From the NCBI GenBank assembly GCA_018266795.1, contig JAFDZV010000011.1:116129-180128 (forward strand): a DNA stretch of 64,000 bases. The letters are read 5' to 3'. How positions within the stretch are numbered: the stretch's first letter is position 1; each line of letters starts with the position of its first letter. The translations under genes and the position numbers were made by a program. The stretch comes from Bacteroidota bacterium. GTDB lineage: Bacteria > Bacteroidota > Ignavibacteria > OLB7. Below, piece after piece: positions 1 to 64,000 of this stretch. The notes under the pieces are model-generated. The model saw only the letters and a list, made by a program, of their open reading frames with translations. It did not search any database and was not told the DNA's origin.

Positions 1-1660
1 CCAGTGTGCCGTTGGTCACCGTGAGAACGGTGCCGTTGCGGATCAGCAGGTTGCCGCGCCTGCCGGCATCGCGGCGCTGCGCGAGCGCCGGGTTCGGCAC
101 CAGCGTATCCTGCGCCGGTGCTGCCGCTGCCACCGAGGTCTTCGAGCTGTCACTCCGCGTGGAGTCCGGCTTGGCTCCGGGCGCCGGCGCCTGCGGGCGA
201 TTGTACTCGTACATGCGGCCGTCGGCAAACACGTAACGAACCTGCGACTTCTCGTTGAAGTAGTTGCCGCTGGTCACCACCACGTTGGCCATCTTGCCCC
301 GCTCCACCGTACCGAGCGTCTTCTCCAGACCAAGCATGCGTGCGGCATCAACGGTAAGCGCGGCGAGTGCATCGTCCTCGCTGAGCCCGTTGGCAATCAT
401 CAGCCGAAGGTTCTCACGGATATCACCGAGCTTCATATCCGCCGTGGAGAACCCGAAGCGCACTCCCTCCCTGTGAAGAGTCGCGGGCGTGCCGAAGAAT
501 ATGCGCCGGCTGCCGCGCTGCTGGCGGGTGAGCCAGTTCTGCTCGTCCGGAACGTCGCGCCACGTGTCGGCCCGGCGACGCTCCGCAAAGAAATTCGTGA
601 CGCTCGTATCCGCACTCTTCGAAACGGTATCGTCCTTCTTTTTCGACGTATCCGCCGCTGCAGGCGGGGTATTCTTCTTCTCCTTCGGAAGATCGAGCGA
701 AAGGAAGAGCGGCAGATTGTGCTGCTTCAGCACGGGCTCGATGTCGTACGCCTCCTTCAGCCCGCCCAGCATGAGCTGGAAGCCAAGGTCCTTCTGGAGC
801 GCAAGCGCACGGTACACTTCGAGCGGTGAGGTAACCTGGAACATCACAGGCTTCGCACCATCGATCACCGGGTAGAACGCTGCCAGCGTGGGATCGAATA
901 CCGGCCGCTGCATTCCTCCAGGATTCTCCGAGTAGAGATTCCCGAGGCCCTTGCGCCGGCCGGCCTCGCGGTACATCTGGCGGAACTTCGCCATGATGGC
1001 CATGGAGGTTGCCGGATAGATATCATCGGCAGGTGCGAAGCGGGCGCCAAGCGATGCGTCGCCCCGCAGCACCATGTCGCCCGGCTTGTCGCCGGAGAGC
1101 GTGATGATGGCGCCGTTGCCCGGAAGCATCAGGCCGTAGGGCATCACGTGTGCAACGGTGAAGCCGGCCATGCGAAGCGAGTCCACGGATGCATCCCCCG
1201 GCTGAAGCATGTTCCGCACGTCGCGATCGCTCTGGATGCCGGCACGATCGTTCGGCGGATCGCCCGGCTTCGGCACGCGCGGCAGATTGGTCTCCGCCTT
1301 CGGCTGCACCAGTCCCGCATGCGACAGGCCGTCGATGAAGCCGGCGTACACCACGAGCGAATCACCTTCGATCACACGCGCATCGAACGGGATCTCAACG
1401 TCGGCACCGACGGCAGCTATCAACCCGTCGCGCATGACGATGGTCGCATGCTCGATGACATGCCCCGGCGACTGAACGATCTTCGCATTCCGGATCGCGA
1501 ACGTGCGCGTGGTGCGCCCGAGATCGTTGTCGTTCTCCTTGATCGCATCGTCCTGCGCACGAGCGCCGGCAACGCGCAGAAGAAGCGCAAGGAGAACCAC
1601 GAACGCACCGACCAGCGATCTTGAAACGGATGGCAGACTTGGTAATGCTGTGAGGCGCAT
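1..1660 (-). CDS. Secreted amidohydrolase-superfamily protein, 3' end beyond window
   Basis: The reading frame is open from an ATG at 1660 to the window edge (about 553 residues, C-terminus missing). Residues 1-36 form a signal peptide (long hydrophobic stretch ending in an ARA-Q cleavage site), so the enzyme should act in the periplasm. A composite-domain start follows (IRNAKIVQSPGHVIEHATIV), then a barrel-like body and a closing segment resembling the amidohydrolase C-terminus (ALAALTVDAARMLGLEKTLG). After a proline/alanine linker a second amidohydrolase start begins (LLIRNGTVLTVTNG), so two domains are fused in tandem. In the first domain the usual metal-binding HxH after GFID reads GFIDGLSHAGL, so this half is probably not catalytic. 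The family is clear; the substrate is not. Confidence 0.8.
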   Translation of the reverse strand, partial: MRLTALPSLPSVSRSLVGAFVVLLALLLRVAGARAQDDAIKENDNDLGRTTRTFAIRNAKIVQSPGHVIEHATIVMRDGLIAAVGADVEIPFDARVIEGDSLVVYAGFIDGLSHAGLVQPKAETNLPRVPKPGDPPNDRAGIQSDRDVRNMLQPGDASVDSLRMAGFTVAHVMPYGLMLPGNGAIITLSGDKPGDMVLRGDASLGARFAPADDIYPATSMAIMAKFRQMYREAGRRKGLGNLYSENPGGMQRPVFDPTLAAFYPVIDGAKPVMFQVTSPLEVYRALALQKDLGFQLMLGGLKEAYDIEPVLKQHNLPLFLSLDLPKEKKNTPPAAADTSKKKDDTVSKSADTSVTNFFAERRRADTWRDVPDEQNWLTRQQRGSRRIFFGTPATLHREGVRFGFSTADMKLGDIRENLRLMIANGLSEDDALAALTVDAARMLGLEKTLGTVERGKMANVVVTSGNYFNEKSQVRYVFADGRMYEYNRPQAPAPGAKPDSTRSDSSKTSVAAAAPAQDTLVPNPALAQRRDAGRRGNLLIRNGTVLTVTNGTL

Positions 1661-1936
1661 GGCTTGCAAATAGGCTGTTGGTACCGATAGCCGCCGGCAC
1701 CGCATTCGGCACGGCGATGCGGGCACAGATACGCTCCGGCTATCGATGGATGCTGTGTGAGCTGGGGCCCGAACGGGATTGCAGTTCCGATGCGCACCGG
1801 CGCGGCACATCGGCACCGGCGGCGCGGGCCGACCGGGACTTCAAACCCAACCGCTTCATGCGGGCAAATCGGCATTTCGCGGAACTTGAAAGTTACGCAA
1901 CCACGCGCTTCCGCACGCTCCGGAAACGCATGGACA

Positions 1937-2353
1937 TCACACCGAATATCGCTCGATGATCCAGACGGGCAGGGTGGTCATGCGTCCGCTTGCACCATCC
2001 ACGATCACGTAGTCGCAGCTCCCGCTGGCTGCAAGCTTCATCCCCTCCTTCCGGAAGATCTCGAAGGCCACTGCGACACCATTTTCTCGAATCTCGTGAA
2101 TCCAGGTCCGCACGACGAACCAGTCCCCCAGGCCCAGCGGACGCTTGTAGAGAATGGAGGCGCCGCGCATCACCCAGCTGAAGCCATGCTCGATGAACTC
2201 CTCCATCGGCATCCCGTAGCAGCGTGCCATCTGATCGTACCGCGCCGCGAGCACGTAGTCCAGATATCTGCTGCTGTGAACGTGGCGGTTCATGTCCAGG
2301 TCATCCGGACGGACCTGCATTTCGGAATCGAACTTGGTTCGGTTGGGGTTCAT
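1937..2353 (-). CDS. Acyl-CoA thioesterase, 4HBT hot-dog family
   Basis: A 138-residue protein of the length expected for single-domain hot-dog thioesterases, which hydrolyse acyl-CoA thioesters in the cytoplasm. The N-terminal catalytic-loop pattern is visible as RPDDLDMNRHVHSSRYLDY, matching the family's D-x-D-x-x-x-H-V-x-x-x-x-Y arrangement. The ATG at 2353 is chosen because the family homology begins within a few residues of it; an upstream in-frame ATG at 2422 would add 23 unrelated residues. The gene is divergent from a MarR regulator, and the inverted repeat at 2476-2510 lies between them, so it may be controlled by that regulator. The acyl substrate cannot be told from sequence. Confidence 0.85.
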   Translation of the reverse strand: MNPNRTKFDSEMQVRPDDLDMNRHVHSSRYLDYVLAARYDQMARCYGMPMEEFIEHGFSWVMRGASILYKRPLGLGDWFVVRTWIHEIRENGVAVAFEIFRKEGMKLAASGSCDYVIVDGASGRMTTLPVWIIERYSV

Positions 2354-2475
2354 TGTTCCAGTGACGTTCGGGATCGATTTCGCTTGCGCGCGCAGCCGGT
2401 ACGCTTCGCCCGACGCCGGCACGCGCTCCCCGCGGAAGGCTTGGACGGGAACATATCAAATCCTCTTTTCGGGGG

Positions 2476-2510
2476 ACAGATACTTTGGTTTGGCGAATCA
2501 AAGTATCTGT
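2476..2510. promoter_or_regulatory. Perfect 12-bp inverted repeat, probable MarR operator
   Basis: ACAGATACTTTG (2476-2487) and its exact reverse complement CAAAGTATCTGT (2499-2510) are separated by 11 bp. The site lies in the divergent space between the thioesterase and the MarR gene, ending 16 bp before the MarR ATG. MarR dimers bind such palindromes and usually repress their own gene, so autoregulation and control of the thioesterase are both plausible. This is inference from position and symmetry. Confidence 0.6.
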
Positions 2511-2526
2511 CGTATGATTGCGCCAC

Positions 2527-3087
2527 ATGAGCATCGATCACGTTCGAGCATTGATGGAGCACTATCCCGCCATCTTCATGGCCTGCCACACCCGGCATGT
2601 GCGCGACCCGAAGACCAAGGAAGTGCTGAGCGCAAGCCAGGCGGGCATTCTCGACCATCTGGACGAGATCGAGCCGCTGGGGCTGAACGATCTCGCACGG
2701 CATCTGGGCGTCACTCCCGCAACGATGTCGATCGCGGTGGACCGTCTGGTGCGCCGGGGCTATCTACAGCGTACTCGCGACACGAAGGACGCGCGGCGCA
2801 TCCGCCTGCTGCTGACGCGTGCGGGAGCACGGATCCGGAGCGCGCAGTCCGTGCTGGACGCAGAGCTTGTCGGCACGATGCTGGCGCATCTGACGCCGGA
2901 GGAACGGAGCCGGGGATTGGAAGGGCTGGCATTGCTTGCAAAGGCCGCGAAGGTGATGCTCCGCACACGAAGCGAGAGCGGCACATGGGCACGCCGCCGT
3001 GCGGCGGATGATCGCGACACAACGTCGGAGAAAGGAATCGGCAATGAGCAACGGCACAACACGGGACGAACGCGTCGGGGCAGATAG
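2527..3087 (+). CDS. MarR-family transcriptional regulator
   Basis: A 186-residue winged-helix regulator. The helix-turn-helix is seen at LNDLARHLGVTPATMSIAVD and the wing at RGYLQRTRDTKDARRIRLLL, both typical of MarR. The ATG at 2527 is used; a TTG at 2518 would add three residues. A perfect inverted repeat lies just upstream and is the likely operator. The last 44 bp overlap, in a different frame, the start of the SRPBCC gene, which suggests one mRNA and translational coupling. MarR proteins usually respond to small phenolic or lipophilic ligands; the ligand here is unknown. Confidence 0.9.
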   Translation: MSIDHVRALMEHYPAIFMACHTRHVRDPKTKEVLSASQAGILDHLDEIEPLGLNDLARHLGVTPATMSIAVDRLVRRGYLQRTRDTKDARRIRLLLTRAGARIRSAQSVLDAELVGTMLAHLTPEERSRGLEGLALLAKAAKVMLRTRSESGTWARRRAADDRDTTSEKGIGNEQRHNTGRTRRGR

Positions 3088-3676
3088 CGCCGCGGAGACG
3101 CCGGGCACCGGAGGAAGATTGAAAGGCATGCATCTGGTTCTGATTGCGCTGGGCATCCTGGTTGTGATGGCAGGCGCGGTGGGCATTATCGGCGCGATGG
3201 TTCCGGTGGCGCATTCGGCGTCGCGCACGGCGCTTCTTCACACCACCCCGGACCAGGTCTGGAACAGGCTCGCTTCCATCGAAGCATACCCGAAGTGGCG
3301 GAAGGAGCTGACCGGCGTGGAGATGCTTCCGCCACACAACGGCCACGCCATGTGGCGGGAGAAGAGCCGGAGCAACAACATCGTGATGGAACAGGATGAG
3401 GCCCTGCCGAACAGGCGCATGGTTGCCCGCATCGCGGACACCACCCTCCCCTTCGGCGGGCGCTGGACATTCGAACTGAAGCCGGAGGGAACCGGGACGC
3501 GCATCACGATTACGGAGGAAGGGGAGGTTCGCAACATCTTCTTCCGCTTCATGTCGCGCTATGTCTTCGGCTATACGGCGTCCATGGATCAGTATCTTGG
3601 CTCGCTCGGGCTCTCGTTCAACGAGGAGGTAACACCGGAGGATCCACCGGCAGCCCCCGCGACGTCGGCATCGTAG
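3044..3676 (+). CDS. Membrane-anchored SRPBCC (polyketide cyclase-like) protein
   Basis: A 210-residue protein with a hydrophilic N-terminus, one membrane segment (about residues 29-52) and a C-terminal START-like SRPBCC domain. The domain opens with TTPDQVWNRLASIEAYPKWR, the common start of this ligand-binding fold. The ATG at 3044 is preceded by an A/G-rich ribosome site (GAAAGGA) and is preferred over 2999. The gene overlaps the 3' end of the MarR gene by 44 bp, so the two are probably co-expressed. SRPBCC domains bind hydrophobic ligands or catalyse varied reactions. No active site or substrate can be assigned. Confidence 0.8.
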   Translation: MSNGTTRDERVGADSAAETPGTGGRLKGMHLVLIALGILVVMAGAVGIIGAMVPVAHSASRTALLHTTPDQVWNRLASIEAYPKWRKELTGVEMLPPHNGHAMWREKSRSNNIVMEQDEALPNRRMVARIADTTLPFGGRWTFELKPEGTGTRITITEEGEVRNIFFRFMSRYVFGYTASMDQYLGSLGLSFNEEVTPEDPPAAPATSAS

Positions 3677-3756
3677 TGTTGCGCGAGGCCGGCCCGCGCC
3701 CGTTCGTAACGCCGGCGGCGCATGGGCGTAGGAGTAGAAGGCTGTGGCCGTTGTCC

Positions 3757-3850
3757 GTAGTCAGTGGTCATTTGTCAGTGGTTAGCAGATACATGCCCGA
3801 TTGTTATCCTGATGCGCGCCCAACTGACTGCTAACGACTGACTACTGACC
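3757..3850. repeat. Intergenic inverted-repeat spacer of TCAGT motifs
   Basis: The spacer before ddl carries repeated TCAGTGGT/TAGTCAGT words on its left side (3757-3788) and their reverse complements (CTGCTAACGACTG, ACTACTGAC) on its right side (3828-3850). It could fold into a long imperfect hairpin. A sibling with the same words is at 57822-57927. No coding potential is seen. Confidence 0.65.
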
Positions 3851-3911
3851 CCTGCCCCTGACCAATGCCTTCCGGCCGGTGCACTCCTTTCATCCTTCCA
3901 GGTCTCACATC

Positions 3912-4937
3912 ATGAAGATCGCTGTTCTGCTTGGCGGCACATCCCCCGAGCGTTATGTATCGATGGCAAGCGGCAAGGGGATCGCCCTGGCGCTCGCCGA
4001 AACCGGACACTCCGTTCAGGTCTACGACGTTGCATTGGGAACGAATGCACTGGTAGAGATCGAGACGCTGGAACTCCCCACGGAGGTGGCGCCGAGTGCC
4101 GAGGAGCTAGCCGCGATGAACCGGCGTGGCATCATCGACGCAATCCAGTCCCTGCCCGACGATATCGACGTGGCGTTCATGGCGCTGCACGGTGCGCCGG
4201 GGGAGGACGGCACGGTGCAATCGCTGCTGGAGCTGCGCGGCATACCGTACACGGGATCAGGAATACTGGCATCGGCCCTGGCAATGGACAAGGCGATGAG
4301 CAAGCGGATATTCGAGCACTACGATATCCCGACGCCCCGCTGGTTCCAGCTTCCCGCGGGGCAGGCGGATGCAACGGAGCTGATGTCGCGTGTGGATCAG
4401 GATACGGCCTACCCGGTGGTTGTGAAGCCGAACGACGGTGGATCCACCGTTGGGCTGACGATCGTGAACGATCCCGGCGAACTGGTTGAGGCGTACCAGC
4501 GCGCCGGCCGCTACAGCGAGACGGTGCTGTTCGAGGAGTTCATCGAAGGGCGCGAGCTGACGGTGACAATTCTCGGCGGCGAGAGCCTTCCGGTTGTCGA
4601 GATCAGACCGAAGAGCGGGTTCTACGATTACGCGAACAAGTACACGGCGGGCCGGACGGAATACTTCTGCCCGGCCGACCTGCCGAGGGATATCGAGGAG
4701 GAGACGCGCGAGCTGGCCCGCCGGGCTCACGAGGCGCTTGGCTGCAGCGGCTACAGTCGCGTCGACTTCCGTCTGGATCCGGATAACGCGCTCTACTGCC
4801 TGGAGGTGAACACCCTGCCGGGCATGACCGCCACCAGCCTGGTGCCGAAGGCAGCCGCCGCGGCGGGGATGAACTATGCGGCCCTGTGCGACCGTATCAT
4901 TCAGCTCGCAATCGGAACCGAACGCGCCGAAGCATGA
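3912..4937 (+). CDS. ddl: D-alanine--D-alanine ligase
   Basis: ATP-dependent ligation of two D-alanines for peptidoglycan precursors, in the cytoplasm. The 341-residue length is normal. Family motifs in order: MALHGAPGEDG near residue 90, the ATP-grasp segment VKPNDGGSTVGLTIV, and the metal/substrate region LEVNTLPGMTATSLVPKAA near the end. The ATG at 3912 gives the standard N-terminus MKIAVLLGGTSPER; an in-frame ATG at 3879 is too early. A perfect GC hairpin follows the stop at 4961-4992. No other cell-wall genes adjoin it. Confidence 0.96.
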   Translation: MKIAVLLGGTSPERYVSMASGKGIALALAETGHSVQVYDVALGTNALVEIETLELPTEVAPSAEELAAMNRRGIIDAIQSLPDDIDVAFMALHGAPGEDGTVQSLLELRGIPYTGSGILASALAMDKAMSKRIFEHYDIPTPRWFQLPAGQADATELMSRVDQDTAYPVVVKPNDGGSTVGLTIVNDPGELVEAYQRAGRYSETVLFEEFIEGRELTVTILGGESLPVVEIRPKSGFYDYANKYTAGRTEYFCPADLPRDIEEETRELARRAHEALGCSGYSRVDFRLDPDNALYCLEVNTLPGMTATSLVPKAAAAAGMNYAALCDRIIQLAIGTERAEA

Positions 4938-4960
4938 TGCGCCGGCGCATGACGCGCCGC

Positions 4961-4992
4961 GCCCGGTCCGGCTCCATAACGCCGGACCGGGC
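4961..4992 (+). terminator. GC-rich hairpin downstream of ddl
   Basis: GCCCGGTCCGG (4961-4971) pairs perfectly with CCGGACCGGGC (4982-4992) across a 10-nt loop. There is no U-tract afterwards, so it may be a weak terminator or an mRNA-stabilising stem. Confidence 0.45.
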
Positions 4993-5135
4993 CGATCCGA
5001 GCGGAAGCCGTGTTGCGATTACCCGCCAATACCGTAAATTCTCCGCAACATTAAACGTCTTCACCCCCGGATGCTTCAATACCCTCTGAACACATGTATG
5101 AACGCATCCATAACAATCCCTGCTCGGAACGTACC

Positions 5136-5636
5136 ATGAAACGTTTACTCTCCCTGCTGTTGCTCGCCGTGGCCCTGCCGCTCGGCTCTGTGCACGCGCA
5201 GAGCGCTCCGGTCAAGATCCTCGTCTTTCCATTGAAGAATCTCTACGGCGAGGTGAAGTACGACAGTCTGGCGTGGACGTATGCGGACTCCCTGGTATCA
5301 TACCTGAACCATCGGCCCAATGCGTCGGCCAGCTATGCAATCGTCTCCATGGACGACATTCGCGATCAGATGATCGCGCTCAACATCGACGTGCGTGCTC
5401 CCAGCTACGAGACGGACATCTGGAAGATCGCCAAGGCCCTCGGCGCGAAGAAGATCATCTGGGGAACGTATCTCGTCAAGTACGACAAGGCAAATCTGGA
5501 GATCAAGATCATCGATGTGAAAACTCTGATGCCGGATCGCGTCAACATTGCGGACAAGCTTCGCGTTGGGTATGCCGACGCGCTTTCCACCGTTGTTGCA
5601 GCCGGCGACAAGCTTGTGCCCGGGCTGAAACCCTGA
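5136..5636 (+). CDS. Secreted protein of unknown function, TolB/CsgG-N-like fold possible
   Basis: A 166-residue protein with a clear signal peptide ending at VHAQS. The mature part begins VKILVFPLKNL and contains ALGAKKIIWGTYL, a pattern seen in periplasmic proteins that sum 'name-and-value' repeats in the TolB N-terminal/CsgG/FlgO-like fold. That resemblance is weak and the family is not assigned. The ATG at 5136 gives the best signal peptide; the in-frame ATG at 5094 would place 14 polar residues in front. It stands alone between ddl and acs, about 130 bp from the latter. Confidence 0.7.
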   Translation: MKRLLSLLLLAVALPLGSVHAQSAPVKILVFPLKNLYGEVKYDSLAWTYADSLVSYLNHRPNASASYAIVSMDDIRDQMIALNIDVRAPSYETDIWKIAKALGAKKIIWGTYLVKYDKANLEIKIIDVKTLMPDRVNIADKLRVGYADALSTVVAAGDKLVPGLKP

Positions 5637-5765
5637 TACGTCCGAGTACACGCGCACGGCCGCTGCCGTACCCCCACGAACGGGAGCATCATTGGGATGC
5701 TCCCGTTTCTTCTTTAACTTCATCGCCGTTCCATACGCTTCTCCCGAACCATTCGCTCCAGTTCC

Positions 5766-7808
5766 ATGGCCAAGAAGAACCGTCCTGCAGAGAGCGCCGC
5801 GGCTGCGTCAGCCGAGGCCGCTTCACCGGCACATACAGGCGCCGCCAACGGGCACGACCACAATACCACGATCACGTCGGTCTCCACCGAACACCGGAAG
5901 TTCGCTCCTCCGGAGTCGTTCGCGGAAACGGCGCGCATCTCGTCGCTGAAGGAATACCGGCGCCTTCACAGACTTGCGGACGAGGATCCGGAGAAGTTCT
6001 GGGGGAAGATTGCCGGAGAGCTCCACTGGTTCAAACCCTGGAAGAAGCTTCTCTCCTGGAAGGCGCCGTTCGCCAGGTGGTTCGTTGGCGCGAAGACCAA
6101 CATGAGCTACAACTGTCTGGACCGGCATCTCGACGGCTGGCGCAGAACGAAGGCGGCGATCATCTGGGAGGGGGAGCCTGGTGAGGTCCGCACGCTCACC
6201 TATGCACAGCTGCATCACGAGGTCTGCAAGTTCTCCAACGTGCTCCGCTCGCTTGGCGTGACGAAGGAGGATACGGTAGCGATCTATATGGGGATGGTTC
6301 CGGAGGCGGCGATCGCGATGCTGGCCTGCACGCGGATCGGCGCTGCGCACAACGTGATCTTCGGAGGCTTCAGTGCCGAGGCGCTGCGCGAGCGCATCAA
6401 CGACTCCCGGGCCAAGGTGCTGGTGACCCAGGACGCCGCGTTCCGGCGTGGTACGGAAGTGGCGCTGAAGGACGCCGCAGACCGCGCGCTCACGGGAACG
6501 CCCACGATCGAGCACTGCATTGTATACCGGCGCAGCGGCAGCCAGATCGCGATGCAGGCCGGCCGCGACCACTGGTGGCACGAGATGATGGCTGGAATCT
6601 CCGCGAAGTCCAAGGCGGAACAGCTGGACAGCGAGCACCCGCTCTACGTGCTCTACACGTCCGGTTCCACCGGCAAGCCGAAGGGAATCTTCCACACGCT
6701 CGGCGGGAATCTGGTCTGGAGCTATTACACCACGCGCATGGTGTTCGATATGCGCGACGAGGATACCTACTGGTGTACGGCGGATATCGGCTGGGTAACC
6801 GGCCATGCATACGTTGTCTACGGACCGCTGTTGAACGGCGCTACGTCGCTGATGTACGAGGGAGCACCGAACTGGCCCGAGGCCGATCGCTTCTGGGACA
6901 TGGTGGAGCGCCACGGCGTGACGATCTTCTACACCGCACCAACGGCCATCAGAGCCTTCATGCGGTGGGGCGAGGGATTTCCGCGCAGGCACGATCTCTC
7001 CTCCCTGCGCTTGCTGGGGACGGTTGGGGAGCCGATCAACCCGGAGGCGTGGATGTGGTATCGCAGCACGATAGGCGGCGACCGCTGCCCGATCGTGGAC
7101 ACGTGGTGGCAGACGGAGACGGGCGGCATCATGATCGCCCCGCTCCCCGGCGCCACGCCAACCAAGCCGGGCTCCGCCACGCTTCCCCTTCCCGGTATCG
7201 ACGTGGACGTGGTGCGGAAGGATGGAACGAGCTGCGCGCCGAACGAGGGGGGATATCTGGTGATCAAGAGCCCGTGGCCCTCCATGCTCCGTACAATCCA
7301 TGGCGACGACCAACGTTTCAAGGAGACGTACTGGAGTCACTACAAGGGATGGTACTTCACCGGCGACGGGGCGCGTCGCGACGAGGATGGCTATCTCTGG
7401 ATCATGGGACGCGTGGACGATGTGGTCAACGTGGCAGGGCATCGGCTCGGGACTGCGGAGATCGAGTCATCACTCGTGGCGCACAAGATGGTGGCAGAGG
7501 CGGCGGTGGTGGCCCGTCCGGACGAGATGAAGGGGAATGCGCTGGTGGCCTTCGTATCGCTGGCGGCGAATGCCACGGCAAGCCCGGCGCTGAAGGAGGA
7601 GTTGCGGGAGCACGTTGCGCGGGAGATCGGAGCGATCGCGAAGCCGGAGGAGATCCGCTTCTCCGATGCGCTGCCGAAGACCCGCTCCGGCAAGATCATG
7701 CGCCGGCTGCTCCGCGAGATCGCATCCACCGGACAGGTGAGCGGCGATGTAACCACACTGGAGGATTTTTCCTCGCTCGAGAAATTGCGGGCAGGCGAAG
7801 AGGAGTAA
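5766..7808 (+). CDS. acs: Acetyl-coenzyme A synthetase (AMP-forming)
   Basis: Activates acetate to acetyl-CoA via acetyl-AMP in the cytoplasm. At 680 residues it is slightly longer than the usual 650 because of an Ala-rich N-terminal extension of about 50 residues. Adenylate-forming motifs are intact: [11 protein letters not shown] (phosphate loop), [26 protein letters not shown] (hinge) and [14 protein letters not shown], whose lysine is the site regulated by acetylation in known Acs enzymes. The WWQTETG motif marks acetate rather than long-chain specificity. A secreted protein gene follows 9 bp after the stop. Confidence 0.96.
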
Positions 7809-7817
7809 CGAGAAGGG

Positions 7818-8573
7818 ATGCGGCGGCGCGGCATCACGATATCGACGATCGCAACCATGGCTGCGTACACTGCACTTGCGGCGTGTACGCCCGCAGCCGC
7901 ACAGACAACCGCTTCGCGCCCGGAGGCGCGCGACACCAGCGCAGCCGTGCGCCGCGATGCCGCCGTCACGCCCGCTCCCGCGGCGCCGACACGCCCCTGG
8001 TACGATACGCTCACGGTGACGAAGGCACGCTATGCGGGCACCACGCCCGGCGAGCGCCTGGCGCTGGCGGCCTTCACCGCAATGACCATCCCCGTAGGGC
8101 TCACCATCGGCATCACGACACTCCTTCCCCCCAGCGTCAACATCCTGCGTGAGGATGGCGTAAGCCGCATGGGGATCGCCTTCTCCACCGGGGTGGGTCT
8201 GGTTGGCGACACTACAGCCATCACGTTCTTTCCATGGGTTCGATTGCAGGGAGAAGGCGGCTTCTACTTCGGGCGAACGGACCACACAATCCTGCGGGCC
8301 TCGCTCCTGCGCGACCTGCCGATCGCCCAGCTGGACAGGCGAGGCTTCTTCTGGCTGGGAACCGCGGCGGGCCTAGGCGCGGGGACGGACTTCAACGGCT
8401 TCGCGCCGTATGCCGAAGGATGGGTGGGCCTGTTGAACCCCATGGGCATTCGCTATCTCACACTCTTCCCCATGCACAACTACGGGCTCCGCGGGCGGTT
8501 CGGCTACAACACCGCAACGGGCCGGCCATGGTACGAACTCTCGATCTGCGCAACGTCCACCTTCTGGTTCTGA
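7818..8573 (+). CDS. Secreted or outer-membrane protein, unknown family
   Basis: A 251-residue protein with an N-terminal signal sequence ending near ACTPAAAQT, then a Pro/Ala/Arg-rich low-complexity stretch (about residues 30-58). The second half has alternating hydrophobic/aromatic segments (RLQGEGGFYFG, FFWLGTAAGLGAG, GWVGLLNPMG) and an aromatic C-terminus (STFWF), consistent with a small beta-barrel. The ATG is preceded by GAGAAGGG and begins only 9 bp after acs, so the two may be cotranscribed, though a functional link is not obvious. I do not recognise the family. Confidence 0.7.
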   Translation: MRRRGITISTIATMAAYTALAACTPAAAQTTASRPEARDTSAAVRRDAAVTPAPAAPTRPWYDTLTVTKARYAGTTPGERLALAAFTAMTIPVGLTIGITTLLPPSVNILREDGVSRMGIAFSTGVGLVGDTTAITFFPWVRLQGEGGFYFGRTDHTILRASLLRDLPIAQLDRRGFFWLGTAAGLGAGTDFNGFAPYAEGWVGLLNPMGIRYLTLFPMHNYGLRGRFGYNTATGRPWYELSICATSTFWF

Positions 8574-8663
8574 TCCCTACGGCATTGCAACCGGCGTCGC
8601 GATGCGATGCCATCCTGCGGGCGGCGGCGCATACTCCATGCGTTCCCGCCGGCCCCAAAACGA

Positions 8664-8692
8664 ACGAGCCGGCGTGTGTCACACCGGCTCGT
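8664..8692 (-). terminator. Rho-independent-type terminator of the HU gene
   Basis: ACGAGCCGG pairs with CCGGCTCGT (outer arms 8664-8672 and 8684-8692). On the minus strand the stem is followed by a T-rich run (GTTTTG), placing it just beyond the HU stop. Confidence 0.7.
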
Positions 8693-8714
8693 GAAGCGTC
8701 GATGGACCAACGGC

Positions 8715-9056
8715 TTACTTCTTCTTCGCGGGTGCCTTCTTGGCTGGCTTCGCGGCCGCCTTTGCCGCTGCCTTCGCCTTGCTTCCGTTGACGAGGTCCT
8801 TCAAACCCTTGCCCGGCGTGAACTTGGGCACCTTGCGAGCGGCGACCTTCACCGGAGCACCAGTCTGCGGGTTCTTCGCAGTGCGTGCAGCACGACTTGC
8901 CACCTTGAACGTACCGAAGCCGACGATTGCCACATCGTCGCCCTTCTTCAATGTGCCCGAGATCGTGTCGATCACGCTGTTGAGTACCTGCTCAGACTTT
9001 GCCTTGCTGAGGTCGTTGGCCGAAGCAATCGCTTCGATCAGTTCTCCTTTGTTCAC
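8715..9056 (-). CDS. hup: HU-family nucleoid DNA-binding protein
   Basis: A 113-residue HU/IHF protein that bends and compacts DNA as a dimer. The body (residues 1-90) has the family signatures VNKGELIEAIA, VAIVGFGTFKV and ARTAKNPQTGAPVKV, the beta-arm segment. A tail of about 22 residues rich in Lys and Ala follows, an extension known from some high-GC and FCB lineages that adds non-specific DNA contacts. The GTG at 9056 is chosen because AAAGGAGAG sits 9-10 bp upstream; earlier in-frame ATGs are not backed by homology. The leader carries a hairpin at 9087-9110, and a terminator lies at 8664-8692. Confidence 0.95.
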   Translation of the reverse strand: MNKGELIEAIASANDLSKAKSEQVLNSVIDTISGTLKKGDDVAIVGFGTFKVASRAARTAKNPQTGAPVKVAARKVPKFTPGKGLKDLVNGSKAKAAAKAAAKPAKKAPAKKK

Positions 9057-9086
9057 CTGAGTAACTCTCCTTTTGTGATTGTAGCC

Positions 9087-9110
9087 CGGTCTGAAAAGGA
9101 ATTCAGACCG
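9087..9110 (-). promoter_or_regulatory. Hairpin/inverted repeat in the HU leader
   Basis: CGGTCTGAA (9087-9095) and TTCAGACCG (9102-9110) are exact reverse complements 6 bp apart, about 30-50 bp upstream of the HU start. It could be an operator or a leader-RNA stem. No U-tract is present. Confidence 0.4.
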
Positions 9111-9294
9111 CCGCGAAAGTAATCGGCGGAAAACGATTATGCAAGAGGGAATCGCCCGCAACAATAGATTTCATGCGGCTTCCAGAGCGGCGGCCACAAT
9201 CGGCGCCACGTTCGCGTGCTCGCGGCGCCGGCGTTCCGGCGCATCGCCCTCCCCGCAAGCCCTTGCTCCACAAGGGTTTGCGGGCAACCGCCTC

Positions 9295-10035
9295 TCAGGC
9301 CAGGCTGGCGGGCATTCCAATCACGCCGAACATCCGGCCGCTCCGCGCACCGTCGCGGCGATAGCTGTGAAAGGCCGTACCGCAGATGGTGCAACGCGGA
9401 TCCATCTCGATCCGATCGGCCGCAACGCCGCACGCCAGCAGTTGCGCCAGCACAGCGCCGGGGTTGTCGAAGAGATACTTCTCACCTCCGATGCGCCGGC
9501 TGTGTTCGGCGGCAAACTGCTCCGCCACCTCCCGCCCCACTTCGTAGCAGCACTCTCCCGCACCGGCGCCGACGTAGGCGTACAGACTCCGCGGCTGCGA
9601 TCCGTAGTGCGTTCGCATGTGCTCCACCGTGATGCCGGTGATGTTGCCGGCCGTGCCACGCCATCCGGAGTGAATGCCGGCCACGACGTGCCGCTCGGCA
9701 TCGTACAGCAGCACGGGAATGCAGTCCGCAACGCTCACGGCCAGCAGCCATCCGGGCTCCGCGGTAACGATTGCATCGCTCTCCTCCGGAACGTACCCGG
9801 CCCCGACGTCGCAAACCCGGACACCATGCACCTGCCGCTGCGTTGCAAGGCGCTCCGGAGCGAAGCCCAGCCGCTCCGCAAGGCGCGCGCGATGCGCGCG
9901 GACGCGCACCTCGTCATCCCCAACCGTGAGCGACATGTTGAAGCCGTACGGCAGATGCGTTCTGCCCCGCAGCGTCTGCGCGGCCCGGACGTTTGCAAAG
10001 CGCTTGAAGATGCGCGGCTGATGAATGTGGAACAT
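9295..10035 (-). CDS. pgeF: Laccase-domain (YfiH/PgeF) purine-nucleoside or peptidoglycan-editing protein
   Basis: A 246-residue cytoplasmic member of the multicopper polyphenol-oxidase-like YfiH family. E. coli homologues correct misincorporated serine in peptidoglycan precursors, and others act as purine nucleoside phosphorylases/deaminases. Metal-binding signatures are intact: QVHG, VADCIPVLLYD and HSGWRGTAGN, followed by the conserved AGECCYEVG region. Length matches the family. It stands alone between HU and comEC. The region 9057-9294 upstream of HU and downstream of this gene holds only the HU leader and unremarkable spacer. Confidence 0.9.
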   Translation of the reverse strand: MFHIHQPRIFKRFANVRAAQTLRGRTHLPYGFNMSLTVGDDEVRVRAHRARLAERLGFAPERLATQRQVHGVRVCDVGAGYVPEESDAIVTAEPGWLLAVSVADCIPVLLYDAERHVVAGIHSGWRGTAGNITGITVEHMRTHYGSQPRSLYAYVGAGAGECCYEVGREVAEQFAAEHSRRIGGEKYLFDNPGAVLAQLLACGVAADRIEMDPRCTICGTAFHSYRRDGARSGRMFGVIGMPASLA

Positions 10036-10569
10036 GGACGCGATAGTTGGCAGACGGTTCGTTGGTCAACATGCAGGGAGCGCAGCTCCCGGGACGCGAG
10101 CCCGTACGGCGCGCGTGCTCACAGCCCGATGGCTGCGGCCGGCTGCTGGAAGGATGCGCAGCCGAATCTACTGCGACACTGCGGACTCTCCGCAACCGCA
10201 GCCCGGCGCGGCTCAGTTTGCCGGCTATACCATCACCGGCGGGCAGTCCTTCGTTCTTTGCCCGCTGCTGGTGACAATGGATGTGAACGGCCACCAAGGG
10301 TCGTTGCGAGGAGGCAGCCGCCCAGCGGATGCCGACGTGGCAACCTGTACCGGCCGGCGTCACGGTCCACCCGGCATCACGGTTCGTCCGGCGGAACGAT
10401 GCGCCATACGGCAACGATCGCACGTCCCGACAAGGTCGGGGCTCGCGAAGACCACAGGTGGGTCATTGCTGACGGATGCCCTGACACCGTGGAGGTTGAT
10501 GTTCTCACCATGGCGCCACGATAATGACAGGCAACCTGCGACACTACCCGCAACCCCGCGTGCCGGCGG
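10036..10569. other. Gene-free stretch between pgeF and comEC
   Basis: This 534-bp spacer has no convincing reading frame on either strand. Its right half (about 10421-10520) is a copy of a dispersed repeat also found at 13145-13355 and 61440-61630. The left half shows nothing recognisable. Confidence 0.6.
10421..10520 (+). repeat. Dispersed repeat family B, partial copy
   Basis: Shares CGTCCCGACAA, TCGCGAAGACCACAGGTGGG and a downstream GCTGA-GGAT block with the reverse complement of 13145-13233, at roughly 80% identity by eye. It corresponds to the 3' half of the fuller copies. Confidence 0.75.
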
Positions 10570-12582
10570 TCACCACTCCACCACCTCCCATCCGCCACAA
10601 TAGGCAAGCACGATGGTACGCTCGACCGGTGTAAGCAGCGGCACCTGCAGCAGCGGATCGCCGCCTGCCCCGACGCAGGCAATCGGACGGGTGCGTGTTG
10701 CGGAGAGCATGAGCGGCACTCCGGGCACGGCGACCTCACGAGGCCGTGCGTTCACGATCATCACGTTGCTTCCTTCATTCAGAATGTCCAGCGTATCCAC
10801 GTCGATGGATTCCAATCGCTCAACCGGATGGCGCCGCCGAAGGGCACGCAACAGCCTGCACTGCGACGCGGAGTCCGCCGGGCTGCGGCATATGTAGAGC
10901 GAGGCACAGGTGTCGCGCACGAGCACGGCCGCCGTACGTCCGTTCCACGGCATGATGTAGAGCACCACGTCGTTGCCTGCGATTGGATCGGTGACCCGCT
11001 CCAGTACGAGAACGCATGCCAGAGCAAGCCCGACGGTGGTGAGACGCAGCAGCCACTGCAGCAGATGACGGCTGGCCGCCAGCCTGCCGACCGCTGCACC
11101 CAGGACCAGCGCCGAGACAGGGCCGATTGCCCCTGTCGCCACGGAAGCCAGCGGCAGAGCGGCCCCCAGGGCAACCACTTCTCCGGCCAGTCTGAGGGTC
11201 AGCGCTGCAGCGCCGCCGAGATAGTCCGCCAGCGCCGGCAGGAGAGGCATCGCAAGCGCGCCGCCCAACGAGGCTCCGAGCGCGATCGAATAAAGAGGAA
11301 CAACAACGATGTTGATAACCAGGGCGATGATCGAGACCGCTCCGAAGTGATAGAGAACGATCGGCAGCGTTGCGATCTGTGCCGAGGCGGAGAGCACCAC
11401 GGCCTGAGCGAGCCACTGCAGCACGGGCCACCGGCCCACGATACGCAGGTGCGTGCGCACCGCGCGGTTGGCAGGAACGGCGATCAGCATGATGCCGGCG
11501 ATGGATGCGAACGAGAGTTGGAAGCCGACATCGAAGAGAGCGTTCGGATCGAGCATCAGGATGATGAGCGCGGCGAGGCCGAGCGCGTTCAACGGGCGCC
11601 CGATGCGCCCGGCGACCCGTGCCCCCATCAGCGTGACCGCCATGATCGCGGAGCGAAGGATGGGCGCCTGGGCTCCGGTGAGGAGTACGTAGGGGGCGAT
11701 CAGCGCGGCGAAGAGAAGGAGCTGAACAGGACGATTCGGAATCCAGGAGACAAGCACGAAGAGCAGAAGCGCAATTACGCCAACGTGCAGCCCGCTGACC
11801 GAGAGCACGTGCACGGTGCCGGTCCGGCTGTAGAGCGCCGCGGTCTCCGGATCGATGCCGGAGCGATCGCCGACGAGAAGCGCGCGAACGATCGCCCCCT
11901 CCTCGCCGCCAACGTGCGTGTCCGCGAATGCGCGCACCTCGCGCTTCGCGGTGAGCGCCAAGCGTTCCGGAATGGAGAGCTCCTCGCGCGCCGTGATCTG
12001 AACGGATGCAGCGCGCGATGATGTCATCACGAATCCCGTCCCCCGCCCGGCGAGATAGGATGCCTGGTCGAAGCCGCCGGGAAGGGACGGCCCATCCGGT
12101 ACCCGAAGCGTTCCGCCAATCGAGACTCGGTCACCCGGCTGCGGCAGGAGCCGCGGATCGAACGGGGTTGTATCGCGCAGACGCACAAGGAGATGCGAGC
12201 CGGGATGCACCACGCAGTTCATGAACAGAAGCGAGTCGCAGGCGACGGTGAACTCCGCCTCCTCCCCTCGAAGCACGGGAGCATCCAGAACGCGGCCGCA
12301 CGCCTCGGCTCCTGCAACCTCCTCCCCACTGAACATCTGCGGCCACGGCGGCATCTCCATGGAACCGCGCAGGGCTCCGGTGGCGAGAACGGTGCATCCC
12401 AGGATCAGCGGCAGAAGCGGCGACCGGCCTGCAACGGCAAGAGCAAGCAGCGAGATCGAGACGGCGAGGAGCAGCGCCGCCTGCGCCTCCGACGGCTGAG
12501 CCAGGCGCGCGGCCGCGATTCCCGCAGCGAACGGAACCGCGAACTTCAACGCCGGATGATATTTCCAGTGAAGATCCGCCAT
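10570..12582 (-). CDS. comEC: ComEC/Rec2-type DNA uptake channel protein, without a metallo-beta-lactamase domain
   Basis: A 670-residue polytopic inner-membrane protein. ComEC carries single-stranded DNA across the membrane during natural transformation. The competence-domain signature is visible as VHVLSVSGLHVGVIALLLF, followed by several membrane segments. The N-terminal soluble region (DUF4131-like) precedes it. The C-terminal 150 residues are soluble but lack the HxHxDH motif of the lactamase-like nuclease domain in longer ComEC proteins. The ATG at 12582 begins MADLHWKYHP; an in-frame ATG at 12741 would add 53 residues without similarity. ComF lies far away at 50973. Confidence 0.88.
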   Translation of the reverse strand: MADLHWKYHPALKFAVPFAAGIAAARLAQPSEAQAALLLAVSISLLALAVAGRSPLLPLILGCTVLATGALRGSMEMPPWPQMFSGEEVAGAEACGRVLDAPVLRGEEAEFTVACDSLLFMNCVVHPGSHLLVRLRDTTPFDPRLLPQPGDRVSIGGTLRVPDGPSLPGGFDQASYLAGRGTGFVMTSSRAASVQITAREELSIPERLALTAKREVRAFADTHVGGEEGAIVRALLVGDRSGIDPETAALYSRTGTVHVLSVSGLHVGVIALLLFVLVSWIPNRPVQLLLFAALIAPYVLLTGAQAPILRSAIMAVTLMGARVAGRIGRPLNALGLAALIILMLDPNALFDVGFQLSFASIAGIMLIAVPANRAVRTHLRIVGRWPVLQWLAQAVVLSASAQIATLPIVLYHFGAVSIIALVINIVVVPLYSIALGASLGGALAMPLLPALADYLGGAAALTLRLAGEVVALGAALPLASVATGAIGPVSALVLGAAVGRLAASRHLLQWLLRLTTVGLALACVLVLERVTDPIAGNDVVLYIMPWNGRTAAVLVRDTCASLYICRSPADSASQCRLLRALRRRHPVERLESIDVDTLDILNEGSNVMIVNARPREVAVPGVPLMLSATRTRPIACVGAGGDPLLQVPLLTPVERTIVLAYCGGWEVVEW

Positions 12583-12831
12583 GGCAGGCTCCCGGTTGCG
12601 ACACGGCGCGCGTGTCCGGATGAACGCATTGCGGGAGGAGAAATGGGTGTCCGGCGGGCTGAAGGTGCGTGTGTGGAGGATGCCGCGGACGCCGCGAATA
12701 TGCCCAGCGTGCGGACCAGATGCAACGGCGATGAAATGCAACCGTGCGTTGCAGGTTTTGGCGGATCGGCCGCTCCTCCCGATCTTTGTAGCCGCTCAAG
12801 TCTGCACGGACGCAATCGAGCGATCTGCATC

Positions 12832-13140
12832 ATGACCAGTACCGAACCCGGCAATAGCGCAGCCATTATCGAACGCGTTGAGGCGATCATCGCCGAACAC
12901 GTGCGCCCGTACATCGAGATGGACGGCGGCACTATCGACTTCGTTCGGCTGGACGGCGATACCGTGTTCGTTCGCCTCGCAGGTGCCTGTACGTCGTGCC
13001 CTTCCTCCGCCGTGACGCTGAAGGGAGGCGTCGAGCGAAACATCCGGCGCCGGGTGCCGGAAGTCCGCTGCGTGGAACTGGAGAACGACGAGCCTGTGGC
13101 GATCAACAACCCGCTGGCGCCGGTGATGATTCAGTTCTAG
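12832..13140 (+). CDS. NifU-like C-terminal domain Fe-S scaffold protein
   Basis: A 102-residue stand-alone Nfu domain. Such proteins hold an Fe-S cluster between two protomers and hand it to client enzymes. The defining motif is ACTSCPSSAVTLKGGVE (CxxC at about residues 53-56), and the start VEAIIAEHVRPYIEMDGG is the usual Nfu opening. The ATG at 12832 gives the expected length; the longer open frame upstream overlaps comEC antisense and is not credible. Clients could include the Rieske proteins and NuoE in this window, but nothing links them directly. Confidence 0.92.
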   Translation: MTSTEPGNSAAIIERVEAIIAEHVRPYIEMDGGTIDFVRLDGDTVFVRLAGACTSCPSSAVTLKGGVERNIRRRVPEVRCVELENDEPVAINNPLAPVMIQF

Positions 13141-13144
13141 GTAC

Positions 13145-13355
13145 TCGCGAGACCTCCCACCTCGACCGCATCAAGGTATCCATCAGCAGTGACCCACCTG
13201 TGGTCTTCGCGAGTCCCGACTTTGTCGGGACGTGGCGCCCATTGCAGGCTGGCCGTACGTGGCGCGGGCTTGGTTCGGTACGTTGAGCGGGAGAGATCGC
13301 CACGCCCCGCTGTGCGGGGCCTCGCGAAGGCGACCGATGTACGTGGTTCGCGATG
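13145..13355 (-). repeat. Dispersed repeat family B, full-length copy
   Basis: Read on the minus strand, this block matches 61440-61630 along its length (CAACGTACCGAACC near its 5' part, then the reading TCGCGAAGACCACAGGTGGG). Its 3' half also matches 10421-10520. It sits in a 553-bp gene-free region immediately after the Nfu gene. Confidence 0.8.
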
Positions 13356-13370
13356 CCATCGCAGAGTCGA

Positions 13371-13452
13371 ACGCACGTTGGGCCTGAGTTTTACTCAGGC
13401 CCCTTCCTCCGGAGGGAGATCGCGGAGTAAACTCCGGGATGACATCAAGCTC
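13371..13452 (+). repeat. Dispersed repeat family C, copy 1
   Basis: Begins CGCACGTTGGGCCTGAGTTT, continues through CCGGAGGGAGATCGCGGAGT and ends near ATCAAGCTC. Its reverse complement recurs at 47514-47617. It contains a strong hairpin (GGGCCTGAGT / ACTCAGGCCC, 13380-13402). The remaining part of the gap to 13693 shows no gene. Confidence 0.75.
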
Positions 13453-13693
13453 CGCGATGGCACAGGAGAATGTGTCAAGGATCGACTCCCTCTGTACGTA
13501 GCAGTAATTCAACAGGCCGCCGTGGCGGTCTGTCGTGAAGCTTCGGCCCCTCGGGGCCGTTGTCGTTTCCGTAGTGTGCAGTGGTGCACGCAACTCGACG
13601 CTCCCAGAACCAGCACTTCCCTTCTCTCCCGAAATCATGGCGCACACCTGCGTCTGCGGGTTTGCGGCCGGCCCAGGAGGCCGCGTGCAACGC

Positions 13694-14938
13694 TCAACGA
13701 TCGTACGCCCGCAGCTTCGGGAAGGCCCATGCAACAACGCCGACAACGGCCAGCACCGCGAAGCCGCCCACGGCCACGGAGAGCGGAGCACCAACGGCGG
13801 TGGCCAACAGGCCGGCCTCGAGGTTTCCGAGCTGCGGTCCGCCCAGGAAGAAGATCATGTTGATCGATGTGGTGCGGCCACGGATGTTGTCCGGCGTCAT
13901 TGTCTGCCGGATCGTGACGCGCAGAATGGTGCTGACCGAATCGCCCGCGCCAACCAGGAAGAGCATGATGAGCGAGAGGACGAAGCTGGTGGAGAATCCG
14001 TAGAGCGCCGTTGCAATCCCATAGAGCGCCACCGATACCAGAAGCACCCGCCCCTTGCGGCGGATCTCTCCCATCATCGAGACGATGAATCCCGTCACGA
14101 GCGATCCCACGGAATCCGCCGCCGCGAGCAGTCCCATCCCCTTCGCACCGACCTTGAGAATGTCCGCTGCGAAGATCGGCAACAGAGCGGTGGCCGAGGC
14201 GAAGAAGGTTGCGAAGAAGTCCAGGATCATCGTGGAGAAGATCAGAGGGCTGCTTCGAACGAAGCGCAGGCCCTCCACCATCGAGGCAATGCTTACGCGC
14301 GGCGCCCCCTCGCGATGTGTCTCCACGAACCGCATCACCGCAAGTGCAGCCAGCACCGCAACAAACGTGACGGCATTGATCCAGTAGACTGCCTCCACTC
14401 CCCCCCAGTCGATCACCAGACCGCTCAGCGCAGGGCCGGCGATCATCGCCGTCTGGAAGAGCATCGTGTTCAGCGAGACGGCGTTGTTGAGATGTTCCGG
14501 CGGCACAAGGTTCGGAATCAGCGACTGGCGCGCCGGGCCGTCGAACGCGCCGGCCGCAGCCGTGATGGCGGTGAACATGAAGATGAGCGGGGGATGATCC
14601 GCACCGAGTGCCGTGATCATTGCAAGGCCGCACGCAGCAAGCAGGCCAACCGACTGTGTGATCACGAGGATGGTGCGGCGGTGGTATGCGTCCGCCACCA
14701 TTCCGCCGATCAACGAGAACCCGACAATCGGAAGCACGCGCATCAATCCAACCAGGCCGAGCATCACCGGCGAGTGAGTAAGCTGGTGGATCTGCCAGTT
14801 GATGGCCATGTTCTGCATCTGCGTTCCGGCAACCGAGATCAACTGGCCAAGCCAGAGATAGCGAAAGTCACGGTGCTGAAGCGCAGGAAAACGTTGCGCG
14901 AGAATCGTTCCGAAACGAGTTGGCTGGGATGAAGGCAT
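13694..14938 (-). CDS. MFS transporter, MFS_3/EntS-like
   Basis: A 414-residue inner-membrane transporter with about 12 hydrophobic segments, the usual size for the major facilitator superfamily. The opening FPALQHRDFRYLWLGQLISV followed by a sequence of Gly/Ala-rich helices is typical of the MFS_3 group that includes enterobactin exporter EntS and many drug efflux proteins. The ATG at 14938 (MPSSQPTRFG) is chosen since the 138 residues upstream in the open frame are arginine/cysteine-rich and lack homology. Substrate cannot be inferred. No regulator is adjacent. Confidence 0.88.
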   Translation of the reverse strand: MPSSQPTRFGTILAQRFPALQHRDFRYLWLGQLISVAGTQMQNMAINWQIHQLTHSPVMLGLVGLMRVLPIVGFSLIGGMVADAYHRRTILVITQSVGLLAACGLAMITALGADHPPLIFMFTAITAAAGAFDGPARQSLIPNLVPPEHLNNAVSLNTMLFQTAMIAGPALSGLVIDWGGVEAVYWINAVTFVAVLAALAVMRFVETHREGAPRVSIASMVEGLRFVRSSPLIFSTMILDFFATFFASATALLPIFAADILKVGAKGMGLLAAADSVGSLVTGFIVSMMGEIRRKGRVLLVSVALYGIATALYGFSTSFVLSLIMLFLVGAGDSVSTILRVTIRQTMTPDNIRGRTTSINMIFFLGGPQLGNLEAGLLATAVGAPLSVAVGGFAVLAVVGVVAWAFPKLRAYDR

Positions 14939-15200
14939 TGTTGCTCGAACTGACGAGACGGGACTCGAATCGATGAGGGAGGATAGTACGAACTGAGGAG
15001 CGGAGCATTTGCAAGGAGTTATTGCGGCGGGAAGGAACAGCGGCTGAACGCCGGGCTTCAGGCAGGACCCGATTGAAGTGCGATGCAAATGCGCGCATGG
15101 CGGCCCGTTCATCCGCGGGATGCGACGGCATCCGTCGATCGGACGACGACCGGACCTGCGCGCCTGCAGGCAGCAGCTCGCATCGTGCGGCGCCGAGGAT

Positions 15201-15243
15201 AAAAAAACACGACCGAAGCATCCGGCGTAGCGCTTCGGTCGTG
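15201..15243 (-). terminator. Strong rho-independent terminator (sigma/anti-sigma operon)
   Basis: CACGACCGAAGC (15208-15219) and GCTTCGGTCGTG (15232-15243) form a perfect 12-bp stem. On the minus strand it is followed by seven Ts (15201-15207). It ends transcripts from the anti-sigma gene about 140 bp upstream. The rest of the 14939-15383 gap holds this terminator and a repeat-A copy. Confidence 0.88.
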
Positions 15244-15303
15244 CGATTGTGGAAAGAAGGCAACGGCATGTTGAAACGCCGTCACGCTTCACCACAGATA
15301 CTG

Positions 15304-15371
15304 AGAGGTCCTGGTATTCGGCGCTGCAAGGCCTGCAGGCTTTGAAGCGCATCCCGGTTTCGATAGGAACT
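15304..15371 (+). repeat. Repeat family A (about 70 bp, foldable), copy 1
   Basis: Ends in GAGGTCCT and AGGAACT arms. It contains the nested complementary arms GCGCT/AGCGC and an apical CTGCAAGGCCTGCAG. Related copies lie at 21332, 23140, 39447 and 44957. Confidence 0.8.
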
Positions 15372-15383
15372 GTGAGTGTTCTT

Positions 15384-16148
15384 CTATCGCTTGATTCTCA
15401 TATGAACGGTTGAATCGGCCTCAACCTTACGCGACTTGCTGTTCCTCTCCTTCATGTTGAGATAGTCCCGCAACCGTTCACCGTCGCTTCGGCCATCCGA
15501 GCCGTTGTGGCCCCGTTCACGCGTCCGGCCCGGGTACCGCACGCCGCTCCCGACCGACGAACCAGCCTGCATCCCGACGGTATCCGGTTCCGGGGAGCGC
15601 GCTCGAGCTCCCAGAGCGGTATCCGAGTGCTGCACCACCAGAGCCGACGGGACGCCGTCCCTGCCGATGGCAAGCATCGCATCGAGAAGCCGGACCGGGT
15701 TTGCATCGACAACGCCCGCACGAGTGCCATTGCCGCCGCTCGCCGGCCGGCTCCCTCCAACCGTGTCATGCCGGCCCGAACTGCCAAACGGAACGGCCGT
15801 CAACAGCCACCAGAGAAGGACGGCCACACCCACGATACAGATCACCGATATCATCGCACGCAACGCCCTCGACCGGGTGGGCACGTCGTCCGGCATGAGT
15901 GTCGGGACAACTCCAACAGGGACAGGAGTAGCTTCGAGCTTGCGTGCAAGGCCGGAGGGAAGATCGTCGGCTGAAGGAACCATGTCGCGATCTCGCTCCA
16001 GCGCCTGCTGAATCCTCTGCTCCGCGGAGAACTCATGCTGCAGACCGGGATCGCTCTTTACCGACAAAAGAAAGGCCTGCCTGTCCGGTGCATTCATCTG
16101 GCCCGCGAAGAACCGAGCAACCGAGCGCCTGCGTCGTCCAAACATCAT
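15384..16148 (-). CDS. Single-pass membrane protein, probable anti-sigma factor
   Basis: A 254-residue protein with a cytoplasmic N-terminal region (1-96), one membrane helix (about 97-118) and a periplasmic, Gly/Arg/Ser-rich tail. That layout, and a start codon overlapping the stop of the ECF sigma gene by 4 bp (ATGA), identify it as the likely anti-sigma factor that holds the sigma factor until an envelope signal releases it. I see no zinc-binding HxxxCxxC motif, so it is not a ZAS-type anti-sigma protein. The operon ends at the strong terminator 15201-15243. Confidence 0.65.
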   Translation of the reverse strand: MMFGRRRRSVARFFAGQMNAPDRQAFLLSVKSDPGLQHEFSAEQRIQQALERDRDMVPSADDLPSGLARKLEATPVPVGVVPTLMPDDVPTRSRALRAMISVICIVGVAVLLWWLLTAVPFGSSGRHDTVGGSRPASGGNGTRAGVVDANPVRLLDAMLAIGRDGVPSALVVQHSDTALGARARSPEPDTVGMQAGSSVGSGVRYPGRTRERGHNGSDGRSDGERLRDYLNMKERNSKSRKVEADSTVHMRIKR

Positions 16149-16792
16149 TGGTTGACCCCTCCTCTGCTCGGCGCGCGCGCCGAGCCATCACGCCCCCCCG
16201 CCTTCTGAACGATCGCTCGCAGCGCTGCACGGGCACGTGAGGCCCGCGTCCAAATCGCCTGCGGGGTCTTGCCGAGCATGCGTGCTATCTCTTCGAGCGA
16301 GTAGCCACAATAGATATTGAGGACAAGCACCTCGCGATGATCGAACGATAGACGCTGCAACGATCTGACGACGAGTTCTTCCAATTCGGATGGCTCCGGA
16401 ATAAAGCTGACCGGAAGCTCGGCCTCGTTGACGTTGTTCAGCGAGACCTGCCTGCGATTGGCCTTCAAGTAATCCAGGCAGAGATTGCGCGCAATACGCA
16501 TGAGAAAGCCGATTGGGTTCTCCAGGAGACGCTGTCCCGATCGTAGTTCGATCAGCCGGCCCCAGGCCTCCTGAGCCAGATCCTCCGCGTGCAACGGGTC
16601 GCACACCATGCGTCCGCAATAGCCCAGCACGCGTTGATTGTGCCGCACATACAGCACTCTGAACGCCTGGTTGTCTCCCCCGATAAATCGTTGGAAGAGA
16701 AGACGACTCTCCTCTGCAGCCTCCACCTGGGATGCAGACTGCTGCGCCTGACTCGAAGTAGGCCTGGATCTGTTTAACACTGCCTTGGACAT
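16145..16792 (-). CDS. ECF-type RNA polymerase sigma factor
   Basis: A 215-residue sigma-70-family protein with region 2 (LYVRHNQRVLGYCGRM and DPLHAEDLAQEAWGRLI, the -10 recognition and core-binding segment) and region 4 (RLSFDHREVLVLNIYCGYSL then EEIARMLGKTPQAIWTRASR, the -35 helix-turn-helix). It lacks region 3, as expected of ECF sigma factors. The N-terminal 25 residues are Ser/Gln-rich and extra. Its stop overlaps the start of the putative anti-sigma gene. Its regulon is unknown; the secreted proteins downstream on the other strand are possible targets. Confidence 0.92.
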   Translation of the reverse strand: MSKAVLNRSRPTSSQAQQSASQVEAAEESRLLFQRFIGGDNQAFRVLYVRHNQRVLGYCGRMVCDPLHAEDLAQEAWGRLIELRSGQRLLENPIGFLMRIARNLCLDYLKANRRQVSLNNVNEAELPVSFIPEPSELEELVVRSLQRLSFDHREVLVLNIYCGYSLEEIARMLGKTPQAIWTRASRARAALRAIVQKAGGRDGSARAPSRGGVNQ

Positions 16793-16959
16793 TGAACGGG
16801 GGTCGCGCGCGCTCCTTGAATACCTGTTGGATACGTAACGATCGCGACATGCCGATCCTTACACCCCATCTACTCCGAATGATAATTCCTTCGGCTGTAA
16901 GGTTTGGTCCTGGATAATCGTTGACAGACGTGCGATTCGCCCACTTCGTTCGTTCACTC

Positions 16960-17082
16960 GGCGGCGGCTCTTGGGCGGCCGTGGTACGCGCATTCGATTG
17001 CCGTTCCTCCTTCCGCATATCGTATCTGCCTACAGATACGTGGGATGGCGTGGGTTTCCGGGTTGTACGCAGCATTCAGTAA
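16960..17082 (+). pseudogene. Remnant 3' end of a formylglycine-generating-enzyme-like gene
   Basis: Forty codons ending in TAA encode a sequence nearly identical to the C-terminus of the intact lipoprotein gene just downstream: both contain RAFDCRSSFRISYLP or KAFDCRSSFRISYLP and TWDGVGFRVVRSI. Upstream of 16960 the frame shows no homology and soon meets a stop (16915). It is therefore a decayed or partial duplicate. It occupies part of the 394-bp gap 16793-17186; the remainder is spacer and the sigma-factor promoter region. Confidence 0.85.
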
Positions 17083-17186
17083 CTTCGCCAACGATAAGGA
17101 ACGATCGGATCGGACCCCGAAAGTCACAATGACACTCACTGAATCGGCTGTATAGAGTCCTTGTTCAAACCAAAACGAAATTCGCA

Positions 17187-18323
17187 ATGAACGTCGGGCG
17201 ACAACTACTGATCATGGCCCTCGCACTGGCTTCATGCCTGCTCGCAACGAGCTGTAATGACGAACTTGCCGGAGTCCCACAGGACACGTACGCAAAGAAG
17301 TTGTCGATCTCCGGACGAATCGCAACCGCGAGCGGCACCGGAATACCGGGGGTTACCGTGAGCACCGGAACGGTGAGCACCGTGACGGACACAAGCGGCA
17401 ATTTCCGGCTGGACAGCCTCAGCCCGGGCACCGTCACCATCACACCATCGCGAGCCGGCAGGCTGTTTCAGCCGGCGAACAAGGATGTGACGTTGACGAA
17501 TCGGATCGCCACCGGCGTCAGCTTCACCGGCTCGATCACTATCGAAATGATTCCGCTGACCGGAGGGACGTTCATCATGGGGCGCATCATACCTCACCCT
17601 GGGTATTCGGAGGAGGACACAGCCCACTCGGTCACACTATCCGCCTTTTCGATCGGCAAGTACGAAGTTACCAACGAGCAGTGGCGGGATGTGGTTGGAA
17701 CCAATCCGTCACGATTCAAGGATGCGGACAATCCGGTGGATTCGGTCTCATGGTACGACTGCGTCACCTTCTGCAACCTGCTTTCGCAGCGGGAGGGACT
17801 GACACCGGCATATGTGATCAACGGCGATAATACCACATGCAACTTCAACGCAAACGGCTACCGGCTTGCAACGGAGGCAGAGTGGGAATATGCCTGCCGG
17901 GCCGGCACTGCTACGGACTACTACAACGGAGATCTGGTGGACCAGAACCCCAGCAACAATCGGGCAGCGTCATATTCCGATTCGCGGCTGAACGCAATCG
18001 GCTGGTACAATCAGAATTCCGCAGGCTCTTCGCATCCGGTTGGTGGCAAGCTTCCGAATGCGTTCGGACTCTACGACATGAGCGGGAATGTGACCGAGTG
18101 GGTATGGGACTGGAATGCAAGCCGTTACTCCTCCAAGCCGGCGACGGACCCCACCGGCCCGGCAAGCAAGGCACAGGCAAGCCTTCCGTGGAGAATGTGC
18201 AGAGGCGGCTCATGGGCGAACGTGGCAAAGGCGTTCGACTGCCGGTCCTCATTCCGCATCTCCTACCTTCCAAGCAGCACGTGGGACGGCGTAGGGTTCC
18301 GCGTGGTCAGAAGCATCCGGTAA
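17187..18323 (+). CDS. Lipoprotein with carboxypeptidase-regulatory-like and SUMF1/FGE-sulfatase domains
   Basis: A 378-residue protein. A lipobox (LLATSC, Cys23) gives a lipid-anchored envelope protein. Residues 40-115 look like a carboxypeptidase regulatory (beta-sandwich) domain (SISGRIATASGTGIPGVTVS). Residues 122-378 form the sulfatase-modifying-factor fold: GGTFIMGR, KYEVTNEQW, PVDSVSWYDCVTFCNLLS, YRLATEAEWEYACRAG, GLYDMSGNVTEWVWDW, CRGGSW and GVGFRVVRS. In many Bacteroidota such domains are structural or ligand-binding rather than true formylglycine-generating enzymes, and no sulfatase is nearby. A remnant of a second copy lies immediately upstream. Confidence 0.9.
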   Translation: MNVGRQLLIMALALASCLLATSCNDELAGVPQDTYAKKLSISGRIATASGTGIPGVTVSTGTVSTVTDTSGNFRLDSLSPGTVTITPSRAGRLFQPANKDVTLTNRIATGVSFTGSITIEMIPLTGGTFIMGRIIPHPGYSEEDTAHSVTLSAFSIGKYEVTNEQWRDVVGTNPSRFKDADNPVDSVSWYDCVTFCNLLSQREGLTPAYVINGDNTTCNFNANGYRLATEAEWEYACRAGTATDYYNGDLVDQNPSNNRAASYSDSRLNAIGWYNQNSAGSSHPVGGKLPNAFGLYDMSGNVTEWVWDWNASRYSSKPATDPTGPASKAQASLPWRMCRGGSWANVAKAFDCRSSFRISYLPSSTWDGVGFRVVRSIR

Positions 18324-18561
18324 TGCCCTGCGAGCGGGCGCGATGATCCGTGCTCATGCACGGCACGCCCGATCGTGATGTGGGAGCAACGAACGTATAT
18401 TGGGCGAGGTCCGGATCCGGCCTGCCCGTTCGACGCAGACGTTGCCCCGCGATGCCCGGCAGTATGCAGGCGAAGCACTGTGACGTCGCAGTACGATTGT
18501 GAAGGATGTTGTCAGTAATCACGCGCGGCCGTACTCTGCGACGATTGCCGAACTGCAACGA

Positions 18562-20559
18562 ATGATTGTTGCTCCTGTAATTAACCCCGTGACGCATCTG
18601 GTGGAATTGATCCGGCGTCTTTCCATCGCCTCCCTTCTCGGCATCCTGTGCGCCGCACACATGGCGGCGCAGGGTCTTTCGGTGGCGCCCACAATCGGCT
18701 ATGGCGTTGGCGCCGTCCTCTCGATTCGCCGCAACCCAGGCGCTGTGAACCCGCTGAACCAGTCGTTGCACGGCACCTCCCGCAACGACAACTACTGGCT
18801 CGCGCTCGATGTGGGGACGGCGGAATCTCAGGATGACCCGTGGTGGCTGGTAGGCCGGGTTGGAGTGCTGTTCGCACATGGCAGGTTCACGTCGGTTCCG
18901 TATGCGGCGGGGAGCATCATTCTGGCGGACTCCACACCACCACTGCAGACCGGATCGCAGCAGTTCGAATTCATCTCCACGCAGGCGCAGGGTTTGATCG
19001 ATGCCGTCGCCTTCCACAGACTCGGAAGTACGTTCTTCGCCGGAGGGGGTGCGTGGGCGCGCATGGTGGTATTCTCCTCGAGCGTCAGCCAGGAGCACCT
19101 TATCGCACCGGCAGGCGCTGTATTCGCCGATAACCTGGGGACATTGCATCCGCTTGGTGCGGGGAGCGGTATCGAGGCATTTCCACTTCACGGGGGCCTG
19201 CTACTGAGCCTCGGAGCGAACATGCCGAAGCTTGGGCCTGTCAATCTCTGCCCGATCGTCACGCTGCGTGCGGACGCAACAGCCTTGCAACAGATGCTGG
19301 GAACTCGATCGCTCAGCTTCGAGGCAAGCCTCACGGCTCACATCGATATCTCGCTACGTCACGATACAGTATATCTCCCGGCACCAGTAACTGAAACACG
19401 GTGGTCGCTGCCACAGCCGCCACGCATCGAGGCATCGGTGCGGTTGGTGCACAGCGATTCCGTAGCAAGCGGCCGCGACACCGCCACGATCCGTTCCCGG
19501 CATACCGAGTATCATCTGAGCACACCCGTTATCCCCGCAGTGCACTTCGATGAGGGGAGTGATGCGATCCCGGCCGACTATCTCGCGCAGCGCGCGGATA
19601 CCAATCGTGTCCGGTCGGATGACTCCGCTTCGAACGACCGGTTCCGGCAATTCGGGATACTGGGAGTGCTTGGTCCCGAATTGCGCGACCAGCCGGAAAC
19701 TTCGTTGACCCTGCTGGTTCCGGAGGAGAGTACGAGCCTGGGATCGCTTGCGCACGGCCGCGCCGAGAACATTCAGAACTATTTCGCGGACGTCTGGAAC
19801 ATTGCCCGAAGCAGGATCAAAATTGCACGCCTGCAACGTTCCGAACTGGACAACGGCATCGTGAACCGAAACGTGGTGTTCTGCCGCCCGTCGTCGGCAA
19901 CGCTGATGCCGCCGGGGCTGGAGCACTGGACGAAGGACGACTTCGTGACACCGGACGTCGGCATCGTGAAACAGATATCGTCGCGTTATGGAGTGCGGTC
20001 GTGGCAGGAAACGGTACGCCAGGGGGAGACCGTCGTGAGCAGATTCTCCGATACGGACGGTCTTCTTTCGGATGCGGATGCCACGCTGCCGCTCACAGCG
20101 GCACTGCTTACCGAGCATCCGGCACCGTTGACCGTGGAGCTTGCGGTCTCGGATTTCGTGGGGACCTCCGACACAGTGCGGAACTCGTTGGCACTGAAGG
20201 TAACCAGCCTTGCCGCAGGCAGCCAACGGGATATCAGGATCTGGCGCCTGCTTCAACCATTGAAATTCATTCCCGCCATCGAGACGATCAATCAGACGCT
20301 GATCCACCTTGCCGCCGATGACATGACGGACGGTGCACGAATCAGCATCGTCGACGAACATCCGCAGATGCATGCCGGATGGAACGCCTCCGTGGTTGCG
20401 GAGCAGTTGATATCCGCCTTGAATCGCAAGGGGATTCATCCGTACGAAGTGGTGGTACTCGAGGCTCCAGCCGGAAACGAGACAGGATCGATTGCAGGGA
20501 TCGATCACACTGTGAGAATCGTCGCGGAGCAGAAGGCTTCGGAGAAGATCGCGCGCTGA
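18562..20559 (+). CDS. Large OmpA-like envelope protein, unknown role
   Basis: About 665 residues. A hydrophobic signal (ASLLGILCAAHMAAQ) is preceded by a basic stretch. The start is uncertain: ATG 18562 is used, with GTG 18499 and GTG 18589 as alternatives. The first 270 mature residues look like an outer-membrane beta-barrel. A segment around VHFDEGSDAIPADYL with LAHGRAENIQNYFADVWNIA resembles the start and the second helix of a peptidoglycan-binding OmpA domain. A long C-terminal region (about 200 residues) of beta-rich sequence ends with another OmpA-like half (QMHAGWNASVVAEQLISALN). The split, duplicated OmpA arrangement is unusual. Possible role: linking the outer membrane to peptidoglycan. 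Confidence 0.7.
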   Translation: MIVAPVINPVTHLVELIRRLSIASLLGILCAAHMAAQGLSVAPTIGYGVGAVLSIRRNPGAVNPLNQSLHGTSRNDNYWLALDVGTAESQDDPWWLVGRVGVLFAHGRFTSVPYAAGSIILADSTPPLQTGSQQFEFISTQAQGLIDAVAFHRLGSTFFAGGGAWARMVVFSSSVSQEHLIAPAGAVFADNLGTLHPLGAGSGIEAFPLHGGLLLSLGANMPKLGPVNLCPIVTLRADATALQQMLGTRSLSFEASLTAHIDISLRHDTVYLPAPVTETRWSLPQPPRIEASVRLVHSDSVASGRDTATIRSRHTEYHLSTPVIPAVHFDEGSDAIPADYLAQRADTNRVRSDDSASNDRFRQFGILGVLGPELRDQPETSLTLLVPEESTSLGSLAHGRAENIQNYFADVWNIARSRIKIARLQRSELDNGIVNRNVVFCRPSSATLMPPGLEHWTKDDFVTPDVGIVKQISSRYGVRSWQETVRQGETVVSRFSDTDGLLSDADATLPLTAALLTEHPAPLTVELAVSDFVGTSDTVRNSLALKVTSLAAGSQRDIRIWRLLQPLKFIPAIETINQTLIHLAADDMTDGARISIVDEHPQMHAGWNASVVAEQLISALNRKGIHPYEVVVLEAPAGNETGSIAGIDHTVRIVAEQKASEKIAR

Positions 20560-20601
20560 TAAACGGAGAGCATCCTGCGCCTGCCGGCTGTGCTCAACAT
20601 G

Positions 20602-21153
20602 CTATGGCTCGTACGTCTTGCCATCTCGTGTGATGAACTGCCCCCACATGAAGCTGTAGGGATGGATGCGCTCGACACTCCGCTCCGCGCCGCCGGCCCC
20701 TCCAACAACGGCACGCCCCTGGTTGTACCAGAGAAAGATTCCGCCATACAGATTTCTCACGTTCGTATAGCCGAGACTGTGCAGTCGCTGCGCCATCCTC
20801 GCACTTCGATATCCTACGGAACAGTAGACGACGATGGGGCGATCACGTCCCACGTCGGCGAGCATCTCCGGGTTGAATGCACCCGGATCGGCAAGGCGTG
20901 CACCCTGAAGATGGCTCACCGCATACTCCTCCGGTGCGCGCACATCCAGAAGCACCGGCCGCTCGGCAGCGTTCACCTCGCTTGCAAGCTGTTCCGGCAT
21001 CACCACGTTGACGTCGGGGAAGTTGCCGGCGTACATCCGATCGAGGTACCACCGATATCCGGCGTCGGTGCGGGTGATCACAACCGCGGCCACCCCGCCC
21101 AAAGCAAGCAACGTCCCGGATGCAATCCCTATCAAGCGCGCCGTGCGCCCCAT
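20602..21153 (-). CDS. Membrane-anchored rhodanese-like domain protein
   Basis: A 183-residue protein with an N-terminal membrane anchor or signal (ARLIGIASGTLLALGGVAAV) and a rhodanese domain: PVLLDVRAPEEYAVSHLQGA, then the active-site loop YCSVGYRSARMA with the catalytic Cys, then LGYTNVRNLYGGIFLW. Rhodaneses transfer sulfane sulfur via a Cys persulfide; periplasmic ones may act in sulfur handling. The ATG at 21153 is preceded by GGAGGAACG, an excellent ribosome site, which decides the start over the in-frame ATG at 21246. It is convergent with the OmpA-like gene. Confidence 0.88.
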   Translation of the reverse strand: MGRTARLIGIASGTLLALGGVAAVVITRTDAGYRWYLDRMYAGNFPDVNVVMPEQLASEVNAAERPVLLDVRAPEEYAVSHLQGARLADPGAFNPEMLADVGRDRPIVVYCSVGYRSARMAQRLHSLGYTNVRNLYGGIFLWYNQGRAVVGGAGGAERSVERIHPYSFMWGQFITRDGKTYEP

Positions 21154-21331
21154 CGTTCCTCCATGATCATACGTGAACGGATCCGTCCGAAAGCCTGCCG
21201 GCGGCATTCCCTTGCAGGCTTTCGCTCTGCATCCGGACGATTGCATCGGGCATCCTCCGGCATCATGTTATATTTCGCCTCGCACGCCGGCGCATGTGGC
21301 TAAACCGAACAACCGCGTGACGGTCACTAAC

Positions 21332-21398
21332 AGTTCCTATCAAAACCGGGATGCGCATGCGAACCCACGGGCCTTGCAGCACCGAATGTTAGGAACTC
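21332..21398 (-). repeat. Repeat family A, copy 2 (inverted orientation)
   Basis: Reverse complement reads GGAGTTCCTAACATTCGG at its start and ends CCGGTTTTGATAGGAACTG, matching the other copies with substitutions and one insertion in the middle. It lies in the divergent promoter region between the rhodanese and a secreted protein. Confidence 0.8.
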
Positions 21399-21446
21399 CG
21401 AGCAGAACAAACATCGGCAATCCAACTCCAATTTCGTTTACGCGTG

Positions 21447-22019
21447 ATGATGCGAACCCTATTCCTTCCGATGCTCGCCCTCCTGCTGGCAGCGCCCACC
21501 CTCTCCGCGCAGGAAGCCACAACCCGAACGCTGGACAGCACGCTTACGCAGAAGTACTCGAGCGAGTTCGGCTACAGCTTCATGCTTCCCGCGCGTGCGA
21601 AGCAGAACCCGATCGGCTCCACGATCAATGCCGCCGGCAGGACGCAGACGGCGAACTTCCTCCTGAGCGGCGGGTTCGGCGCCATCAAGATCTGGAACTA
21701 TGCGGAGACGCAGGTTGTTCCGGCGCACTACAAGACGCTGGACAGCATCGTCTACTACGAGACGGACTCCGCCGGCGTAAATGGCACGATACATATCCGG
21801 ACCTACATCATGGATTCCATCGTGGTGCGCATGGAGGTGCTGCTTACCGCGAAGGGAGCGACGGAGTTTGGCGGTTCGGTGTTGAAGGCGATGTTCGACA
21901 GCTTCGTCCCCCCTCCGAACGCCCGCAAGCAGCTTGCACAATGGCGCTACGAGTTCGGCAAGGTGCACAACGGCGGATCGAATTTCGATTGGGAGAAGAA
22001 GAAGTCCAAAGATCATTGA
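21447..22019 (+). CDS. Secreted protein, related to the gene at 22590
   Basis: A 190-residue protein with a signal peptide ending at TLSAQ. Starts GTG 21444, ATG 21447 and ATG 21450 are adjacent; all give the same signal. The mature part (GYSFMLPARAKQNP; DSIVYYETDSAGVNGTIHIR; DSIVVRMEVLL) aligns with the protein at 22590-23141 (GYVIRIPGEA; TERGNAIIRTYYLPTRRVRI), so the two are paralogues separated by an acetyltransferase gene. Layout resembles small PsbP/DUF-type periplasmic proteins. Function is unknown. Its stop overlaps the next start (ATGA). Confidence 0.75.
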   Translation: MMRTLFLPMLALLLAAPTLSAQEATTRTLDSTLTQKYSSEFGYSFMLPARAKQNPIGSTINAAGRTQTANFLLSGGFGAIKIWNYAETQVVPAHYKTLDSIVYYETDSAGVNGTIHIRTYIMDSIVVRMEVLLTAKGATEFGGSVLKAMFDSFVPPPNARKQLAQWRYEFGKVHNGGSNFDWEKKKSKDH

Positions 22020-22576
22020 TGCCGGACGAGACGTCGCCATATCACATCCGAACGAAGCGGCTGTGTCTGCGGCCGTATCGCATGCAGGATGCGCCGGCCA
22101 TGCTGGAGATCTTCAGCGATCCCGAGGTGACGCGCTACCTTGGAACAGGCCGGCCGATCGAGTCGCCGGAGCAGATGGCGGAGCGTATCGAAAGAACGAT
22201 CGAACACCAGCGCGTTCACGGCTTCAGCCTCTGGATCGTTGAGGATGTGGCCACCGGCGAGATCCTGGGCGACTGCGGCCTGAAGATGCTGGATGGTGGC
22301 CCCGATATCGAGATCGGATACCGGTTCAGGCGCTCGGCATGGGGACAGGGGTACGCCTCCGAGGCCGCGCTGGCGTGCATGAAGTACGGCACCGAACATC
22401 TGGGCATCCGGAGGATCGTGGCCGTTGTTCAGCCCGGAAATCTCGCATCGCAACGCGTTGCGCGGAAGCTGGGGCTCGTTGCTGCGGGGCCCGCGCGCTA
22501 CTACGGAAGCGACTGCATCTACTTTTCGCCCGACGGCTCGATGCCGGCACGTTCGGAGACTCCAACTCAATCATAG
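22019..22576 (+). CDS. GNAT-family N-acetyltransferase, RimJ/RimL-type
   Basis: A 185-residue acetyltransferase of the ribosomal-protein/spermidine acetyltransferase group. The start IRTKRLCLRPYRMQDAPAML, the middle GDCGLKMLDGGPDIEIGYRF and the acetyl-CoA loop RRSAWGQGYASEAALA (R/Q-x-x-G-x-G/A) are all typical, followed by VVQPGNLASQRVARKLGL. It transfers acetyl to an amine on a protein or small molecule; the acceptor is unknown. The ATG overlaps the stop of the preceding secreted-protein gene by one base (TGATG), suggesting an operon with both flanking secreted proteins. Confidence 0.9.
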   Translation: MPDETSPYHIRTKRLCLRPYRMQDAPAMLEIFSDPEVTRYLGTGRPIESPEQMAERIERTIEHQRVHGFSLWIVEDVATGEILGDCGLKMLDGGPDIEIGYRFRRSAWGQGYASEAALACMKYGTEHLGIRRIVAVVQPGNLASQRVARKLGLVAAGPARYYGSDCIYFSPDGSMPARSETPTQS

Positions 22577-22589
22577 TTCAACGCAGATC

Positions 22590-23141
22590 ATGCGAATCAC
22601 CGGTCATCTCTCCTCCATTCTCCTCGCTGCGGCGATCGGAATCGGAATGGCGCCGCTTCTCCAGGCTCAGCCCACCCCTCCCGGCGCAAAACAGAATACT
22701 GAAGAAGCGAAGGCTACGGCTCAATTCGTCGACAGCAGAAAGGGCTATGTGATACGGATCCCGGGCGAGGCGATTCTGGACTCGAGCCAGAGCGGCTGGA
22801 GCAGGAAGGGACGGTACGAGGTCCGCCTGTACAAGCTTCCCGGTATAGGAATCGTTCGCATTACCGCTACGGTGAAAACGCTCACGATGCCGTCGGATAC
22901 GGTCAACAGCGGCGCATACATCTATTCCGATCATGACTCCGCAACCGAACGAGGGAACGCGATCATCAGAACCTACTACCTTCCCACGCGTCGCGTGCGT
23001 ATCGAGCTCATCCCCGTCAGCTACAGGATGATGCGGTACCTGGAGGCAGCCAAGGACATCTTCGCGACGTTCCGATGGAAGCCGGGCGCCAACACCGAGG
23101 CGATCGACACGGACCCGCCGGCCGCGGCCTCCGGGAAGTAG
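22590..23141 (+). CDS. Secreted protein, paralogue of the 21447 gene
   Basis: A 183-residue protein with a signal peptide ending at LLQAQP. After a short charged linker it shows the same pattern as its neighbour: a GYVIRIPGEA strand pair, a middle with RITATVKTLTMPSDT, and RTYYLPTRRVRIELIPVSY. It begins 13 bp after the acetyltransferase stop, consistent with one operon of secreted protein, acetyltransferase and secreted protein. A repeat-A copy starts at its stop codon and a hairpin terminator follows. Function unknown. Confidence 0.75.
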   Translation: MRITGHLSSILLAAAIGIGMAPLLQAQPTPPGAKQNTEEAKATAQFVDSRKGYVIRIPGEAILDSSQSGWSRKGRYEVRLYKLPGIGIVRITATVKTLTMPSDTVNSGAYIYSDHDSATERGNAIIRTYYLPTRRVRIELIPVSYRMMRYLEAAKDIFATFRWKPGANTEAIDTDPPAAASGK

Positions 23142-23210
23142 GAGTTCCTGACATTCGGCGCTGCAGGGGCAGTGGGCTCTGAAGCGCAACCCGGTTACGA
23201 CAGAGGCAGC
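23140..23210 (+). repeat. Repeat family A, copy 3
   Basis: Begins AGGAGTTCCTGACATTCGGC, directly on the stop codon of the preceding gene, and ends CCCGGTTACGACAGAGGC. Its right arm is diverged, so the outer stem is weakened. Confidence 0.75.
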
Positions 23211-23244
23211 AACCCGCCGGCGATACACGGATCCGGTAAAGAGC

Positions 23245-23278
23245 ACGGGCCGCCCGGATATTCCGGCGGCCCGTTGTT
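23245..23278 (+). terminator. Hairpin terminator after the secreted-protein operon
   Basis: ACGGGCCGCC (23245-23254) pairs with GGCGGCCCGT (23265-23274), with further CGG/CCG pairing inside. It is followed by TGTTC. The rest of the gap to 23443 shows nothing recognisable. Confidence 0.6.
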
Positions 23279-23443
23279 CAATGCATCTACAGTATCGAAG
23301 GGAGGAAGTGCGCGGCCGCCGCTCGCCGTTTACGAGGGCACGTCGTGTCCGGCGGGGACACGGCCACGTTGAGCGCCTTCCACGCCCGTCACACGGCGTA
23401 TCAATTCCCGCCGTGACTACAGGTCAATCCGGCACCCTCCATA

Positions 23444-24400
23444 TCACTGCTGCGTCCGGCCCGATCCACGGCGCTCGCGATAGAACGCCAGCGTTCTCTC
23501 CATTCCCTCCCGCAGCCGCACACGCGGTGCCCAGCCGAGCAGGCGCGAGGCACGCTCGAAGCTGCAGACGGAGCGTTCCTGCTCGCCGGGCTTCGCCGGA
23601 CCGTGGCGCTCATCGAAACGATTGCCGAACAACCCGTTCAATGTTCTGAATATCGTGTTCACGGAGGTCTCGAGACCGGAGCAGATATTGACGATGCCGG
23701 AAGGGCCGCCCTGCTCCAGATAGCCCAGCGCCAGCAGGTTCGCCCGCGCGACATCGGCCACGAAGACATAGTCGCGCGTCTGCTCGCCCGGACCGTTGAT
23801 CACCGGCTCGGCACCGGCGAACATCCGGTCGCAGAAGATCGCCACCACACCGGCTTCACCGTGCGGACTCTGCCGCGGGCCGTACACATTGGTGTATCGC
23901 AGCACGACATATTCGAGACCGTACTCGCGATGATAGTAGTGGAGATACTTCTCCGCCGCGAGCTTCGTGATACCATACGGGGAGACGGGGTTGGTGGGGT
24001 GATCCTCGTCGGCCGGGAAATAGAGTTGATCGCCGTAGACGGTGCCGCCGCTGGAGGAGAAGATGACGCGCTTCGTGCCCGCCGCACGTGCCGCCTCCAG
24101 CACATTCAATGTGCCGATGATGTTCTGCTCCGCGTCGAACTGCGGATCGCGAACGGAGACGCGCACATCGAGCTGGGCGGCGTGATGGTTCACGAGATCG
24201 AATGCATTTCGCTGGAAGAGATCGGCCACCGCAGCGCGATTGCGCATGTCCGTCTCGTGCAGCTCGGCTGCCGGATTGCAGTTGGCACGATCGCCCGTGC
24301 AGAAATTATCCAGCACGGAAACACGATGGCCCGCCGCGAGATAGACGTCAACTACGTGCGAGCCGATGAATCCGGCACCACCGGTTACGAGGATATGCAT
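23444..24400 (-). CDS. NAD-dependent sugar-nucleotide epimerase/dehydratase (GalE-like)
   Basis: A 318-residue extended short-chain dehydrogenase. The Rossmann motif TGGAGFIGSHVVD is at the N-terminus. The catalytic triad region is seen as FSSSGGTVYGD and YGITKLAAEKYLHYY (YxxxK). The pattern RYTNVYGPRQ and the late GPGEQTRDYVFVADVARANL fit UDP-glucose/GlcNAc 4-epimerases or related enzymes making sugars for surface polysaccharide. It starts 5 bp after purD ends and belongs to the same minus-strand run that holds two glycosyltransferases, supporting a role in glycan precursor supply. The exact sugar is not resolvable. Confidence 0.92.
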   Translation of the reverse strand: MHILVTGGAGFIGSHVVDVYLAAGHRVSVLDNFCTGDRANCNPAAELHETDMRNRAAVADLFQRNAFDLVNHHAAQLDVRVSVRDPQFDAEQNIIGTLNVLEAARAAGTKRVIFSSSGGTVYGDQLYFPADEDHPTNPVSPYGITKLAAEKYLHYYHREYGLEYVVLRYTNVYGPRQSPHGEAGVVAIFCDRMFAGAEPVINGPGEQTRDYVFVADVARANLLALGYLEQGGPSGIVNICSGLETSVNTIFRTLNGLFGNRFDERHGPAKPGEQERSVCSFERASRLLGWAPRVRLREGMERTLAFYRERRGSGRTQQ

Positions 24401-24405
24401 GTTCG

Positions 24406-25728
24406 TTACGCTTTCTGATGCTCCGCCGCACGCGCGCCGATGTCGTGGCGATACTGAGCGCCGGCGAAGGCAATCTGCTCCACGGCAGCGTACGCACTGC
24501 CGATCACGGCGCCGAGATCCGTGCCGCCCGAGATTGCCGTTACCCCCAGAACGCGCCCGCCGTTGGTAACAATGCGCTCCCCCTCGGCCCGCGTCCCCGC
24601 ATGGAAGACTACCACTCCCGTCACCTCTTCCGCCGCGGCGATGCCGGTGATCTCGTCTCCCTTCGGATAGCTTCCGGGATAGCCGGAGGCCGCCATCACC
24701 ACGCAGACCGCGGAACCGCTGCTGCCGGTCGGGCCTGCGGCGGTTACGTCCCCCGCGGCGGCGGCATACAGCAGGGCCGCGAGATCCGATTCCAACAATG
24801 GGAGAATAACCTGCGTCTCGGGATCGCCGAAGCGGCTGTTGAATTCAACCACACGCAGCATGCCGTCTGCCACCATTACGCCAACATAGAGACAGCCCAC
24901 GTACGGATTGTTCTCAGCTGCCATGCCGCGCAGCGTGGGTTCGATGATGTCACGCCGCGCCAGCGCCAGCAGTTCATCGGTCACGATCGGAGCGGGCGCG
25001 TATGCTCCCATCCCTCCCGTGTTCGGCCCGGTGTCGCCATCGCCGACACGCTTGTGATCCTGCGACGGGGCAAGCAATGCATAACGCTCACCGTCCGTAA
25101 CGGCGAAGATCGATGCCTCCTCCCCCTGCATGAACTCCTCGATCACAACCGTGGCTCCCGCATCACCGAACGTCTCGCCGCTCAGCATCCCGTCGAGCGC
25201 TTCCATCGCCTCGCCCAACGTTGTTGCAATCACCACCCCCTTCCCCGCTGCAAGACCGCTCGCCTTGATCACGATGGGAAGAGACGCATCACGCAGGTAG
25301 GTTCTCGCCGCCGCCAGTTCTGCGGCATGGAACGTCGCGGACGCCGCCGTCGGAATGCCGTGCCGTTTCATGAAGTCCTTGGAGAACGCCTTGTCCCACT
25401 CCAGACGCGCTGCGCTCCGCGAAGGGCCGAAGACCACGAAGCCTTCGTTGCGAAGCCGGTCCGACACACCGGCCGCCAGCGGCGCCTCGGGGCCAATCAC
25501 TACCAGATCGGCCGCCACGTCGCGGGCGAGCGCGGCCACGGAACCGGCATCCTCGATCGAGACCGGTCGAAGCTCGCCCAGCTTCGCCATTCCGGGATTC
25601 CCGGGCGCGCAGACAAGCCGGGCCACGCGCGGCGAGCGAGCCAGTTTCCAGGCGAGCGCGTGTTCGCGTCCACCTGAACCAAGAAGGAGAACGGTAATCT
25701 GGTCTGGAATGGTCACGATGGATGCCAC
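24406..25728 (-). CDS. purD: Phosphoribosylamine--glycine ligase (GAR synthetase)
   Basis: Second step of purine biosynthesis: ATP-dependent joining of glycine to phosphoribosylamine. At 440 residues it has the normal length. Family features: TVLLLGSGGREHALAWKLA at the start, IGPEAPLAAGVSD, the ATP-grasp lysine region PIVIKASGLAAGKGVVIA, SQDHKRVGDGDTGPNTGGMG, and EFNSRFGDPETQVILPLL (metal ligands). The gene is in the same orientation as the IMP dehydrogenase gene 4 kb upstream, so two purine genes frame the glycosyltransferase/peptidase set. A short N-terminal extension of about 10 residues precedes the core. Confidence 0.96.
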   Translation of the reverse strand: MASIVTIPDQITVLLLGSGGREHALAWKLARSPRVARLVCAPGNPGMAKLGELRPVSIEDAGSVAALARDVAADLVVIGPEAPLAAGVSDRLRNEGFVVFGPSRSAARLEWDKAFSKDFMKRHGIPTAASATFHAAELAAARTYLRDASLPIVIKASGLAAGKGVVIATTLGEAMEALDGMLSGETFGDAGATVVIEEFMQGEEASIFAVTDGERYALLAPSQDHKRVGDGDTGPNTGGMGAYAPAPIVTDELLALARRDIIEPTLRGMAAENNPYVGCLYVGVMVADGMLRVVEFNSRFGDPETQVILPLLESDLAALLYAAAAGDVTAAGPTGSSGSAVCVVMAASGYPGSYPKGDEITGIAAAEEVTGVVVFHAGTRAEGERIVTNGGRVLGVTAISGGTDLGAVIGSAYAAVEQIAFAGAQYRHDIGARAAEHQKA

Positions 25729-25871
25729 GTGATTTCGTTGCTGTTGAGATATGGCAGGTTATCGGGCTCACGGAGTGCCGCTGCGGCCCTTCGTTCACAG
25801 CCTCCGGACGGCGGCCGCGCGGTATGCGTTCGCTGCTTCGTTACGCAGCGGCGCAGGCCAGCCACCGGTGT

Positions 25872-27293
25872 TCAGATCCGTACGGAGTGCGAAAGCACGC
25901 GCGCCAGCCGCTCGGTAAGAATGCGCTGATCGTGTTCCTTCGCCACCTCCGCATTTCCGGCAGGCAGCCGGTTGGCCCGCCATTCACCGTAGAGCGAGAG
26001 GATTGCAGAGGCAACGGCATCAGGACTGGATGGTGGGACGATCCTCACCGGCCCGTACCCCGCAAGCACGCTCTGCAGCGCCCCCTCCGGCGCGAGCGCC
26101 AGGATCGGCTTGCGCGCGCCGATGTACTCGTACAGCTTGCCGGGAGTCACCACGGGATCGTGCGATATCAGCCACAGCACATCGCTCGCAAGCAGATACC
26201 GCACCTTCTCATGGTGCTCCACATTGCCCGGCGTCACGAGCGCCGATGCAACGCCCATCTGCACCGCGAGCTTCCTGAACGACGGATGAAAGTTGCCCAC
26301 GAAGCAGATCTCGATCTCGCCGCGCATCTCGGGATGGCGTGCGAAGAGCGAGGCCAGGGCCTGAAAGAACACCTTCGGCGTCCGGCGCGAATCCACCAGT
26401 CCGGAGTAGGTGAAACGCATCTTCTGCGAACGCTCCAACGGATATCGCGCCGCGATACGAAAATCCTGCGGATCGAACCCGCTGGGGATGATATGCACCC
26501 CCTCGTGCGTCAGGAACGGATAACGCGCAATCAGCCGCTCCTTGATGCGGCGATTGATCACCACCACCGCATCGCTGTTCTTCAGCACAGCCTCCTCCAG
26601 ATTCGCCGCATATCCCTTGTGCGCCGGCGTCGCGAAGAAATAGTCGCTGTTGTCCAGCCATGGATCGCGATAGTCCACCACCAGCGGCAGCCCCAGACGC
26701 TTGTGCAGTTCCAGCCCGATCAGGAAACTCGTGAACGGAGGAGCGGTGGCCAGGATCGCATCGAAATGCTCCTCTGCAGCAAGCTTCATGGCGCGATCCA
26801 CCGCATAGCGCTTCCAGCCGATCTTGTTGTCCGGCTGCAGGAACAGATGTGTTATGCCGCTCATCAGACGCTTGCGCCGATCGGCCGGCATTCTGATCGT
26901 GCCTCGCCTGCGGAACAGCCGGAGCGGATCGAGCGTCTTCGTACGCTCGATGGTGACGCCGGCCTCCAGCACTTCCTCCAGCAGAGAGTAATCGTGGGCG
27001 AAGTATCCAACGTCCCCGACTGTCAGCACGGTGGGATCCCAGCCGTAGCTGTGAAGGTGCCGCGTGAACTTCGCCGTGCGCAGAACGCCGCTCAATCCCA
27101 TCGGCGGATAGTAGTAGGCGATCACCAGCAGGCGCCTGCGGCCGGTTGCTGCTGACGCCGGAGGGGCTGCGTGCGCGGCGCCCACGGCATGTGCGGTTCG
27201 CGCATTCATCGGAGAGAATTCGGCAGCCCGCTGCGCAGCGTTGCCGTCCCCATCCCGTGCTATGTCGTGCTCGTTGTCCTGCACCGAACTCAC
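25872..27293 (-). CDS. Glycosyltransferase, GT4-like (group 1)
   Basis: Up to 473 residues. The catalytic part begins at about residue 54 with LLVIAYYYPPMGLSGVLRTA, and the protein ends in a Rossmann-like donor domain (LLASDVLWLISHDPVVTPGK then LYEYIGARKPILALAPEGAL, the E-x7-E-like nucleotide-sugar region). It is cytoplasmic or membrane-associated and would transfer a sugar in surface polysaccharide or glycoprotein assembly. The start is uncertain: GTG 27293 gives a low-complexity N-terminus, while ATG 27209 would remove 28 residues. It is a paralogue of the gene at 28437-29747, with the M24 peptidase between them. Confidence 0.88.
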   Translation of the reverse strand: MSSVQDNEHDIARDGDGNAAQRAAEFSPMNARTAHAVGAAHAAPPASAATGRRRLLVIAYYYPPMGLSGVLRTAKFTRHLHSYGWDPTVLTVGDVGYFAHDYSLLEEVLEAGVTIERTKTLDPLRLFRRRGTIRMPADRRKRLMSGITHLFLQPDNKIGWKRYAVDRAMKLAAEEHFDAILATAPPFTSFLIGLELHKRLGLPLVVDYRDPWLDNSDYFFATPAHKGYAANLEEAVLKNSDAVVVINRRIKERLIARYPFLTHEGVHIIPSGFDPQDFRIAARYPLERSQKMRFTYSGLVDSRRTPKVFFQALASLFARHPEMRGEIEICFVGNFHPSFRKLAVQMGVASALVTPGNVEHHEKVRYLLASDVLWLISHDPVVTPGKLYEYIGARKPILALAPEGALQSVLAGYGPVRIVPPSSPDAVASAILSLYGEWRANRLPAGNAEVAKEHDQRILTERLARVLSHSVRI

Positions 27294-27369
27294 GTGCGTT
27301 GGAAGATTCTGGATTGTCGAGGAACGTATTCTGTCCGCGGCTTCACACGGCCGCCCGGCCTGCCAACGA

Positions 27370-28440
27370 TCAGACCACGATCAACTTCTTCGGCGACGAG
27401 GTAAGAACGTCGCATCCGTCCGCGGTGATCGCGATGTCATCCTCGATGCGAACCCCGCAGCGCCCGGGTATATAGATCCCCGGCTCCACCGTCACCACCA
27501 TGCCCGGCTGAAGCTTCGTGTCGGAGTTGACGAAGGAGAGACGCGGCATCTCGTGTACGTCGATCCCCAGCCCATGCCCGGTGGAGTGGCCGAACTGGTC
27601 GCCGTAACCGGCGGCCTTGATGATGTCGCGGCAGGCATCGTCCACATGCTTCCCGGTAACACCGGCGCGTGCGGCGGCCACCCCCTTGATCTGCGCCTCC
27701 AGAACGATATCGTAGATCCTGCGTGCCTCGTCGCCCGGTGTTCCCACCGCGAACGTGCGCGTCATGTCGCTGTTCAACCCGTTGTAGGTAAACCCGAAGT
27801 CCAACGTCACCAGCTCCCCCTTGCGGATCTTCTTGGTGCTGGCACGACCGTGCGGCAGCGCTCCCCGTTCTCCGGAGGCAACGATGATGCCGAAGGCATC
27901 CCCCTCGGCGCCGAGCTTGCGCCCCATGTAGCCGATCTCAAGCGCCACTTCGTTCTCGCGCATGCCCGGCTTCACCATCCCGAGGATATGGCGATAGACC
28001 TTGGCCGCGATGTCCGCCGCCTTCCGAATGTCCGCGATCTCCTCCGGAGTCTTGATCATCACCAGATCGGTAACAAGCGAGCCGGTGGAAACCAGTTTCA
28101 CCTTCCTGAGGCGCTTCTTCACGTCCTCGAAGGCAGCCATGGTCACCGCCGCATCCTGAATGCCGATCGTCATGCCGGGCTCGACCAGCCGGTCCGCGAG
28201 CATGCGTTCGTAGGTCTTCGTGTCGATGATCCCCTTCACGCCGTTCACCAGCTCGGCGGTCAGCTGCTCGGCATAGCGGAAATCACTGAAGCATACCGCA
28301 TGCTTTCGCGTCACGAGAAGCACGGCTGCGCTCCCGGTGAAGCCGCAGAGATACCGCACGTGCGGCAGGTAGGTTACCACGATGCCATCGAGCGACCGTG
28401 CCTTGAGCAACTGACGAAGCTTGGTGATTCTGGATGTCAT
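27370..28440 (-). CDS. M24-family aminopeptidase P / Xaa-Pro dipeptidase
   Basis: A 356-residue metallopeptidase removing N-terminal residues before proline. The N-terminal creatinase-like domain (residues 1-125) starts MTSRITKLRQLLKA. The C-terminal pita-bread domain has all five metal ligands: Asp214 (LDFGF), Asp225 (NSDMTR), His289 (GHGLGIDVHE), Glu320 (VEPGIY) and Glu333 (RIEDD). His197 lies in the substrate region. Its ATG overlaps the upstream glycosyltransferase stop by 4 bp, so the two are translationally coupled. Confidence 0.95.
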   Translation of the reverse strand: MTSRITKLRQLLKARSLDGIVVTYLPHVRYLCGFTGSAAVLLVTRKHAVCFSDFRYAEQLTAELVNGVKGIIDTKTYERMLADRLVEPGMTIGIQDAAVTMAAFEDVKKRLRKVKLVSTGSLVTDLVMIKTPEEIADIRKAADIAAKVYRHILGMVKPGMRENEVALEIGYMGRKLGAEGDAFGIIVASGERGALPHGRASTKKIRKGELVTLDFGFTYNGLNSDMTRTFAVGTPGDEARRIYDIVLEAQIKGVAAARAGVTGKHVDDACRDIIKAAGYGDQFGHSTGHGLGIDVHEMPRLSFVNSDTKLQPGMVVTVEPGIYIPGRCGVRIEDDIAITADGCDVLTSSPKKLIVV

Positions 28441-29747
28441 GAGGCTGAATGCTGTTTGATTGTTGCTGTAATGTTGTCCAGTACTGCGGCCAACCGGCCC
28501 GTGAGGGTCCGGCGATCGTAGCGATCGATCTTCTCGCGATCTCCCTTCGGCATCTCACCCCGCGCATGGCGTTCGGTGAGGTCCGCAAGCACGGAGGCAA
28601 ACGCGTGATGATCCTCGGGATCGATCAGGAAGGTGTGATCGAAGGCGGCGAGCATCTCGCCAATCTCGTTCCGCGGTATCGCTGCGATGATCGGTTTGCC
28701 GCTCCCAAGATACTCGAACGCCTTCCCGGGCGATACGGTCTCGTATCCCTTGCGGCGTGCTCCGATGTTGAACCAGAGAACGTCCGCATTGCGCACCCAC
28801 TCCACCGAAACATTGTGCTCCACGTATCCGCAGTAGACAAGGCGATCGCCCACTCCCATCACGCGTCCCATCTCACGATACTCCTCCTGCACATAGCCCA
28901 CCATGTAGAAGCGAAGGCGAAGGTACACCTCCGGACGTTCATCACGAAGAAGCACGAGCGCCTTGAAGAGTATCAGGGGGTCTCGATCCTCGTAGAAGAT
29001 TCCGGTGTACACGATGTTCAGGCATCCGGGGTCCATCGGCGGCACGTGGCCAGTGGGCGGAGCCTGAAAGTCCGCGGAGTCGAATCCCTGCGATATCACG
29101 TGCATGCGCTCGGCTGCCGAAGGGTTGGCCTGCCTGCGCAGCAGCAGATCGCGCACGAATCGATTGGTAGTGATTACCGCATCGGCCTCGCGCACAACCA
29201 TGCGCTCCAGCGCTTCGTGGCGATGCCGGTGCCACGGCGTCCAGTAGATGTGAAAGGGATACTCCACCCACGCGTCGCGGAAATCGATCACCAGCGGCAA
29301 CCCCGTACGGCGCTTGATGTCCAGGCCGACCAGATGATCGGTATAGGGAGGAGCGGTTGAATAGACCGCATCGAAGGTTCCGAGATCCTTCTCCTCGAGA
29401 AACCTTCGAACCTGCTTGCGCCATCCGATCTTGTTATCGGGAACGAAAAAGAACTGGCTGACGCGGTTGAGGAATTTGCGCAGGCGTTCGTTCCGCAGCG
29501 AGATGGTGCGACGCGGCCCGACCATCGAGAAGATGCCGCCGGGAGGAGTGCGCCATATCTCGACATCCCGTTCCTCGAGCTCCGCGAGGAAGGAATCGTC
29601 GAATGCAAAATAGGCGTGCGGTGTGATCGTAAGCACTGTTGGCTTCCATCCGAACTCGCCGAGATACTTCACGAACTTCAACGTTCTCTGAATACCACTC
29701 AGCCCCATCGGGGGAAAGTAGTAGGCAATAACGAGAACGTGTTTCAT
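28437..29747 (-). CDS. Glycosyltransferase, GT4-like (group 1)
   Basis: A 436-residue glycosyltransferase with the same opening as its paralogue (VIAYYFPPMGLSGIQRTLKF) and a donor-binding half with VYTGIFYEDRDPLILFKAL and AFEYLGSGKPIIAAIP. The ATG at 29747 places the family core at residue 1; the upstream in-frame ATG at 29789 is unneeded. It is 85 bp downstream of guaB and overlaps the peptidase gene by 4 bp. Together with the second glycosyltransferase and the epimerase it probably acts in surface glycan synthesis; acceptor and sugar are unknown. Confidence 0.9.
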   Translation of the reverse strand: MKHVLVIAYYFPPMGLSGIQRTLKFVKYLGEFGWKPTVLTITPHAYFAFDDSFLAELEERDVEIWRTPPGGIFSMVGPRRTISLRNERLRKFLNRVSQFFFVPDNKIGWRKQVRRFLEEKDLGTFDAVYSTAPPYTDHLVGLDIKRRTGLPLVIDFRDAWVEYPFHIYWTPWHRHRHEALERMVVREADAVITTNRFVRDLLLRRQANPSAAERMHVISQGFDSADFQAPPTGHVPPMDPGCLNIVYTGIFYEDRDPLILFKALVLLRDERPEVYLRLRFYMVGYVQEEYREMGRVMGVGDRLVYCGYVEHNVSVEWVRNADVLWFNIGARRKGYETVSPGKAFEYLGSGKPIIAAIPRNEIGEMLAAFDHTFLIDPEDHHAFASVLADLTERHARGEMPKGDREKIDRYDRRTLTGRLAAVLDNITATIKQHSAS

Positions 29748-29832
29748 CAGTGAGGAGATGAGATCGCATGAGAACCACGAGGACACCATGCGGCCGGCGG
29801 AGTGTGGCCGGGGAGCACGGCACCCCTGCGTA

Positions 29833-31296
29833 CTAGAAGTAGTTCGGCGACTGCTTGGTCACCGTGATATCGTGCGGGTGCGACTCTCGAAGCCCGGCAG
29901 CGGTCATGCGTACGAACTGCGTCAGGGTTTTCATGTCGGTGATCGTGCCGCAGCCGCAGTACCCCATGGCCGCGCGAAGCCCGCCGATCATCTGATGAAT
30001 CACGTCCGCCACCGGCCCCTTGGAGGGGACACGCCCCTCGATTCCCTCCGGCACCAGCTTCGGCAGATCATCCTCCACATCCTGGAAGTAACGATCCGCA
30101 GATCCCTCCACCATCGCCCCGAGCGATCCCATCCCGCGATAGGTTTTGTAGGAACGTCCTTCGAGAAGAATCTTCTCACCGGGGGCCTCGTCCACACCGG
30201 CGAACATTCCGCCGATCATCACCGTATCGGCACCGGCCGCAATCGCCTTGGCAATGTCCCCCGTCTGCTTGATGCCGCCGTCCGCAATCACCGGCACGCC
30301 ATGCTGCGACGCCACCGCAGCCACCTCCATGACCGCCGTCAGCTGCGGAACGCCCACGCCGGCGATGACGCGCGTGGTGCAGATGGAGCCCGGGCCGATG
30401 CCAACCTTGAGACCATCGACGCCGGCCTCGATCAACGCCAGAGCCGCGTCGGCGGTGGCGATGTTGCCGGCAACCACCTCCAGCGTCGGGTGCGCCTTCT
30501 TCACGGCCGCTGCGGTGTTGATCACGCCGATGTGATGGCCGTGCGCGGTATCCACCACCACCAGATCCACACCCGCGCGCACCAGTGCCCCAACGCGGTC
30601 CAGCGTATCGCCGGTGACGCCAACGGCGGCGCCAACGCGCAGGCGGCCGTGAGAGTCCTTGGCAGCGTTCGGATGCTGCCGCTTCTTGCGGATATCCTTG
30701 AACGTGATCAATCCCTTCAGCACCCCTTCGCCGTCGACAACGGGAAGTTTCTCGATGCCATGCTTCTGAAGAATGGATTCCGCCTCGACGAGCGTGGTTC
30801 CAACAGGAGCGGTGATCAGGTTGCTCGAGGTCATCACCTCGCGGATCGGCTGGTTCTGGTCCGGCTGGAACCGGAGATCGCGGTTGGTGACGATGCCAAC
30901 CAGCTTGCCGCCGTGATCGACGATTGGCACACCGCTGATGGAAAACTTTCGCATCAACGAAAGCGCGTCGGCCACGCGGCTGTCCAGACCGAGAGTGATG
31001 GGATCGAGTATCATGCCGCTCTCCGAGCGCTTCACCCGCTGCACCTGTTCGGCCTGCTGCGCGATGGACATGTTCTTGTGAATGATGCCGATTCCTCCCT
31101 CGCGGGCAAGCGCCATCGCCATGGCGGAATCCGTCACCGTGTCCATCGCCGCCGAGAGGAGCGGGATGTGAAGCCGTATGCCGCGCGTGAGTTGCGTGGA
31201 CAGATCGGTTTCGCGTGGGAGAACGGAGCTGTATCGTGGAACGAGAAGTACGTCGTCGTACGTCAGGCCTTCGCCGAGGATCTTCGGGAAGTTCAT
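29833..31296 (-). CDS. guaB: Inosine-5'-monophosphate dehydrogenase
   Basis: NAD-dependent oxidation of IMP to XMP, the committed step to guanine nucleotides. The 487-residue length is standard. The barrel opens with [12 protein letters not shown]; two CBS domains occupy about residues 95-205; the catalytic loop is [19 protein letters not shown] (active-site Cys); the flap ends with [10 protein letters not shown]. The ATG at 31296 gives the standard N-terminus [15 protein letters not shown]. An earlier in-frame start at 31359 has no support. It heads the minus-strand run containing glycosyltransferases and purD. Confidence 0.97.
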
Positions 31297-31558
31297 AGCG
31301 GTCGGGCAGTCAGTCGATGGATGCGGGCATGGAGCCCTCGTGAAGGATACAAGCAACAAAGTTACCCAACCGGCCTTGGCTGCGCAAGGAACGGTTGTGG
31401 TTTGGATGTGACGAAATGCTCGCGCCGGTGTTCATCCCATGCGGGCGCACGGAATCCCGCCTGCAAAACCGAAGATGCATTGGGCCGTGCATGCGCCGCA
31501 CATGAGAATGCGGGTGGCACGTCGTCGCAACTTTTGTCGTAGCTTTGCGCCTTCAACA

Positions 31559-32464
31559 ATGGCCGACAGACGATACACGATCAATGCGTTCACCGTCAAG
31601 CTGGAAGCGCCTCCGGAGGAGGCTTCCACTGGCCTGATTCACTCCTCATCCACCGCCGGCATCGAGCGATCGGTAGACGAGTTACTGGCGTTTCTCGAAT
31701 CGAACGATGTCCATGCCACATTCTTCATCTCCGGGGAAATAGCGCAGAGTCTGCCGCAGACCGTGGCACGCGTTCGCGCTGCCGGCCATGAGATCGGCAT
31801 GCTTTCGCGCCGGTTCCACACGCCTCTGGATCAGCTGCTCCGCTTTCGCGAGGAGGTGGCGGCCACCAAGGAACGTCTGGAGGACCTGTGCGGACAGGAG
31901 GTGATCGGGTATCGCTCCACGCCGATCAGCAGCGGATGGCGTTCGCCGGCGATGCTCGAGACGCTGGTTCAGGAGGGCTTCCTCTACAGTTCCAGCACCT
32001 ACCCAAAGCAGAGCATCGCACCGGCCCTGATCAATGCGCATGTGAAGGCCTATCGGATGGTGACCGAGTCCGGCACGCTCTGGGAGCTTCCGCTTACCAC
32101 ATGGAGGCCGTTCGGCATCGGCATCCCGCAGGTGCGCACCGGGGGCGGAACGCGCCTGAGCGCGCTGCCGGCGTGGGTCTTTGCGCGCGGCGTGGAGGGG
32201 ATGAACCGTCACGGCGAGCCCGCAATACTCTACGTTCATTCCTGGGCGCTGGACAGCAATATCCACGACTACAGTTCGCTTCCGTTCCGCGAACGTCTTC
32301 TTACCTACGGCCCGCGCAAGGAGACACTGGAGAAACTCGGCGCGATCTTCCGGATGTTCCGGTTCGGCAGCATCCAGGAGGCCTTCGCATCACGCCTTAC
32401 TACGGAATCGAAGCGGCCAACGTCATCGCGCCGCACAAGCATCGTGCGCGCGGACACCGAATAG
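31559..32464 (+). CDS. Polysaccharide-deacetylase-fold protein without the catalytic aspartates
   Basis: A 301-residue protein with the layout of the NodB/DUF3473 deacetylases that process exopolysaccharide. Recognisable parts: ERSVDELLAFLESNDVHATF, the LPQTVARVRAAGHEIGML stretch, LEDLCGQEVIGYRSTPIS and LVQEGFLYSSSTYP. The metal-site residues have changed. The usual T-x-D-V-E-D motif reads TVKLEA (Lys14, Ala17), and the usual HEIASHGxxH reads HEIGMLSRRFH (His77, His87). It is therefore probably a non-hydrolytic, sugar-binding pseudoenzyme, or uses a different site. No signal peptide is seen. The ATG 31559 is the first that keeps homology. Confidence 0.85.
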   Translation: MADRRYTINAFTVKLEAPPEEASTGLIHSSSTAGIERSVDELLAFLESNDVHATFFISGEIAQSLPQTVARVRAAGHEIGMLSRRFHTPLDQLLRFREEVAATKERLEDLCGQEVIGYRSTPISSGWRSPAMLETLVQEGFLYSSSTYPKQSIAPALINAHVKAYRMVTESGTLWELPLTTWRPFGIGIPQVRTGGGTRLSALPAWVFARGVEGMNRHGEPAILYVHSWALDSNIHDYSSLPFRERLLTYGPRKETLEKLGAIFRMFRFGSIQEAFASRLTTESKRPTSSRRTSIVRADTE

Positions 32465-32633
32465 CCTTCGCTCCGCTCCGGCGGGCGCACTCCGGCGAGG
32501 AGCCGCACCGGGCAGTTGAACACCGGAGATCCCGGTGATTGGCCGTACTCCACACCGCACGGCCTACGGAGAGAATTCGTAGCTTTGTACCCTTCGGACA
32601 ACAACAATCGACTTACCCGCTGAAGCAAATCGT

Positions 32634-33149
32634 ATGCACGATACGTCCCATTCGCACGAGGTGATCGAGCAGATCCCCGGACAGATCGAGTTCTCGCCGG
32701 ATGAGCTGGCCCGAATCGAGAAGCTGAAGGCCCTGTACCCCAACCCCAAGTCCGCCATCATGCCGGTGCTCTGGATGGCCCAGAAGAAGTGGGGCTGGCT
32801 CTCGATCAATGTCATGCAGCTCGTTGCCGAGGTGATGAACCTCCCCTACTCCCATGTCTACGGCGTAGCATCGTTCTACACGATGTACTTCAAGAAGCCG
32901 ATGGGGCAGTATCACGTTCAGGTCTGCACCAATGTGAGCTGCATGCTGCTCGGTGGTGAGAAGATCTACGATCACGTGTGCCGGAAGTATGGCATCGGGC
33001 ACAACGAGCGCACCGCAGACGGCAAGTTCTCGCTGGAGGAAGTGGAGTGCATGGGAGCATGCGGCGGGGCGCCGATGGTGGCAATCAACGAGGATTACTA
33101 CGAAAACATCTCGATCGAGCGGCTGGACCAGATTCTTGACGCTCTTTAA
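32634..33149 (+). CDS. nuoE: NADH-quinone oxidoreductase subunit E (24-kDa, thioredoxin-like 2Fe-2S)
   Basis: A 171-residue complex I peripheral-arm subunit that binds the N1a [2Fe-2S] cluster. Helical start FSPDELARIEKLKALYPNPK, then VASFYTMYFKKPMGQYHVQVC. The four cluster cysteines are in CTNVSC and CMGAC (C-x4-C ... C-x3-C), followed by GGAPMVAINEDYYENI. The other nuo genes are not in the window, so the subunit is either encoded apart from the main operon or this is a local nuoE-type gene for another hydrogenase/dehydrogenase complex. The lack of nuoF next to it is notable. Confidence 0.95.
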   Translation: MHDTSHSHEVIEQIPGQIEFSPDELARIEKLKALYPNPKSAIMPVLWMAQKKWGWLSINVMQLVAEVMNLPYSHVYGVASFYTMYFKKPMGQYHVQVCTNVSCMLLGGEKIYDHVCRKYGIGHNERTADGKFSLEEVECMGACGGAPMVAINEDYYENISIERLDQILDAL

Positions 33150-33350
33150 TCAAGTTCCGCTTGCTATTGATCGGGGAATTCGCGTTTTTGCCCCCGTCGT
33201 AATGGGTATGGTAGTAGAGCGAAGAAGTTTCTTCGCCGTGTCGCCGACCGGATGAAACATTTTCAGGTTTCGGCAGTCACAAAGAGCAGATTGCGATGTC
33301 GTTCTACTACACGACTTCCGAGTTACACGAAACGCGATGGCGATGACATT

Positions 33351-33767
33351 ATGAGACCGCGTACAACATCTTCCAACAGGCATCGGCTGAGCGGCTTCAT
33401 TGCCGCACTGGCCTTGATGCTGGCCATTCCGGCCGCACTGGGTGCGGCTACGATTGGTGGCGAGATTGGTGGTAGTGAGGGCCCTCGTGCCGTAGGCATT
33501 CCTGCACGCGTCTTTCTGGACCAGAACTATCCGAACCCATTCAATCCTTCCACGCTGATTCGTTTCGGCCTCCCGGAGGGATCGTATGTACGGCTCACGA
33601 TTCACACGCTTCTGGGCACGCCGGTGAAGGTGGTGGTGGATGGCTGGCAGGATGCCGGCGTTTACGTACTGGACTTCTCGGCGCAGGATCTTCCCTCGGG
33701 CGTCTACTTCTACCGACTCGAAACAGACTTCGGAACGCTGACGCGGAGAATGACGATCTCCAAGTAA
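33351..33767 (+). CDS. Tiny secreted protein consisting almost only of a T9SS sorting domain
   Basis: A 138-residue protein. Residues 1-32 are a Sec signal peptide (FIAALALMLAIPAALGA). About 20 small/charged residues follow, and then the type A T9SS C-terminal domain runs from about residue 54 to the end (VFLDQNYPNPFNPSTLIRF ... DLPSGVYFYRLETDF ... ISK). There is no cargo domain. The ATG 33351 is required for the signal peptide; the ORF upstream to 33252 is not. It heads a three-gene group with two Rieske-CTD genes, and is followed by a strong hairpin terminator, so it is its own transcription unit. Confidence 0.8.
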   Translation: MRPRTTSSNRHRLSGFIAALALMLAIPAALGAATIGGEIGGSEGPRAVGIPARVFLDQNYPNPFNPSTLIRFGLPEGSYVRLTIHTLLGTPVKVVVDGWQDAGVYVLDFSAQDLPSGVYFYRLETDFGTLTRRMTISK

Positions 33768-33794
33768 GCCTGCCGTATACAGAACGTTCATATG

Positions 33795-33832
33795 CCCGGG
33801 CCGCGCACGAATTGCGCGGCCCGGGTCGTTTT
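33795..33832 (+). terminator. Rho-independent terminator
   Basis: CCCGGGCCGCGC (33795-33806) and GCGCGGCCCGGG (33814-33825) form a perfect 12-bp stem with a 7-nt loop, followed by TCGTTTTC. It closes the sorting-domain-only gene. Confidence 0.85.
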
Positions 33833-34056
33833 CCGGAATCCGGCCGTTCGATATCACACCTGTCCTGAAGCTCCGTTCATTTCGTCCTAGCTCGAATTCC
33901 GTGTTCCGATGCATATTTGTCGGAACGCCGATATCCGCCAAGATGTCGATCGCCCACTGCCATGTCGATCCGAACTGTCTGGCTCCCCCGAACCTTCAGC
34001 GGCCTGTCATCGGTGCTTGCAGGTCCCTATCAGTAATTGTGATGGAGTCCCTCACC

Positions 34057-34887
34057 ATGTCCTCGTCATCATTGGAACGACGACGCTTCCTTCGCAACAG
34101 CCTTGGCCTGGTTGTTGTTGCGTGCGGCTCGCCACGGACCGTTCTCGGCAGACTCACCCCCACGCTCTCGGTCACCGAATCCGGTTCGATCCTTGCAACC
34201 TACATCCTTCACCTGGCCGATTACCCGACGCTCGACAGCGTCGGCGGATCGGTAAAGCTGACGCAGCCCAACCTTCTTCAACTCAATCCGGACCATCGCT
34301 ATTACGGATCGACCGCGAAGCCCTTCCCGATTGCCGTTACGCGGGTAGCCGAGGCCGGCACGGATGCTTTCGTAGCGGTTTCAACCTACTGCACGCATGG
34401 AGCCGGCTATCAGCTTCGCGACTATGACCCGATCAACGGCGTCTTCGTCTGCCCGCACCAGGGCTCAACGTTCAAGGCGGACGGCACGCATGTAGTCGTG
34501 TCCAGAACGCCGAACGTGGGTAACCTCCGCAAGTTTACCGCAACCTACGATGAGGCCGCCGGAACGATAACGCTCGGGAACGTTCTCCAGATTGCAGGGA
34601 TCGAGCAGCACGCAGGCGGAGAGAACGGATTGTTCCTGGCCCCCTGCCTGCCGAATCCCGTGACATCATCCGCAACGTTCAGCTACGGGCTTCCGGCTCG
34701 GTGCGCAGTACACCTTGCGCTCTACGGCATGAATGGAACGGTGGCGCGGCAGATCGTTGAGGAAACACAGGAGGCAGGCGTTCACAGCGCAGACTTCAAT
34801 GCAGACGGCCTCCCCTCCGGAACCTATTTCTTCCGGCTTGCAACGTCGTTCGGAACGCTGACGCAGCAGGTGGAGATAGTACGATAG
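34057..34887 (+). CDS. Tat-exported Rieske-like protein with T9SS sorting domain, paralogue 1
   Basis: A 276-residue protein. Start ATG 34057 is supported by GGAG 9 bp upstream. Tat signal ERRRFLRNSLGLVVVACGS. Rieske-like domain at about 48-175: box 1 is YCTHG (Cys112, His114), box 2 is VCPHQGSTF (Cys132, His134, Gln135). In canonical Rieske domains box 2 is C-x-x-H, so the ligand His is one residue early and the normal position is Gln. The disulfide cysteines are also absent. Residues 190-276 are a T9SS CTD (PNPVTSSATF; LPSGTYFFRL) with a degenerate N-terminal motif. It should be a cell-surface or released protein after crossing via Tat. Cluster content is uncertain. Confidence 0.85.
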   Translation: MSSSSLERRRFLRNSLGLVVVACGSPRTVLGRLTPTLSVTESGSILATYILHLADYPTLDSVGGSVKLTQPNLLQLNPDHRYYGSTAKPFPIAVTRVAEAGTDAFVAVSTYCTHGAGYQLRDYDPINGVFVCPHQGSTFKADGTHVVVSRTPNVGNLRKFTATYDEAAGTITLGNVLQIAGIEQHAGGENGLFLAPCLPNPVTSSATFSYGLPARCAVHLALYGMNGTVARQIVEETQEAGVHSADFNADGLPSGTYFFRLATSFGTLTQQVEIVR

Positions 34888-34977
34888 CGCCTTGTCCAGA
34901 CTTAGTCCGACAATCTTGTTCTTGCCGGTCGCGAACGATCGGCTCTCAGAACAGTCACTCAGACGGAGCCTCGTTTG

Positions 34978-35030
34978 AAAACGGGAACGTTCGCACCAGG
35001 TTGAACAACGTGGCGCGGACGTTCCCGTTC
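34978..35030 (+). terminator. Hairpin terminator between the two Rieske-CTD genes
   Basis: AACGGGAACGT near 34979 pairs with ACGTTCCCGTT near 35019-35029 over a long loop. A short T-containing run follows (CGCGTTTC). It lies 90 bp after the first Rieske-CTD stop. Confidence 0.55.
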
Positions 35031-35213
35031 GCGTTTCAGGGAACGATTCACACCGGCGGGGGATCGCGTCGGGAACCATCAGCGATGCCGGAGGCTCCAA
35101 CACATTGCTCGCGGCGTGACGATTCACGCGGCAAATGGGTCGATCGAATATAGATTGTCCGGTGTTCCGGCAACCTCATGGCCAATTCGAACAACAGCAA
35201 ACGGATCCCCCCG

Positions 35214-36044
35214 ATGTCCCTCTCCTCCTCGCGCCGAGACTTTCTTCGGAATGCAATGAGCGTAGTGGTGCTTGCCTCCACCAGTCCTCTGATCGCTATC
35301 GGCAAGCTTACCCCGAGCATCCGGCAGACCGAATCGGGTCAGCTTGTTGCCACATATACGATTCTGCTGAACGACTACCCCGCGCTGCAGCCGGTGGGTG
35401 GATCCGTGAAGCTCACCAACCCGGATCAGCTTCTGCTCAATCCCGACCACGTGGAGCGCCACGGCTTCAGCGGGAAGGATTTCCCGATCGCCGTGACACG
35501 TGTTGCCGAAAGCGGCTCCGATGCCTTCAAGGCAGTCTCCACGTACTGCACGCACGGTTTCGACTTCCAGCTCAACGACTACAATCCCATCCTCGGCCAG
35601 TTCATCTGTCCGCACAAGGGCTCCACGTTTCTGGCCGACGGCACCCATGTGGACAAGTCCAACACGCCGCCGGTTGGTGACCTGCGAAAGTTTCCGGCAA
35701 CGTACAACGAGGCGCTTGGAGCGATCACGCTGGACAAGGTGCTTGGCGTGGAGGAGATCGAGAACATCGGCGGCGTCCCGACGGAGCTTTTTCTGGAGCA
35801 GAATTATCCGAACCCGTTCAACCCGACAACGCTTATCCGCTACGGCCTCCCAGCCCGTGCTTATGTGGAGCTGACGCTGCATACCCTGGACGGCCGAATC
35901 ATCGAGACGCTGGTTGCGGAGGATCAGGATGCGGGAACGTATGTGATGAACTATTCCGCCGATACGGTTCCATCCGGCACCTACTTCTACCGTCTGCGCG
36001 CGATGGGCCGATCGCTGACACGCCGGATGATTGTGGCGAAGTGA
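35214..36044 (+). CDS. Tat-exported Rieske-like protein with T9SS sorting domain, paralogue 2
   Basis: Exactly 276 residues, aligning without gaps through the key regions with paralogue 1. Start ATG 35214 (MSLSSSRRDF) is chosen by that alignment; ATG 35178 would add 12 residues. Tat signal SRRDFLRNAMSVVVLAS. Box 1 YCTHGFDF (Cys112, His114); box 2 ICPHKGSTF (Cys132, His134, Lys135), the same displaced-His variant as the neighbour. The CTD is canonical (LFLEQNYPNPFNPTTLIRYG; VPSGTYFYRLRAM). A terminator follows at 36087-36128. Predicted cell-surface location; redox role probable but unproven. Confidence 0.88.
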   Translation: MSLSSSRRDFLRNAMSVVVLASTSPLIAIGKLTPSIRQTESGQLVATYTILLNDYPALQPVGGSVKLTNPDQLLLNPDHVERHGFSGKDFPIAVTRVAESGSDAFKAVSTYCTHGFDFQLNDYNPILGQFICPHKGSTFLADGTHVDKSNTPPVGDLRKFPATYNEALGAITLDKVLGVEEIENIGGVPTELFLEQNYPNPFNPTTLIRYGLPARAYVELTLHTLDGRIIETLVAEDQDAGTYVMNYSADTVPSGTYFYRLRAMGRSLTRRMIVAK

Positions 36045-36086
36045 CGCCAGCGGCGCTCCGCCGACAATCATCAACATGGCATCAAT

Positions 36087-36128
36087 GCGAAGGGGACGCT
36101 CCGCACGGGAACGTCCCCTTCTCGCTTT
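36087..36128 (+). terminator. Rho-independent-type terminator
   Basis: GCGAAGGGGACG (36087-36098) pairs with CGTCCCCTT and CGC (36112-36125), followed by TTTC. It ends the Rieske-CTD transcript. Confidence 0.65.
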
Positions 36129-36173
36129 CAAAACAATCGCAGCCTGCACGCAGGCGGAACGGCCCATCGGCGC

Positions 36174-37313
36174 CTACACCGAGGCCGCCTCCGGCTTCTC
36201 CTGCCAGCTGGCCCAATACTCCTTGAACTCCACAGCCTCGGCCTCGGGCGTCAGGTGAAGCGCGTTGCGTGCATCGAGCATCACCGCGATTTCGTCCGTG
36301 CGCTGCTTCTTGAACTGGTTGCGCAATGCCTTCGGGTGCGGACCATGATGGATGCCGATCGGATGGAGCGTCACCATCCCCGGCTTGATGTTGTCGCGCG
36401 AAAAGAAGTCGCCGTCGTGATAGAAGAGCACCTCGTCGTAGTCCGTGTTGCGATGATAGAACGGCACACGGAGCGCGTCGGTATCCTCCTCCAGCGGGCG
36501 GGGAAGGAACGTGCACATGACGGCGTTGTCCATGAGAAGCGTCGTATGCGCCGACGGCGGAAGATGCGCGCGATGCGACATCACCGGCCGGATCTCGCTG
36601 ACGTTGATCTTCCACGGAGTCAGATCCCCCTTCCATCCCACCACGTCGATCGGATCGAACGGATAGTGAAGGTGTGTGAACTGGCCGGCACGCTTCACGC
36701 GCACGCGATAGTCGCCGGGCTCGTTGTTGATGGGCGCAAGCTCCGGCGTGATGATCACCGCAGGATCGTACAGCGCATGCTGGCCGATCAGCCCCTTGAT
36801 CTCCTTGGAGGGAGCGTTGATCTCGCCCGTCGCCTCCACGATCAGGAAGTAGTTCTCCGCCGTGTCCGGAATCACACGGTAGCTCGTACCGCGCGGGATG
36901 ATCACGTAGTCGCCGCGCTCGTATGCGATAACGCCGTAGTCCGTCTCGAAGCGGCCGCTCCCCTCGTGGATGAAGTACACCTCGTCACCGTCGGCATTGC
37001 GGAACGTGAACGGCATCGGCGCGGAGCGGCGGCTGATGCTCATGCGCACGTCGTTGTTTACCAGGAACTCCACCGGCGATCCCTCGGGGTTGGTCTGGTC
37101 GCTCGGCTTCAACAGCGTGGTGTCGATGAGATGCGGACGCAGCGGTCCGTCGATGGCAGTCCAGCCCGTTGGAGGATGAACGCGATACAGATGAGAGGCA
37201 GGGCCGAAGAATCCCGAACGGCCATGCTCCTCCTCGACTGTGCCTTCCGGCAGGCCAACGTGCGCCTGGCGCGCGGCGAGGCCCTTCTTGAGAGGATACA
37301 TCGGAGTGCTCAA
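36174..37313 (-). CDS. hmgA: Homogentisate 1,2-dioxygenase
   Basis: Fe(II) ring-cleavage dioxygenase of tyrosine/phenylalanine degradation. The 379-residue length matches the short bacterial form. The cupin body has VYFIHEGSGRFETDYGVIAY and the Fe-binding block FYHRNTDYDEVLFYHDGDFF (His and Glu ligands) plus HPIGIHHGPHP (His ligands). It stands alone; no fumarylacetoacetase or maleylacetoacetate isomerase gene adjoins it, so the rest of the pathway is elsewhere. Confidence 0.93.
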   Translation of the reverse strand: MSTPMYPLKKGLAARQAHVGLPEGTVEEEHGRSGFFGPASHLYRVHPPTGWTAIDGPLRPHLIDTTLLKPSDQTNPEGSPVEFLVNNDVRMSISRRSAPMPFTFRNADGDEVYFIHEGSGRFETDYGVIAYERGDYVIIPRGTSYRVIPDTAENYFLIVEATGEINAPSKEIKGLIGQHALYDPAVIITPELAPINNEPGDYRVRVKRAGQFTHLHYPFDPIDVVGWKGDLTPWKINVSEIRPVMSHRAHLPPSAHTTLLMDNAVMCTFLPRPLEEDTDALRVPFYHRNTDYDEVLFYHDGDFFSRDNIKPGMVTLHPIGIHHGPHPKALRNQFKKQRTDEIAVMLDARNALHLTPEAEAVEFKEYWASWQEKPEAASV

Positions 37314-37382
37314 CGGTTGATGTGTATGTGAACGAAGTTCGTGTCGTTATTCGATCCGGACCCGACGCCCGCGATCACCGGC

Positions 37383-37652
37383 TCACGCTCCGATCGCTCC
37401 GAAGAGAAGCGTGAACGAACTTCCCAGCAGGAACGCCGCAGCAATACTACGCTTCAGCGCCAGCCTGGGAAGCGCATCGGCATTCGAATGAAGCCACGGG
37501 CGGTTCAGCACCATCAGCGCAACGCCCGTGAAGCCTATCCCCGAAATGCCGAGCATCCCCTGCCGTGGAAAGAGCAGCAGGTGTACAACGGTCATCCAAA
37601 CCGCCGTACCGGCCAGCACCGCCGCAAGCAGAAGCACGTTTCGTCTGAGCAT
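37383..37652 (-). CDS. Small membrane protein of unknown function
   Basis: An 89-residue protein with three predicted membrane helices (VLLLAAVLAGTAVWMTVVHL; GISGIGFTGVALMVL; AAAFLLGSSFTLLFGAIGA). The ATG 37652 starts MLRRNVLLL; a TTG at 37670 would add six residues. It lies between hmgA and the RNase Y gene, transcribed with neither in an obvious way. No family is recognised and it could be poorly expressed. Confidence 0.55.
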   Translation of the reverse strand: MLRRNVLLLAAVLAGTAVWMTVVHLLLFPRQGMLGISGIGFTGVALMVLNRPWLHSNADALPRLALKRSIAAAFLLGSSFTLLFGAIGA

Positions 37653-37765
37653 TGAAACCAGCGGTCCCAACTTAACAATGAATCCGAATGCCCGGCATGA
37701 TAAAGGTCATTGCAGGCGCGCGTTGCTGCGCCCTGCCCCGAACGGCGCCGAGGCGTTGCGGCGCG

Positions 37766-39400
37766 CTACTTCGCAAACGACACCGAGCGGCGTTCGCGAA
37801 TCACGGTTACCTTGATCTGGCCGGGATATTCCATCTCCTGCTGGATCTTGTTGGCGATATCGTGCGAGAGCTGATCGGCGAAGAGGTCGTCCACACGGTC
37901 CGGCTCCACCATCACACGCACCTCGCGGCCGGCCTGGATGGCGTAGGTCTTCGCAACGCCTTCGAAGGATCGGGCAAGCGTCTCGAGCGTTTCGAGGCGC
38001 TTCACATACGCCTCCAGGGACTCACGCCGTGCGCCGGGGCGTGCGCCGGAAATGGCGTCCGCCGCCTGCACGAGAACGGCGATCGGCGTCTCCATCTCGA
38101 TATCCTCGTGATGCGCGCCGATGGCGTTGCAGACAACCGGATGCTCCTTGTATCGCTTTGCGATCTCGAAGCCGAGCAGTGCGTGCGGCCCCTCGATGTT
38201 CCGGTCAACGCACTTCCCCATGTCGTGCATCAGCCCTGCACGCTTCGCATGGTTAACGTCCAGCCCCAGCTCGCGCGCCATGATGCCGCACAGATATGCC
38301 ACCTCGATGGAATGGCTGAGCACGTTCTGCCCGTAGCTGGAGCGGTACTTCATCTTGCCGATCAGCTTCACGATCTCCGAGTGAACGTTGTTGATCCCCA
38401 GTTCCAGGCAGGCATTGTTTCCCACGCGCACGATCTCCTCCTCCAACTCCTTGCGCACCTTGTCCACGATCTCCTCGATGCGTGCGGGATGGATGCGGCC
38501 ATCCTGCATCAGGCGCTCCAGGGCAATCTTCGCCACCTCGCGACGGAACGGATCGAAGCCCGATATGATCACGGCCTCCGGCGTATCGTCAACGATCACA
38601 TCGATGCCGGTGGCAGCCTCGAAGGCGCGGATGTTCCGGCCTTCGCGGCCGATGATCCGCCCCTTCATGTCCTCGCTTGCGAGGTTGACCACCGATACCG
38701 TGGTCTCCACGGAATGATCGGACGCGGTTCGCTGAATCGCCTGAACGATAACGCGCTGCGCCTCGCGTTTCGCATCCAGCTTCAACTGATCGCGAACGGC
38801 CTTCAGCTCCTGCGCGCACTCGAGCTTGGCGTCGTTCACCATGTTCTCGATCAGGAACTTCTTTGCATCCTCGCGCGACATTCCGCTGATACGTTCCAGC
38901 CGATGATTCTGCTCGCTCACGATCGTGTCCACACGGGACTTCTGTTCGTCGATCGTCGTCTTGATGCTCTCGAGCTGGCGGCGCGACTGCTCAACCTGCT
39001 TCAGCTTCTCATCGATCTGCTCGCTCTTCTTCTGGGCTTCCTTCTGCTGTACAAGCAGCTCCTTCTCGCGTCGGGTTGCGATCTCGAGCTTCTTTGAAAG
39101 GTTCTTCTCGATATTCTCCTCTCGTGTCTTCACCTGGCGTTCGATCGTGAGCAGCTTCTCCTTCCGGCGTGCATGCTCCTCGTCCAACATCCTCTTCTGC
39201 TGTATCTCCGCGTCGCGCAGTTCCAGCAGCTTCTCGCGCTTCAGATTCTCGGCCTGCTTCTCGGCATCCTCCGCAATCTGCCTGGCGCGCGTCTCCGCCA
39301 TGGTGATATGTTGTTTGCCGGACTTGACACTGATGAAATAGCCCACCACGAATCCGGCGATCGAGGCGACGACAGTAATGATAATTCCGATTGTATCCAT
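37766..39400 (-). CDS. rny: Ribonuclease Y
   Basis: A 544-residue membrane-anchored endoribonuclease that starts mRNA decay. N-terminal membrane helix (IGIIITVVASIAGFVVGYF), then a long charged coiled coil (residues 40-200), a KH RNA-binding domain (GRIIGREGRNIRAFEAATG) and an HD domain (HSIEVAYLCGIMARELG; GLMHDMGKCVD) whose His-Asp pair binds metal. The ATG 39400 starts MDTIGIII, just before the membrane helix; 39442 is a less likely upstream start. It is followed upstream (on the genome map) by a repeat-A copy and the candidate 6S RNA. Confidence 0.96.
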   Translation of the reverse strand: MDTIGIIITVVASIAGFVVGYFISVKSGKQHITMAETRARQIAEDAEKQAENLKREKLLELRDAEIQQKRMLDEEHARRKEKLLTIERQVKTREENIEKNLSKKLEIATRREKELLVQQKEAQKKSEQIDEKLKQVEQSRRQLESIKTTIDEQKSRVDTIVSEQNHRLERISGMSREDAKKFLIENMVNDAKLECAQELKAVRDQLKLDAKREAQRVIVQAIQRTASDHSVETTVSVVNLASEDMKGRIIGREGRNIRAFEAATGIDVIVDDTPEAVIISGFDPFRREVAKIALERLMQDGRIHPARIEEIVDKVRKELEEEIVRVGNNACLELGINNVHSEIVKLIGKMKYRSSYGQNVLSHSIEVAYLCGIMARELGLDVNHAKRAGLMHDMGKCVDRNIEGPHALLGFEIAKRYKEHPVVCNAIGAHHEDIEMETPIAVLVQAADAISGARPGARRESLEAYVKRLETLETLARSFEGVAKTYAIQAGREVRVMVEPDRVDDLFADQLSHDIANKIQQEMEYPGQIKVTVIRERRSVSFAK

Positions 39401-39446
39401 AGTACCCCGTAGCTTCTGTTCGCTCGAAGAACCGACGAACAACTAA

Positions 39447-39512
39447 GAGTTCCTAACGTTCGGTGCTCGAAGGCCTGTAGGCACTGGGGTGCAATCCGGT
39501 TTCGGCAGGAAC
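39447..39512 (+). repeat. Repeat family A, copy 4
   Basis: Begins GAGTTCCTAACGTTCGGTGC, has AAGGCCTGTAGGC in the middle and ends CCGGTTTCGGCAGGAAC. It sits 46 bp upstream of the RNase Y start on the opposite sense, inside its leader region. Confidence 0.8.
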
Positions 39513-39699
39513 GGCAACCATGGTCGGGCACGCACGAAGCGAACGCTCGATCGTGTTCCACTCTTTGCCGGTTCAGCCCGAGGAACGAGACAGCGGCATG
39601 CATACAGACGTGATTATCGATACAGGAATGTATCGAGGGAGATGGCTGTGGATTCGTCGCGAAGAAGGGAGAGAAGCTATCGAAGGAACGAGAAGGAGA

Positions 39700-39740
39700 G
39701 AGTGATAAAAAACAGCCGCTCACGCTCGCCGCAGAACATC
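39700..39740 (-). terminator. Possible terminator/T-tract downstream of the candidate 6S RNA
   Basis: On the minus strand a GC-rich segment with partial stem (GCCG ... CGGC) is followed by TTTTTTA (39704-39709 as A-run on the plus strand). The stem is weak, so confidence is limited. Confidence 0.4.
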
Positions 39741-39744
39741 ATCC

Positions 39745-39930
39745 GGCACATGGCACGGAGGACGTTCGTCTTGGCAAGGTTTAGAACCCTGAAAAGACAC
39801 GGTGGGAAGTTGCCAAGTCACCGTTTACTTCCAATGGCGCCCTGTCCTGCGGACCTGAGTCCCGGGCATGAAGGCGCTCCCGAGGGATAAGGCCTGCAAT
39901 TGGTGCAATGAGTCAACCTCCCATATCGCA
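39745..39930 (-). ncRNA. ssrS: Candidate 6S RNA
   Basis: A 186-nt segment between zapA and rny fits the size and layout of 6S RNA, which binds RNA polymerase holoenzyme. On the minus strand the ends pair (GCGATATGGGAGG with CCTCCGTGCCATGTGC). A large unpaired central region follows, and further stems include ACGGTG/CACCGT, CTTGGCAA/TTGCCAAG and GTCC-GCA-GGAC. A -10-like TATAGT sits at 39932-39937, placing the start about 39925, and a T-tract follows the 3' end. zapA-linked 6S genes are known in other bacteria. No covariance search was run, so the family assignment is inference. Confidence 0.45.
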
Positions 39931-40095
39931 CACTATAGGTTCATATATTGCGAAGCACGGCGAGCGTGGCGGGCAGCTTTCAACATCGTTCCATCGATTG
40001 TCAAAGAAACGGTCAAGGTGCATCGGTGAGCACATCGACCGAGGATGAAGTCCAAGTCGGCATGAAGACGCGCCAGCCGGCGGAATCGTGCGGAT

Positions 40096-40383
40096 CTATG
40101 AATCCAGACCCAGCAGTTCTTCCATCGAGGACGTCAGGGAGTTGATCCGGCGAACAATCTCGCCTGCCTCACGCTTATTACGTTCCTGCTCGTTCATCAG
40201 CATTTCCGCGGTGTTCAGAGCGGCCAGCACTGCTATCGTAGAGACCGGCTGCGTCGGAGCCTTGCCTGCGACAAACTGCATCTGCTCATTCACCATGCCT
40301 GCGGCCTGCTGGATGCGGGTGGCATCGTCGCCGCGAAGCTTATACTCGGAACCATGAATCTGTACTGCTATCGTCTCTGCCAT
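40096..40383 (-). CDS. zapA: Cell-division protein ZapA
   Basis: A 95-residue ZapA that bundles FtsZ at the division site. N-terminal strand pair IAVQIHGSEYKLRGDD, then a helical tail (AGMVNEQMQFVAGKAP; VLAALNTAEMLMNEQERNKR) that forms the dimer coiled coil. The length is normal. The gene is preceded by about 260 nt of leader; a -10-like TATAAT is at 40645-40650. The stretch 39931-40095 on the other side has nothing recognisable. Confidence 0.88.
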   Translation of the reverse strand: MAETIAVQIHGSEYKLRGDDATRIQQAAGMVNEQMQFVAGKAPTQPVSTIAVLAALNTAEMLMNEQERNKREAGEIVRRINSLTSSMEELLGLDS

Positions 40384-40644
40384 CGGCGAACCGCCGCACG
40401 CGAGTGCGGCTCACTTTTGAACGGTGCACGCAACGGGTACGTGTTTGAAAGTAGGATAAGCGTTTGATTCGGATCTACATCCCCCCGCGAGAGCCCCATC
40501 GCTATCGGCCGGCATAGAGCGCCAGCCTGTGTCATTGCGAGAATCGACAACCACCACTCCCGGCCATCATTACGGCTACATGGTGCCGCAGGTATCGGCG
40601 TGATCGAGCCTGCTACCGAGGCCGGAAGGTTTTGAGAACGGGCT

Positions 40645-40650
40645 ATTATA
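40645..40650 (-). promoter_or_regulatory. Consensus -10 box, possible zapA promoter
   Basis: TATAAT on the minus strand, followed downstream by a long untranslated stretch to the zapA ATG. Upstream is a T-rich tract but no clear TTGACA. The 311-bp gap 40384-40694 contains no gene; a small CCGCAC/GTGCGG hairpin is at 40394-40409. Confidence 0.35.
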
Positions 40651-40694
40651 CCAAAATTGAGAGGCGAAAAAAAACTTCCGTCCCACCTTCTCCA

Positions 40695-41504
40695 CTATTC
40701 GTACCGTTCAAGCTTGAATGTCTCGCCGAGATATCGCTTCCTGACCTCTTCATCGTTGGCCAGTTCCTCCGCCGATCCGCTCCGGAAGATCGTTCCGTCG
40801 ATCAGGATGTAGGCGCGATCGGTGATCGAGAGCGTCTCGTGCACATTGTGATCGGTGATCAGCACGCCGATGCTCCGACTCTTCAGCTTCTCGATGATGT
40901 GCATGATCTCCTCGACCGCAAGAGGATCGATGCCCGCGAATGGTTCATCGAGCAGGATGAACTTCGGATTCGTTGCCAGCGTGCGCGCAATCTCCGTGCG
41001 CCGCCGCTCGCCGCCCGAGAGGACGTTCCCCATCTGCTTGCGGATGTGCGTGATGGAAAGCTCCTCCAGCAACTCCTCCATCCTCTCCTTCCTTCTGCTA
41101 CGCGGGTAGCCGATCAGCTCGAGGATCGCGAGGATGTTTCCCTCAACGCTCATTCGCCGGAACACGGAGGCCTCCTGCGGCAGATAGCCGATTCCCCTCC
41201 GCGCGCGACGGTACATGGCGATGTTGTCGATCCGTCTGTCATCCAGGTACACACGTCCTTCGGTGGGACGCACCATCCCGACGATCATGTAGAACGTCGT
41301 GGTCTTGCCGGCTCCGTTCGGACCCAGAAGCCCGACCACCTCTCCCTGCCGCACCTCCAGCGAAACATCGCGCACCACACGCCGCTTCTTGTAGCTCTTC
41401 ACAAGATGCTCGCCGCGCAACATCGATACCGGGCCGGCAGCAACAGGCTGCGCGGCCGGCGCTGCCTCGATCTCCTCCGTCATTAGGGTATCCTCCTCCA
41501 TCAT
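40695..41504 (-). CDS. lptB: Lipopolysaccharide export ATP-binding protein LptB
   Basis: A 269-residue ABC ATPase that powers LPS extraction from the inner membrane with LptFG. Walker [18 protein letters not shown]-loop [13 protein letters not shown] (diagnostic of LptB), signature [15 protein letters not shown], Walker [14 protein letters not shown] and switch ITDHNV are all present. About 25 extra Ala/Glu residues precede the usual start. Its start overlaps the DegP-like gene stop by 4 bp, so the two envelope genes are cotranscribed. LptFG genes are not in the window. Confidence 0.95.
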
Positions 41505-42688
41505 CCGGGCCTCCGTTCCAACGTGAGGATCTTCTCCAACTGCTGGCCGTTGCGCAGCACCGACAGCTTCATCTTGTCGCCAACGCGCGCATCGTACAAC
41601 TGCAGCACGGCCGCTCCCTCAGTCTTCACCGCCACGCCGTTTACCGCCGTGATCACATCGCCAACCTCCAGGCCGGCATTCGAGGCTGGAGAATTGGTGG
41701 AGATCTCCACAACCACAACACCTTCCGTGCTCTTCAGCTTCAGATACTGCGCGATGCGCGCGTCCACCTGCTGAATCCGCATGCCGGTCCAGAAGTTCCG
41801 ATCGATCTTGCCGCCCCGCTTCAACTGCTCGATGATGTCGCGGGCCCGGTTGATCGGGATCGCGAAGCCGATGCCGATGGAGCCCGCTCCCATCCGACTC
41901 TGCGAGGTGGAGTAGATGGTGGAGTTGATGCCGATCACTTCGCCGAGCGAATTCACCAGCGGCCCGCCGGAGTTGCCCGAGGAGATCGCCGCATCGGTCT
42001 GCAGCATGCTCCGGTAGATCCGGTCCTCCTGCGGCTGCAGATCCACCCCCTTGTTGGAGATCACGCCAACGGTCACCGTCGGCTTGGAGTTGATGTCGAA
42101 CAGTCCGAACGGATTGCCGAACGCAATCGCCCACTCGCCAACGATCACGTCGTCAGAGTTCCCGAGCTGCAGATACGGGAAGTCCTTCCCGTCGATCTTC
42201 AGCAGCGCGACATCCGCCGTGCGATCGGAGCCGATGATCTTCGCATCGTACTGCTTGCCGTCGGTGGTGGTAACGATCACCTTCGAGGCAGCTCCCGCCA
42301 CGTGATCGTTCGTGACCACGTAGCCATCGGGGGAGATGATGAAGCCGGAGCCGAGACCGTGCACCTCCTGGCGATAGGTCTGCGAGGGACGGCGGCCGAA
42401 GAACTGTTCGAAGAACGGGTCGTCGAACATTCCGTCGAACGGATCGCGCTGGTATTCCTGCACCTCCGTGACGTTGATTCCAACCACGGCCGGCGACACT
42501 CGGTCCACGGCAGTGGTGATGGCGTTGCGGCGCGACGCGGTGATCTCATCACCGGTCTGAACGCGCGATGCGCCCGATCCCGCAGGGCCACCGGAGCCGC
42601 CGCGCGGCGGCTGCCCCTGGCAGGCATAGAATGCGATGATGAGAAGAAAGGATGGGAACCAACTGCGGAGAAGCTGTCTGCGAATCAT
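41501..42688 (-). CDS. degP: DegP/HtrA-type serine protease, predicted lipoprotein
   Basis: A 395-residue trypsin-fold protease acting on misfolded envelope proteins. Catalytic triad: His129 (VVTNDHVAG), Asp159 ([11 protein letters not shown]), Ser240 ([11 protein letters not shown]). One PDZ domain near the C-terminus ([20 protein letters not shown]). N-terminus has a hydrophobic signal with a lipobox-like YAC (Cys23), so it is probably lipid-anchored in the envelope. A disordered Gly/Ser stretch follows. The ATG 42688 is used; the ORF continues 31 residues upstream without a signal. It is cotranscribed with lptB. Confidence 0.93.
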
Positions 42689-43049
42689 TGCTGTCGATAT
42701 CTGAAGAACCTGCGCCCGGGTGCCCTCACTTCGGGTGCGATCGAATGAACGGCGTTGCGCGGGGCCGGGGCACCGGGCCAAAGATACGGCGCGCTGCGCC
42801 GATCAAGACGCATTGCCCGCTTCATGGTTTCGCGCCGGGAGTGACATCTTCCATGGTTCGCGGGTCTCTCTGCATATCCGAATCGGTATCGAAGCGAACC
42901 GGCCGGCCCAATACGGCATGCGGCCGGCTCGATGGCCGGAACCGGACGGATCTCACGGTGCGCCGCCGAAGATTGGCGGATTCAGCTCCCGACTGCGTGA
43001 CACTTTGCGTTTCATTTCCGCTCCGCACCGTGTTATTTTTTTCGTCTCT
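42689..43049. other. Divergent promoter region, no gene
   Basis: A 361-bp space between the degP start and the glycosyltransferase start. It holds no convincing reading frame. A CCGGCCG/CGGCCGG inverted repeat is near 42899-42930 and a T-rich tract (TTATTTTTTTC) precedes the glycosyltransferase ATG. Confidence 0.5.
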
Positions 43050-44072
43050 ATGGAAAATACCGAGCGCTCAGGCGCCACTCCGGCCCTCTCCTCCCAGCTT
43101 CCCGAAGACATGACGAGTCTCGATGGCGCCCCCGCCGCCGACCCGACAATCAGCGTGGTGATTCCGCTTCTCAACGAGGAGGAATCGCTTCGTGAGCTCG
43201 CCTCCCGGCTGGAGGCGACACTGGAGCCGATGGCAGGCGGCGCGTACGAGGTCTTCTTTGTCGATGACGGCTCTACCGATCGCTCATTCGAGGTGATCAA
43301 GGAGATCCATCGCAACAACCCACGGTTCAAGGCGATCCGCTTCCGTACGAACTACGGCAAGTCCGCCGCCCTCGCCGTGGGCTTCGAGCGAACCCGCGGC
43401 CGCTACGTCTTCACGATGGATGCGGACCTGCAGGATGACCCGAACGAGCTGCCGGCAATGCTGGAGCTGTTGAAGGGGGAGTACGATCTCGTCTCCGGCT
43501 GGAAGAAGAGGCGGCACGATCCGTGGCACAAGACCGCGCCCTCCAAGCTCTTCAACAAGGTTGTACAGATGGTGACCGGCCTCGACATCCACGATTTCAA
43601 TTGTGGATTGAAGGGCTACCGGCGCGAAGTGCTTCCCTTCCTCTACGTCTACGGAGAGATGCACCGCTATCTTCCGGCGCAGGCGCACTGGCAGGGGTTC
43701 CATGTTACCGAGATCGCGGTGCAGCATCACGCCCGGAAGTACGGACATTCCAAGTTCGGGATGAGCCGCTTCGTCAAAGGCTTCCTGGACCTGTTGACAC
43801 TGGTACTCACCACGAAGTATGCCCGGCGTCCGCTGCACGTGTTCGGAACGGTGGGAGTGGTGGTTGCCGCGGTGGGTTTCGTGATAGACCTGTGGCTCTC
43901 CGTCGAGTGGTTCCTCGGGCTCACGTCGCTCACCAACAGACCGCTTGCTCTGCTGGGAGTGCTGATGATCATCGTTGGCGTGCAGCTGATTTCGATCGGG
44001 TTGATCGGCGAGATGATCGCAAAGAACTTCCTCAGCAACAGGGATTACTCAATTCGCGAGCACATCGAATGA
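43050..44072 (+). CDS. GT2 glycosyltransferase, polyprenyl-phosphate sugar transferase type
   Basis: A 340-residue family 2 enzyme with DPM1/GtrB-like layout. Opening VVIPLLNEEESLRELA, FVDDGSTDRSFEVI, the DxD donor motif MDADLQDDPNELPAM, and DFNCGLKGYRREVL. Two C-terminal membrane helices (FGTVGVVVAAVGFVIDLWL; ALLGVLMIIVGVQLISIGLI) anchor it. Such enzymes load a sugar onto undecaprenyl phosphate for transfer outside. The ATG 43050 is chosen for length. Its stop overlaps the next gene start (ATGA), so it is coupled to the outer-membrane protein gene. Confidence 0.93.
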   Translation: MENTERSGATPALSSQLPEDMTSLDGAPAADPTISVVIPLLNEEESLRELASRLEATLEPMAGGAYEVFFVDDGSTDRSFEVIKEIHRNNPRFKAIRFRTNYGKSAALAVGFERTRGRYVFTMDADLQDDPNELPAMLELLKGEYDLVSGWKKRRHDPWHKTAPSKLFNKVVQMVTGLDIHDFNCGLKGYRREVLPFLYVYGEMHRYLPAQAHWQGFHVTEIAVQHHARKYGHSKFGMSRFVKGFLDLLTLVLTTKYARRPLHVFGTVGVVVAAVGFVIDLWLSVEWFLGLTSLTNRPLALLGVLMIIVGVQLISIGLIGEMIAKNFLSNRDYSIREHIE

Positions 44073-44896
44073 TCCATTCCACAGTATATCGCGCCGCGAC
44101 ACTTCTGGCGCTTCTCTGCATCACGCTTGCCGTTCCGTTCACGGCAACGGCGCAGCAGAGCTCGCCCGATGACGAGGAGACCACAAGCGCCCCCGCGCCG
44201 AAGCGTCTCTCCGCGCTGCATGCCACGCTCGGCGTGCAGACGATGTGGTTCAACGGCGACTATCCGGCGAGCGCGGAGATCAGCCCCGGTTCGGCGGATT
44301 ATCTGCCGCTGGGAGGCGGCATCAAGGGGCCGAACAACGGCATCCGGCTCGGTGTGGAGATATTCCCGCAGCCCGGCGGTGCAATCTCGTTCCCGATGGC
44401 GGTGGAGGCATACTTCCTCTCCGGCAAGACAACCTATCCGCTCACGGCGCTCACGGAACGCCCAACGAAGCTTCTCACGCTTACCCATACTGCCAACATC
44501 TTCTCCGCAGAGGCCGGTGTTGCGCTTACGGTGATCCGTTTCAAGTATCAGCAGTTGTACGTGAGCGCGCTCGCAAAGGCGAACTACATTCCCTCCACAT
44601 CGCTCACGGCGCGGCAGTACTATCTGCAGACGGACGAGACGCTTGTGGAACACAAGGTGGTTCCGGATTCCAGCAGCCACACGAGGTTCGGTGCATATCT
44701 GAAGTTCGGCGTACGTGCGGAGTTCTTCGATCCGCTCATGCTGGACTTCAGCATCGGCTACGGCGGATTGAATCTTCTCAACCGCAACAAGAATGCCGCC
44801 ACCAGCCGCGATCTCCTGGTGGTGGATCCCAACAACGCGCCGGAGACGGTGCTCGGGTACATCGGCGTCGGGTTCAGTATCATCTGGCGGCTGTAA
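44069..44896 (+). CDS. Probable outer-membrane beta-barrel protein, unknown family
   Basis: A 275-residue protein with a signal peptide ending at FTATAQQ, an acidic linker, then repeated amphipathic strands (LHATLGVQTMWFNGDY; GIRLGVEIFPQPGGAISF; RFGAYLKFGVRAEFF; MLDFSIGYGGLNLL) and a terminal YIGVGFSIIWRL. It is translationally coupled to the membrane glycosyltransferase (4-bp overlap). It resembles outer-membrane proteins common in Bacteroidota without a named function. Confidence 0.75.
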   Translation: MIHSTVYRAATLLALLCITLAVPFTATAQQSSPDDEETTSAPAPKRLSALHATLGVQTMWFNGDYPASAEISPGSADYLPLGGGIKGPNNGIRLGVEIFPQPGGAISFPMAVEAYFLSGKTTYPLTALTERPTKLLTLTHTANIFSAEAGVALTVIRFKYQQLYVSALAKANYIPSTSLTARQYYLQTDETLVEHKVVPDSSSHTRFGAYLKFGVRAEFFDPLMLDFSIGYGGLNLLNRNKNAATSRDLLVVDPNNAPETVLGYIGVGFSIIWRL

Positions 44897-44956
44897 CCGA
44901 TCGCAAGCATCCGGATGCGTGTTCATCTCCGCTCCCACTCCGGCACGAGGGGAACC

Positions 44957-45029
44957 AGGAGTTCCCGACACTTGACGCCGCAAGGCCTGTAGGCAAACAG
45001 GTGCACCCCGGTTTCGACAGGAACTGTAA
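44957..45029 (+). repeat. Repeat family A, copy 5
   Basis: Begins AGGAGTTCCCGACACTTGAC, carries GCAAGGCCTGTAGGC and ends GGTTTCGACAGGAACTGT. It lies between the outer-membrane protein and the methyltransferase gene, 30 bp before the latter's start. Confidence 0.82.
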
Positions 45030-45058
45030 ACAGCATTCCCCTTGTACGACCTTATCTC

Positions 45059-45904
45059 ATGTCCGTAACGACCGGCATCGGAACAGACAATGCAAAGACG
45101 ATCGTGGAGAACGAGCCATCGTTGCTCCCGGTCGAGAAATATCTCTGGGGCTACATGTACGATCTGGCCCGCGAGTACATGATTCCCTATCTCGAGTCGA
45201 AGAACGTACGGATAACCGGCGCGTCCGTCATCGAGATCGGCTGCGCCGAAGGGGGGAACCTCTGCGCGATGGCTGCTCACGGTGCGCGGGAACTTGCCGG
45301 AACGGATATCGCCGAGGATCGCCTGGCCACGGCCTCCCGCATTGCCGACATTCTCGGGATGCCGATCTCCTACAGCACGCACGACATCATCGGCCAGGAA
45401 CCGATGCCCGAATGGTTTGGCAGGTTCGACGTGGCCTTCCTTCGCGATGTGATCGAGCATCTGGATGATGCAACGATCGCGCTCCGTAATATCCGCAAGG
45501 TGTTGAAACCCGGAGGCGCGCTCTACGTCACCTTCCCCCCCTACTACTCTCCCTTCGGCGGCCATCAGCATCTGCTGCACACCTGGCCCGGACGAATACC
45601 GTTCATGCATCTGCTGCCGCGGCCGCTCTTCGAAGCGATGATCGCCTCCTCGAAGAGCGAGATCGACAAAGTGGAGGTGCGGCGGCTGCGGCGTATCCGG
45701 ATGACCACGTCGAAGATGCGCGCGGCGGCGGGCGATGCCGGCTTCACGATTACGGACGAGCGGCTCTTCGCAATCCGCCCGGTCTTCAAGATGAAGTTCG
45801 GACTGCATCCAATCGGCGCGAACTTTCTGAAGCCGATCCCCGGACTTCGCGACATGTTCGCGCTGGAGGCAGGCTATCTCCTGAAGAACAACAGTGAAGC
45901 GTAG
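45059..45904 (+). CDS. SAM-dependent methyltransferase (class I)
   Basis: A 281-residue methyltransferase of the type used on lipids, quinones or small molecules. Motif I VIEIGCAEGGNLCAMAA binds SAM; motif II FDVAFLRDVIEHL and motif III LRNIRKVLKPGGALYV follow. An insert around residues 165-215 (HQHLLHTWPGR; RPLFEAMIASS) is lineage-typical. Substrate unknown. The next gene starts at a GTG 11 bp inside its end, so both are translationally coupled. Confidence 0.88.
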   Translation: MSVTTGIGTDNAKTIVENEPSLLPVEKYLWGYMYDLAREYMIPYLESKNVRITGASVIEIGCAEGGNLCAMAAHGARELAGTDIAEDRLATASRIADILGMPISYSTHDIIGQEPMPEWFGRFDVAFLRDVIEHLDDATIALRNIRKVLKPGGALYVTFPPYYSPFGGHQHLLHTWPGRIPFMHLLPRPLFEAMIASSKSEIDKVEVRRLRRIRMTTSKMRAAAGDAGFTITDERLFAIRPVFKMKFGLHPIGANFLKPIPGLRDMFALEAGYLLKNNSEA

Positions 45905-46808
45905 CGCCGCGTTCGCGGCTGCCCTGCTGCTGCTCCCGGCAGCCGTTCAGGGAGTGGGACATTTCTGCCTTGCCGGCCGACCGGTCCCACCCGGCAATCA
46001 CGCCTCGCAGGCCGTACATCCTGCCGCGGCGGTTCGCCCGATACCGGCAGGCACGGAATCGAAACCTCCACGCGCAGTCTCGGAAGAGATCGATCTTGCT
46101 CCGCTGTTCGAGCGGCACAACGTGACCGGATGCATGGCGTTGTACAACCTGAACGCCGGACGCTCCGCACGATACAACGCCAGGCGTTGCGCAACGCGTT
46201 TCCTTCCCGCCTCCACATTCAAGATCTTCAACTCCCTCGTGGCGCTCGAGACCGGCTCCATTGCGGACGAGCATACGGTGATCCGCTGGGACAGTGTGGA
46301 CCGCCACAACCCGGGCTGGAACCAGGACCTGGATATGCAGACGGCGTTCAGACGTTCGGCAGTCTGGTTCTATCAGGAGCTTGCGCGCCGCGCCGGCGAG
46401 ACCAGGATGAAACGGTTCATCGTGCAGGAGGGATACGGCAACCGGGACATCTCCGGCGGCATCGACCAGTTCTGGCTTACCGGCAGGCTGCGCATCTCGG
46501 CGGACGAACAGATCGCGTTTCTGCGCAAGCTCTACCTGCACCGGCTGGCCTCGTTCTCGGAACGAACCATGTCCATCGTCAACGCCATCATGTTGATGGA
46601 GGATACGCTTGGATACCGGCTGCGATGGAAGACCGGATGGGGCACGCAGAAGGGCCGGGAGATCGGCTGGGTGGTTGGATACATGGAGAAGGATGGGAAC
46701 GTATGGTTCTTCGCGTTGAACCTCGAGAGCCGCGACCCGAAGATCGACATGCCCGCAGTGCGCATGGACATTCTGCGAAGCGCGCTCAGGCAGTTGAAGT
46801 TGTTGTAG
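45894..46808 (+). CDS. Class D beta-lactamase family protein (OXA-like)
   Basis: A 304-residue periplasmic serine hydrolase. GTG start at 45894 is followed by a signal peptide (FAAALLLLPAAVQGVGHFC). Catalytic motifs: Ser107-Thr-Phe-Lys110 (PASTFKIFNS), Ser155-Ala-Val157 (SAVWFY), YGN at 181-183, FWLTG at 193-197 and Lys246-Thr-Gly-Trp (WKTGWG). All match class D enzymes, where the lysine is carboxylated. It may hydrolyse beta-lactams or be a peptidoglycan-related serine enzyme. It overlaps the methyltransferase gene by 11 bp. Confidence 0.92.
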   Translation: MKRSAAFAAALLLLPAAVQGVGHFCLAGRPVPPGNHASQAVHPAAAVRPIPAGTESKPPRAVSEEIDLAPLFERHNVTGCMALYNLNAGRSARYNARRCATRFLPASTFKIFNSLVALETGSIADEHTVIRWDSVDRHNPGWNQDLDMQTAFRRSAVWFYQELARRAGETRMKRFIVQEGYGNRDISGGIDQFWLTGRLRISADEQIAFLRKLYLHRLASFSERTMSIVNAIMLMEDTLGYRLRWKTGWGTQKGREIGWVVGYMEKDGNVWFFALNLESRDPKIDMPAVRMDILRSALRQLKLL

Positions 46809-46849
46809 GGAATGGTTCCCGGGAAGGCATACAGTAACGTGAGTTCCGC

Positions 46850-47446
46850 ATGAGCACCCTTTCGGCATATGTGATGTACGCCTCGCTGGCAGGAGGATGG
46901 ATCGGCTTCGCACTCGCTTTCATCACCCGCCCGCGGCAGGGCCCTTCAGGGCCGGATGCGCGCAGAGCGCCGCGGGCAACCGTGGGCATCGCCCTGCAGA
47001 TGCTGGCCTTCGCGACGGTATGGACATTCAGGCGCAGGGCAACCACCCCGATACTCCCGGACGTTCCGCTGGTGGACATGATGGTCGCGCTCGTCGCGGC
47101 GGCACTGGCAGCAGGCTCCGTGGCGTTGATCATGTGGGCGATACGCCATCTCGGTCGGCAGTGGGCCGTGCGCGCCCGCCTGGTGGAGCAGCATGAGTTG
47201 ATTACATCCGGACCGTACGGAGTGGTGCGGCATCCGATCTATGCCGGCATGGGCGGGATGTTTCTGGTAACCGGACTGGTGGTGAGCCTCTGGTGGGCAC
47301 TCGGCGCGGGGCTGGCCCTGTTCGCAGTCGGCACGGCGATCCGCGTACGCGAGGAGGAGAAGCTGCTCGCGGAGTCGTTCGGCGATGCATTCGCACGCTA
47401 TCGCGCCAGCGTGCCGGCGGTGGTGCCGCGGCTGTTCAATCGATGA
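46850..47446 (+). CDS. Isoprenylcysteine carboxyl-methyltransferase (ICMT)-family membrane protein
   Basis: A 198-residue protein with four or five membrane helices. The signature GPYGVVRHPIYAGMGG and the tail RVREEEKLLAESFGDAFARY are typical of bacterial ICMT-like proteins, which methylate or otherwise modify small lipid-like molecules. It starts 41 bp after the beta-lactamase gene, in the same direction. Bacterial targets are mostly unknown. Confidence 0.85.
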   Translation: MSTLSAYVMYASLAGGWIGFALAFITRPRQGPSGPDARRAPRATVGIALQMLAFATVWTFRRRATTPILPDVPLVDMMVALVAAALAAGSVALIMWAIRHLGRQWAVRARLVEQHELITSGPYGVVRHPIYAGMGGMFLVTGLVVSLWWALGAGLALFAVGTAIRVREEEKLLAESFGDAFARYRASVPAVVPRLFNR

Positions 47447-47513
47447 AGCTCCCCAACGCTCGGGCAATCGGCGCCGGCATGCGAAGTGCACTCTGTTCCT
47501 TCGCGGCCACCGT

Positions 47514-47617
47514 GAGCTTCGAGCATGATCGCATAGTTTACTCCGCGATAACCATCCGGAGGGAAGGGCCTGCGTACAACTCAGGCCCAACTGGTACAAC
47601 TCAAGCCCAACGTGCGT
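47514..47617 (-). repeat. Dispersed repeat family C, copy 2
   Basis: Reverse complement begins CGCACGTTGGGCTTGAGTTG and continues through TCCGGATGGTTATCGCGGAG to AGCTC, matching 13371-13452. It has an internal duplication of the TTGGGC-TGAGTTGTAC unit. It lies between the ICMT-like gene and the exonuclease gene. Confidence 0.75.
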
Positions 47618-47647
47618 GCAGGGGAACGTGCTTCGCCTGCACGTGCT

Positions 47648-49351
47648 CTACTCCGTCCCCGTCTCGCGCCGCCACTGCTCCAGGCGAAGCGTGTAGAGCG
47701 CGCGATCCAGCACGCCCTCGATCGTGTCACCCGGATTCACGTAGGTGAGCGTGCTGCTCCCCCGCTGTTGGTGCAGGTAGACCGCGATGATTCGGATCTC
47801 GTCGATCTCCTCGCGCCGGCAGTGCTCCGGTGCCACGGCACCGCCGAAGTAATGCCGCTCCACCAGCGCGCGAATCTCCGCCTCCGGCGTCTCGTTCTTC
47901 ACGATCACCTGCGCAACCAGCCGTCCGAACCGAACGAGGAATATCTCCTGCTCGTCGCGAGCGGCGGCCGGCAGCACGATGATCACATTGTTGTTGTTCA
48001 CGGAGTCCGCGATCCGCTCCTCACGCTTGAAGATGCGGCGCAGATCCTCGATCCTGTTCCTCACCTCCGCCGCCTCCTCGAACTCCAGCGCCTCGGCGTG
48101 CCGGCTCATCCGCTGTTCCAGCACGGCCACGATGCCGCTCTCGCCGCCGGAGAGGAAGCTCCGCACGCGGTCCACCTCCGCGGCATACTCCACCGGCGAC
48201 TGGGCCCGGGCACACGGCGCGCCGCAGCGTTTGATCTGATGATAGAAGCACGGAACGATGCCTGCATCCGGCGTCAGCGTGCCGGAGCATTCGCGAAGCG
48301 CGAAGGCATGATTGATCGTATCGATCATCGCGTTCACGTCGCCGCGTGTGCGGAACGGGCCGTAGTACTCCGCGCCGTCCGGCTCGATCTCCATCGCCGT
48401 CTCCACGCGCGGGAACGGATCGTTGCGGTCCAGACGGATAAAGGCGTAGCGCCGGTAGCGCTTCTGCAGCGTGTTGTATTTGGGCTGCAGCTCCTTGATC
48501 AGCCGCGACTCCAACAGCAACGCGCCGAGTTCGGAGCCGGTCTCGTCGATCTCGATCTTCCGAACACGGCGAACCATCTCGGCGATCTTCTTCGTGTGGA
48601 TGGCGCCGATCCTGAAGTAACTGTTCACCCGCTCGCGCAGACTCTTCGCCTTTCCCACATAGAGGATCTGCCCGCGTGTATCCAGCATCCGGTAGACGCC
48701 GGGACGCGGCGGCATCGAACGGAGCGTGGGCTGAAGAGCCGTCACATGACGGGGCGGCTCCTTGAAGTTGTCCATCGTGCTGTACTGCACCGATAGGACG
48801 TCATCCACCGTCTCGCACTCGTGCTCGTCGGCAAGGATATCCAGCATCTCCATCAACGCCTTGGCTGTGGCCCGGGCATCTCCCATGGCGCGATGGCGCC
48901 CCTTGATCTTTATGCCGAAGTAGGCGGCCAGATGCTGCAGCGCCCAGCTCTTCTGCGGAGGCAGCACGCGGCGCGCAAGCCGCGCGGTACACAGCTTGGG
49001 CTGCCGCATCTCCTGAACGCCATGACGCCGGAACGATGCCTGCAGGAAGTTGAAGTCGAACATCACATTGTGGGCGGTGAAGATCCCCTCATCGGGCATC
49101 CACGAGCGGACGTCCGGAAACGCGCACTCCCCCTTCGGCGCGGAGAACACCATGGCATTGGTGATGCCGGTCATCTGCTGAATCGCCTGAGGGATGTGCT
49201 GCTCCGGATTCACCAGCATCGTATGCTCGCCAACGATCTCACGTCCGCGCACGAGCACACAGGCCACTTCCGTCACGCGGTTCCTCTCGGGGGAGAGGCC
49301 GGTGGTCTCCACATCGGTCACAATGAATGTTGCGTCGGCTAACGATAGCAT
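47648..49351 (-). CDS. DEDDh exonuclease fused to a UvrC-type GIY-YIG nuclease
   Basis: A 567-residue two-domain protein. Residues 1-180 are a DnaQ-like 3'-5' exonuclease (VTDVETTGLSPERNRVTEVA; TAHNVMFDFNFL; RHRAMGDARATAKAL, with the DEDDh acidic/His residues). Residues about 205-300 are a GIY-YIG domain (PPRPGVYRMLDTRGQILYVG) followed by a UvrC middle domain (ESRLIKELQPKYN; a UVR-like AEALEFEEAAEVRNRIEDLR). It lacks the UvrC C-terminal RNase H domain and resembles the Cho/UvrC-type fusion known in several phyla. Predicted DNA repair. The 49352 junction to the lipoprotein gene is a normal divergent spacer. Confidence 0.93.
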   Translation of the reverse strand: MLSLADATFIVTDVETTGLSPERNRVTEVACVLVRGREIVGEHTMLVNPEQHIPQAIQQMTGITNAMVFSAPKGECAFPDVRSWMPDEGIFTAHNVMFDFNFLQASFRRHGVQEMRQPKLCTARLARRVLPPQKSWALQHLAAYFGIKIKGRHRAMGDARATAKALMEMLDILADEHECETVDDVLSVQYSTMDNFKEPPRHVTALQPTLRSMPPRPGVYRMLDTRGQILYVGKAKSLRERVNSYFRIGAIHTKKIAEMVRRVRKIEIDETGSELGALLLESRLIKELQPKYNTLQKRYRRYAFIRLDRNDPFPRVETAMEIEPDGAEYYGPFRTRGDVNAMIDTINHAFALRECSGTLTPDAGIVPCFYHQIKRCGAPCARAQSPVEYAAEVDRVRSFLSGGESGIVAVLEQRMSRHAEALEFEEAAEVRNRIEDLRRIFKREERIADSVNNNNVIIVLPAAARDEQEIFLVRFGRLVAQVIVKNETPEAEIRALVERHYFGGAVAPEHCRREEIDEIRIIAVYLHQQRGSSTLTYVNPGDTIEGVLDRALYTLRLEQWRRETGTE

Positions 49352-49488
49352 CGTGCAAAAATAGCGCTTGGGCCGGCCACCTGCGCTCTTTCATATCTCG
49401 GGCCGGCCGCGATATCTTTACGCGCTTTGTAATCGGTTGAACAGCATCGTTTCAACTATCGAACACAAGAACGGGAGCAGTATATCCT

Positions 49489-50529
49489 ATGAAACGCAGC
49501 CTTCTGGCCCTTATCCCCCTCCTCGCGCTGTCGTCGATCATCGGCGGCTGTGGTGACAAGAAGGGCTCCGGCCCGGTTACCGCGAAGAGCTACGAGACGT
49601 ACAACGACGAGATCCTGAAGTTCTCGGTGCGCCATCCCGCGGAATGGGCAAAGGGCGTGCAGCCCGGAGTCGAGGCGGTCTTCTACTCTTCCACCTCAGT
49701 CGGCGACGGCTTTACCAGGTACGAACCGAAGGGGCAGAGAGGCGCGAAGGTGGATGTCGGCTCGATGCCCGGCGGCCAGGAGGCGATGAACAAGTCCATC
49801 GAGGACTTGAAGGCTCCGTTTACCGATCCCAATGTCTTCAAGGCGCCGGAGCAGACCACGCTGAACGGCATGCCTGCCACCAAGATCTCCTACAGCTTCG
49901 ATGTGGAGGACACGAAGTTCACAGCCGAACGTTTCTACGTGATGAAGGACAGCGTTGTCAGCTTCATCGAGACCGCAGTGATCGGCAACTACAATGATTA
50001 CACCGGCATCTTCGATACCGCTCGCGCGTCGTTCAAGCCGGGCGCCGTTGCGGCGCGCGCTGCAGCCTCGCACGACAGCACCGGCGCACGCAAGGACAGC
50101 GACCTCGTGGAGCCGCCGTCGGCCACGATGAAGGCGTTCGGCGGAAGCAACTTCAGCATCCAGTATCCTTCCAACTTCACTCCCGGAACGGCACGCGCCG
50201 GCGGCGCGATCGAGTCCAAGAACTTCAGCGGCGCACGCAACGACTCCTACTTCCAGATCGACGTGATCAGCGCCAAGGACATGACGCTGCAGGAGATCGT
50301 GGACCAGAACAAGAAGAGCTATGGCGGCCGCGCCGCTTCGGCTGCATCGGTGGGCAACCTGAAGGGCTTCGTCTTCAATTACAACGGCGGCAAGGATGTC
50401 TCCAGCCGCGCATATTTCGCGATGTCCAACGGCAAGCTGTACCGGATCACGATGAACTGGTTCCGGGCACAGCAGGAAAGCTACCTGCCTGCCTTCGAGA
50501 AGGCGCTCGCAACCTTCCAGGCAAAGTAG
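49489..50529 (+). CDS. Lipoprotein with two PsbP-like repeats
   Basis: A 346-residue lipoprotein (lipobox IIGGCGD, Cys21). Two related halves, residues about 37-185 (ILKFSVRHPAEWAKGVQPGV ... ERFYVMKDSVVSFIETA) and 208-346 (FSIQYPSNFTPGTARAGGAI ... RAYFAMSNGKLYRITMNWF), each look like the PsbP/DUF1795 fold. A Ser/Ala-rich linker joins them. Function unknown; such lipoproteins are common in the FCB group. It ends with a hairpin terminator and is convergent with the small RNA gene on the other strand. Confidence 0.82.
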   Translation: MKRSLLALIPLLALSSIIGGCGDKKGSGPVTAKSYETYNDEILKFSVRHPAEWAKGVQPGVEAVFYSSTSVGDGFTRYEPKGQRGAKVDVGSMPGGQEAMNKSIEDLKAPFTDPNVFKAPEQTTLNGMPATKISYSFDVEDTKFTAERFYVMKDSVVSFIETAVIGNYNDYTGIFDTARASFKPGAVAARAAASHDSTGARKDSDLVEPPSATMKAFGGSNFSIQYPSNFTPGTARAGGAIESKNFSGARNDSYFQIDVISAKDMTLQEIVDQNKKSYGGRAASAASVGNLKGFVFNYNGGKDVSSRAYFAMSNGKLYRITMNWFRAQQESYLPAFEKALATFQAK

Positions 50530-50556
50530 GCCCGGAACCGGACGGCGATAATCACG

Positions 50557-50590
50557 CGGCCCCGATGCCACACGGCGTCGGGGCCGTTTC
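50557..50590 (+). terminator. Rho-independent terminator of the lipoprotein gene
   Basis: CGGCCCCGATGCC (50557-50569) and GGCGTCGGGGCCG (50574-50586) pair with one G-T wobble, followed by TTTC. Confidence 0.75.
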
Positions 50591-50632
50591 ATATCCCGGT
50601 GTAATAGCGCTCGGCATGCCGGAAAAAGGAAT

Positions 50633-50660
50633 GGCCCCGGCCGTGTATCACGGCGGGGCC
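50633..50660 (-). terminator. Rho-independent terminator of the small transcript
   Basis: GGCCCCG...CCGTG and CACGG...GGGGCC form a strong stem with a 3-nt loop. On the minus strand it is followed by ATTCCTTTTTCC. Confidence 0.7.
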
Positions 50661-50692
50661 AAATTCCACTCGAGAGCTCCGGAACCTGTTGC

Positions 50693-50731
50693 TTAGCAGG
50701 CTGCGGAGGCTCCCATAAATGTATTGTTCAA
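50693..50731 (-). CDS. 12-residue micropeptide MNNTFMGASAAC
   Basis: A TTG start (read as Met) 7 nt after the GGAGG core of a 13-nt match to the complement of the 16S rRNA 3' tail. Twelve codons follow, ending in Cys, then TAA. The stop codon lies in the loop of a stem formed by GAGC/GCTC, TCCG/CGGA and CCTG/CAGG arms. The spacing, the strong ribosome site and the following terminator make a real ORF likely. An internal ATG would give only MGASAAC. I do not recognise the peptide; a peptide signal, metallophore precursor or a ribosome-sequestering mini-ORF are possibilities. Confidence 0.5.
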   Translation of the reverse strand: MNNTFMGASAAC

Positions 50732-50732
50732 G

Positions 50733-50746
50733 GGATCACCTCCTTA
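50733..50746 (-). promoter_or_regulatory. Near-perfect extended Shine-Dalgarno sequence
   Basis: TAAGGAGGTGATCC on the minus strand is the complement of the conserved 16S rRNA 3' end GGATCACCTCCTTA. Most genes in this window have weak or no such motif, so it is exceptional. Confidence 0.75.
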
Positions 50747-50972
50747 GTCAGGGCACCAACAAACGCACCGGATAATTCCCTGGATAACCATCCGGTGCAG
50801 CGTGAGTTGCGCGTGGCAATATACGCCCGAATTGCGCTTCTCCAAGAACCAAATTCACTTCACCCGGCAATTCGAAGCGCGCTCCCCGGCGCTGCGCAGA
50901 TACGGCCGGCGCTTGCCTCTGCCCGGGACGATCGTTAGGTTGGGTGCTCCTCCCTTCCCGCACCCCGACGCC

Positions 50973-51722
50973 ATGAACGCACAGCCCTTTCTTCACCGGC
51001 TTCGCGAGGACTTCCTGCATCTGATCGCTCCGGCGCTCTGCCCCGGATGCGATGAACCGCTGGGGCCGGAGGAGCGCGAGTACTGCCGCACCTGCCGGAC
51101 ATCGTTGGAGCCCGCACCCTACCCCCGTGAGATTCTGGCGGAGATCGCAACGCACTTCCCGCCGGAGGAGCTGGCGATCGAGGCAATCGGCGCATTGTAT
51201 AACTATGCGCCGGAAAGCGGCGCGCGCAACCTGGTGCACGCGCTGAAGTATCAGGGATGCTACGGGCTCGGCGTTGCCATGGGAGGCGAACTGGGAAGAG
51301 CGTTGAGGATGTTCACGGCGTTCGACGATGTGGAGATTGTTGCGCCGGTGCCGCTGCATCGGGCGAAGATGCGGGAGCGGGGCTACAACCAGGCGCAGGC
51401 GATCGCCGAGGGCGTAGTGAAGGCGATGCACGGAACGCGCCTGGCGCATCTGCTGGAACGAACGCGGCACACTACCAGCCAGACGCTGCTGGATGCGGCG
51501 GGACGCCGCCGCAATGTTCGCGAAGCGTTTCGCAGAACGGCCTTCAGCCTGGAGGGCGCCTGCGTGCTCCTGTGCGATGACGTCTGCACAACCGGCGCCA
51601 CACTCAACGCCTGCGCCGAACGCCTTCTCGTCTCCGGAGCCCGGCGCGTTGTTGCCGCAACGCTTGCCAAGGATCCGTTGAACGCAACACGACCGGACGT
51701 ACGAGTGGTGCTCGGGGGGTAA
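50973..51722 (+). CDS. comF: ComF-family phosphoribosyltransferase-like protein
   Basis: A 249-residue protein of the ComF family, needed in many bacteria for transformation. N-terminal zinc-ribbon CPGCDEPLG ... YCRTCRTSL, then a phosphoribosyltransferase domain with APVPLHRAKMRERGYNQAQA and the PRPP loop VLLCDDVCTTGATLNACAER. The ATG 50973 is used; the upstream open frame (from 50802) is unrelated. Together with ComEC in the same window it suggests natural competence machinery. Confidence 0.93.
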   Translation: MNAQPFLHRLREDFLHLIAPALCPGCDEPLGPEEREYCRTCRTSLEPAPYPREILAEIATHFPPEELAIEAIGALYNYAPESGARNLVHALKYQGCYGLGVAMGGELGRALRMFTAFDDVEIVAPVPLHRAKMRERGYNQAQAIAEGVVKAMHGTRLAHLLERTRHTTSQTLLDAAGRRRNVREAFRRTAFSLEGACVLLCDDVCTTGATLNACAERLLVSGARRVVAATLAKDPLNATRPDVRVVLGG

Positions 51723-51734
51723 TGCTCGGGAATT

Positions 51735-51829
51735 TGTTCTTGGTTCGTAGGGCTTGGTTCTCAGTTCTTTGTGCTCAGTGATTGGGAACAAGCGCCAAGA
51801 ACCAAGAACCAAATACCAAGAACCAACTG
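51735..51829. repeat. Inverted-repeat spacer of GGTTCTTGG / CCAAGAACC words
   Basis: The 121-bp space between comF and recG (convergent) has TTGTTCTTGGTTC and GGCTTGGTTCTCAGTTC on the left and CCAAGAACCAAGAACC, TACCAAGAACCAA on the right. It can fold into a long imperfect hairpin. A related version is near 56243-56350. Confidence 0.65.
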
Positions 51830-51843
51830 CCGAGCCGGGCGCA

Positions 51844-54066
51844 CTACCCTACGTCCGCATAGATCATGGCGCGCCGGGTTGCCTCGCGAAACACCTCGCG
51901 GATGCCCGCATGTTCCGGCTTCGCGAGTTCGGGATCATCCTCCACAACGGCAAACGCGGCCTTGCGTGCCTGCGTGATGATCGGCCCATCGGTCACCAGG
52001 TTGGCATGCCGGAACTCCGGGATGCCGCTCTGTCGCGTGCCGACGATGTCACCCGGCCCGCGCAGCTCCAGGTCGATCTCACTGATACGAAAGCCGTCGT
52101 TCGTCTCCACCATCGCCTGGAGCCGCCTGATCACGGCCTTCCGCTCCTGGCGGGCCTCGTTCTGCGACATGCCGCGCGACATCGCGTACCGGTAGTGATC
52201 CTTGGTCATGAGGATGCAGTAGGATTGCGCGTTCCCCCGCCCCACGCGCCCTCGCAACTGGTGCAGTTGCGAGAGCCCGAAGCGCTCCGCATTCTCCACC
52301 ACCATCACGCTCGCGTTCGGAACATCGATCCCCACCTCGATCACCGTGGTGGCAATCAACACGTCGATCTTTCTGGCGAGGAAGTCGCGCATGGCATCAT
52401 CCTTCTCGTACCAGAACATCTGGCCGTGAAGCAGGCCCAGCCGCAGATCCGGAAACACCTGGCTCTTCAGGTACTCGAAGTGCTCCACGGCGGACTTCAG
52501 TTCCAGCTTCTCGGACTTCTCCACGAGTGGGTACACGATGTAGACCTGACGCCCCTCGCGAACTTCCAGGCGAACGAAATCCCAGACGGCATCGATCTTG
52601 CTCTCGAAGCGGACGGCCGTGCGCACGGGCTTCCTGTTGGCCGGCAGTTCGTCGATGACGGAGACATCGAGGTCACCGTACAGCGTCATCGTCAATGTGC
52701 GCGGTATCGGCGTGGCGGTCATGATCAACGCATCGGGACGGCGCCCCTTGTTGCGCAGCTGCGCGCGCTGGTGCACGCCGAACCGATGCTGCTCATCGAT
52801 CACCACCAGACCGAGATTCGCATACTCCACCTCCTCCTGGAACAGCGCATGCGTCCCCACGATGATGGCGGCCTTGTTGTTCCGGATCTCGTAGAGCAGT
52901 TCCTCCCGCATCCGTTTCTTCTGCCCACCCACAAGCTGCACCACGGGAACCGGCAGGCCCTCCAGCAGGCGCTTCAACGTCTGAGTATGCTGTTCCGCCA
53001 GGATCTCCGTCGGCACCATGAACGCGGTCTGATATCCGTTCTCCGCGGCCACCAGCATTGCAAGCAGAGCAACGATGGTCTTGCCGGAACCCACGTCTCC
53101 CTGCAGCAGACGGTTCATGGCGTGCGGCGAGGCCATGTCCTGCATGATCTCGTGCAGCACACGTTTCTGCGCTCCGGTCAGCTCGAACCCCAGGCTCTCC
53201 ACCAGACGATGGGCCAGCTCGCTCCTGGTGGTGAAGGCGATGCCGGGCTCCTGCGCGAACGTGATCTCCTTGCGAACCGCCATCCCGAGCTCGAAGAAGA
53301 AGAGCTCCTCGAACTTCATGCGCCGGCGTGCCTGGTCCAGCAGTTCCTCGCTTTCCGGATAATGAAGCGTTCGCACCGCCGCCGCAAACGGCATCAGGCC
53401 GTACTCCTGCACCAGAGACTCCGGCAGCGACTCGCGCAGTTCCTCGTTCCCGTAGGTACGGAACAGATTCTCCATCACGGTGCGCATGGAGCGCGAGGTA
53501 AGCCCAACGGCCTTCATCTTCGCTCCTTCGCGATACTGCGGGATGATGCGACCGCTGTGAATCAGCGTCTCCTCCTCCTGCTCCAATCGCTCCATCTCGG
53601 GATGCGTCCACTGCAGCATGCCGCCAAATAATTCGGGCGCTCCGCTCACCGCCAGCACGTCGTCCGGCTGATAGGACTTGATGAAGAAGTGAACGGCGTG
53701 GAAGAAGACGAGGCTTGCCTCGCCGGTTGCATCGGCCACGCGGATCATGAGGCGCTTTCGTCCGCGGCCTCCCTCCACAACCTGCAGGCGCTTCACGGTC
53801 ACGATGGCGGTTACTTGGTCCGGCACCCCCTCCTCCCCTGCCAGCAGCATCCGGATCTGGCGGAGTGGGAGCACCGTCCGGCGATCCAGATACGCGCGCG
53901 GCGAGAAGAGGAACAGATCGCGAATCGTGAACACGCCCAGTTCCGCCAAGGCGGCGGCGCGCGCCGGTCCGATCCCCTTCACGAATTGCAGCGGGTACAC
54001 ATGGGTCTGCGCGCCGGAGGTATCCTCCACGGCAGTCTCCACCTTCTTGCCTGTTCGTTTCGCCAT
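51844..54066 (-). CDS. recG: ATP-dependent DNA helicase RecG
   Basis: A 740-residue branched-DNA helicase that regresses stalled forks. Wedge domain (residues about 60-170), then the SF2 helicase: LLQGDVGSGKTIVALLAML (Walker A), VVIDEQHRFGVHQRAQLR (DEQH box), MTATPIPRTLTMTLYGDLD (motif III), ENAERFGLSQLHQLRGRVGR (motif VI). The C-terminus LRGPGDIVGTRQSG is diagnostic of RecG. The start MAKRTGKKVETAVEDTSG adds a short basic tail. Length is slightly above the usual 690 residues. Confidence 0.97.
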   Translation of the reverse strand: MAKRTGKKVETAVEDTSGAQTHVYPLQFVKGIGPARAAALAELGVFTIRDLFLFSPRAYLDRRTVLPLRQIRMLLAGEEGVPDQVTAIVTVKRLQVVEGGRGRKRLMIRVADATGEASLVFFHAVHFFIKSYQPDDVLAVSGAPELFGGMLQWTHPEMERLEQEEETLIHSGRIIPQYREGAKMKAVGLTSRSMRTVMENLFRTYGNEELRESLPESLVQEYGLMPFAAAVRTLHYPESEELLDQARRRMKFEELFFFELGMAVRKEITFAQEPGIAFTTRSELAHRLVESLGFELTGAQKRVLHEIMQDMASPHAMNRLLQGDVGSGKTIVALLAMLVAAENGYQTAFMVPTEILAEQHTQTLKRLLEGLPVPVVQLVGGQKKRMREELLYEIRNNKAAIIVGTHALFQEEVEYANLGLVVIDEQHRFGVHQRAQLRNKGRRPDALIMTATPIPRTLTMTLYGDLDVSVIDELPANRKPVRTAVRFESKIDAVWDFVRLEVREGRQVYIVYPLVEKSEKLELKSAVEHFEYLKSQVFPDLRLGLLHGQMFWYEKDDAMRDFLARKIDVLIATTVIEVGIDVPNASVMVVENAERFGLSQLHQLRGRVGRGNAQSYCILMTKDHYRYAMSRGMSQNEARQERKAVIRRLQAMVETNDGFRISEIDLELRGPGDIVGTRQSGIPEFRHANLVTDGPIITQARKAAFAVVEDDPELAKPEHAGIREVFREATRRAMIYADVG

Positions 54067-54343
54067 AATTTCCGATCGCCGGATGCACCGTCCACCGGTG
54101 CTTCTCCCGACGACGCGCGCAAAATAGTATGTTGGATCCGCGATTCCGTTCCCTTCCGCTCCGGCAGCTCCTGCCTATCATCATCATGGGAAGGCGTCAC
54201 AAGCCGGCCATGCCGGCGTCGTACCGACAACGGAACAACATCACCCCACATCGACAGCCTCGAGCATTTCCTCGTTGCTCGGTCTCCCGATACGAACGCG
54301 CAGACGCACACCGGGAACCGTTGAAACCAATCCCGATACGATC

Positions 54344-55048
54344 ATGATTCAGATCGCCTCCCTCATCGTTCTGGCGCTTGCATGCACCTTGCAGACACCA
54401 TGCAGCATCGAATCATCGATGCAGGCCAACGCAGTGGCATCCACGCTTCGGTCCGGGCTCGTTCATCGCCGCGGCAAGGATGCCGACAGCACCTGGCCGT
54501 GGCACTTCGGGTTCAAGTCCGGCCGCCTCACGGCACGCACCAGGTTGGTTGCACCGCCGGGGCTCGATGCGAACCCGCAGACGACATCGGAGGTAACGGT
54601 CATGTTCGACGACTACGGCAAGCTGCTGCGAAGCGAGGGGACCGTGGACGGACACACCATCGTTGCCATCCTGCGCGACGACAGCTGCACGATCTACGAT
54701 CCGGCAACCCATCGGATGATGGCGCGCCAGCGCGATCTGACGATGGAACGGATCGGCCTGGAGCCCCTCTCCGCGGTCTCGTTCCGGTACCTCCAGGCGA
54801 TCAGAACCTTCCGAATGCGCGGAGCCGAACAGATCCTCGGGCTGGAGGCAACGGAGTATTCGTTCGACCAGCCAGAGTCGAGCACCAGGCTCTGGATGTG
54901 GAACGGCATGCTGCTTCGCATGGAACAGGCTGCCGGCCCGATGAAGCGGGAGCAGATGTACGAAGTCACGGGAATCGACAGCACCGCAGCCGTCGATCCC
55001 GCGCTCTTCACGCTGCCGCCGGACCTTAAGCCGGCCGCCGGGAACTGA
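54344..55048 (+). CDS. Secreted protein of unknown function
   Basis: A 234-residue protein with a signal peptide (IASLIVLALACTLQTPCS). The mature part has several beta-type segments (WPWHFGFKSGRLTARTRLVA; EVTVMFDDYGKLLRSEGTVD; YEVTGIDSTAAVDPALFTLP), reminiscent of LolA/outer-membrane lipoprotein-sorting-like folds (the terminal 'PALFTLPPDLKPA' also occurs in such DUF4412-like proteins), but this is weak. The ATG 54344 is preferred over 54275. It is divergent from recG. Confidence 0.72.
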   Translation: MIQIASLIVLALACTLQTPCSIESSMQANAVASTLRSGLVHRRGKDADSTWPWHFGFKSGRLTARTRLVAPPGLDANPQTTSEVTVMFDDYGKLLRSEGTVDGHTIVAILRDDSCTIYDPATHRMMARQRDLTMERIGLEPLSAVSFRYLQAIRTFRMRGAEQILGLEATEYSFDQPESSTRLWMWNGMLLRMEQAAGPMKREQMYEVTGIDSTAAVDPALFTLPPDLKPAAGN

Positions 55049-55214
55049 CGGTGTGCGGCCGCCGCCGCCGTGCCGGCCGTGACTTCCGTCATAGTTCGGC
55101 CCCGCGCCGGCAGAGTATCTTGCGCAATGCCATGGATGCCGCCGCCGACTGCGGGTGCGCAATCATGCCGTGCATTCCCGCTCGATCTCAATCTCTTCAT
55201 CGTTCCGCATCCTC

Positions 55215-56114
55215 ATGAGCACTGCACCCCTTCGCGACCGCATGGTCTCCTATGTTCACGACCTTCAGGACCGGATCTGTTCAGCACTGGAACTGGCCGA
55301 CGGCCGGGCGCGCTTTCACGAGGACCGATGGGAGCGTCCCGGCGGCGGCGGCGGCTGGGCGCGCGTTATCAGCGGCGGCAAGGTCTTCGAGAAGGGGGGC
55401 GTCAACGTCTCCACCGTGCACGGCCAGCTCCCGGAGAAACTGGCCGCGCGCATGGGAATCGAACGGGCGGACTTCTTCGCCACCGGCATCTCGCTGGTCA
55501 TCCATCCCGCATCGCCACGCGTCCCCACAGTGCATGCCAACTTCCGGTACTTCGAACAGTCCAACGGTGACGCATGGTTCGGCGGCGGTGCGGATCTCAC
55601 TCCCTATGTGGCCGATGCGGACGACGCACAACACTTCCATCGTACGCTGAAGGAAGCATGCGATCTCTACGGTGAGGAGCTCTATCCCGGATACAAGAAG
55701 CAATGCGATGAGTATTTCTACATCAGGCATCGCGGCGAGGCGAGAGGGATTGGCGGCGTCTTCTACGATTACCTGCGCGGCACTCCGGAGGAACTGGAGC
55801 GCACGTTCGACTTCCAGCAGTCCATGGGCGACGCATTTCTTCCCGCCTACATCCCAATCGTTGAGCGCCACAGGGAGGAACCGTTCACCGAACGGGAGAA
55901 GAAGTTTCAGTTGCTGCGGCGCGGGCGCTACGTGGAGTTCAATCTCGTGTACGATCGCGGCACGCTCTTCGGCCTGGAAACCGACGGCCGCACCGAGAGC
56001 ATCCTGATGTCGCTCCCTCCGGTTGTCCACTTCGACTACGTTGCGCCGATGGAATCGAACGAATCCGAATCAACGCTGATGAGCTGGCTGCGCGAGCCGC
56101 GCGAATGGGTGTAG
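55215..56114 (+). CDS. hemF: Oxygen-dependent coproporphyrinogen-III oxidase
   Basis: O2-dependent oxidative decarboxylation in haem biosynthesis. The 299-residue length is standard. Family blocks: GGKVFEKGGVNVSTVHGQLP, ISLVIHPASPRVPTVHANFR, DAWFGGGADLTPYVADADDA, HRGEARGIGGVFYDYL and RGRYVEFNLVYDRGTLFGLE. The ATG 55215 starts MSTAPLRDRMVSYVH; an upstream frame from 55155 has no homology. Its presence implies that oxygen is used for haem synthesis. Confidence 0.97.
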   Translation: MSTAPLRDRMVSYVHDLQDRICSALELADGRARFHEDRWERPGGGGGWARVISGGKVFEKGGVNVSTVHGQLPEKLAARMGIERADFFATGISLVIHPASPRVPTVHANFRYFEQSNGDAWFGGGADLTPYVADADDAQHFHRTLKEACDLYGEELYPGYKKQCDEYFYIRHRGEARGIGGVFYDYLRGTPEELERTFDFQQSMGDAFLPAYIPIVERHREEPFTEREKKFQLLRRGRYVEFNLVYDRGTLFGLETDGRTESILMSLPPVVHFDYVAPMESNESESTLMSWLREPREWV

Positions 56115-56233
56115 CCGGCCAGTGGCTCATGGTCCGTTGTCCGCGGAAGAGTGCGGCACACGTTCACTCTCCGGTGGCCGGCAGTTGTACTGCCGACACT
56201 GATATGAAACATGCGGCGGCTTCCAGTTCCTGG

Positions 56234-56308
56234 TACGCTCGGCTTCGCCTCGCTGTAGGACTTGGGTCTTAGTACGTTCGGCTGCGCCTCGCTGTGATTC
56301 TTGGCACC
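56234..56308. repeat. Tandem duplication in the hemF/cysteine-desulfurase spacer
   Basis: Two direct copies of TACG(C/T)TCGGCT(T/G)CGCCTCGCTGT (56234-56256 and 56273-56295). They are followed by text ending CCAAGGCCCAGGAACCAAGC (to 56348), related to the spacer at 51735. The 253-bp spacer 56115-56367 contains no gene. Confidence 0.55.
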
Positions 56309-56367
56309 GGAATCCGCCCGATCTAGCACCAAGGCCCAGGAACCAAGCACAAAGACCGAAACTCTCT

Positions 56368-57711
56368 CTACAACGTCTCGCGGCAGATCACTTTCGCAAC
56401 AGACTCATCCACCAGGCTTCCCCCCTGGGCCTGCGCCGCAAGCTCCGCAACGGCGCGAACCAGTTTCTCCAGATCTTCCTCGTTGTTGTAGATGCCGATG
56501 GTGGCTCGAACGGCGCCGGGCAATACCACATCCTCTCCCGCCTCGACCTTGCTGCGCACTGCTTCCGCGTCTGTACACGAGAGTAGCCGCGTCAGGTACG
56601 GATGCGCGCAGAAGCATCCGTTGCGTGTCGCGATGCCGTACTCGTTGTTCAGGATGGCGGAGACGGTGTCGTGATGCACGCCCTCGATGTTGAACGGCAT
56701 CACGCCAAGCTTCTTCTCCGGCGCGATGTCCCCGAGCATCGTAACACCGGGAATGGCGCGCAGACGGTTCTCGAATCCCTTCAACAGCTCCAGCTCGTGA
56801 GCGCGCACCCAGTCCATGCCGACCGAGGAGAGCCACTTCAGCGCCTCGCCGAGCGCAATCACCCCTGGAATGTTCGGCGTGCCGCCGGTGTGGCGGTCCA
56901 CCCCCTCGGCCCAGACGATGGTCTGGTCCGTCACGAACTTCACTGTCCCGCCGCCCGGGATGTACGGCTCCGAGCCGGCGAGCAGATCGTTCGGCGCAAT
57001 CAGGAAGGCCGTGCCGAACGGGGCGTACGCCTTGTGTCCCGCAGCGGCCAGCATGTCGATATGGTCATCCGCATCATTCCCTCCGATCTCGATGGTATGA
57101 TGGGCCAGGATCTGGGCGGCATCCACCAGCACCTTGGCGCCGAACCGATGGGCCAGCCGTGCGATGCGCTTCAGATCGGGCATGTAGCCGGTAACATTGC
57201 TCGCCGCGGTGATCGCCACAAGCTTCACTCTGTTGTTGCGAAGCTTCGTCTCCAGATCGTCGTAGTCGAGCGTGCCGTCATCCAGCACCTCGATTCGCAG
57301 CACAGGGCCGCGCCGGCGATGCGGCAGATCGTTGGAGTGATGCTCCATGGAGGAGACCAGGGTTGCCCCCTCCTTCTCCTGCATCAGGAAGCTCGCCATG
57401 TCCAGCGCGGAGGTAGTGTTGCCGGAGAAGAGCACGCTGTTGCGCGATGCATCCCCGCCAATGAAATCCATCACGACGCCGGCAACGCTGTCGTAGAGGT
57501 CCGATGCCCGCTGCGAGAGATAGTGATTCCCCCGATGGATGTTCGCATAGTACCGCTCCAGGAAGTCGCGGTAGCTGTCCAGCACAACCGTTGGCGGATG
57601 CGTGCTCGCGCCATGATCCAGATACGTGATGGTATGCGTAGTGCCGTTCGAGTTGACGAAACACTGCCGGGTGATCGGGAAGAGATCGCGAATCGAGTCG
57701 AGCGTAGACAT
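56368..57711 (-). CDS. PLP-dependent cysteine-desulfurase-like aminotransferase (class V)
   Basis: A 447-residue fold-type I PLP enzyme related to SufS/CsdA. The start TYLDHGASTHPPTVVLDSYR and YYANIHRGNHYLS region match the family. The PLP-binding lysine is in AAAGHKAYAPFGTAF, and HVG-like KVLVDAAQILAHH positions the aspartate and histidine. A catalytic-cysteine-containing loop reads RNGCFCAHP, with Cys candidates. Family members desulfurate cysteine or selenocysteine for Fe-S assembly. Which is the true reaction is not resolved. Start ATG 57711 (MSTLDSIRD) is preferred over 57726. It may support the Rieske and Fe-S proteins in the window. Confidence 0.88.
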   Translation of the reverse strand: MSTLDSIRDLFPITRQCFVNSNGTTHTITYLDHGASTHPPTVVLDSYRDFLERYYANIHRGNHYLSQRASDLYDSVAGVVMDFIGGDASRNSVLFSGNTTSALDMASFLMQEKEGATLVSSMEHHSNDLPHRRRGPVLRIEVLDDGTLDYDDLETKLRNNRVKLVAITAASNVTGYMPDLKRIARLAHRFGAKVLVDAAQILAHHTIEIGGNDADDHIDMLAAAGHKAYAPFGTAFLIAPNDLLAGSEPYIPGGGTVKFVTDQTIVWAEGVDRHTGGTPNIPGVIALGEALKWLSSVGMDWVRAHELELLKGFENRLRAIPGVTMLGDIAPEKKLGVMPFNIEGVHHDTVSAILNNEYGIATRNGCFCAHPYLTRLLSCTDAEAVRSKVEAGEDVVLPGAVRATIGIYNNEEDLEKLVRAVAELAAQAQGGSLVDESVAKVICRETL

Positions 57712-57821
57712 AGCGAGGAAGCCCACTGTAGAATCGGGGTTGATGGCGTGCCGAAGCGCACGCGAAGGATGAAGCGCAATTTATGAAGGATCGGCAGAGT
57801 GAGACGTACTGGCTTGTGAAA

Positions 57822-57927
57822 GGGTTGGTGAGTAGTCAGGAGGCGATCGTTATTCGTCAGTCGTCAGTTGTCAGTGGTTCACTGGCTATTCTCTACTGAC
57901 TTCTGACCACCAACCACTGACTGCTGT
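57822..57927. repeat. Intergenic inverted-repeat spacer, TCAGT family copy 2
   Basis: GGTTGGTGAGTAGTCAG (57824-57839) is complementary to CTACTGAC ... CACCAACC (57893-57915), with inner TCAGTGGTTC / CCACTGACTG words. It resembles the 3757-3850 element. It lies in the 279-bp divergent promoter space before mlaE. Confidence 0.65.
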
Positions 57928-58005
57928 CACCATCCATTACGCCCGCACGGCGCGATCGCTGCCGATTTCTTTCATACTTTCCTCTTTTCCCAATAGTTTC
58001 CGCAC

Positions 58006-58770
58006 GTGAACCATTTGAAATCGGTCATCCTGCAGTTCGGAAGCTATACCCAGTTCATCGGGCGTTTCTTCCGAACCATCTTCACGCCGCCGCATGAGTT
58101 CCGGCAGATCATGCGGCATGTGGACGACTTCGGCGCGATGTCGCTGCCGTTGATCGCGGTAGTGAACTTCATCATGGGTCTCATCCTTGCGATGCAGTCG
58201 CGCCCGACGATGGAGAAGTTCGGGGCCGCCGCGTTCATCCCTGCCATGGTCACGATCTCGATCGTGCGGGAACTGGGACCAGTGATCACGGCCCTCCTGG
58301 TTGCCGGGCGCGTTGCCTCCGGTATCGGCGCGGAACTCGGATCGATGAAGGTCACCGAGCAGATCGATGCGATGGAGTGCTCCGGTGTGGACCCCTACAA
58401 CTACCTGGTCACGACCCGCGTCATCGCACTGGCCCTTCTGATGCCGATCATCACGCTCTACGCGGAGTTCGTTGGCATCTTCGGCAGTTACGTAGCGGAG
58501 TTTCTCGCCACCGGCGTTACGCTCCGCTACTACTACGGGCAGGTGATCGAATCGCTCACGTTCGTGGACGTGGTTCCAGGCCTGCTCAAGACGATCGCGT
58601 TCGGGTTTGCGATAGCAGTCATCGGCGCCCACAAGGGCTTCAACACGGACTCCGGAACCGAGGGCGTGGGCCGGGCAACAACATCGGCGGTGGTGCTCTC
58701 ATCGCTCTGGATCATCCTCATCGACATGATCCTCGTGAAAGTATCCATCACCTACTTCCCGAATCCCTAG
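58006..58770 (+). CDS. mlaE: Phospholipid ABC transporter permease MlaE
   Basis: A 254-residue permease with five or six membrane helices. It forms the inner-membrane channel of the Mla system that moves phospholipids between the two membranes. Signature segments: MRHVDDFGAMSLPLIAVVNF, LVAGRVASGIGAELGSMKVT, EQIDAMECSGVDPYNYLV, and HKGFNTDSGTEGVGRAT. GTG start at 58006. The next gene starts immediately after its stop. Confidence 0.95.
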   Translation: MNHLKSVILQFGSYTQFIGRFFRTIFTPPHEFRQIMRHVDDFGAMSLPLIAVVNFIMGLILAMQSRPTMEKFGAAAFIPAMVTISIVRELGPVITALLVAGRVASGIGAELGSMKVTEQIDAMECSGVDPYNYLVTTRVIALALLMPIITLYAEFVGIFGSYVAEFLATGVTLRYYYGQVIESLTFVDVVPGLLKTIAFGFAIAVIGAHKGFNTDSGTEGVGRATTSAVVLSSLWIILIDMILVKVSITYFPNP

Positions 58771-59508
58771 ATGATCGAGATCCGCGATGTCTATAAGGCG
58801 TTCGGCAGCGGCCTGCGACCGCTCCAGGGGGTGAGCCTGGATGTCCCCACCGGCACGAACGTTGTCGTTCTCGGCAAGTCCGGCAGCGGCAAAAGCGTGC
58901 TGTTGAAGAGCATCGTCGGGCTTCTGGTCCCCGAACATGGAAGCATCACGGTTGCAGGCGAGGAAGTGGTGGGCGCCGATCGCAGGACGTTGCAATCCAT
59001 CCGGCGCAAGGTGGGCTACGTGTTCCAGAGCGGAGCATTGTACGACTCGCTGACCGTTGGAGAGAATCTTGCGTTTCCGTTGGAGAAGACCCGCGGCATC
59101 ACCGGAAGCGAGGCGCGCGAACGGGTGATGCACTACCTGGAACAGGTTGGGCTTCCGGAGAAGGTGAACAAGATGCCGAGCGAGCTTTCCGGCGGCCAGC
59201 GCAAGCGGATCGGCGTTGCTCGCACGATCATCACGGAGCCGGAGTATCTGCTGTACGACGAGCCTACAACAGGGCTCGATCCGCAGACCACGAAGGAGAT
59301 TGCGGAGCTGATCGTACACCTGAAACAGGATCTGAAGATAACGGCCGTCACCGTGACACACGATCCCTACTGCCTTCACATCGTGGCCGATACCGTCGCG
59401 TACCTGGAGGAGGGCAAGATCCTGTTCAACGGCACGAAGGATGAAGCGCACCGGTCGGACGTGGAGTTCCTTCGGATCTTCTTCTCGCTCCAGGAACATC
59501 GAGTCTGA
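58771..59508 (+). CDS. mlaF: Phospholipid ABC transporter ATP-binding protein MlaF
   Basis: A 245-residue ABC ATPase powering MlaE. Walker A GKSGSGKSVLLKSIVGLL, Q-loop GYVFQSGALYDSLTVGENL, signature ELSGGQRKRIGVARTI, Walker B YLLYDEPTTGLDP and switch VTHDPYC are all present. It follows mlaE with no gap. Its ATP-binding motif spacing is that of the MlaF group. Confidence 0.96.
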   Translation: MIEIRDVYKAFGSGLRPLQGVSLDVPTGTNVVVLGKSGSGKSVLLKSIVGLLVPEHGSITVAGEEVVGADRRTLQSIRRKVGYVFQSGALYDSLTVGENLAFPLEKTRGITGSEARERVMHYLEQVGLPEKVNKMPSELSGGQRKRIGVARTIITEPEYLLYDEPTTGLDPQTTKEIAELIVHLKQDLKITAVTVTHDPYCLHIVADTVAYLEEGKILFNGTKDEAHRSDVEFLRIFFSLQEHRV

Positions 59509-59591
59509 CCCGGATGCGGCTGCGCACGGCGGCGATGCGCCCCGGTTGCAGCCATGTTGCCCGATATTCATTCGCTATTTATCTGGACCCA

Positions 59592-60650
59592 ATGAGTACG
59601 AAAGGTTCTGAGGCAGTTGAACCGATGGCTACGGGCCGGGACCGCACCAAGCGGGTGCTGCGCGTTGGCCTGTTCGCGCTGCTGGGATTCGTGATCCTGG
59701 TGATCGGCGTCTTCGTGATCGGCGACAAACAGAACATGTTCAATCCAACCTTCACGGTATACTCGGACTTCACCAGCGTAGAAGGACTGAAGCCCGGTGC
59801 ACTGGTGCGGATCAACGGCATCAAGGTTGGCTCCGTAAGCAAGGTGGAGTTGAAGCTGGACTCCGTTTCGTTCGTCCGCGTGACGATGATCATCGATGAT
59901 GACTCGCGGAAGTTCGTGCGAACCACAACGGTTGCCTCCGTTGCCCAGCAGGGGTTGATCGGCGACAAGCAGATCGAGCTGAGCGTCACCTCCCCCTCCG
60001 CACCGATCGTTCCCAACGGTGCGCAGCTGCAGTCGGCGGCGCCAACCAACTACACGGCGATCTTCGAGGATGCACGAACCGCGGTGAAGAACACGGAGGG
60101 GATCACCGCATCGCTGGACACCCTCTTCCTCCGCTTCCGGCGGGGTGAGGGCACACTGGGCAAGCTCCTCACGGACGACGAGGCCTACATCGGCCTCACC
60201 CGCGTCACCAGCGCAACGGAGCGGCTGCTCAACCAGACCAGCAATCAGCTTGCCAGCGTTACCGCAACGCTGAACCGCGCGGCGCTGAACGTCGACGATA
60301 TCACCAACGAGAGCAAGAAGCTGGTTGCGGATATCGGCAACGGCAAGGGTACCATCGGAGCGCTCCTGTACGATCGCTCGCTCTACGATTCGCTCGAATC
60401 GCTTACCGGCACCTTGAACGATGCCGCCGGCTCCGCAAGCTTCGCGGCACGCGAGTTCGGCATCAACATGCGCGGCCTGCGAAGCAGCTGGCTTGGAGGG
60501 CTGTTCAGAGGCGACGAACAGCAGGAGGAGCAGTCCGCGATGATGCAGCGTGAAGTCGAGATCCGCCTGGAGGAACTGAAGAGGCAGAAGGAGTTGCTGG
60601 ACAGACGCGAGCGCGAGATGATGGCCAAGGAAAAGCAGTCGCAACGGTAG
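59592..60650 (+). CDS. mlaD: MlaD/MCE-domain substrate-binding protein
   Basis: A 352-residue membrane-anchored protein. N-terminal helix (GLFALLGFVILVIGVFVIGD), then an MCE domain (FTVYSDFTSVEGLKPGALVR; INGIKVGSVSKVEL), then a long alpha-helical, Ser/Thr/Asn-rich region and a charged C-terminal coiled coil (EIRLEELKRQKELLDRRERE). MCE rings hold phospholipid for transfer across the periplasm. The ATG 59592 starts MSTKGSEAVE; the frame upstream to 59514 has no homology. With mlaE and mlaF it forms the classic three-gene operon. Confidence 0.93.
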   Translation: MSTKGSEAVEPMATGRDRTKRVLRVGLFALLGFVILVIGVFVIGDKQNMFNPTFTVYSDFTSVEGLKPGALVRINGIKVGSVSKVELKLDSVSFVRVTMIIDDDSRKFVRTTTVASVAQQGLIGDKQIELSVTSPSAPIVPNGAQLQSAAPTNYTAIFEDARTAVKNTEGITASLDTLFLRFRRGEGTLGKLLTDDEAYIGLTRVTSATERLLNQTSNQLASVTATLNRAALNVDDITNESKKLVADIGNGKGTIGALLYDRSLYDSLESLTGTLNDAAGSASFAAREFGINMRGLRSSWLGGLFRGDEQQEEQSAMMQREVEIRLEELKRQKELLDRREREMMAKEKQSQR

Positions 60651-60678
60651 GCCCGGGAGCCATGAAGCCGGAAATGAC

Positions 60679-60716
60679 AAAGCGGTTGCGGCGTTGAACG
60701 CCGCAACCGCTTTCCT
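60679..60716 (+). terminator. Strong, bidirectional-capable terminator after mlaD
   Basis: AAAGCGGTTGCGGCG (60679-60693) and CGCCGCAACCGCTTT (60699-60713) form a 15-bp stem with a 5-nt loop, with A/T at both ends. It can end the mla operon and also the convergent Rieske transcript. Confidence 0.82.
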
Positions 60717-60781
60717 ATAGTCGGCGATCGAAACTCATTGCTGCCACAATTCATTCCGATCGCCGACGCCGGATACCTTCA

Positions 60782-61240
60782 TCAGAAGTTCACATGCACC
60801 ATACCCGTGCTGGCATCGTACGTTGTCGTATAGGTCGTCAGCCGGTTCCTGGCGGGGCCGCGAAGCACCGCGCCCGTTGTATCAAACTCTGACCCGTGAC
60901 AGGAGCATAACATCACACCGTTCGACGGCGCGTCCAGTGTGCACCCCTCGTGCGTACAATTCATGGAGATCGCCACATAGGTGGTGGCGCTTTTCCGCAC
61001 GATCAGCAGCGGCGAGCCTTCAGGCCCGTTTCCGCTCGTCACCAGCGCCTGGTTGTCGCCGGTCAACGTGGATACATTGTAATCCGCCTGAACGTTGCCG
61101 GGGCCGCTGAGGGAATTGCAGCCGCTCACCACCGGCGAAGCCATGCCTACAATCGCAACTCCGACAATCCCCCACGTACATGCTTTCATGAAATCACGAC
61201 GGCCGATCGGCTGGTCGTTTCCGAGAATGTTCAATGCCAT
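60782..61240 (-). CDS. Tat-exported Rieske [2Fe-2S] lipoprotein (canonical type), copy 1
   Basis: A 152-residue protein. Tat signal GRRDFMKACTWGIVGVAIVG followed by a lipobox (VVSGC, Cys41), so it is probably a periplasm-facing lipoprotein. Rieske motifs are canonical: NCTHEGC (Cys95, His97, Cys100) and LCSCHGSEFD (Cys112, Cys114, His115), with the disulfide cysteines as well, consistent with a high-potential cluster. No transmembrane anchor like that of the bc1 complex is present. The ATG 61240 is chosen; an in-frame GTG at 61249 adds three residues. It is a paralogue of 63104-63595. Confidence 0.92.
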   Translation of the reverse strand: MALNILGNDQPIGRRDFMKACTWGIVGVAIVGMASPVVSGCNSLSGPGNVQADYNVSTLTGDNQALVTSGNGPEGSPLLIVRKSATTYVAISMNCTHEGCTLDAPSNGVMLCSCHGSEFDTTGAVLRGPARNRLTTYTTTYDASTGMVHVNF

Positions 61241-61325
61241 CGCACACACCCTTTTCGTAGTTCATAATCGTTGGCACACTTCCGTGTAGCGGGTATCCCC
61301 GGCATGCCCGAAGAATCACGGTACC

Positions 61326-61337
61326 GTTCATATGAAC
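61326..61337. promoter_or_regulatory. Palindrome GTTCATATGAAC upstream of the Rieske gene
   Basis: A perfect 12-bp palindrome 86 bp upstream of the Rieske lipoprotein ATG. It could be an operator. A single occurrence limits confidence. Confidence 0.3.
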
Positions 61338-61439
61338 CGGAGACGATGCACGGCATCACACTTATTTGTCTCGACGAGTAAAAAAGCAGGCCATCATCTC
61401 CTTGACGCACCATGATCAACATGATCCCCCACAGTCATC

Positions 61440-61630
61440 TCGAGCACCGCGAAGCGGGGCGTGGCGACCTTTCCCGTTCAACGTACCGAACCATCCCGGC
61501 CACAAGTGGGGCATCCCGCAAAGATCGCCATGGCTTCGCTGTGCGAAGCCTCGCGAAGACTACGGCTGGGTTCATTGCAGAGGAATACCCTGATGCTGTC
61601 GGGGTTGATCTTCTCACGATGACCCCGGGT
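61440..61630 (+). repeat. Dispersed repeat family B, full-length copy
   Basis: Shares CAACGTACCGAACC, the TCGCGAAGACTAC-GGTGGG-like core and a trailing GATGC-GTCG-GTTGA block with the reverse complement of 13145-13355 and with 10421-10520. Confidence 0.78.
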
Positions 61631-61932
61631 GGTATTGCAAAGGAACCCACTGACATCGCCGGAGTAAGGTTCCTCGCAATCACGATCAGGTTCTCGGTGT
61701 CTCAGGTAGGTTCGTATCCCCAAAGTCAGGCGGAGCCATCTCCGGTCGTGAGCGGCCGGCATGCGTGGCGGGATTGTTTGATGCTGGATGGCGTGTGAGT
61801 CTGTGTGCGCAGGTGGTGCGGGGGCGATGATGCGTAGAGCCGCGGAAGGCGGCGCCTGGGTCACTTGCGATTCGATAAGGAATTGCCACTCAGGCGCCGC
61901 CGCCGCCAACGTCAGTGGAAGCCGCCGTAACG

Positions 61933-63099
61933 TCAGTAGAACACGTGCAGTTGCAGCGTGTACTGCCCGAGGATATAGGCATCCGTGATCACGTACCGAT
62001 ATTCCGGGCGCAGCTCCACCAGCGGAATCGGGAAGAACTCCGCTCCAACAACAAACCCCTGGGCCGTCGCGATCGGGCGCGCCGGGTTCTCCGTGGTTCC
62101 ATGCTCGTACCTGCCGTTCAGCGTGAGCCACGGGTAGAGCTGGTAGCTTCCCATCACGCTGTAATTCCGGATTGTCCTGTTGTCCGCGTTGGAGGTCACC
62201 ATCATCTCCCCCTGCAGCGAGGCACGGTCGTTCAGCCCCGCTCCTGCAAACACGTTCAGCATCCGGAAGCGGCCGTTCCCGTAGATGGATGCCCCCACCT
62301 CGCCGTTCACCCCCTCCTCCAGCAATCGCGGCCAGAGCATCACGCGGGCCAGATAGGAGAGTTGCTTGGAGTCCACGGTGGGATCGGCCTGGGAGAGATT
62401 GCGCGCCGAGAACGCGCCGAGATTCACCGTGAGCCACTGCTGCCCTTCATATGTAAGCTCCGCTCCAACCTCGTTGTAGTTCGGGGCGATGATCGGCGCA
62501 GCAGACGAGGCAACATCGCGACGGATGAAGATCGTGTGATCGTCATATCGCAATCCGATACTCGGCTGGATGTATCCGGCCCTCAGCATCGGGGCCTCCA
62601 TCGACGGCTGATACTGAACAACGGCATCGAACGCCGTCTGCCCCGGATAGCGCAGCGGCCCGGCATTGTACGCTCCGTACAGCGTAAGCCCATCCAGCGG
62701 ATTGATTGCTATCGTGGGCGTGAGCTGCATCGGAATCACCATTCTCACGTCGTTTGGCGGGCGCCCAAGCTTCGCAACCTCGAAGCGCGTCTCGAGGCCG
62801 AAGGAGACCAGTCCGTTCCAGTACGTGTTGCTCTCGTTCGCACGCAGCCACGGCAGCCCGAGCGAGTCCACGTTGAAGGCCCCGACCTCGTTCATCGTGC
62901 TGTAGCCCAGGTCCGTGCGGATGGAACTTCCCTGCGGGTTGTAGTGGCATGCCGAACAGCGCGTGCCCGTGAGGAGCGCGAAGCGCGGGAGCGCCGTGGA
63001 GACGCTTGCCGAGCAGAGCAGCGCGGCAACCGTACAGAGCGCGACGGTACGTAGTACCGGACGATCGAAACGCGATGCCGCATGACGGCCGCCGGCCAC
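61933..63099 (-). CDS. Cyc2-like fused outer-membrane cytochrome-porin
   Basis: A 388-residue protein. Signal peptide (about residues 1-36: VALCTVAALLCSASVSTA) is followed directly by ALPRFALLTGTRCSACHYNP, with one haem-c motif Cys48-Ser-Ala-Cys51-His52 right at the mature N-terminus. The remainder (60-388) is a run of short amphipathic strands (GLVSFGLETRFEVAKLG; RMVIPMQLTPTIAINPL; GQQWLTVNLGAFS; EHGTTENPARPI) ending LQLHVFY, as in a beta-barrel with about 14-16 strands. This layout is that of Cyc2-type fused porins, which pass electrons across the outer membrane. GTG 63099 is preferred; starts at 63132 or 63141 overlap the Rieske gene and lengthen the signal. The electron donor or acceptor is unknown. 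Confidence 0.75.
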   Translation of the reverse strand: MAGGRHAASRFDRPVLRTVALCTVAALLCSASVSTALPRFALLTGTRCSACHYNPQGSSIRTDLGYSTMNEVGAFNVDSLGLPWLRANESNTYWNGLVSFGLETRFEVAKLGRPPNDVRMVIPMQLTPTIAINPLDGLTLYGAYNAGPLRYPGQTAFDAVVQYQPSMEAPMLRAGYIQPSIGLRYDDHTIFIRRDVASSAAPIIAPNYNEVGAELTYEGQQWLTVNLGAFSARNLSQADPTVDSKQLSYLARVMLWPRLLEEGVNGEVGASIYGNGRFRMLNVFAGAGLNDRASLQGEMMVTSNADNRTIRNYSVMGSYQLYPWLTLNGRYEHGTTENPARPIATAQGFVVGAEFFPIPLVELRPEYRYVITDAYILGQYTLQLHVFY

Positions 63100-63103
63100 G
63101 TTC

Positions 63104-63595
63104 CTAACTGAAGTGGATGGTAACGGTTCCATTGGCGGCATTGTATGTGGTTGTATAGGAGGTGAGCGACCGAACCGCGGGACCGTTCTGAACGGTGCCG
63201 TTCAGGTCGAACCGGGAACCGTGACATGGGCAGGAGATAACGCCGCCGCTGGGTGTGTTGACGGTACATCCCTCGTGGGTGCAGCTCATCGAAACCGCCG
63301 CGTACTGGTCCGCCGCCTTTCGGACAACGAGAACCGGAGATCCTTCCGGTCCGTTCTCGGCCGTTGCAAGTGCCTGGCCGTCCGCGGTAAGCGTGGTCAC
63401 GTCCACAACGATCTCGCTCGGGCCGCCGGCGCTGCGCACGATCGAGACCTCGCATCCGCCGAGAAGCGGCGGCGCAAGCGCCAGCACCGCACCAATGCCA
63501 AGCATGCGCGTACAGGAGCATATGAACTCCCGACGTTCGTCGTTCACCGGCGACGGTCCGCGCAGGGTATCACCGCCTTCGCTCTGATAGTTCAT
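63104..63595 (-). CDS. Tat-exported Rieske [2Fe-2S] lipoprotein (canonical type), copy 2
   Basis: A 163-residue protein. N-terminus ERREFICSCTRMLGIGAV is a Tat-like signal, then a lipobox LLGGC (Cys48). Rieske boxes: SCTHEGC (Cys105, His107, Cys110) and SCPCHGSRFD (Cys122, Cys124, His125), so a complete cluster with disulfide. It ends 4 bp before the GTG of the fused cytochrome-porin, strongly suggesting cotranscription. It is a close paralogue of copy 1 at 60782. Confidence 0.93.
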   Translation of the reverse strand: MNYQSEGGDTLRGPSPVNDERREFICSCTRMLGIGAVLALAPPLLGGCEVSIVRSAGGPSEIVVDVTTLTADGQALATAENGPEGSPVLVVRKAADQYAAVSMSCTHEGCTVNTPSGGVISCPCHGSRFDLNGTVQNGPAVRSLTSYTTTYNAANGTVTIHFS

Positions 63596-63930
63596 GCCTC
63601 TATGGTTGCCTGGTAGGTTCGCCCACTCGCTGCTTCACGCATACCTCATAACACCGCAGGTCGACAAATCATGACCGAGCCTCAGCAGCGCAATGCTGCG
63701 CCGGCCAGCGATGCAGACAGGGTGAAGCGGAAGATCCGTCGAGAGGATTCGTATGCGCCTGTTCGCCCAGTGCACACAGGCGATCGCGGCGCGATGGGGG
63801 ATACGTGTTGAAACATAAACACGGACACGGCGCATTTGTTTCCGTGTTGTGCTGCAGAAAGACAACAGCGATGGCGCAGATGTGACGGACGAATCGCGCA
63901 GACGGAACTTCGGGTCGCGAGGAACCGCCT

Positions 63931-64000
63931 CTACCCCGGCACCGGCGCTGTGCGCCGCGGTTCCGGCAGGCGGGCGATGATCAGCAGACCAATGAATGCA
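63931..64000 (-). CDS. C-terminal end of a probable membrane protein (partial)
   Basis: Twenty-two codons and a TAG on the minus strand at the window edge encode AFIGLLIIARLPEPRRTAPV and a terminal Pro-Gly, like a final membrane helix with a basic tail. Too short to assign a family. The space 63596-63930 holds a CAGC-rich stem and the AACACGGA/TCCGTGTT pair (63818-63848) but no gene. Confidence 0.35.
   Translation of the reverse strand, partial: AFIGLLIIARLPEPRRTAPVPG

Follow-up and report, generated by a model that had tools for sequence, protein, structure and literature searches.

Two tandem genes on the + strand of the window (the whole 64,000-nucleotide stretch of DNA analysed), P0001 (34057..34887) and P0002 (35214..36044), each encode a protein of 276 aa in which a Tat signal, a Rieske-fold domain and a T9SS type A tail are combined. 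Their start codons were chosen by motif. The two proteins are paralogues, 53% identical overall and 62% identical in the N-terminal part. The twin-arginine codons lie at 34078..34083 in P0001 (ERRRFLR) and at 35232..35237 in P0002 (SRRDFLR), and are followed by an NPDH motif that sits within an insert of their subclade (34285..34296 and 35439..35450 respectively). Box 1 of the putative cluster site reads C112-T-H114 in both proteins (34390..34398 and 35547..35555), and box 2 reads C132-P-H134-Q135 in P0001 (34450..34461) and C132-P-H134-K135 in P0002 (35607..35618), position 135 being that of the canonical ligand. A further histidine, H145 (34489..34491 and 35646..35648), is a candidate substitute ligand. 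The sorting domain occupies residues 199-272 of P0001 (34651..34872) and 198-274 of P0002 (35805..36035). A promoter/terminator scan gave no signal above chance. A sequence-only reading of this DNA had described two 276-residue frames with C-T-H in box 1 and C-P-H-Q/K in box 2, and both are found at these coordinates. It had also held that a change present in both copies is no sequencing error; we agree, since two open copies that have diverged this far make such an error very unlikely, and we discarded sequencing or frame error as the source of the box-2 change.

Pfam detects the Rieske domain weakly in P0001 (E 1.2e-4) and under its gathering score in P0002 (0.035). An AlphaFold2 model made on a 38-row alignment had a mean pLDDT of 86, and Foldseek matched it to the solved Rieske domains 8hn2 (Chlorobaculum tepidum), 9rk4 (Kuenenia kuste4569) and 5cxm (PetC3), with TM by target length of 0.60-0.69; the tail of the model is similar to PorZ and to the C-terminal domain of mirolase. 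On this model, P0001 and P0002 are Rieske-fold proteins. They share with the Rieske [2Fe-2S] proteins (PF00355) the predicted fold, the two ligand loops, the C-x-H of box 1 and the box-2 cysteine, but differ in having Gln or Lys for the box-2 histidine, a histidine at +2, the new His145, the NPDH insert and the T9SS tail. The four-ligand set of a Rieske cluster is CxH ... CxxH, whereas P0001 and P0002 have CTH ... CPHQ and CTH ... CPHK, that is, three of the four standard ligands. Because this set is incomplete, we file them as Rieske-fold proteins and not as proven Rieske cluster proteins.

The C-P-C-H of the solved Rieske proteins aligns without gaps to the C-P-H-Q/K of P0001 and P0002, and the difference is therefore a substitution; a change in the length of box 2 is ruled out. 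This bears out the view that the histidine has moved by one residue, with Gln or Lys at the normal ligand position: the +3 histidine is replaced and +2 is now His. In the 38-member alignment, column 135 (+3 of box 2) is His in 35 members, the exceptions being P0002 (K), P0001 (Q) and one same-genus homologue (K, Q or T across the three). Histidine at column 134 is limited to P0001 and P0002, as is histidine at column 145, which elsewhere is mostly Val, Tyr or Leu; the loss of H135 thus coincides with the gain of both H134 and H145 in each copy, and the second gain had not been remarked on before. The suggestion that C-x-H/C-x-H might be a clade-wide variant did not survive alignment with homologues, as the arrangement is absent from the other 36 of the 38 members and from the other Rieske frames read. 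All other members that retain a second histidine have C-x-x-H or a longer spacing, and we conclude that the change is local and derived. Homologues with standard C-x-x-H, which the sequence-only reading took as a sign of local error, do therefore exist; they imply no error. The histidine of NPDH is unlikely to be a substitute ligand, given that NPDH is present both in L009, which has all the ordinary ligands, and in L008, which has no ligand histidine.

Box 2 takes the form CxxH in 31 of the 38 members, CxxxH in three, Cx6H in one and CxH in two (P0001 and P0002), and one member is without a ligand histidine. A box 2 other than CxxH was found in 7/41 tailed frames and in 0/~40 tail-less frames (Fisher p 0.012, for sequences that are non-independent and represent about four events). 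The longer box-2 spacings seen in tail-less Rieske proteins are apparent only, arising from an extra upstream Cys; on inspection all end in CxxH. The CxxxH forms are CVKGH in L056:950-1756 + and L062:1026-1832 +, and CTSGH in L059:659-1396 -, while the Cx6H form is CLNPDTGH in L057:702-1490 -.

The family was found by a profile search of 391 unevenly sampled genomes of the class, followed by reading of the loci. The Tat-Rieske-T9SS layout is present in eight or more families within the class (f1, f6, f10, f19, f24, f27, f29 and f30), mostly with ordinary CxH/CxxH boxes, and two of the members come from genomes deposited as Chlorobiota metagenome assemblies. No clear tailed member from outside the class was seen among the best matches in 396 genomes from the phylum. 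In an IQ-TREE phylogeny all tailed members form one group (87/94), within which P0001, P0002, L008 and L009 make up a subgroup (100/97) and P0001 and P0002 are sisters (99/90). The NPDH insert is common to this subgroup, whose members came from just three genomes, all belonging to a single family; a contig scan for further members returned only the two relatives already known. The canonical Tat-Rieske-T9SS relatives (L010, L011, L019, L020, L030 and others) have the whole architecture and a common origin with P0001 and P0002 in the tree, but differ from them in keeping CxH/CxxH and in having no NPDH insert. The joining of Tat, Rieske and T9SS elements is thus a wide and old architecture, and a broader result than the displaced histidine.

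Two further arrangements were seen among the loci read. At L041, L045, L050, L055, L056, L058, L060 and L062 the tailed Rieske gene is directly followed by one for a tail-less, lipoprotein-like Rieske protein with the boxes CTHDxCFG ... CTCHG or CECHG, which suggests a conserved gene pair in several genomes. Two single proteins, L064:1060-1905 + and L065:882-1766 +, carry two Rieske domains in tandem behind one twin-arginine signal.

The joining of a Tat signal to a T9SS sorting domain, proposed earlier from the sequence, holds for both proteins. In each, the twin-arginine motif is of the RRxFL type and precedes a moderately hydrophobic stretch; the Tat call rests on this motif and its conservation (37/38 alignment members) and not on a dedicated predictor, and the Pfam TAT_signal model matched 7/38 members. 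The tails of P0001 and P0002 score 25.4 and 32.6 bits respectively with TIGR04183 (T9SS type A), both above the cut-off of 23, and fall under the gathering score of PF18962; across the alignment a tail was detected in 35/38 members by TIGR04183 and in 37/38 by PF18962. The genome from which the window comes, hereafter the host genome, encodes TatC, SprA and PorU. In possessing this C-terminal sorting domain in a host with SprA and PorU, P0001 and P0002 are like other type A cargo, but they differ from the usual cargo in bearing a twin-arginine and not a Sec signal, and a domain of Fe-S type.

The host genome encodes at least 150 type A cargos, and we read the N-termini of 128 of 150. A loose RR pattern was present in 17/128, and a strict RRxF on inspection in 5/128, namely P0001, P0002, two DUF1501 proteins and one protein with a Dioxygenase_C domain; judged by sequence, the remaining loose-RR cargos seem to have Sec signals in which the arginine pair is coincidental. 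The two DUF1501 proteins and the Dioxygenase_C (intradiol dioxygenase-like) protein are L145, L155 and L154, encoded at C44:40457-42212, C10:52547-54269 and C24:3157-4279.

Reviews state that T9SS cargo has an N-terminal Sec signal, in place of which P0001 and P0002 show the twin-arginine pattern. According to a 2023 review, every T9SS effector bears a Sec signal and is exported in the unfolded state (PMC10202324), and the sequence-only reading had likewise named Sec for described T9SS cargo; Sec is likewise named as the route for T9SS substrates elsewhere, with the outer membrane being crossed in the folded state (PMC9251779). Export through Sec in unfolded form, with folding in the periplasm, would provide no simple delivery of an Fe-S cluster built in the cytoplasm. 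No paper linking Tat or Rieske proteins with T9SS was found, the searches returning just one review on an unrelated matter, and the Tat-T9SS combination is undescribed in the literature that we searched.

Upstream of the pair, a gene for a NuoE-like thioredoxin-like [2Fe-2S] protein (32634..33149, +) marks a syntenic place common to G001, a genome of the same genus. It is directly followed by P0003 (33351..33767, +), which encodes a Sec-like signal and a T9SS tail with no Rieske domain between them. Because the P0003 tail is 74% identical to that of L008, higher than to any other cargo compared, we read P0003 as probably a third Rieske copy that has lost its domain. L008 occupies the syntenic place in G001, with polysaccharide-deacetylase-like and NuoE-like genes before it and an RNase Y-like gene after it. 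It reads CGPS..CETG and has lost both ligand histidines together with the RR, and its Rieske domain is no longer detected by Pfam or Foldseek. This joint loss matches the prediction that the need for Tat is driven by the cofactor, although it is a single case (n = 1). Elsewhere, G001 has an ordinary tandem pair, L019 and L020.

The region around the altered boxes is the best conserved part of P0001 and P0002. Residues 92-147 are 77% identical (dN 0.18, dS ~1.5), compared with 57% (dN 0.38) for residues 33-91 and 38% for the tail. Because dS exceeds 1.2 throughout, in combination with a low dN in the cluster region, we believe that the pair is old and that the site has been held, dS being near saturation and the ratios rough. 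Either metal is held in a new way in these proteins, or it has been lost.

Our preferred explanation, which we hold tentatively and at slightly less than an even chance, is that P0001 and P0002 are surface Rieske-fold proteins, exported by Tat and then by T9SS, in which the cluster site has been rebuilt around H134 or H145. Folding, and probably metal loading, would take place in the cytoplasm, after which the proteins would cross the inner membrane via Tat; the type A tail would then be recognised by T9SS in the periplasm, and the folded protein would pass the outer membrane via SprA, with the tail being cut off by the PorU sortase. C112, H114 and C132 would stay as ligands, and H134, which perhaps arose through a CPHHG ancestor, or H145 would take over the role of H135. 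The most likely function of the family is electron transfer at or near the surface. In an archaeal Rieske ferredoxin the loop-2 histidine can be changed to Cys and the cluster still forms, whereas the loop-1 histidine does not tolerate this (PMC2946596); the loop changed in P0001 and P0002 is loop 2, the one that tolerates change in that protein. Against a rebuilt site we count that a histidine at +2 would demand rearrangement of the loop, and against the explanation as a whole the loss of ligands and RR in L008, the domain loss in P0003 and the sub-threshold Pfam score of P0002.

The same observations could mean that P0001 and P0002 are cluster-free, being either at an intermediate stage in losing all their ligands or, as L008 seems to be, surface scaffolds or binding proteins that have no cofactor. 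One standard ligand is absent from both copies, a same-locus relative has lost its ligand histidines and its RR, only signal and tail are left in P0003, and departures from CxxH spacing were seen in tailed members only. Retention of RR and of three standard ligands in both copies, with low dN in the best-conserved region, argues the other way. Moreover, G001, which has the ligand-less copy, retains an ordinary pair elsewhere in its genome, and no ordinary tailed Rieske pair was found in the host genome; constraint was thus lost in G001, which still has ordinary copies, and not clearly in the host genome. We consider cluster loss the main rival and a real possibility, although one that we are inclined to doubt. 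Alternatively, C112, H114, C132 and H134 might hold a single Zn or Fe, as in a zinc ribbon or rubredoxin, for a structural or simple redox role. The two boxes are now alike, C-x-H and C-x-H, Rieske loops resemble those of rubredoxin and zinc ribbons, and in a designed archaeal Rieske mutant a single iron was bound as Fe(Cys)4 (PMC2946596). However, no natural example was found in this analysis, the remainder of the domain is still Rieske-shaped in the model, and Zn alone would not account for the use of Tat, making a mononuclear site quite improbable.

In some Rieske proteins an uncleaved Tat signal serves as a membrane anchor. P0001 and P0002 could similarly stay at the inner membrane and never reach the surface, their tails being a decoy or remnant, and the sub-gathering PF18962 scores and the diverged tail of P0001 would fit this. 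We think it unlikely, because both tails exceed the TIGR04183 cut-off and the modelled tail is like PorZ and the end domain of mirolase, because a tail is kept across nearly the whole clade, and because the host genome has T9SS parts and many other cargos.

Returning to the preferred reading, a more general proposal is that a Tat-T9SS relay displays folded, metal-loaded proteins at the surface, with Rieske proteins as one of its main cargos in the class, and that the ligand set of this lineage is new (C-x-H/C-x-H or C-x-H/C+H145); taken as a whole we regard this as somewhat unlikely. If true, this old and widely kept clade of Rieske proteins that pair a Tat signal with a T9SS tail would constitute a delivery route, and the stated rule for T9SS cargo would need revision. 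The displaced ligand offers a natural test of how far a Rieske site tolerates rebuilding, and the ordinary, displaced and ligand-free copies form a ready series inside one bacterial family.

Tat-exported Rieske subunits, both those of the bc1/b6f type and tail-less Tat Rieske proteins, resemble P0001 and P0002 in combining a Tat motif with a Rieske domain, but have no sorting tail, and all the tail-less ones read here keep CxH/CxxH. Two such tail-less Tat Rieske proteins with ordinary boxes are encoded within the window at 60782-63595 on the - strand, one with CPCHGS (63104-63595) and the other with CSCHGS (60782-61249). Between them lies a gene (61933-63141, -) for a protein of 402 aa that resembles an outer-membrane barrel and carries the haem motif CSACH, and from its sequence this Rieske/barrel/Rieske cluster is a possible periplasm-to-outer-membrane electron chain.
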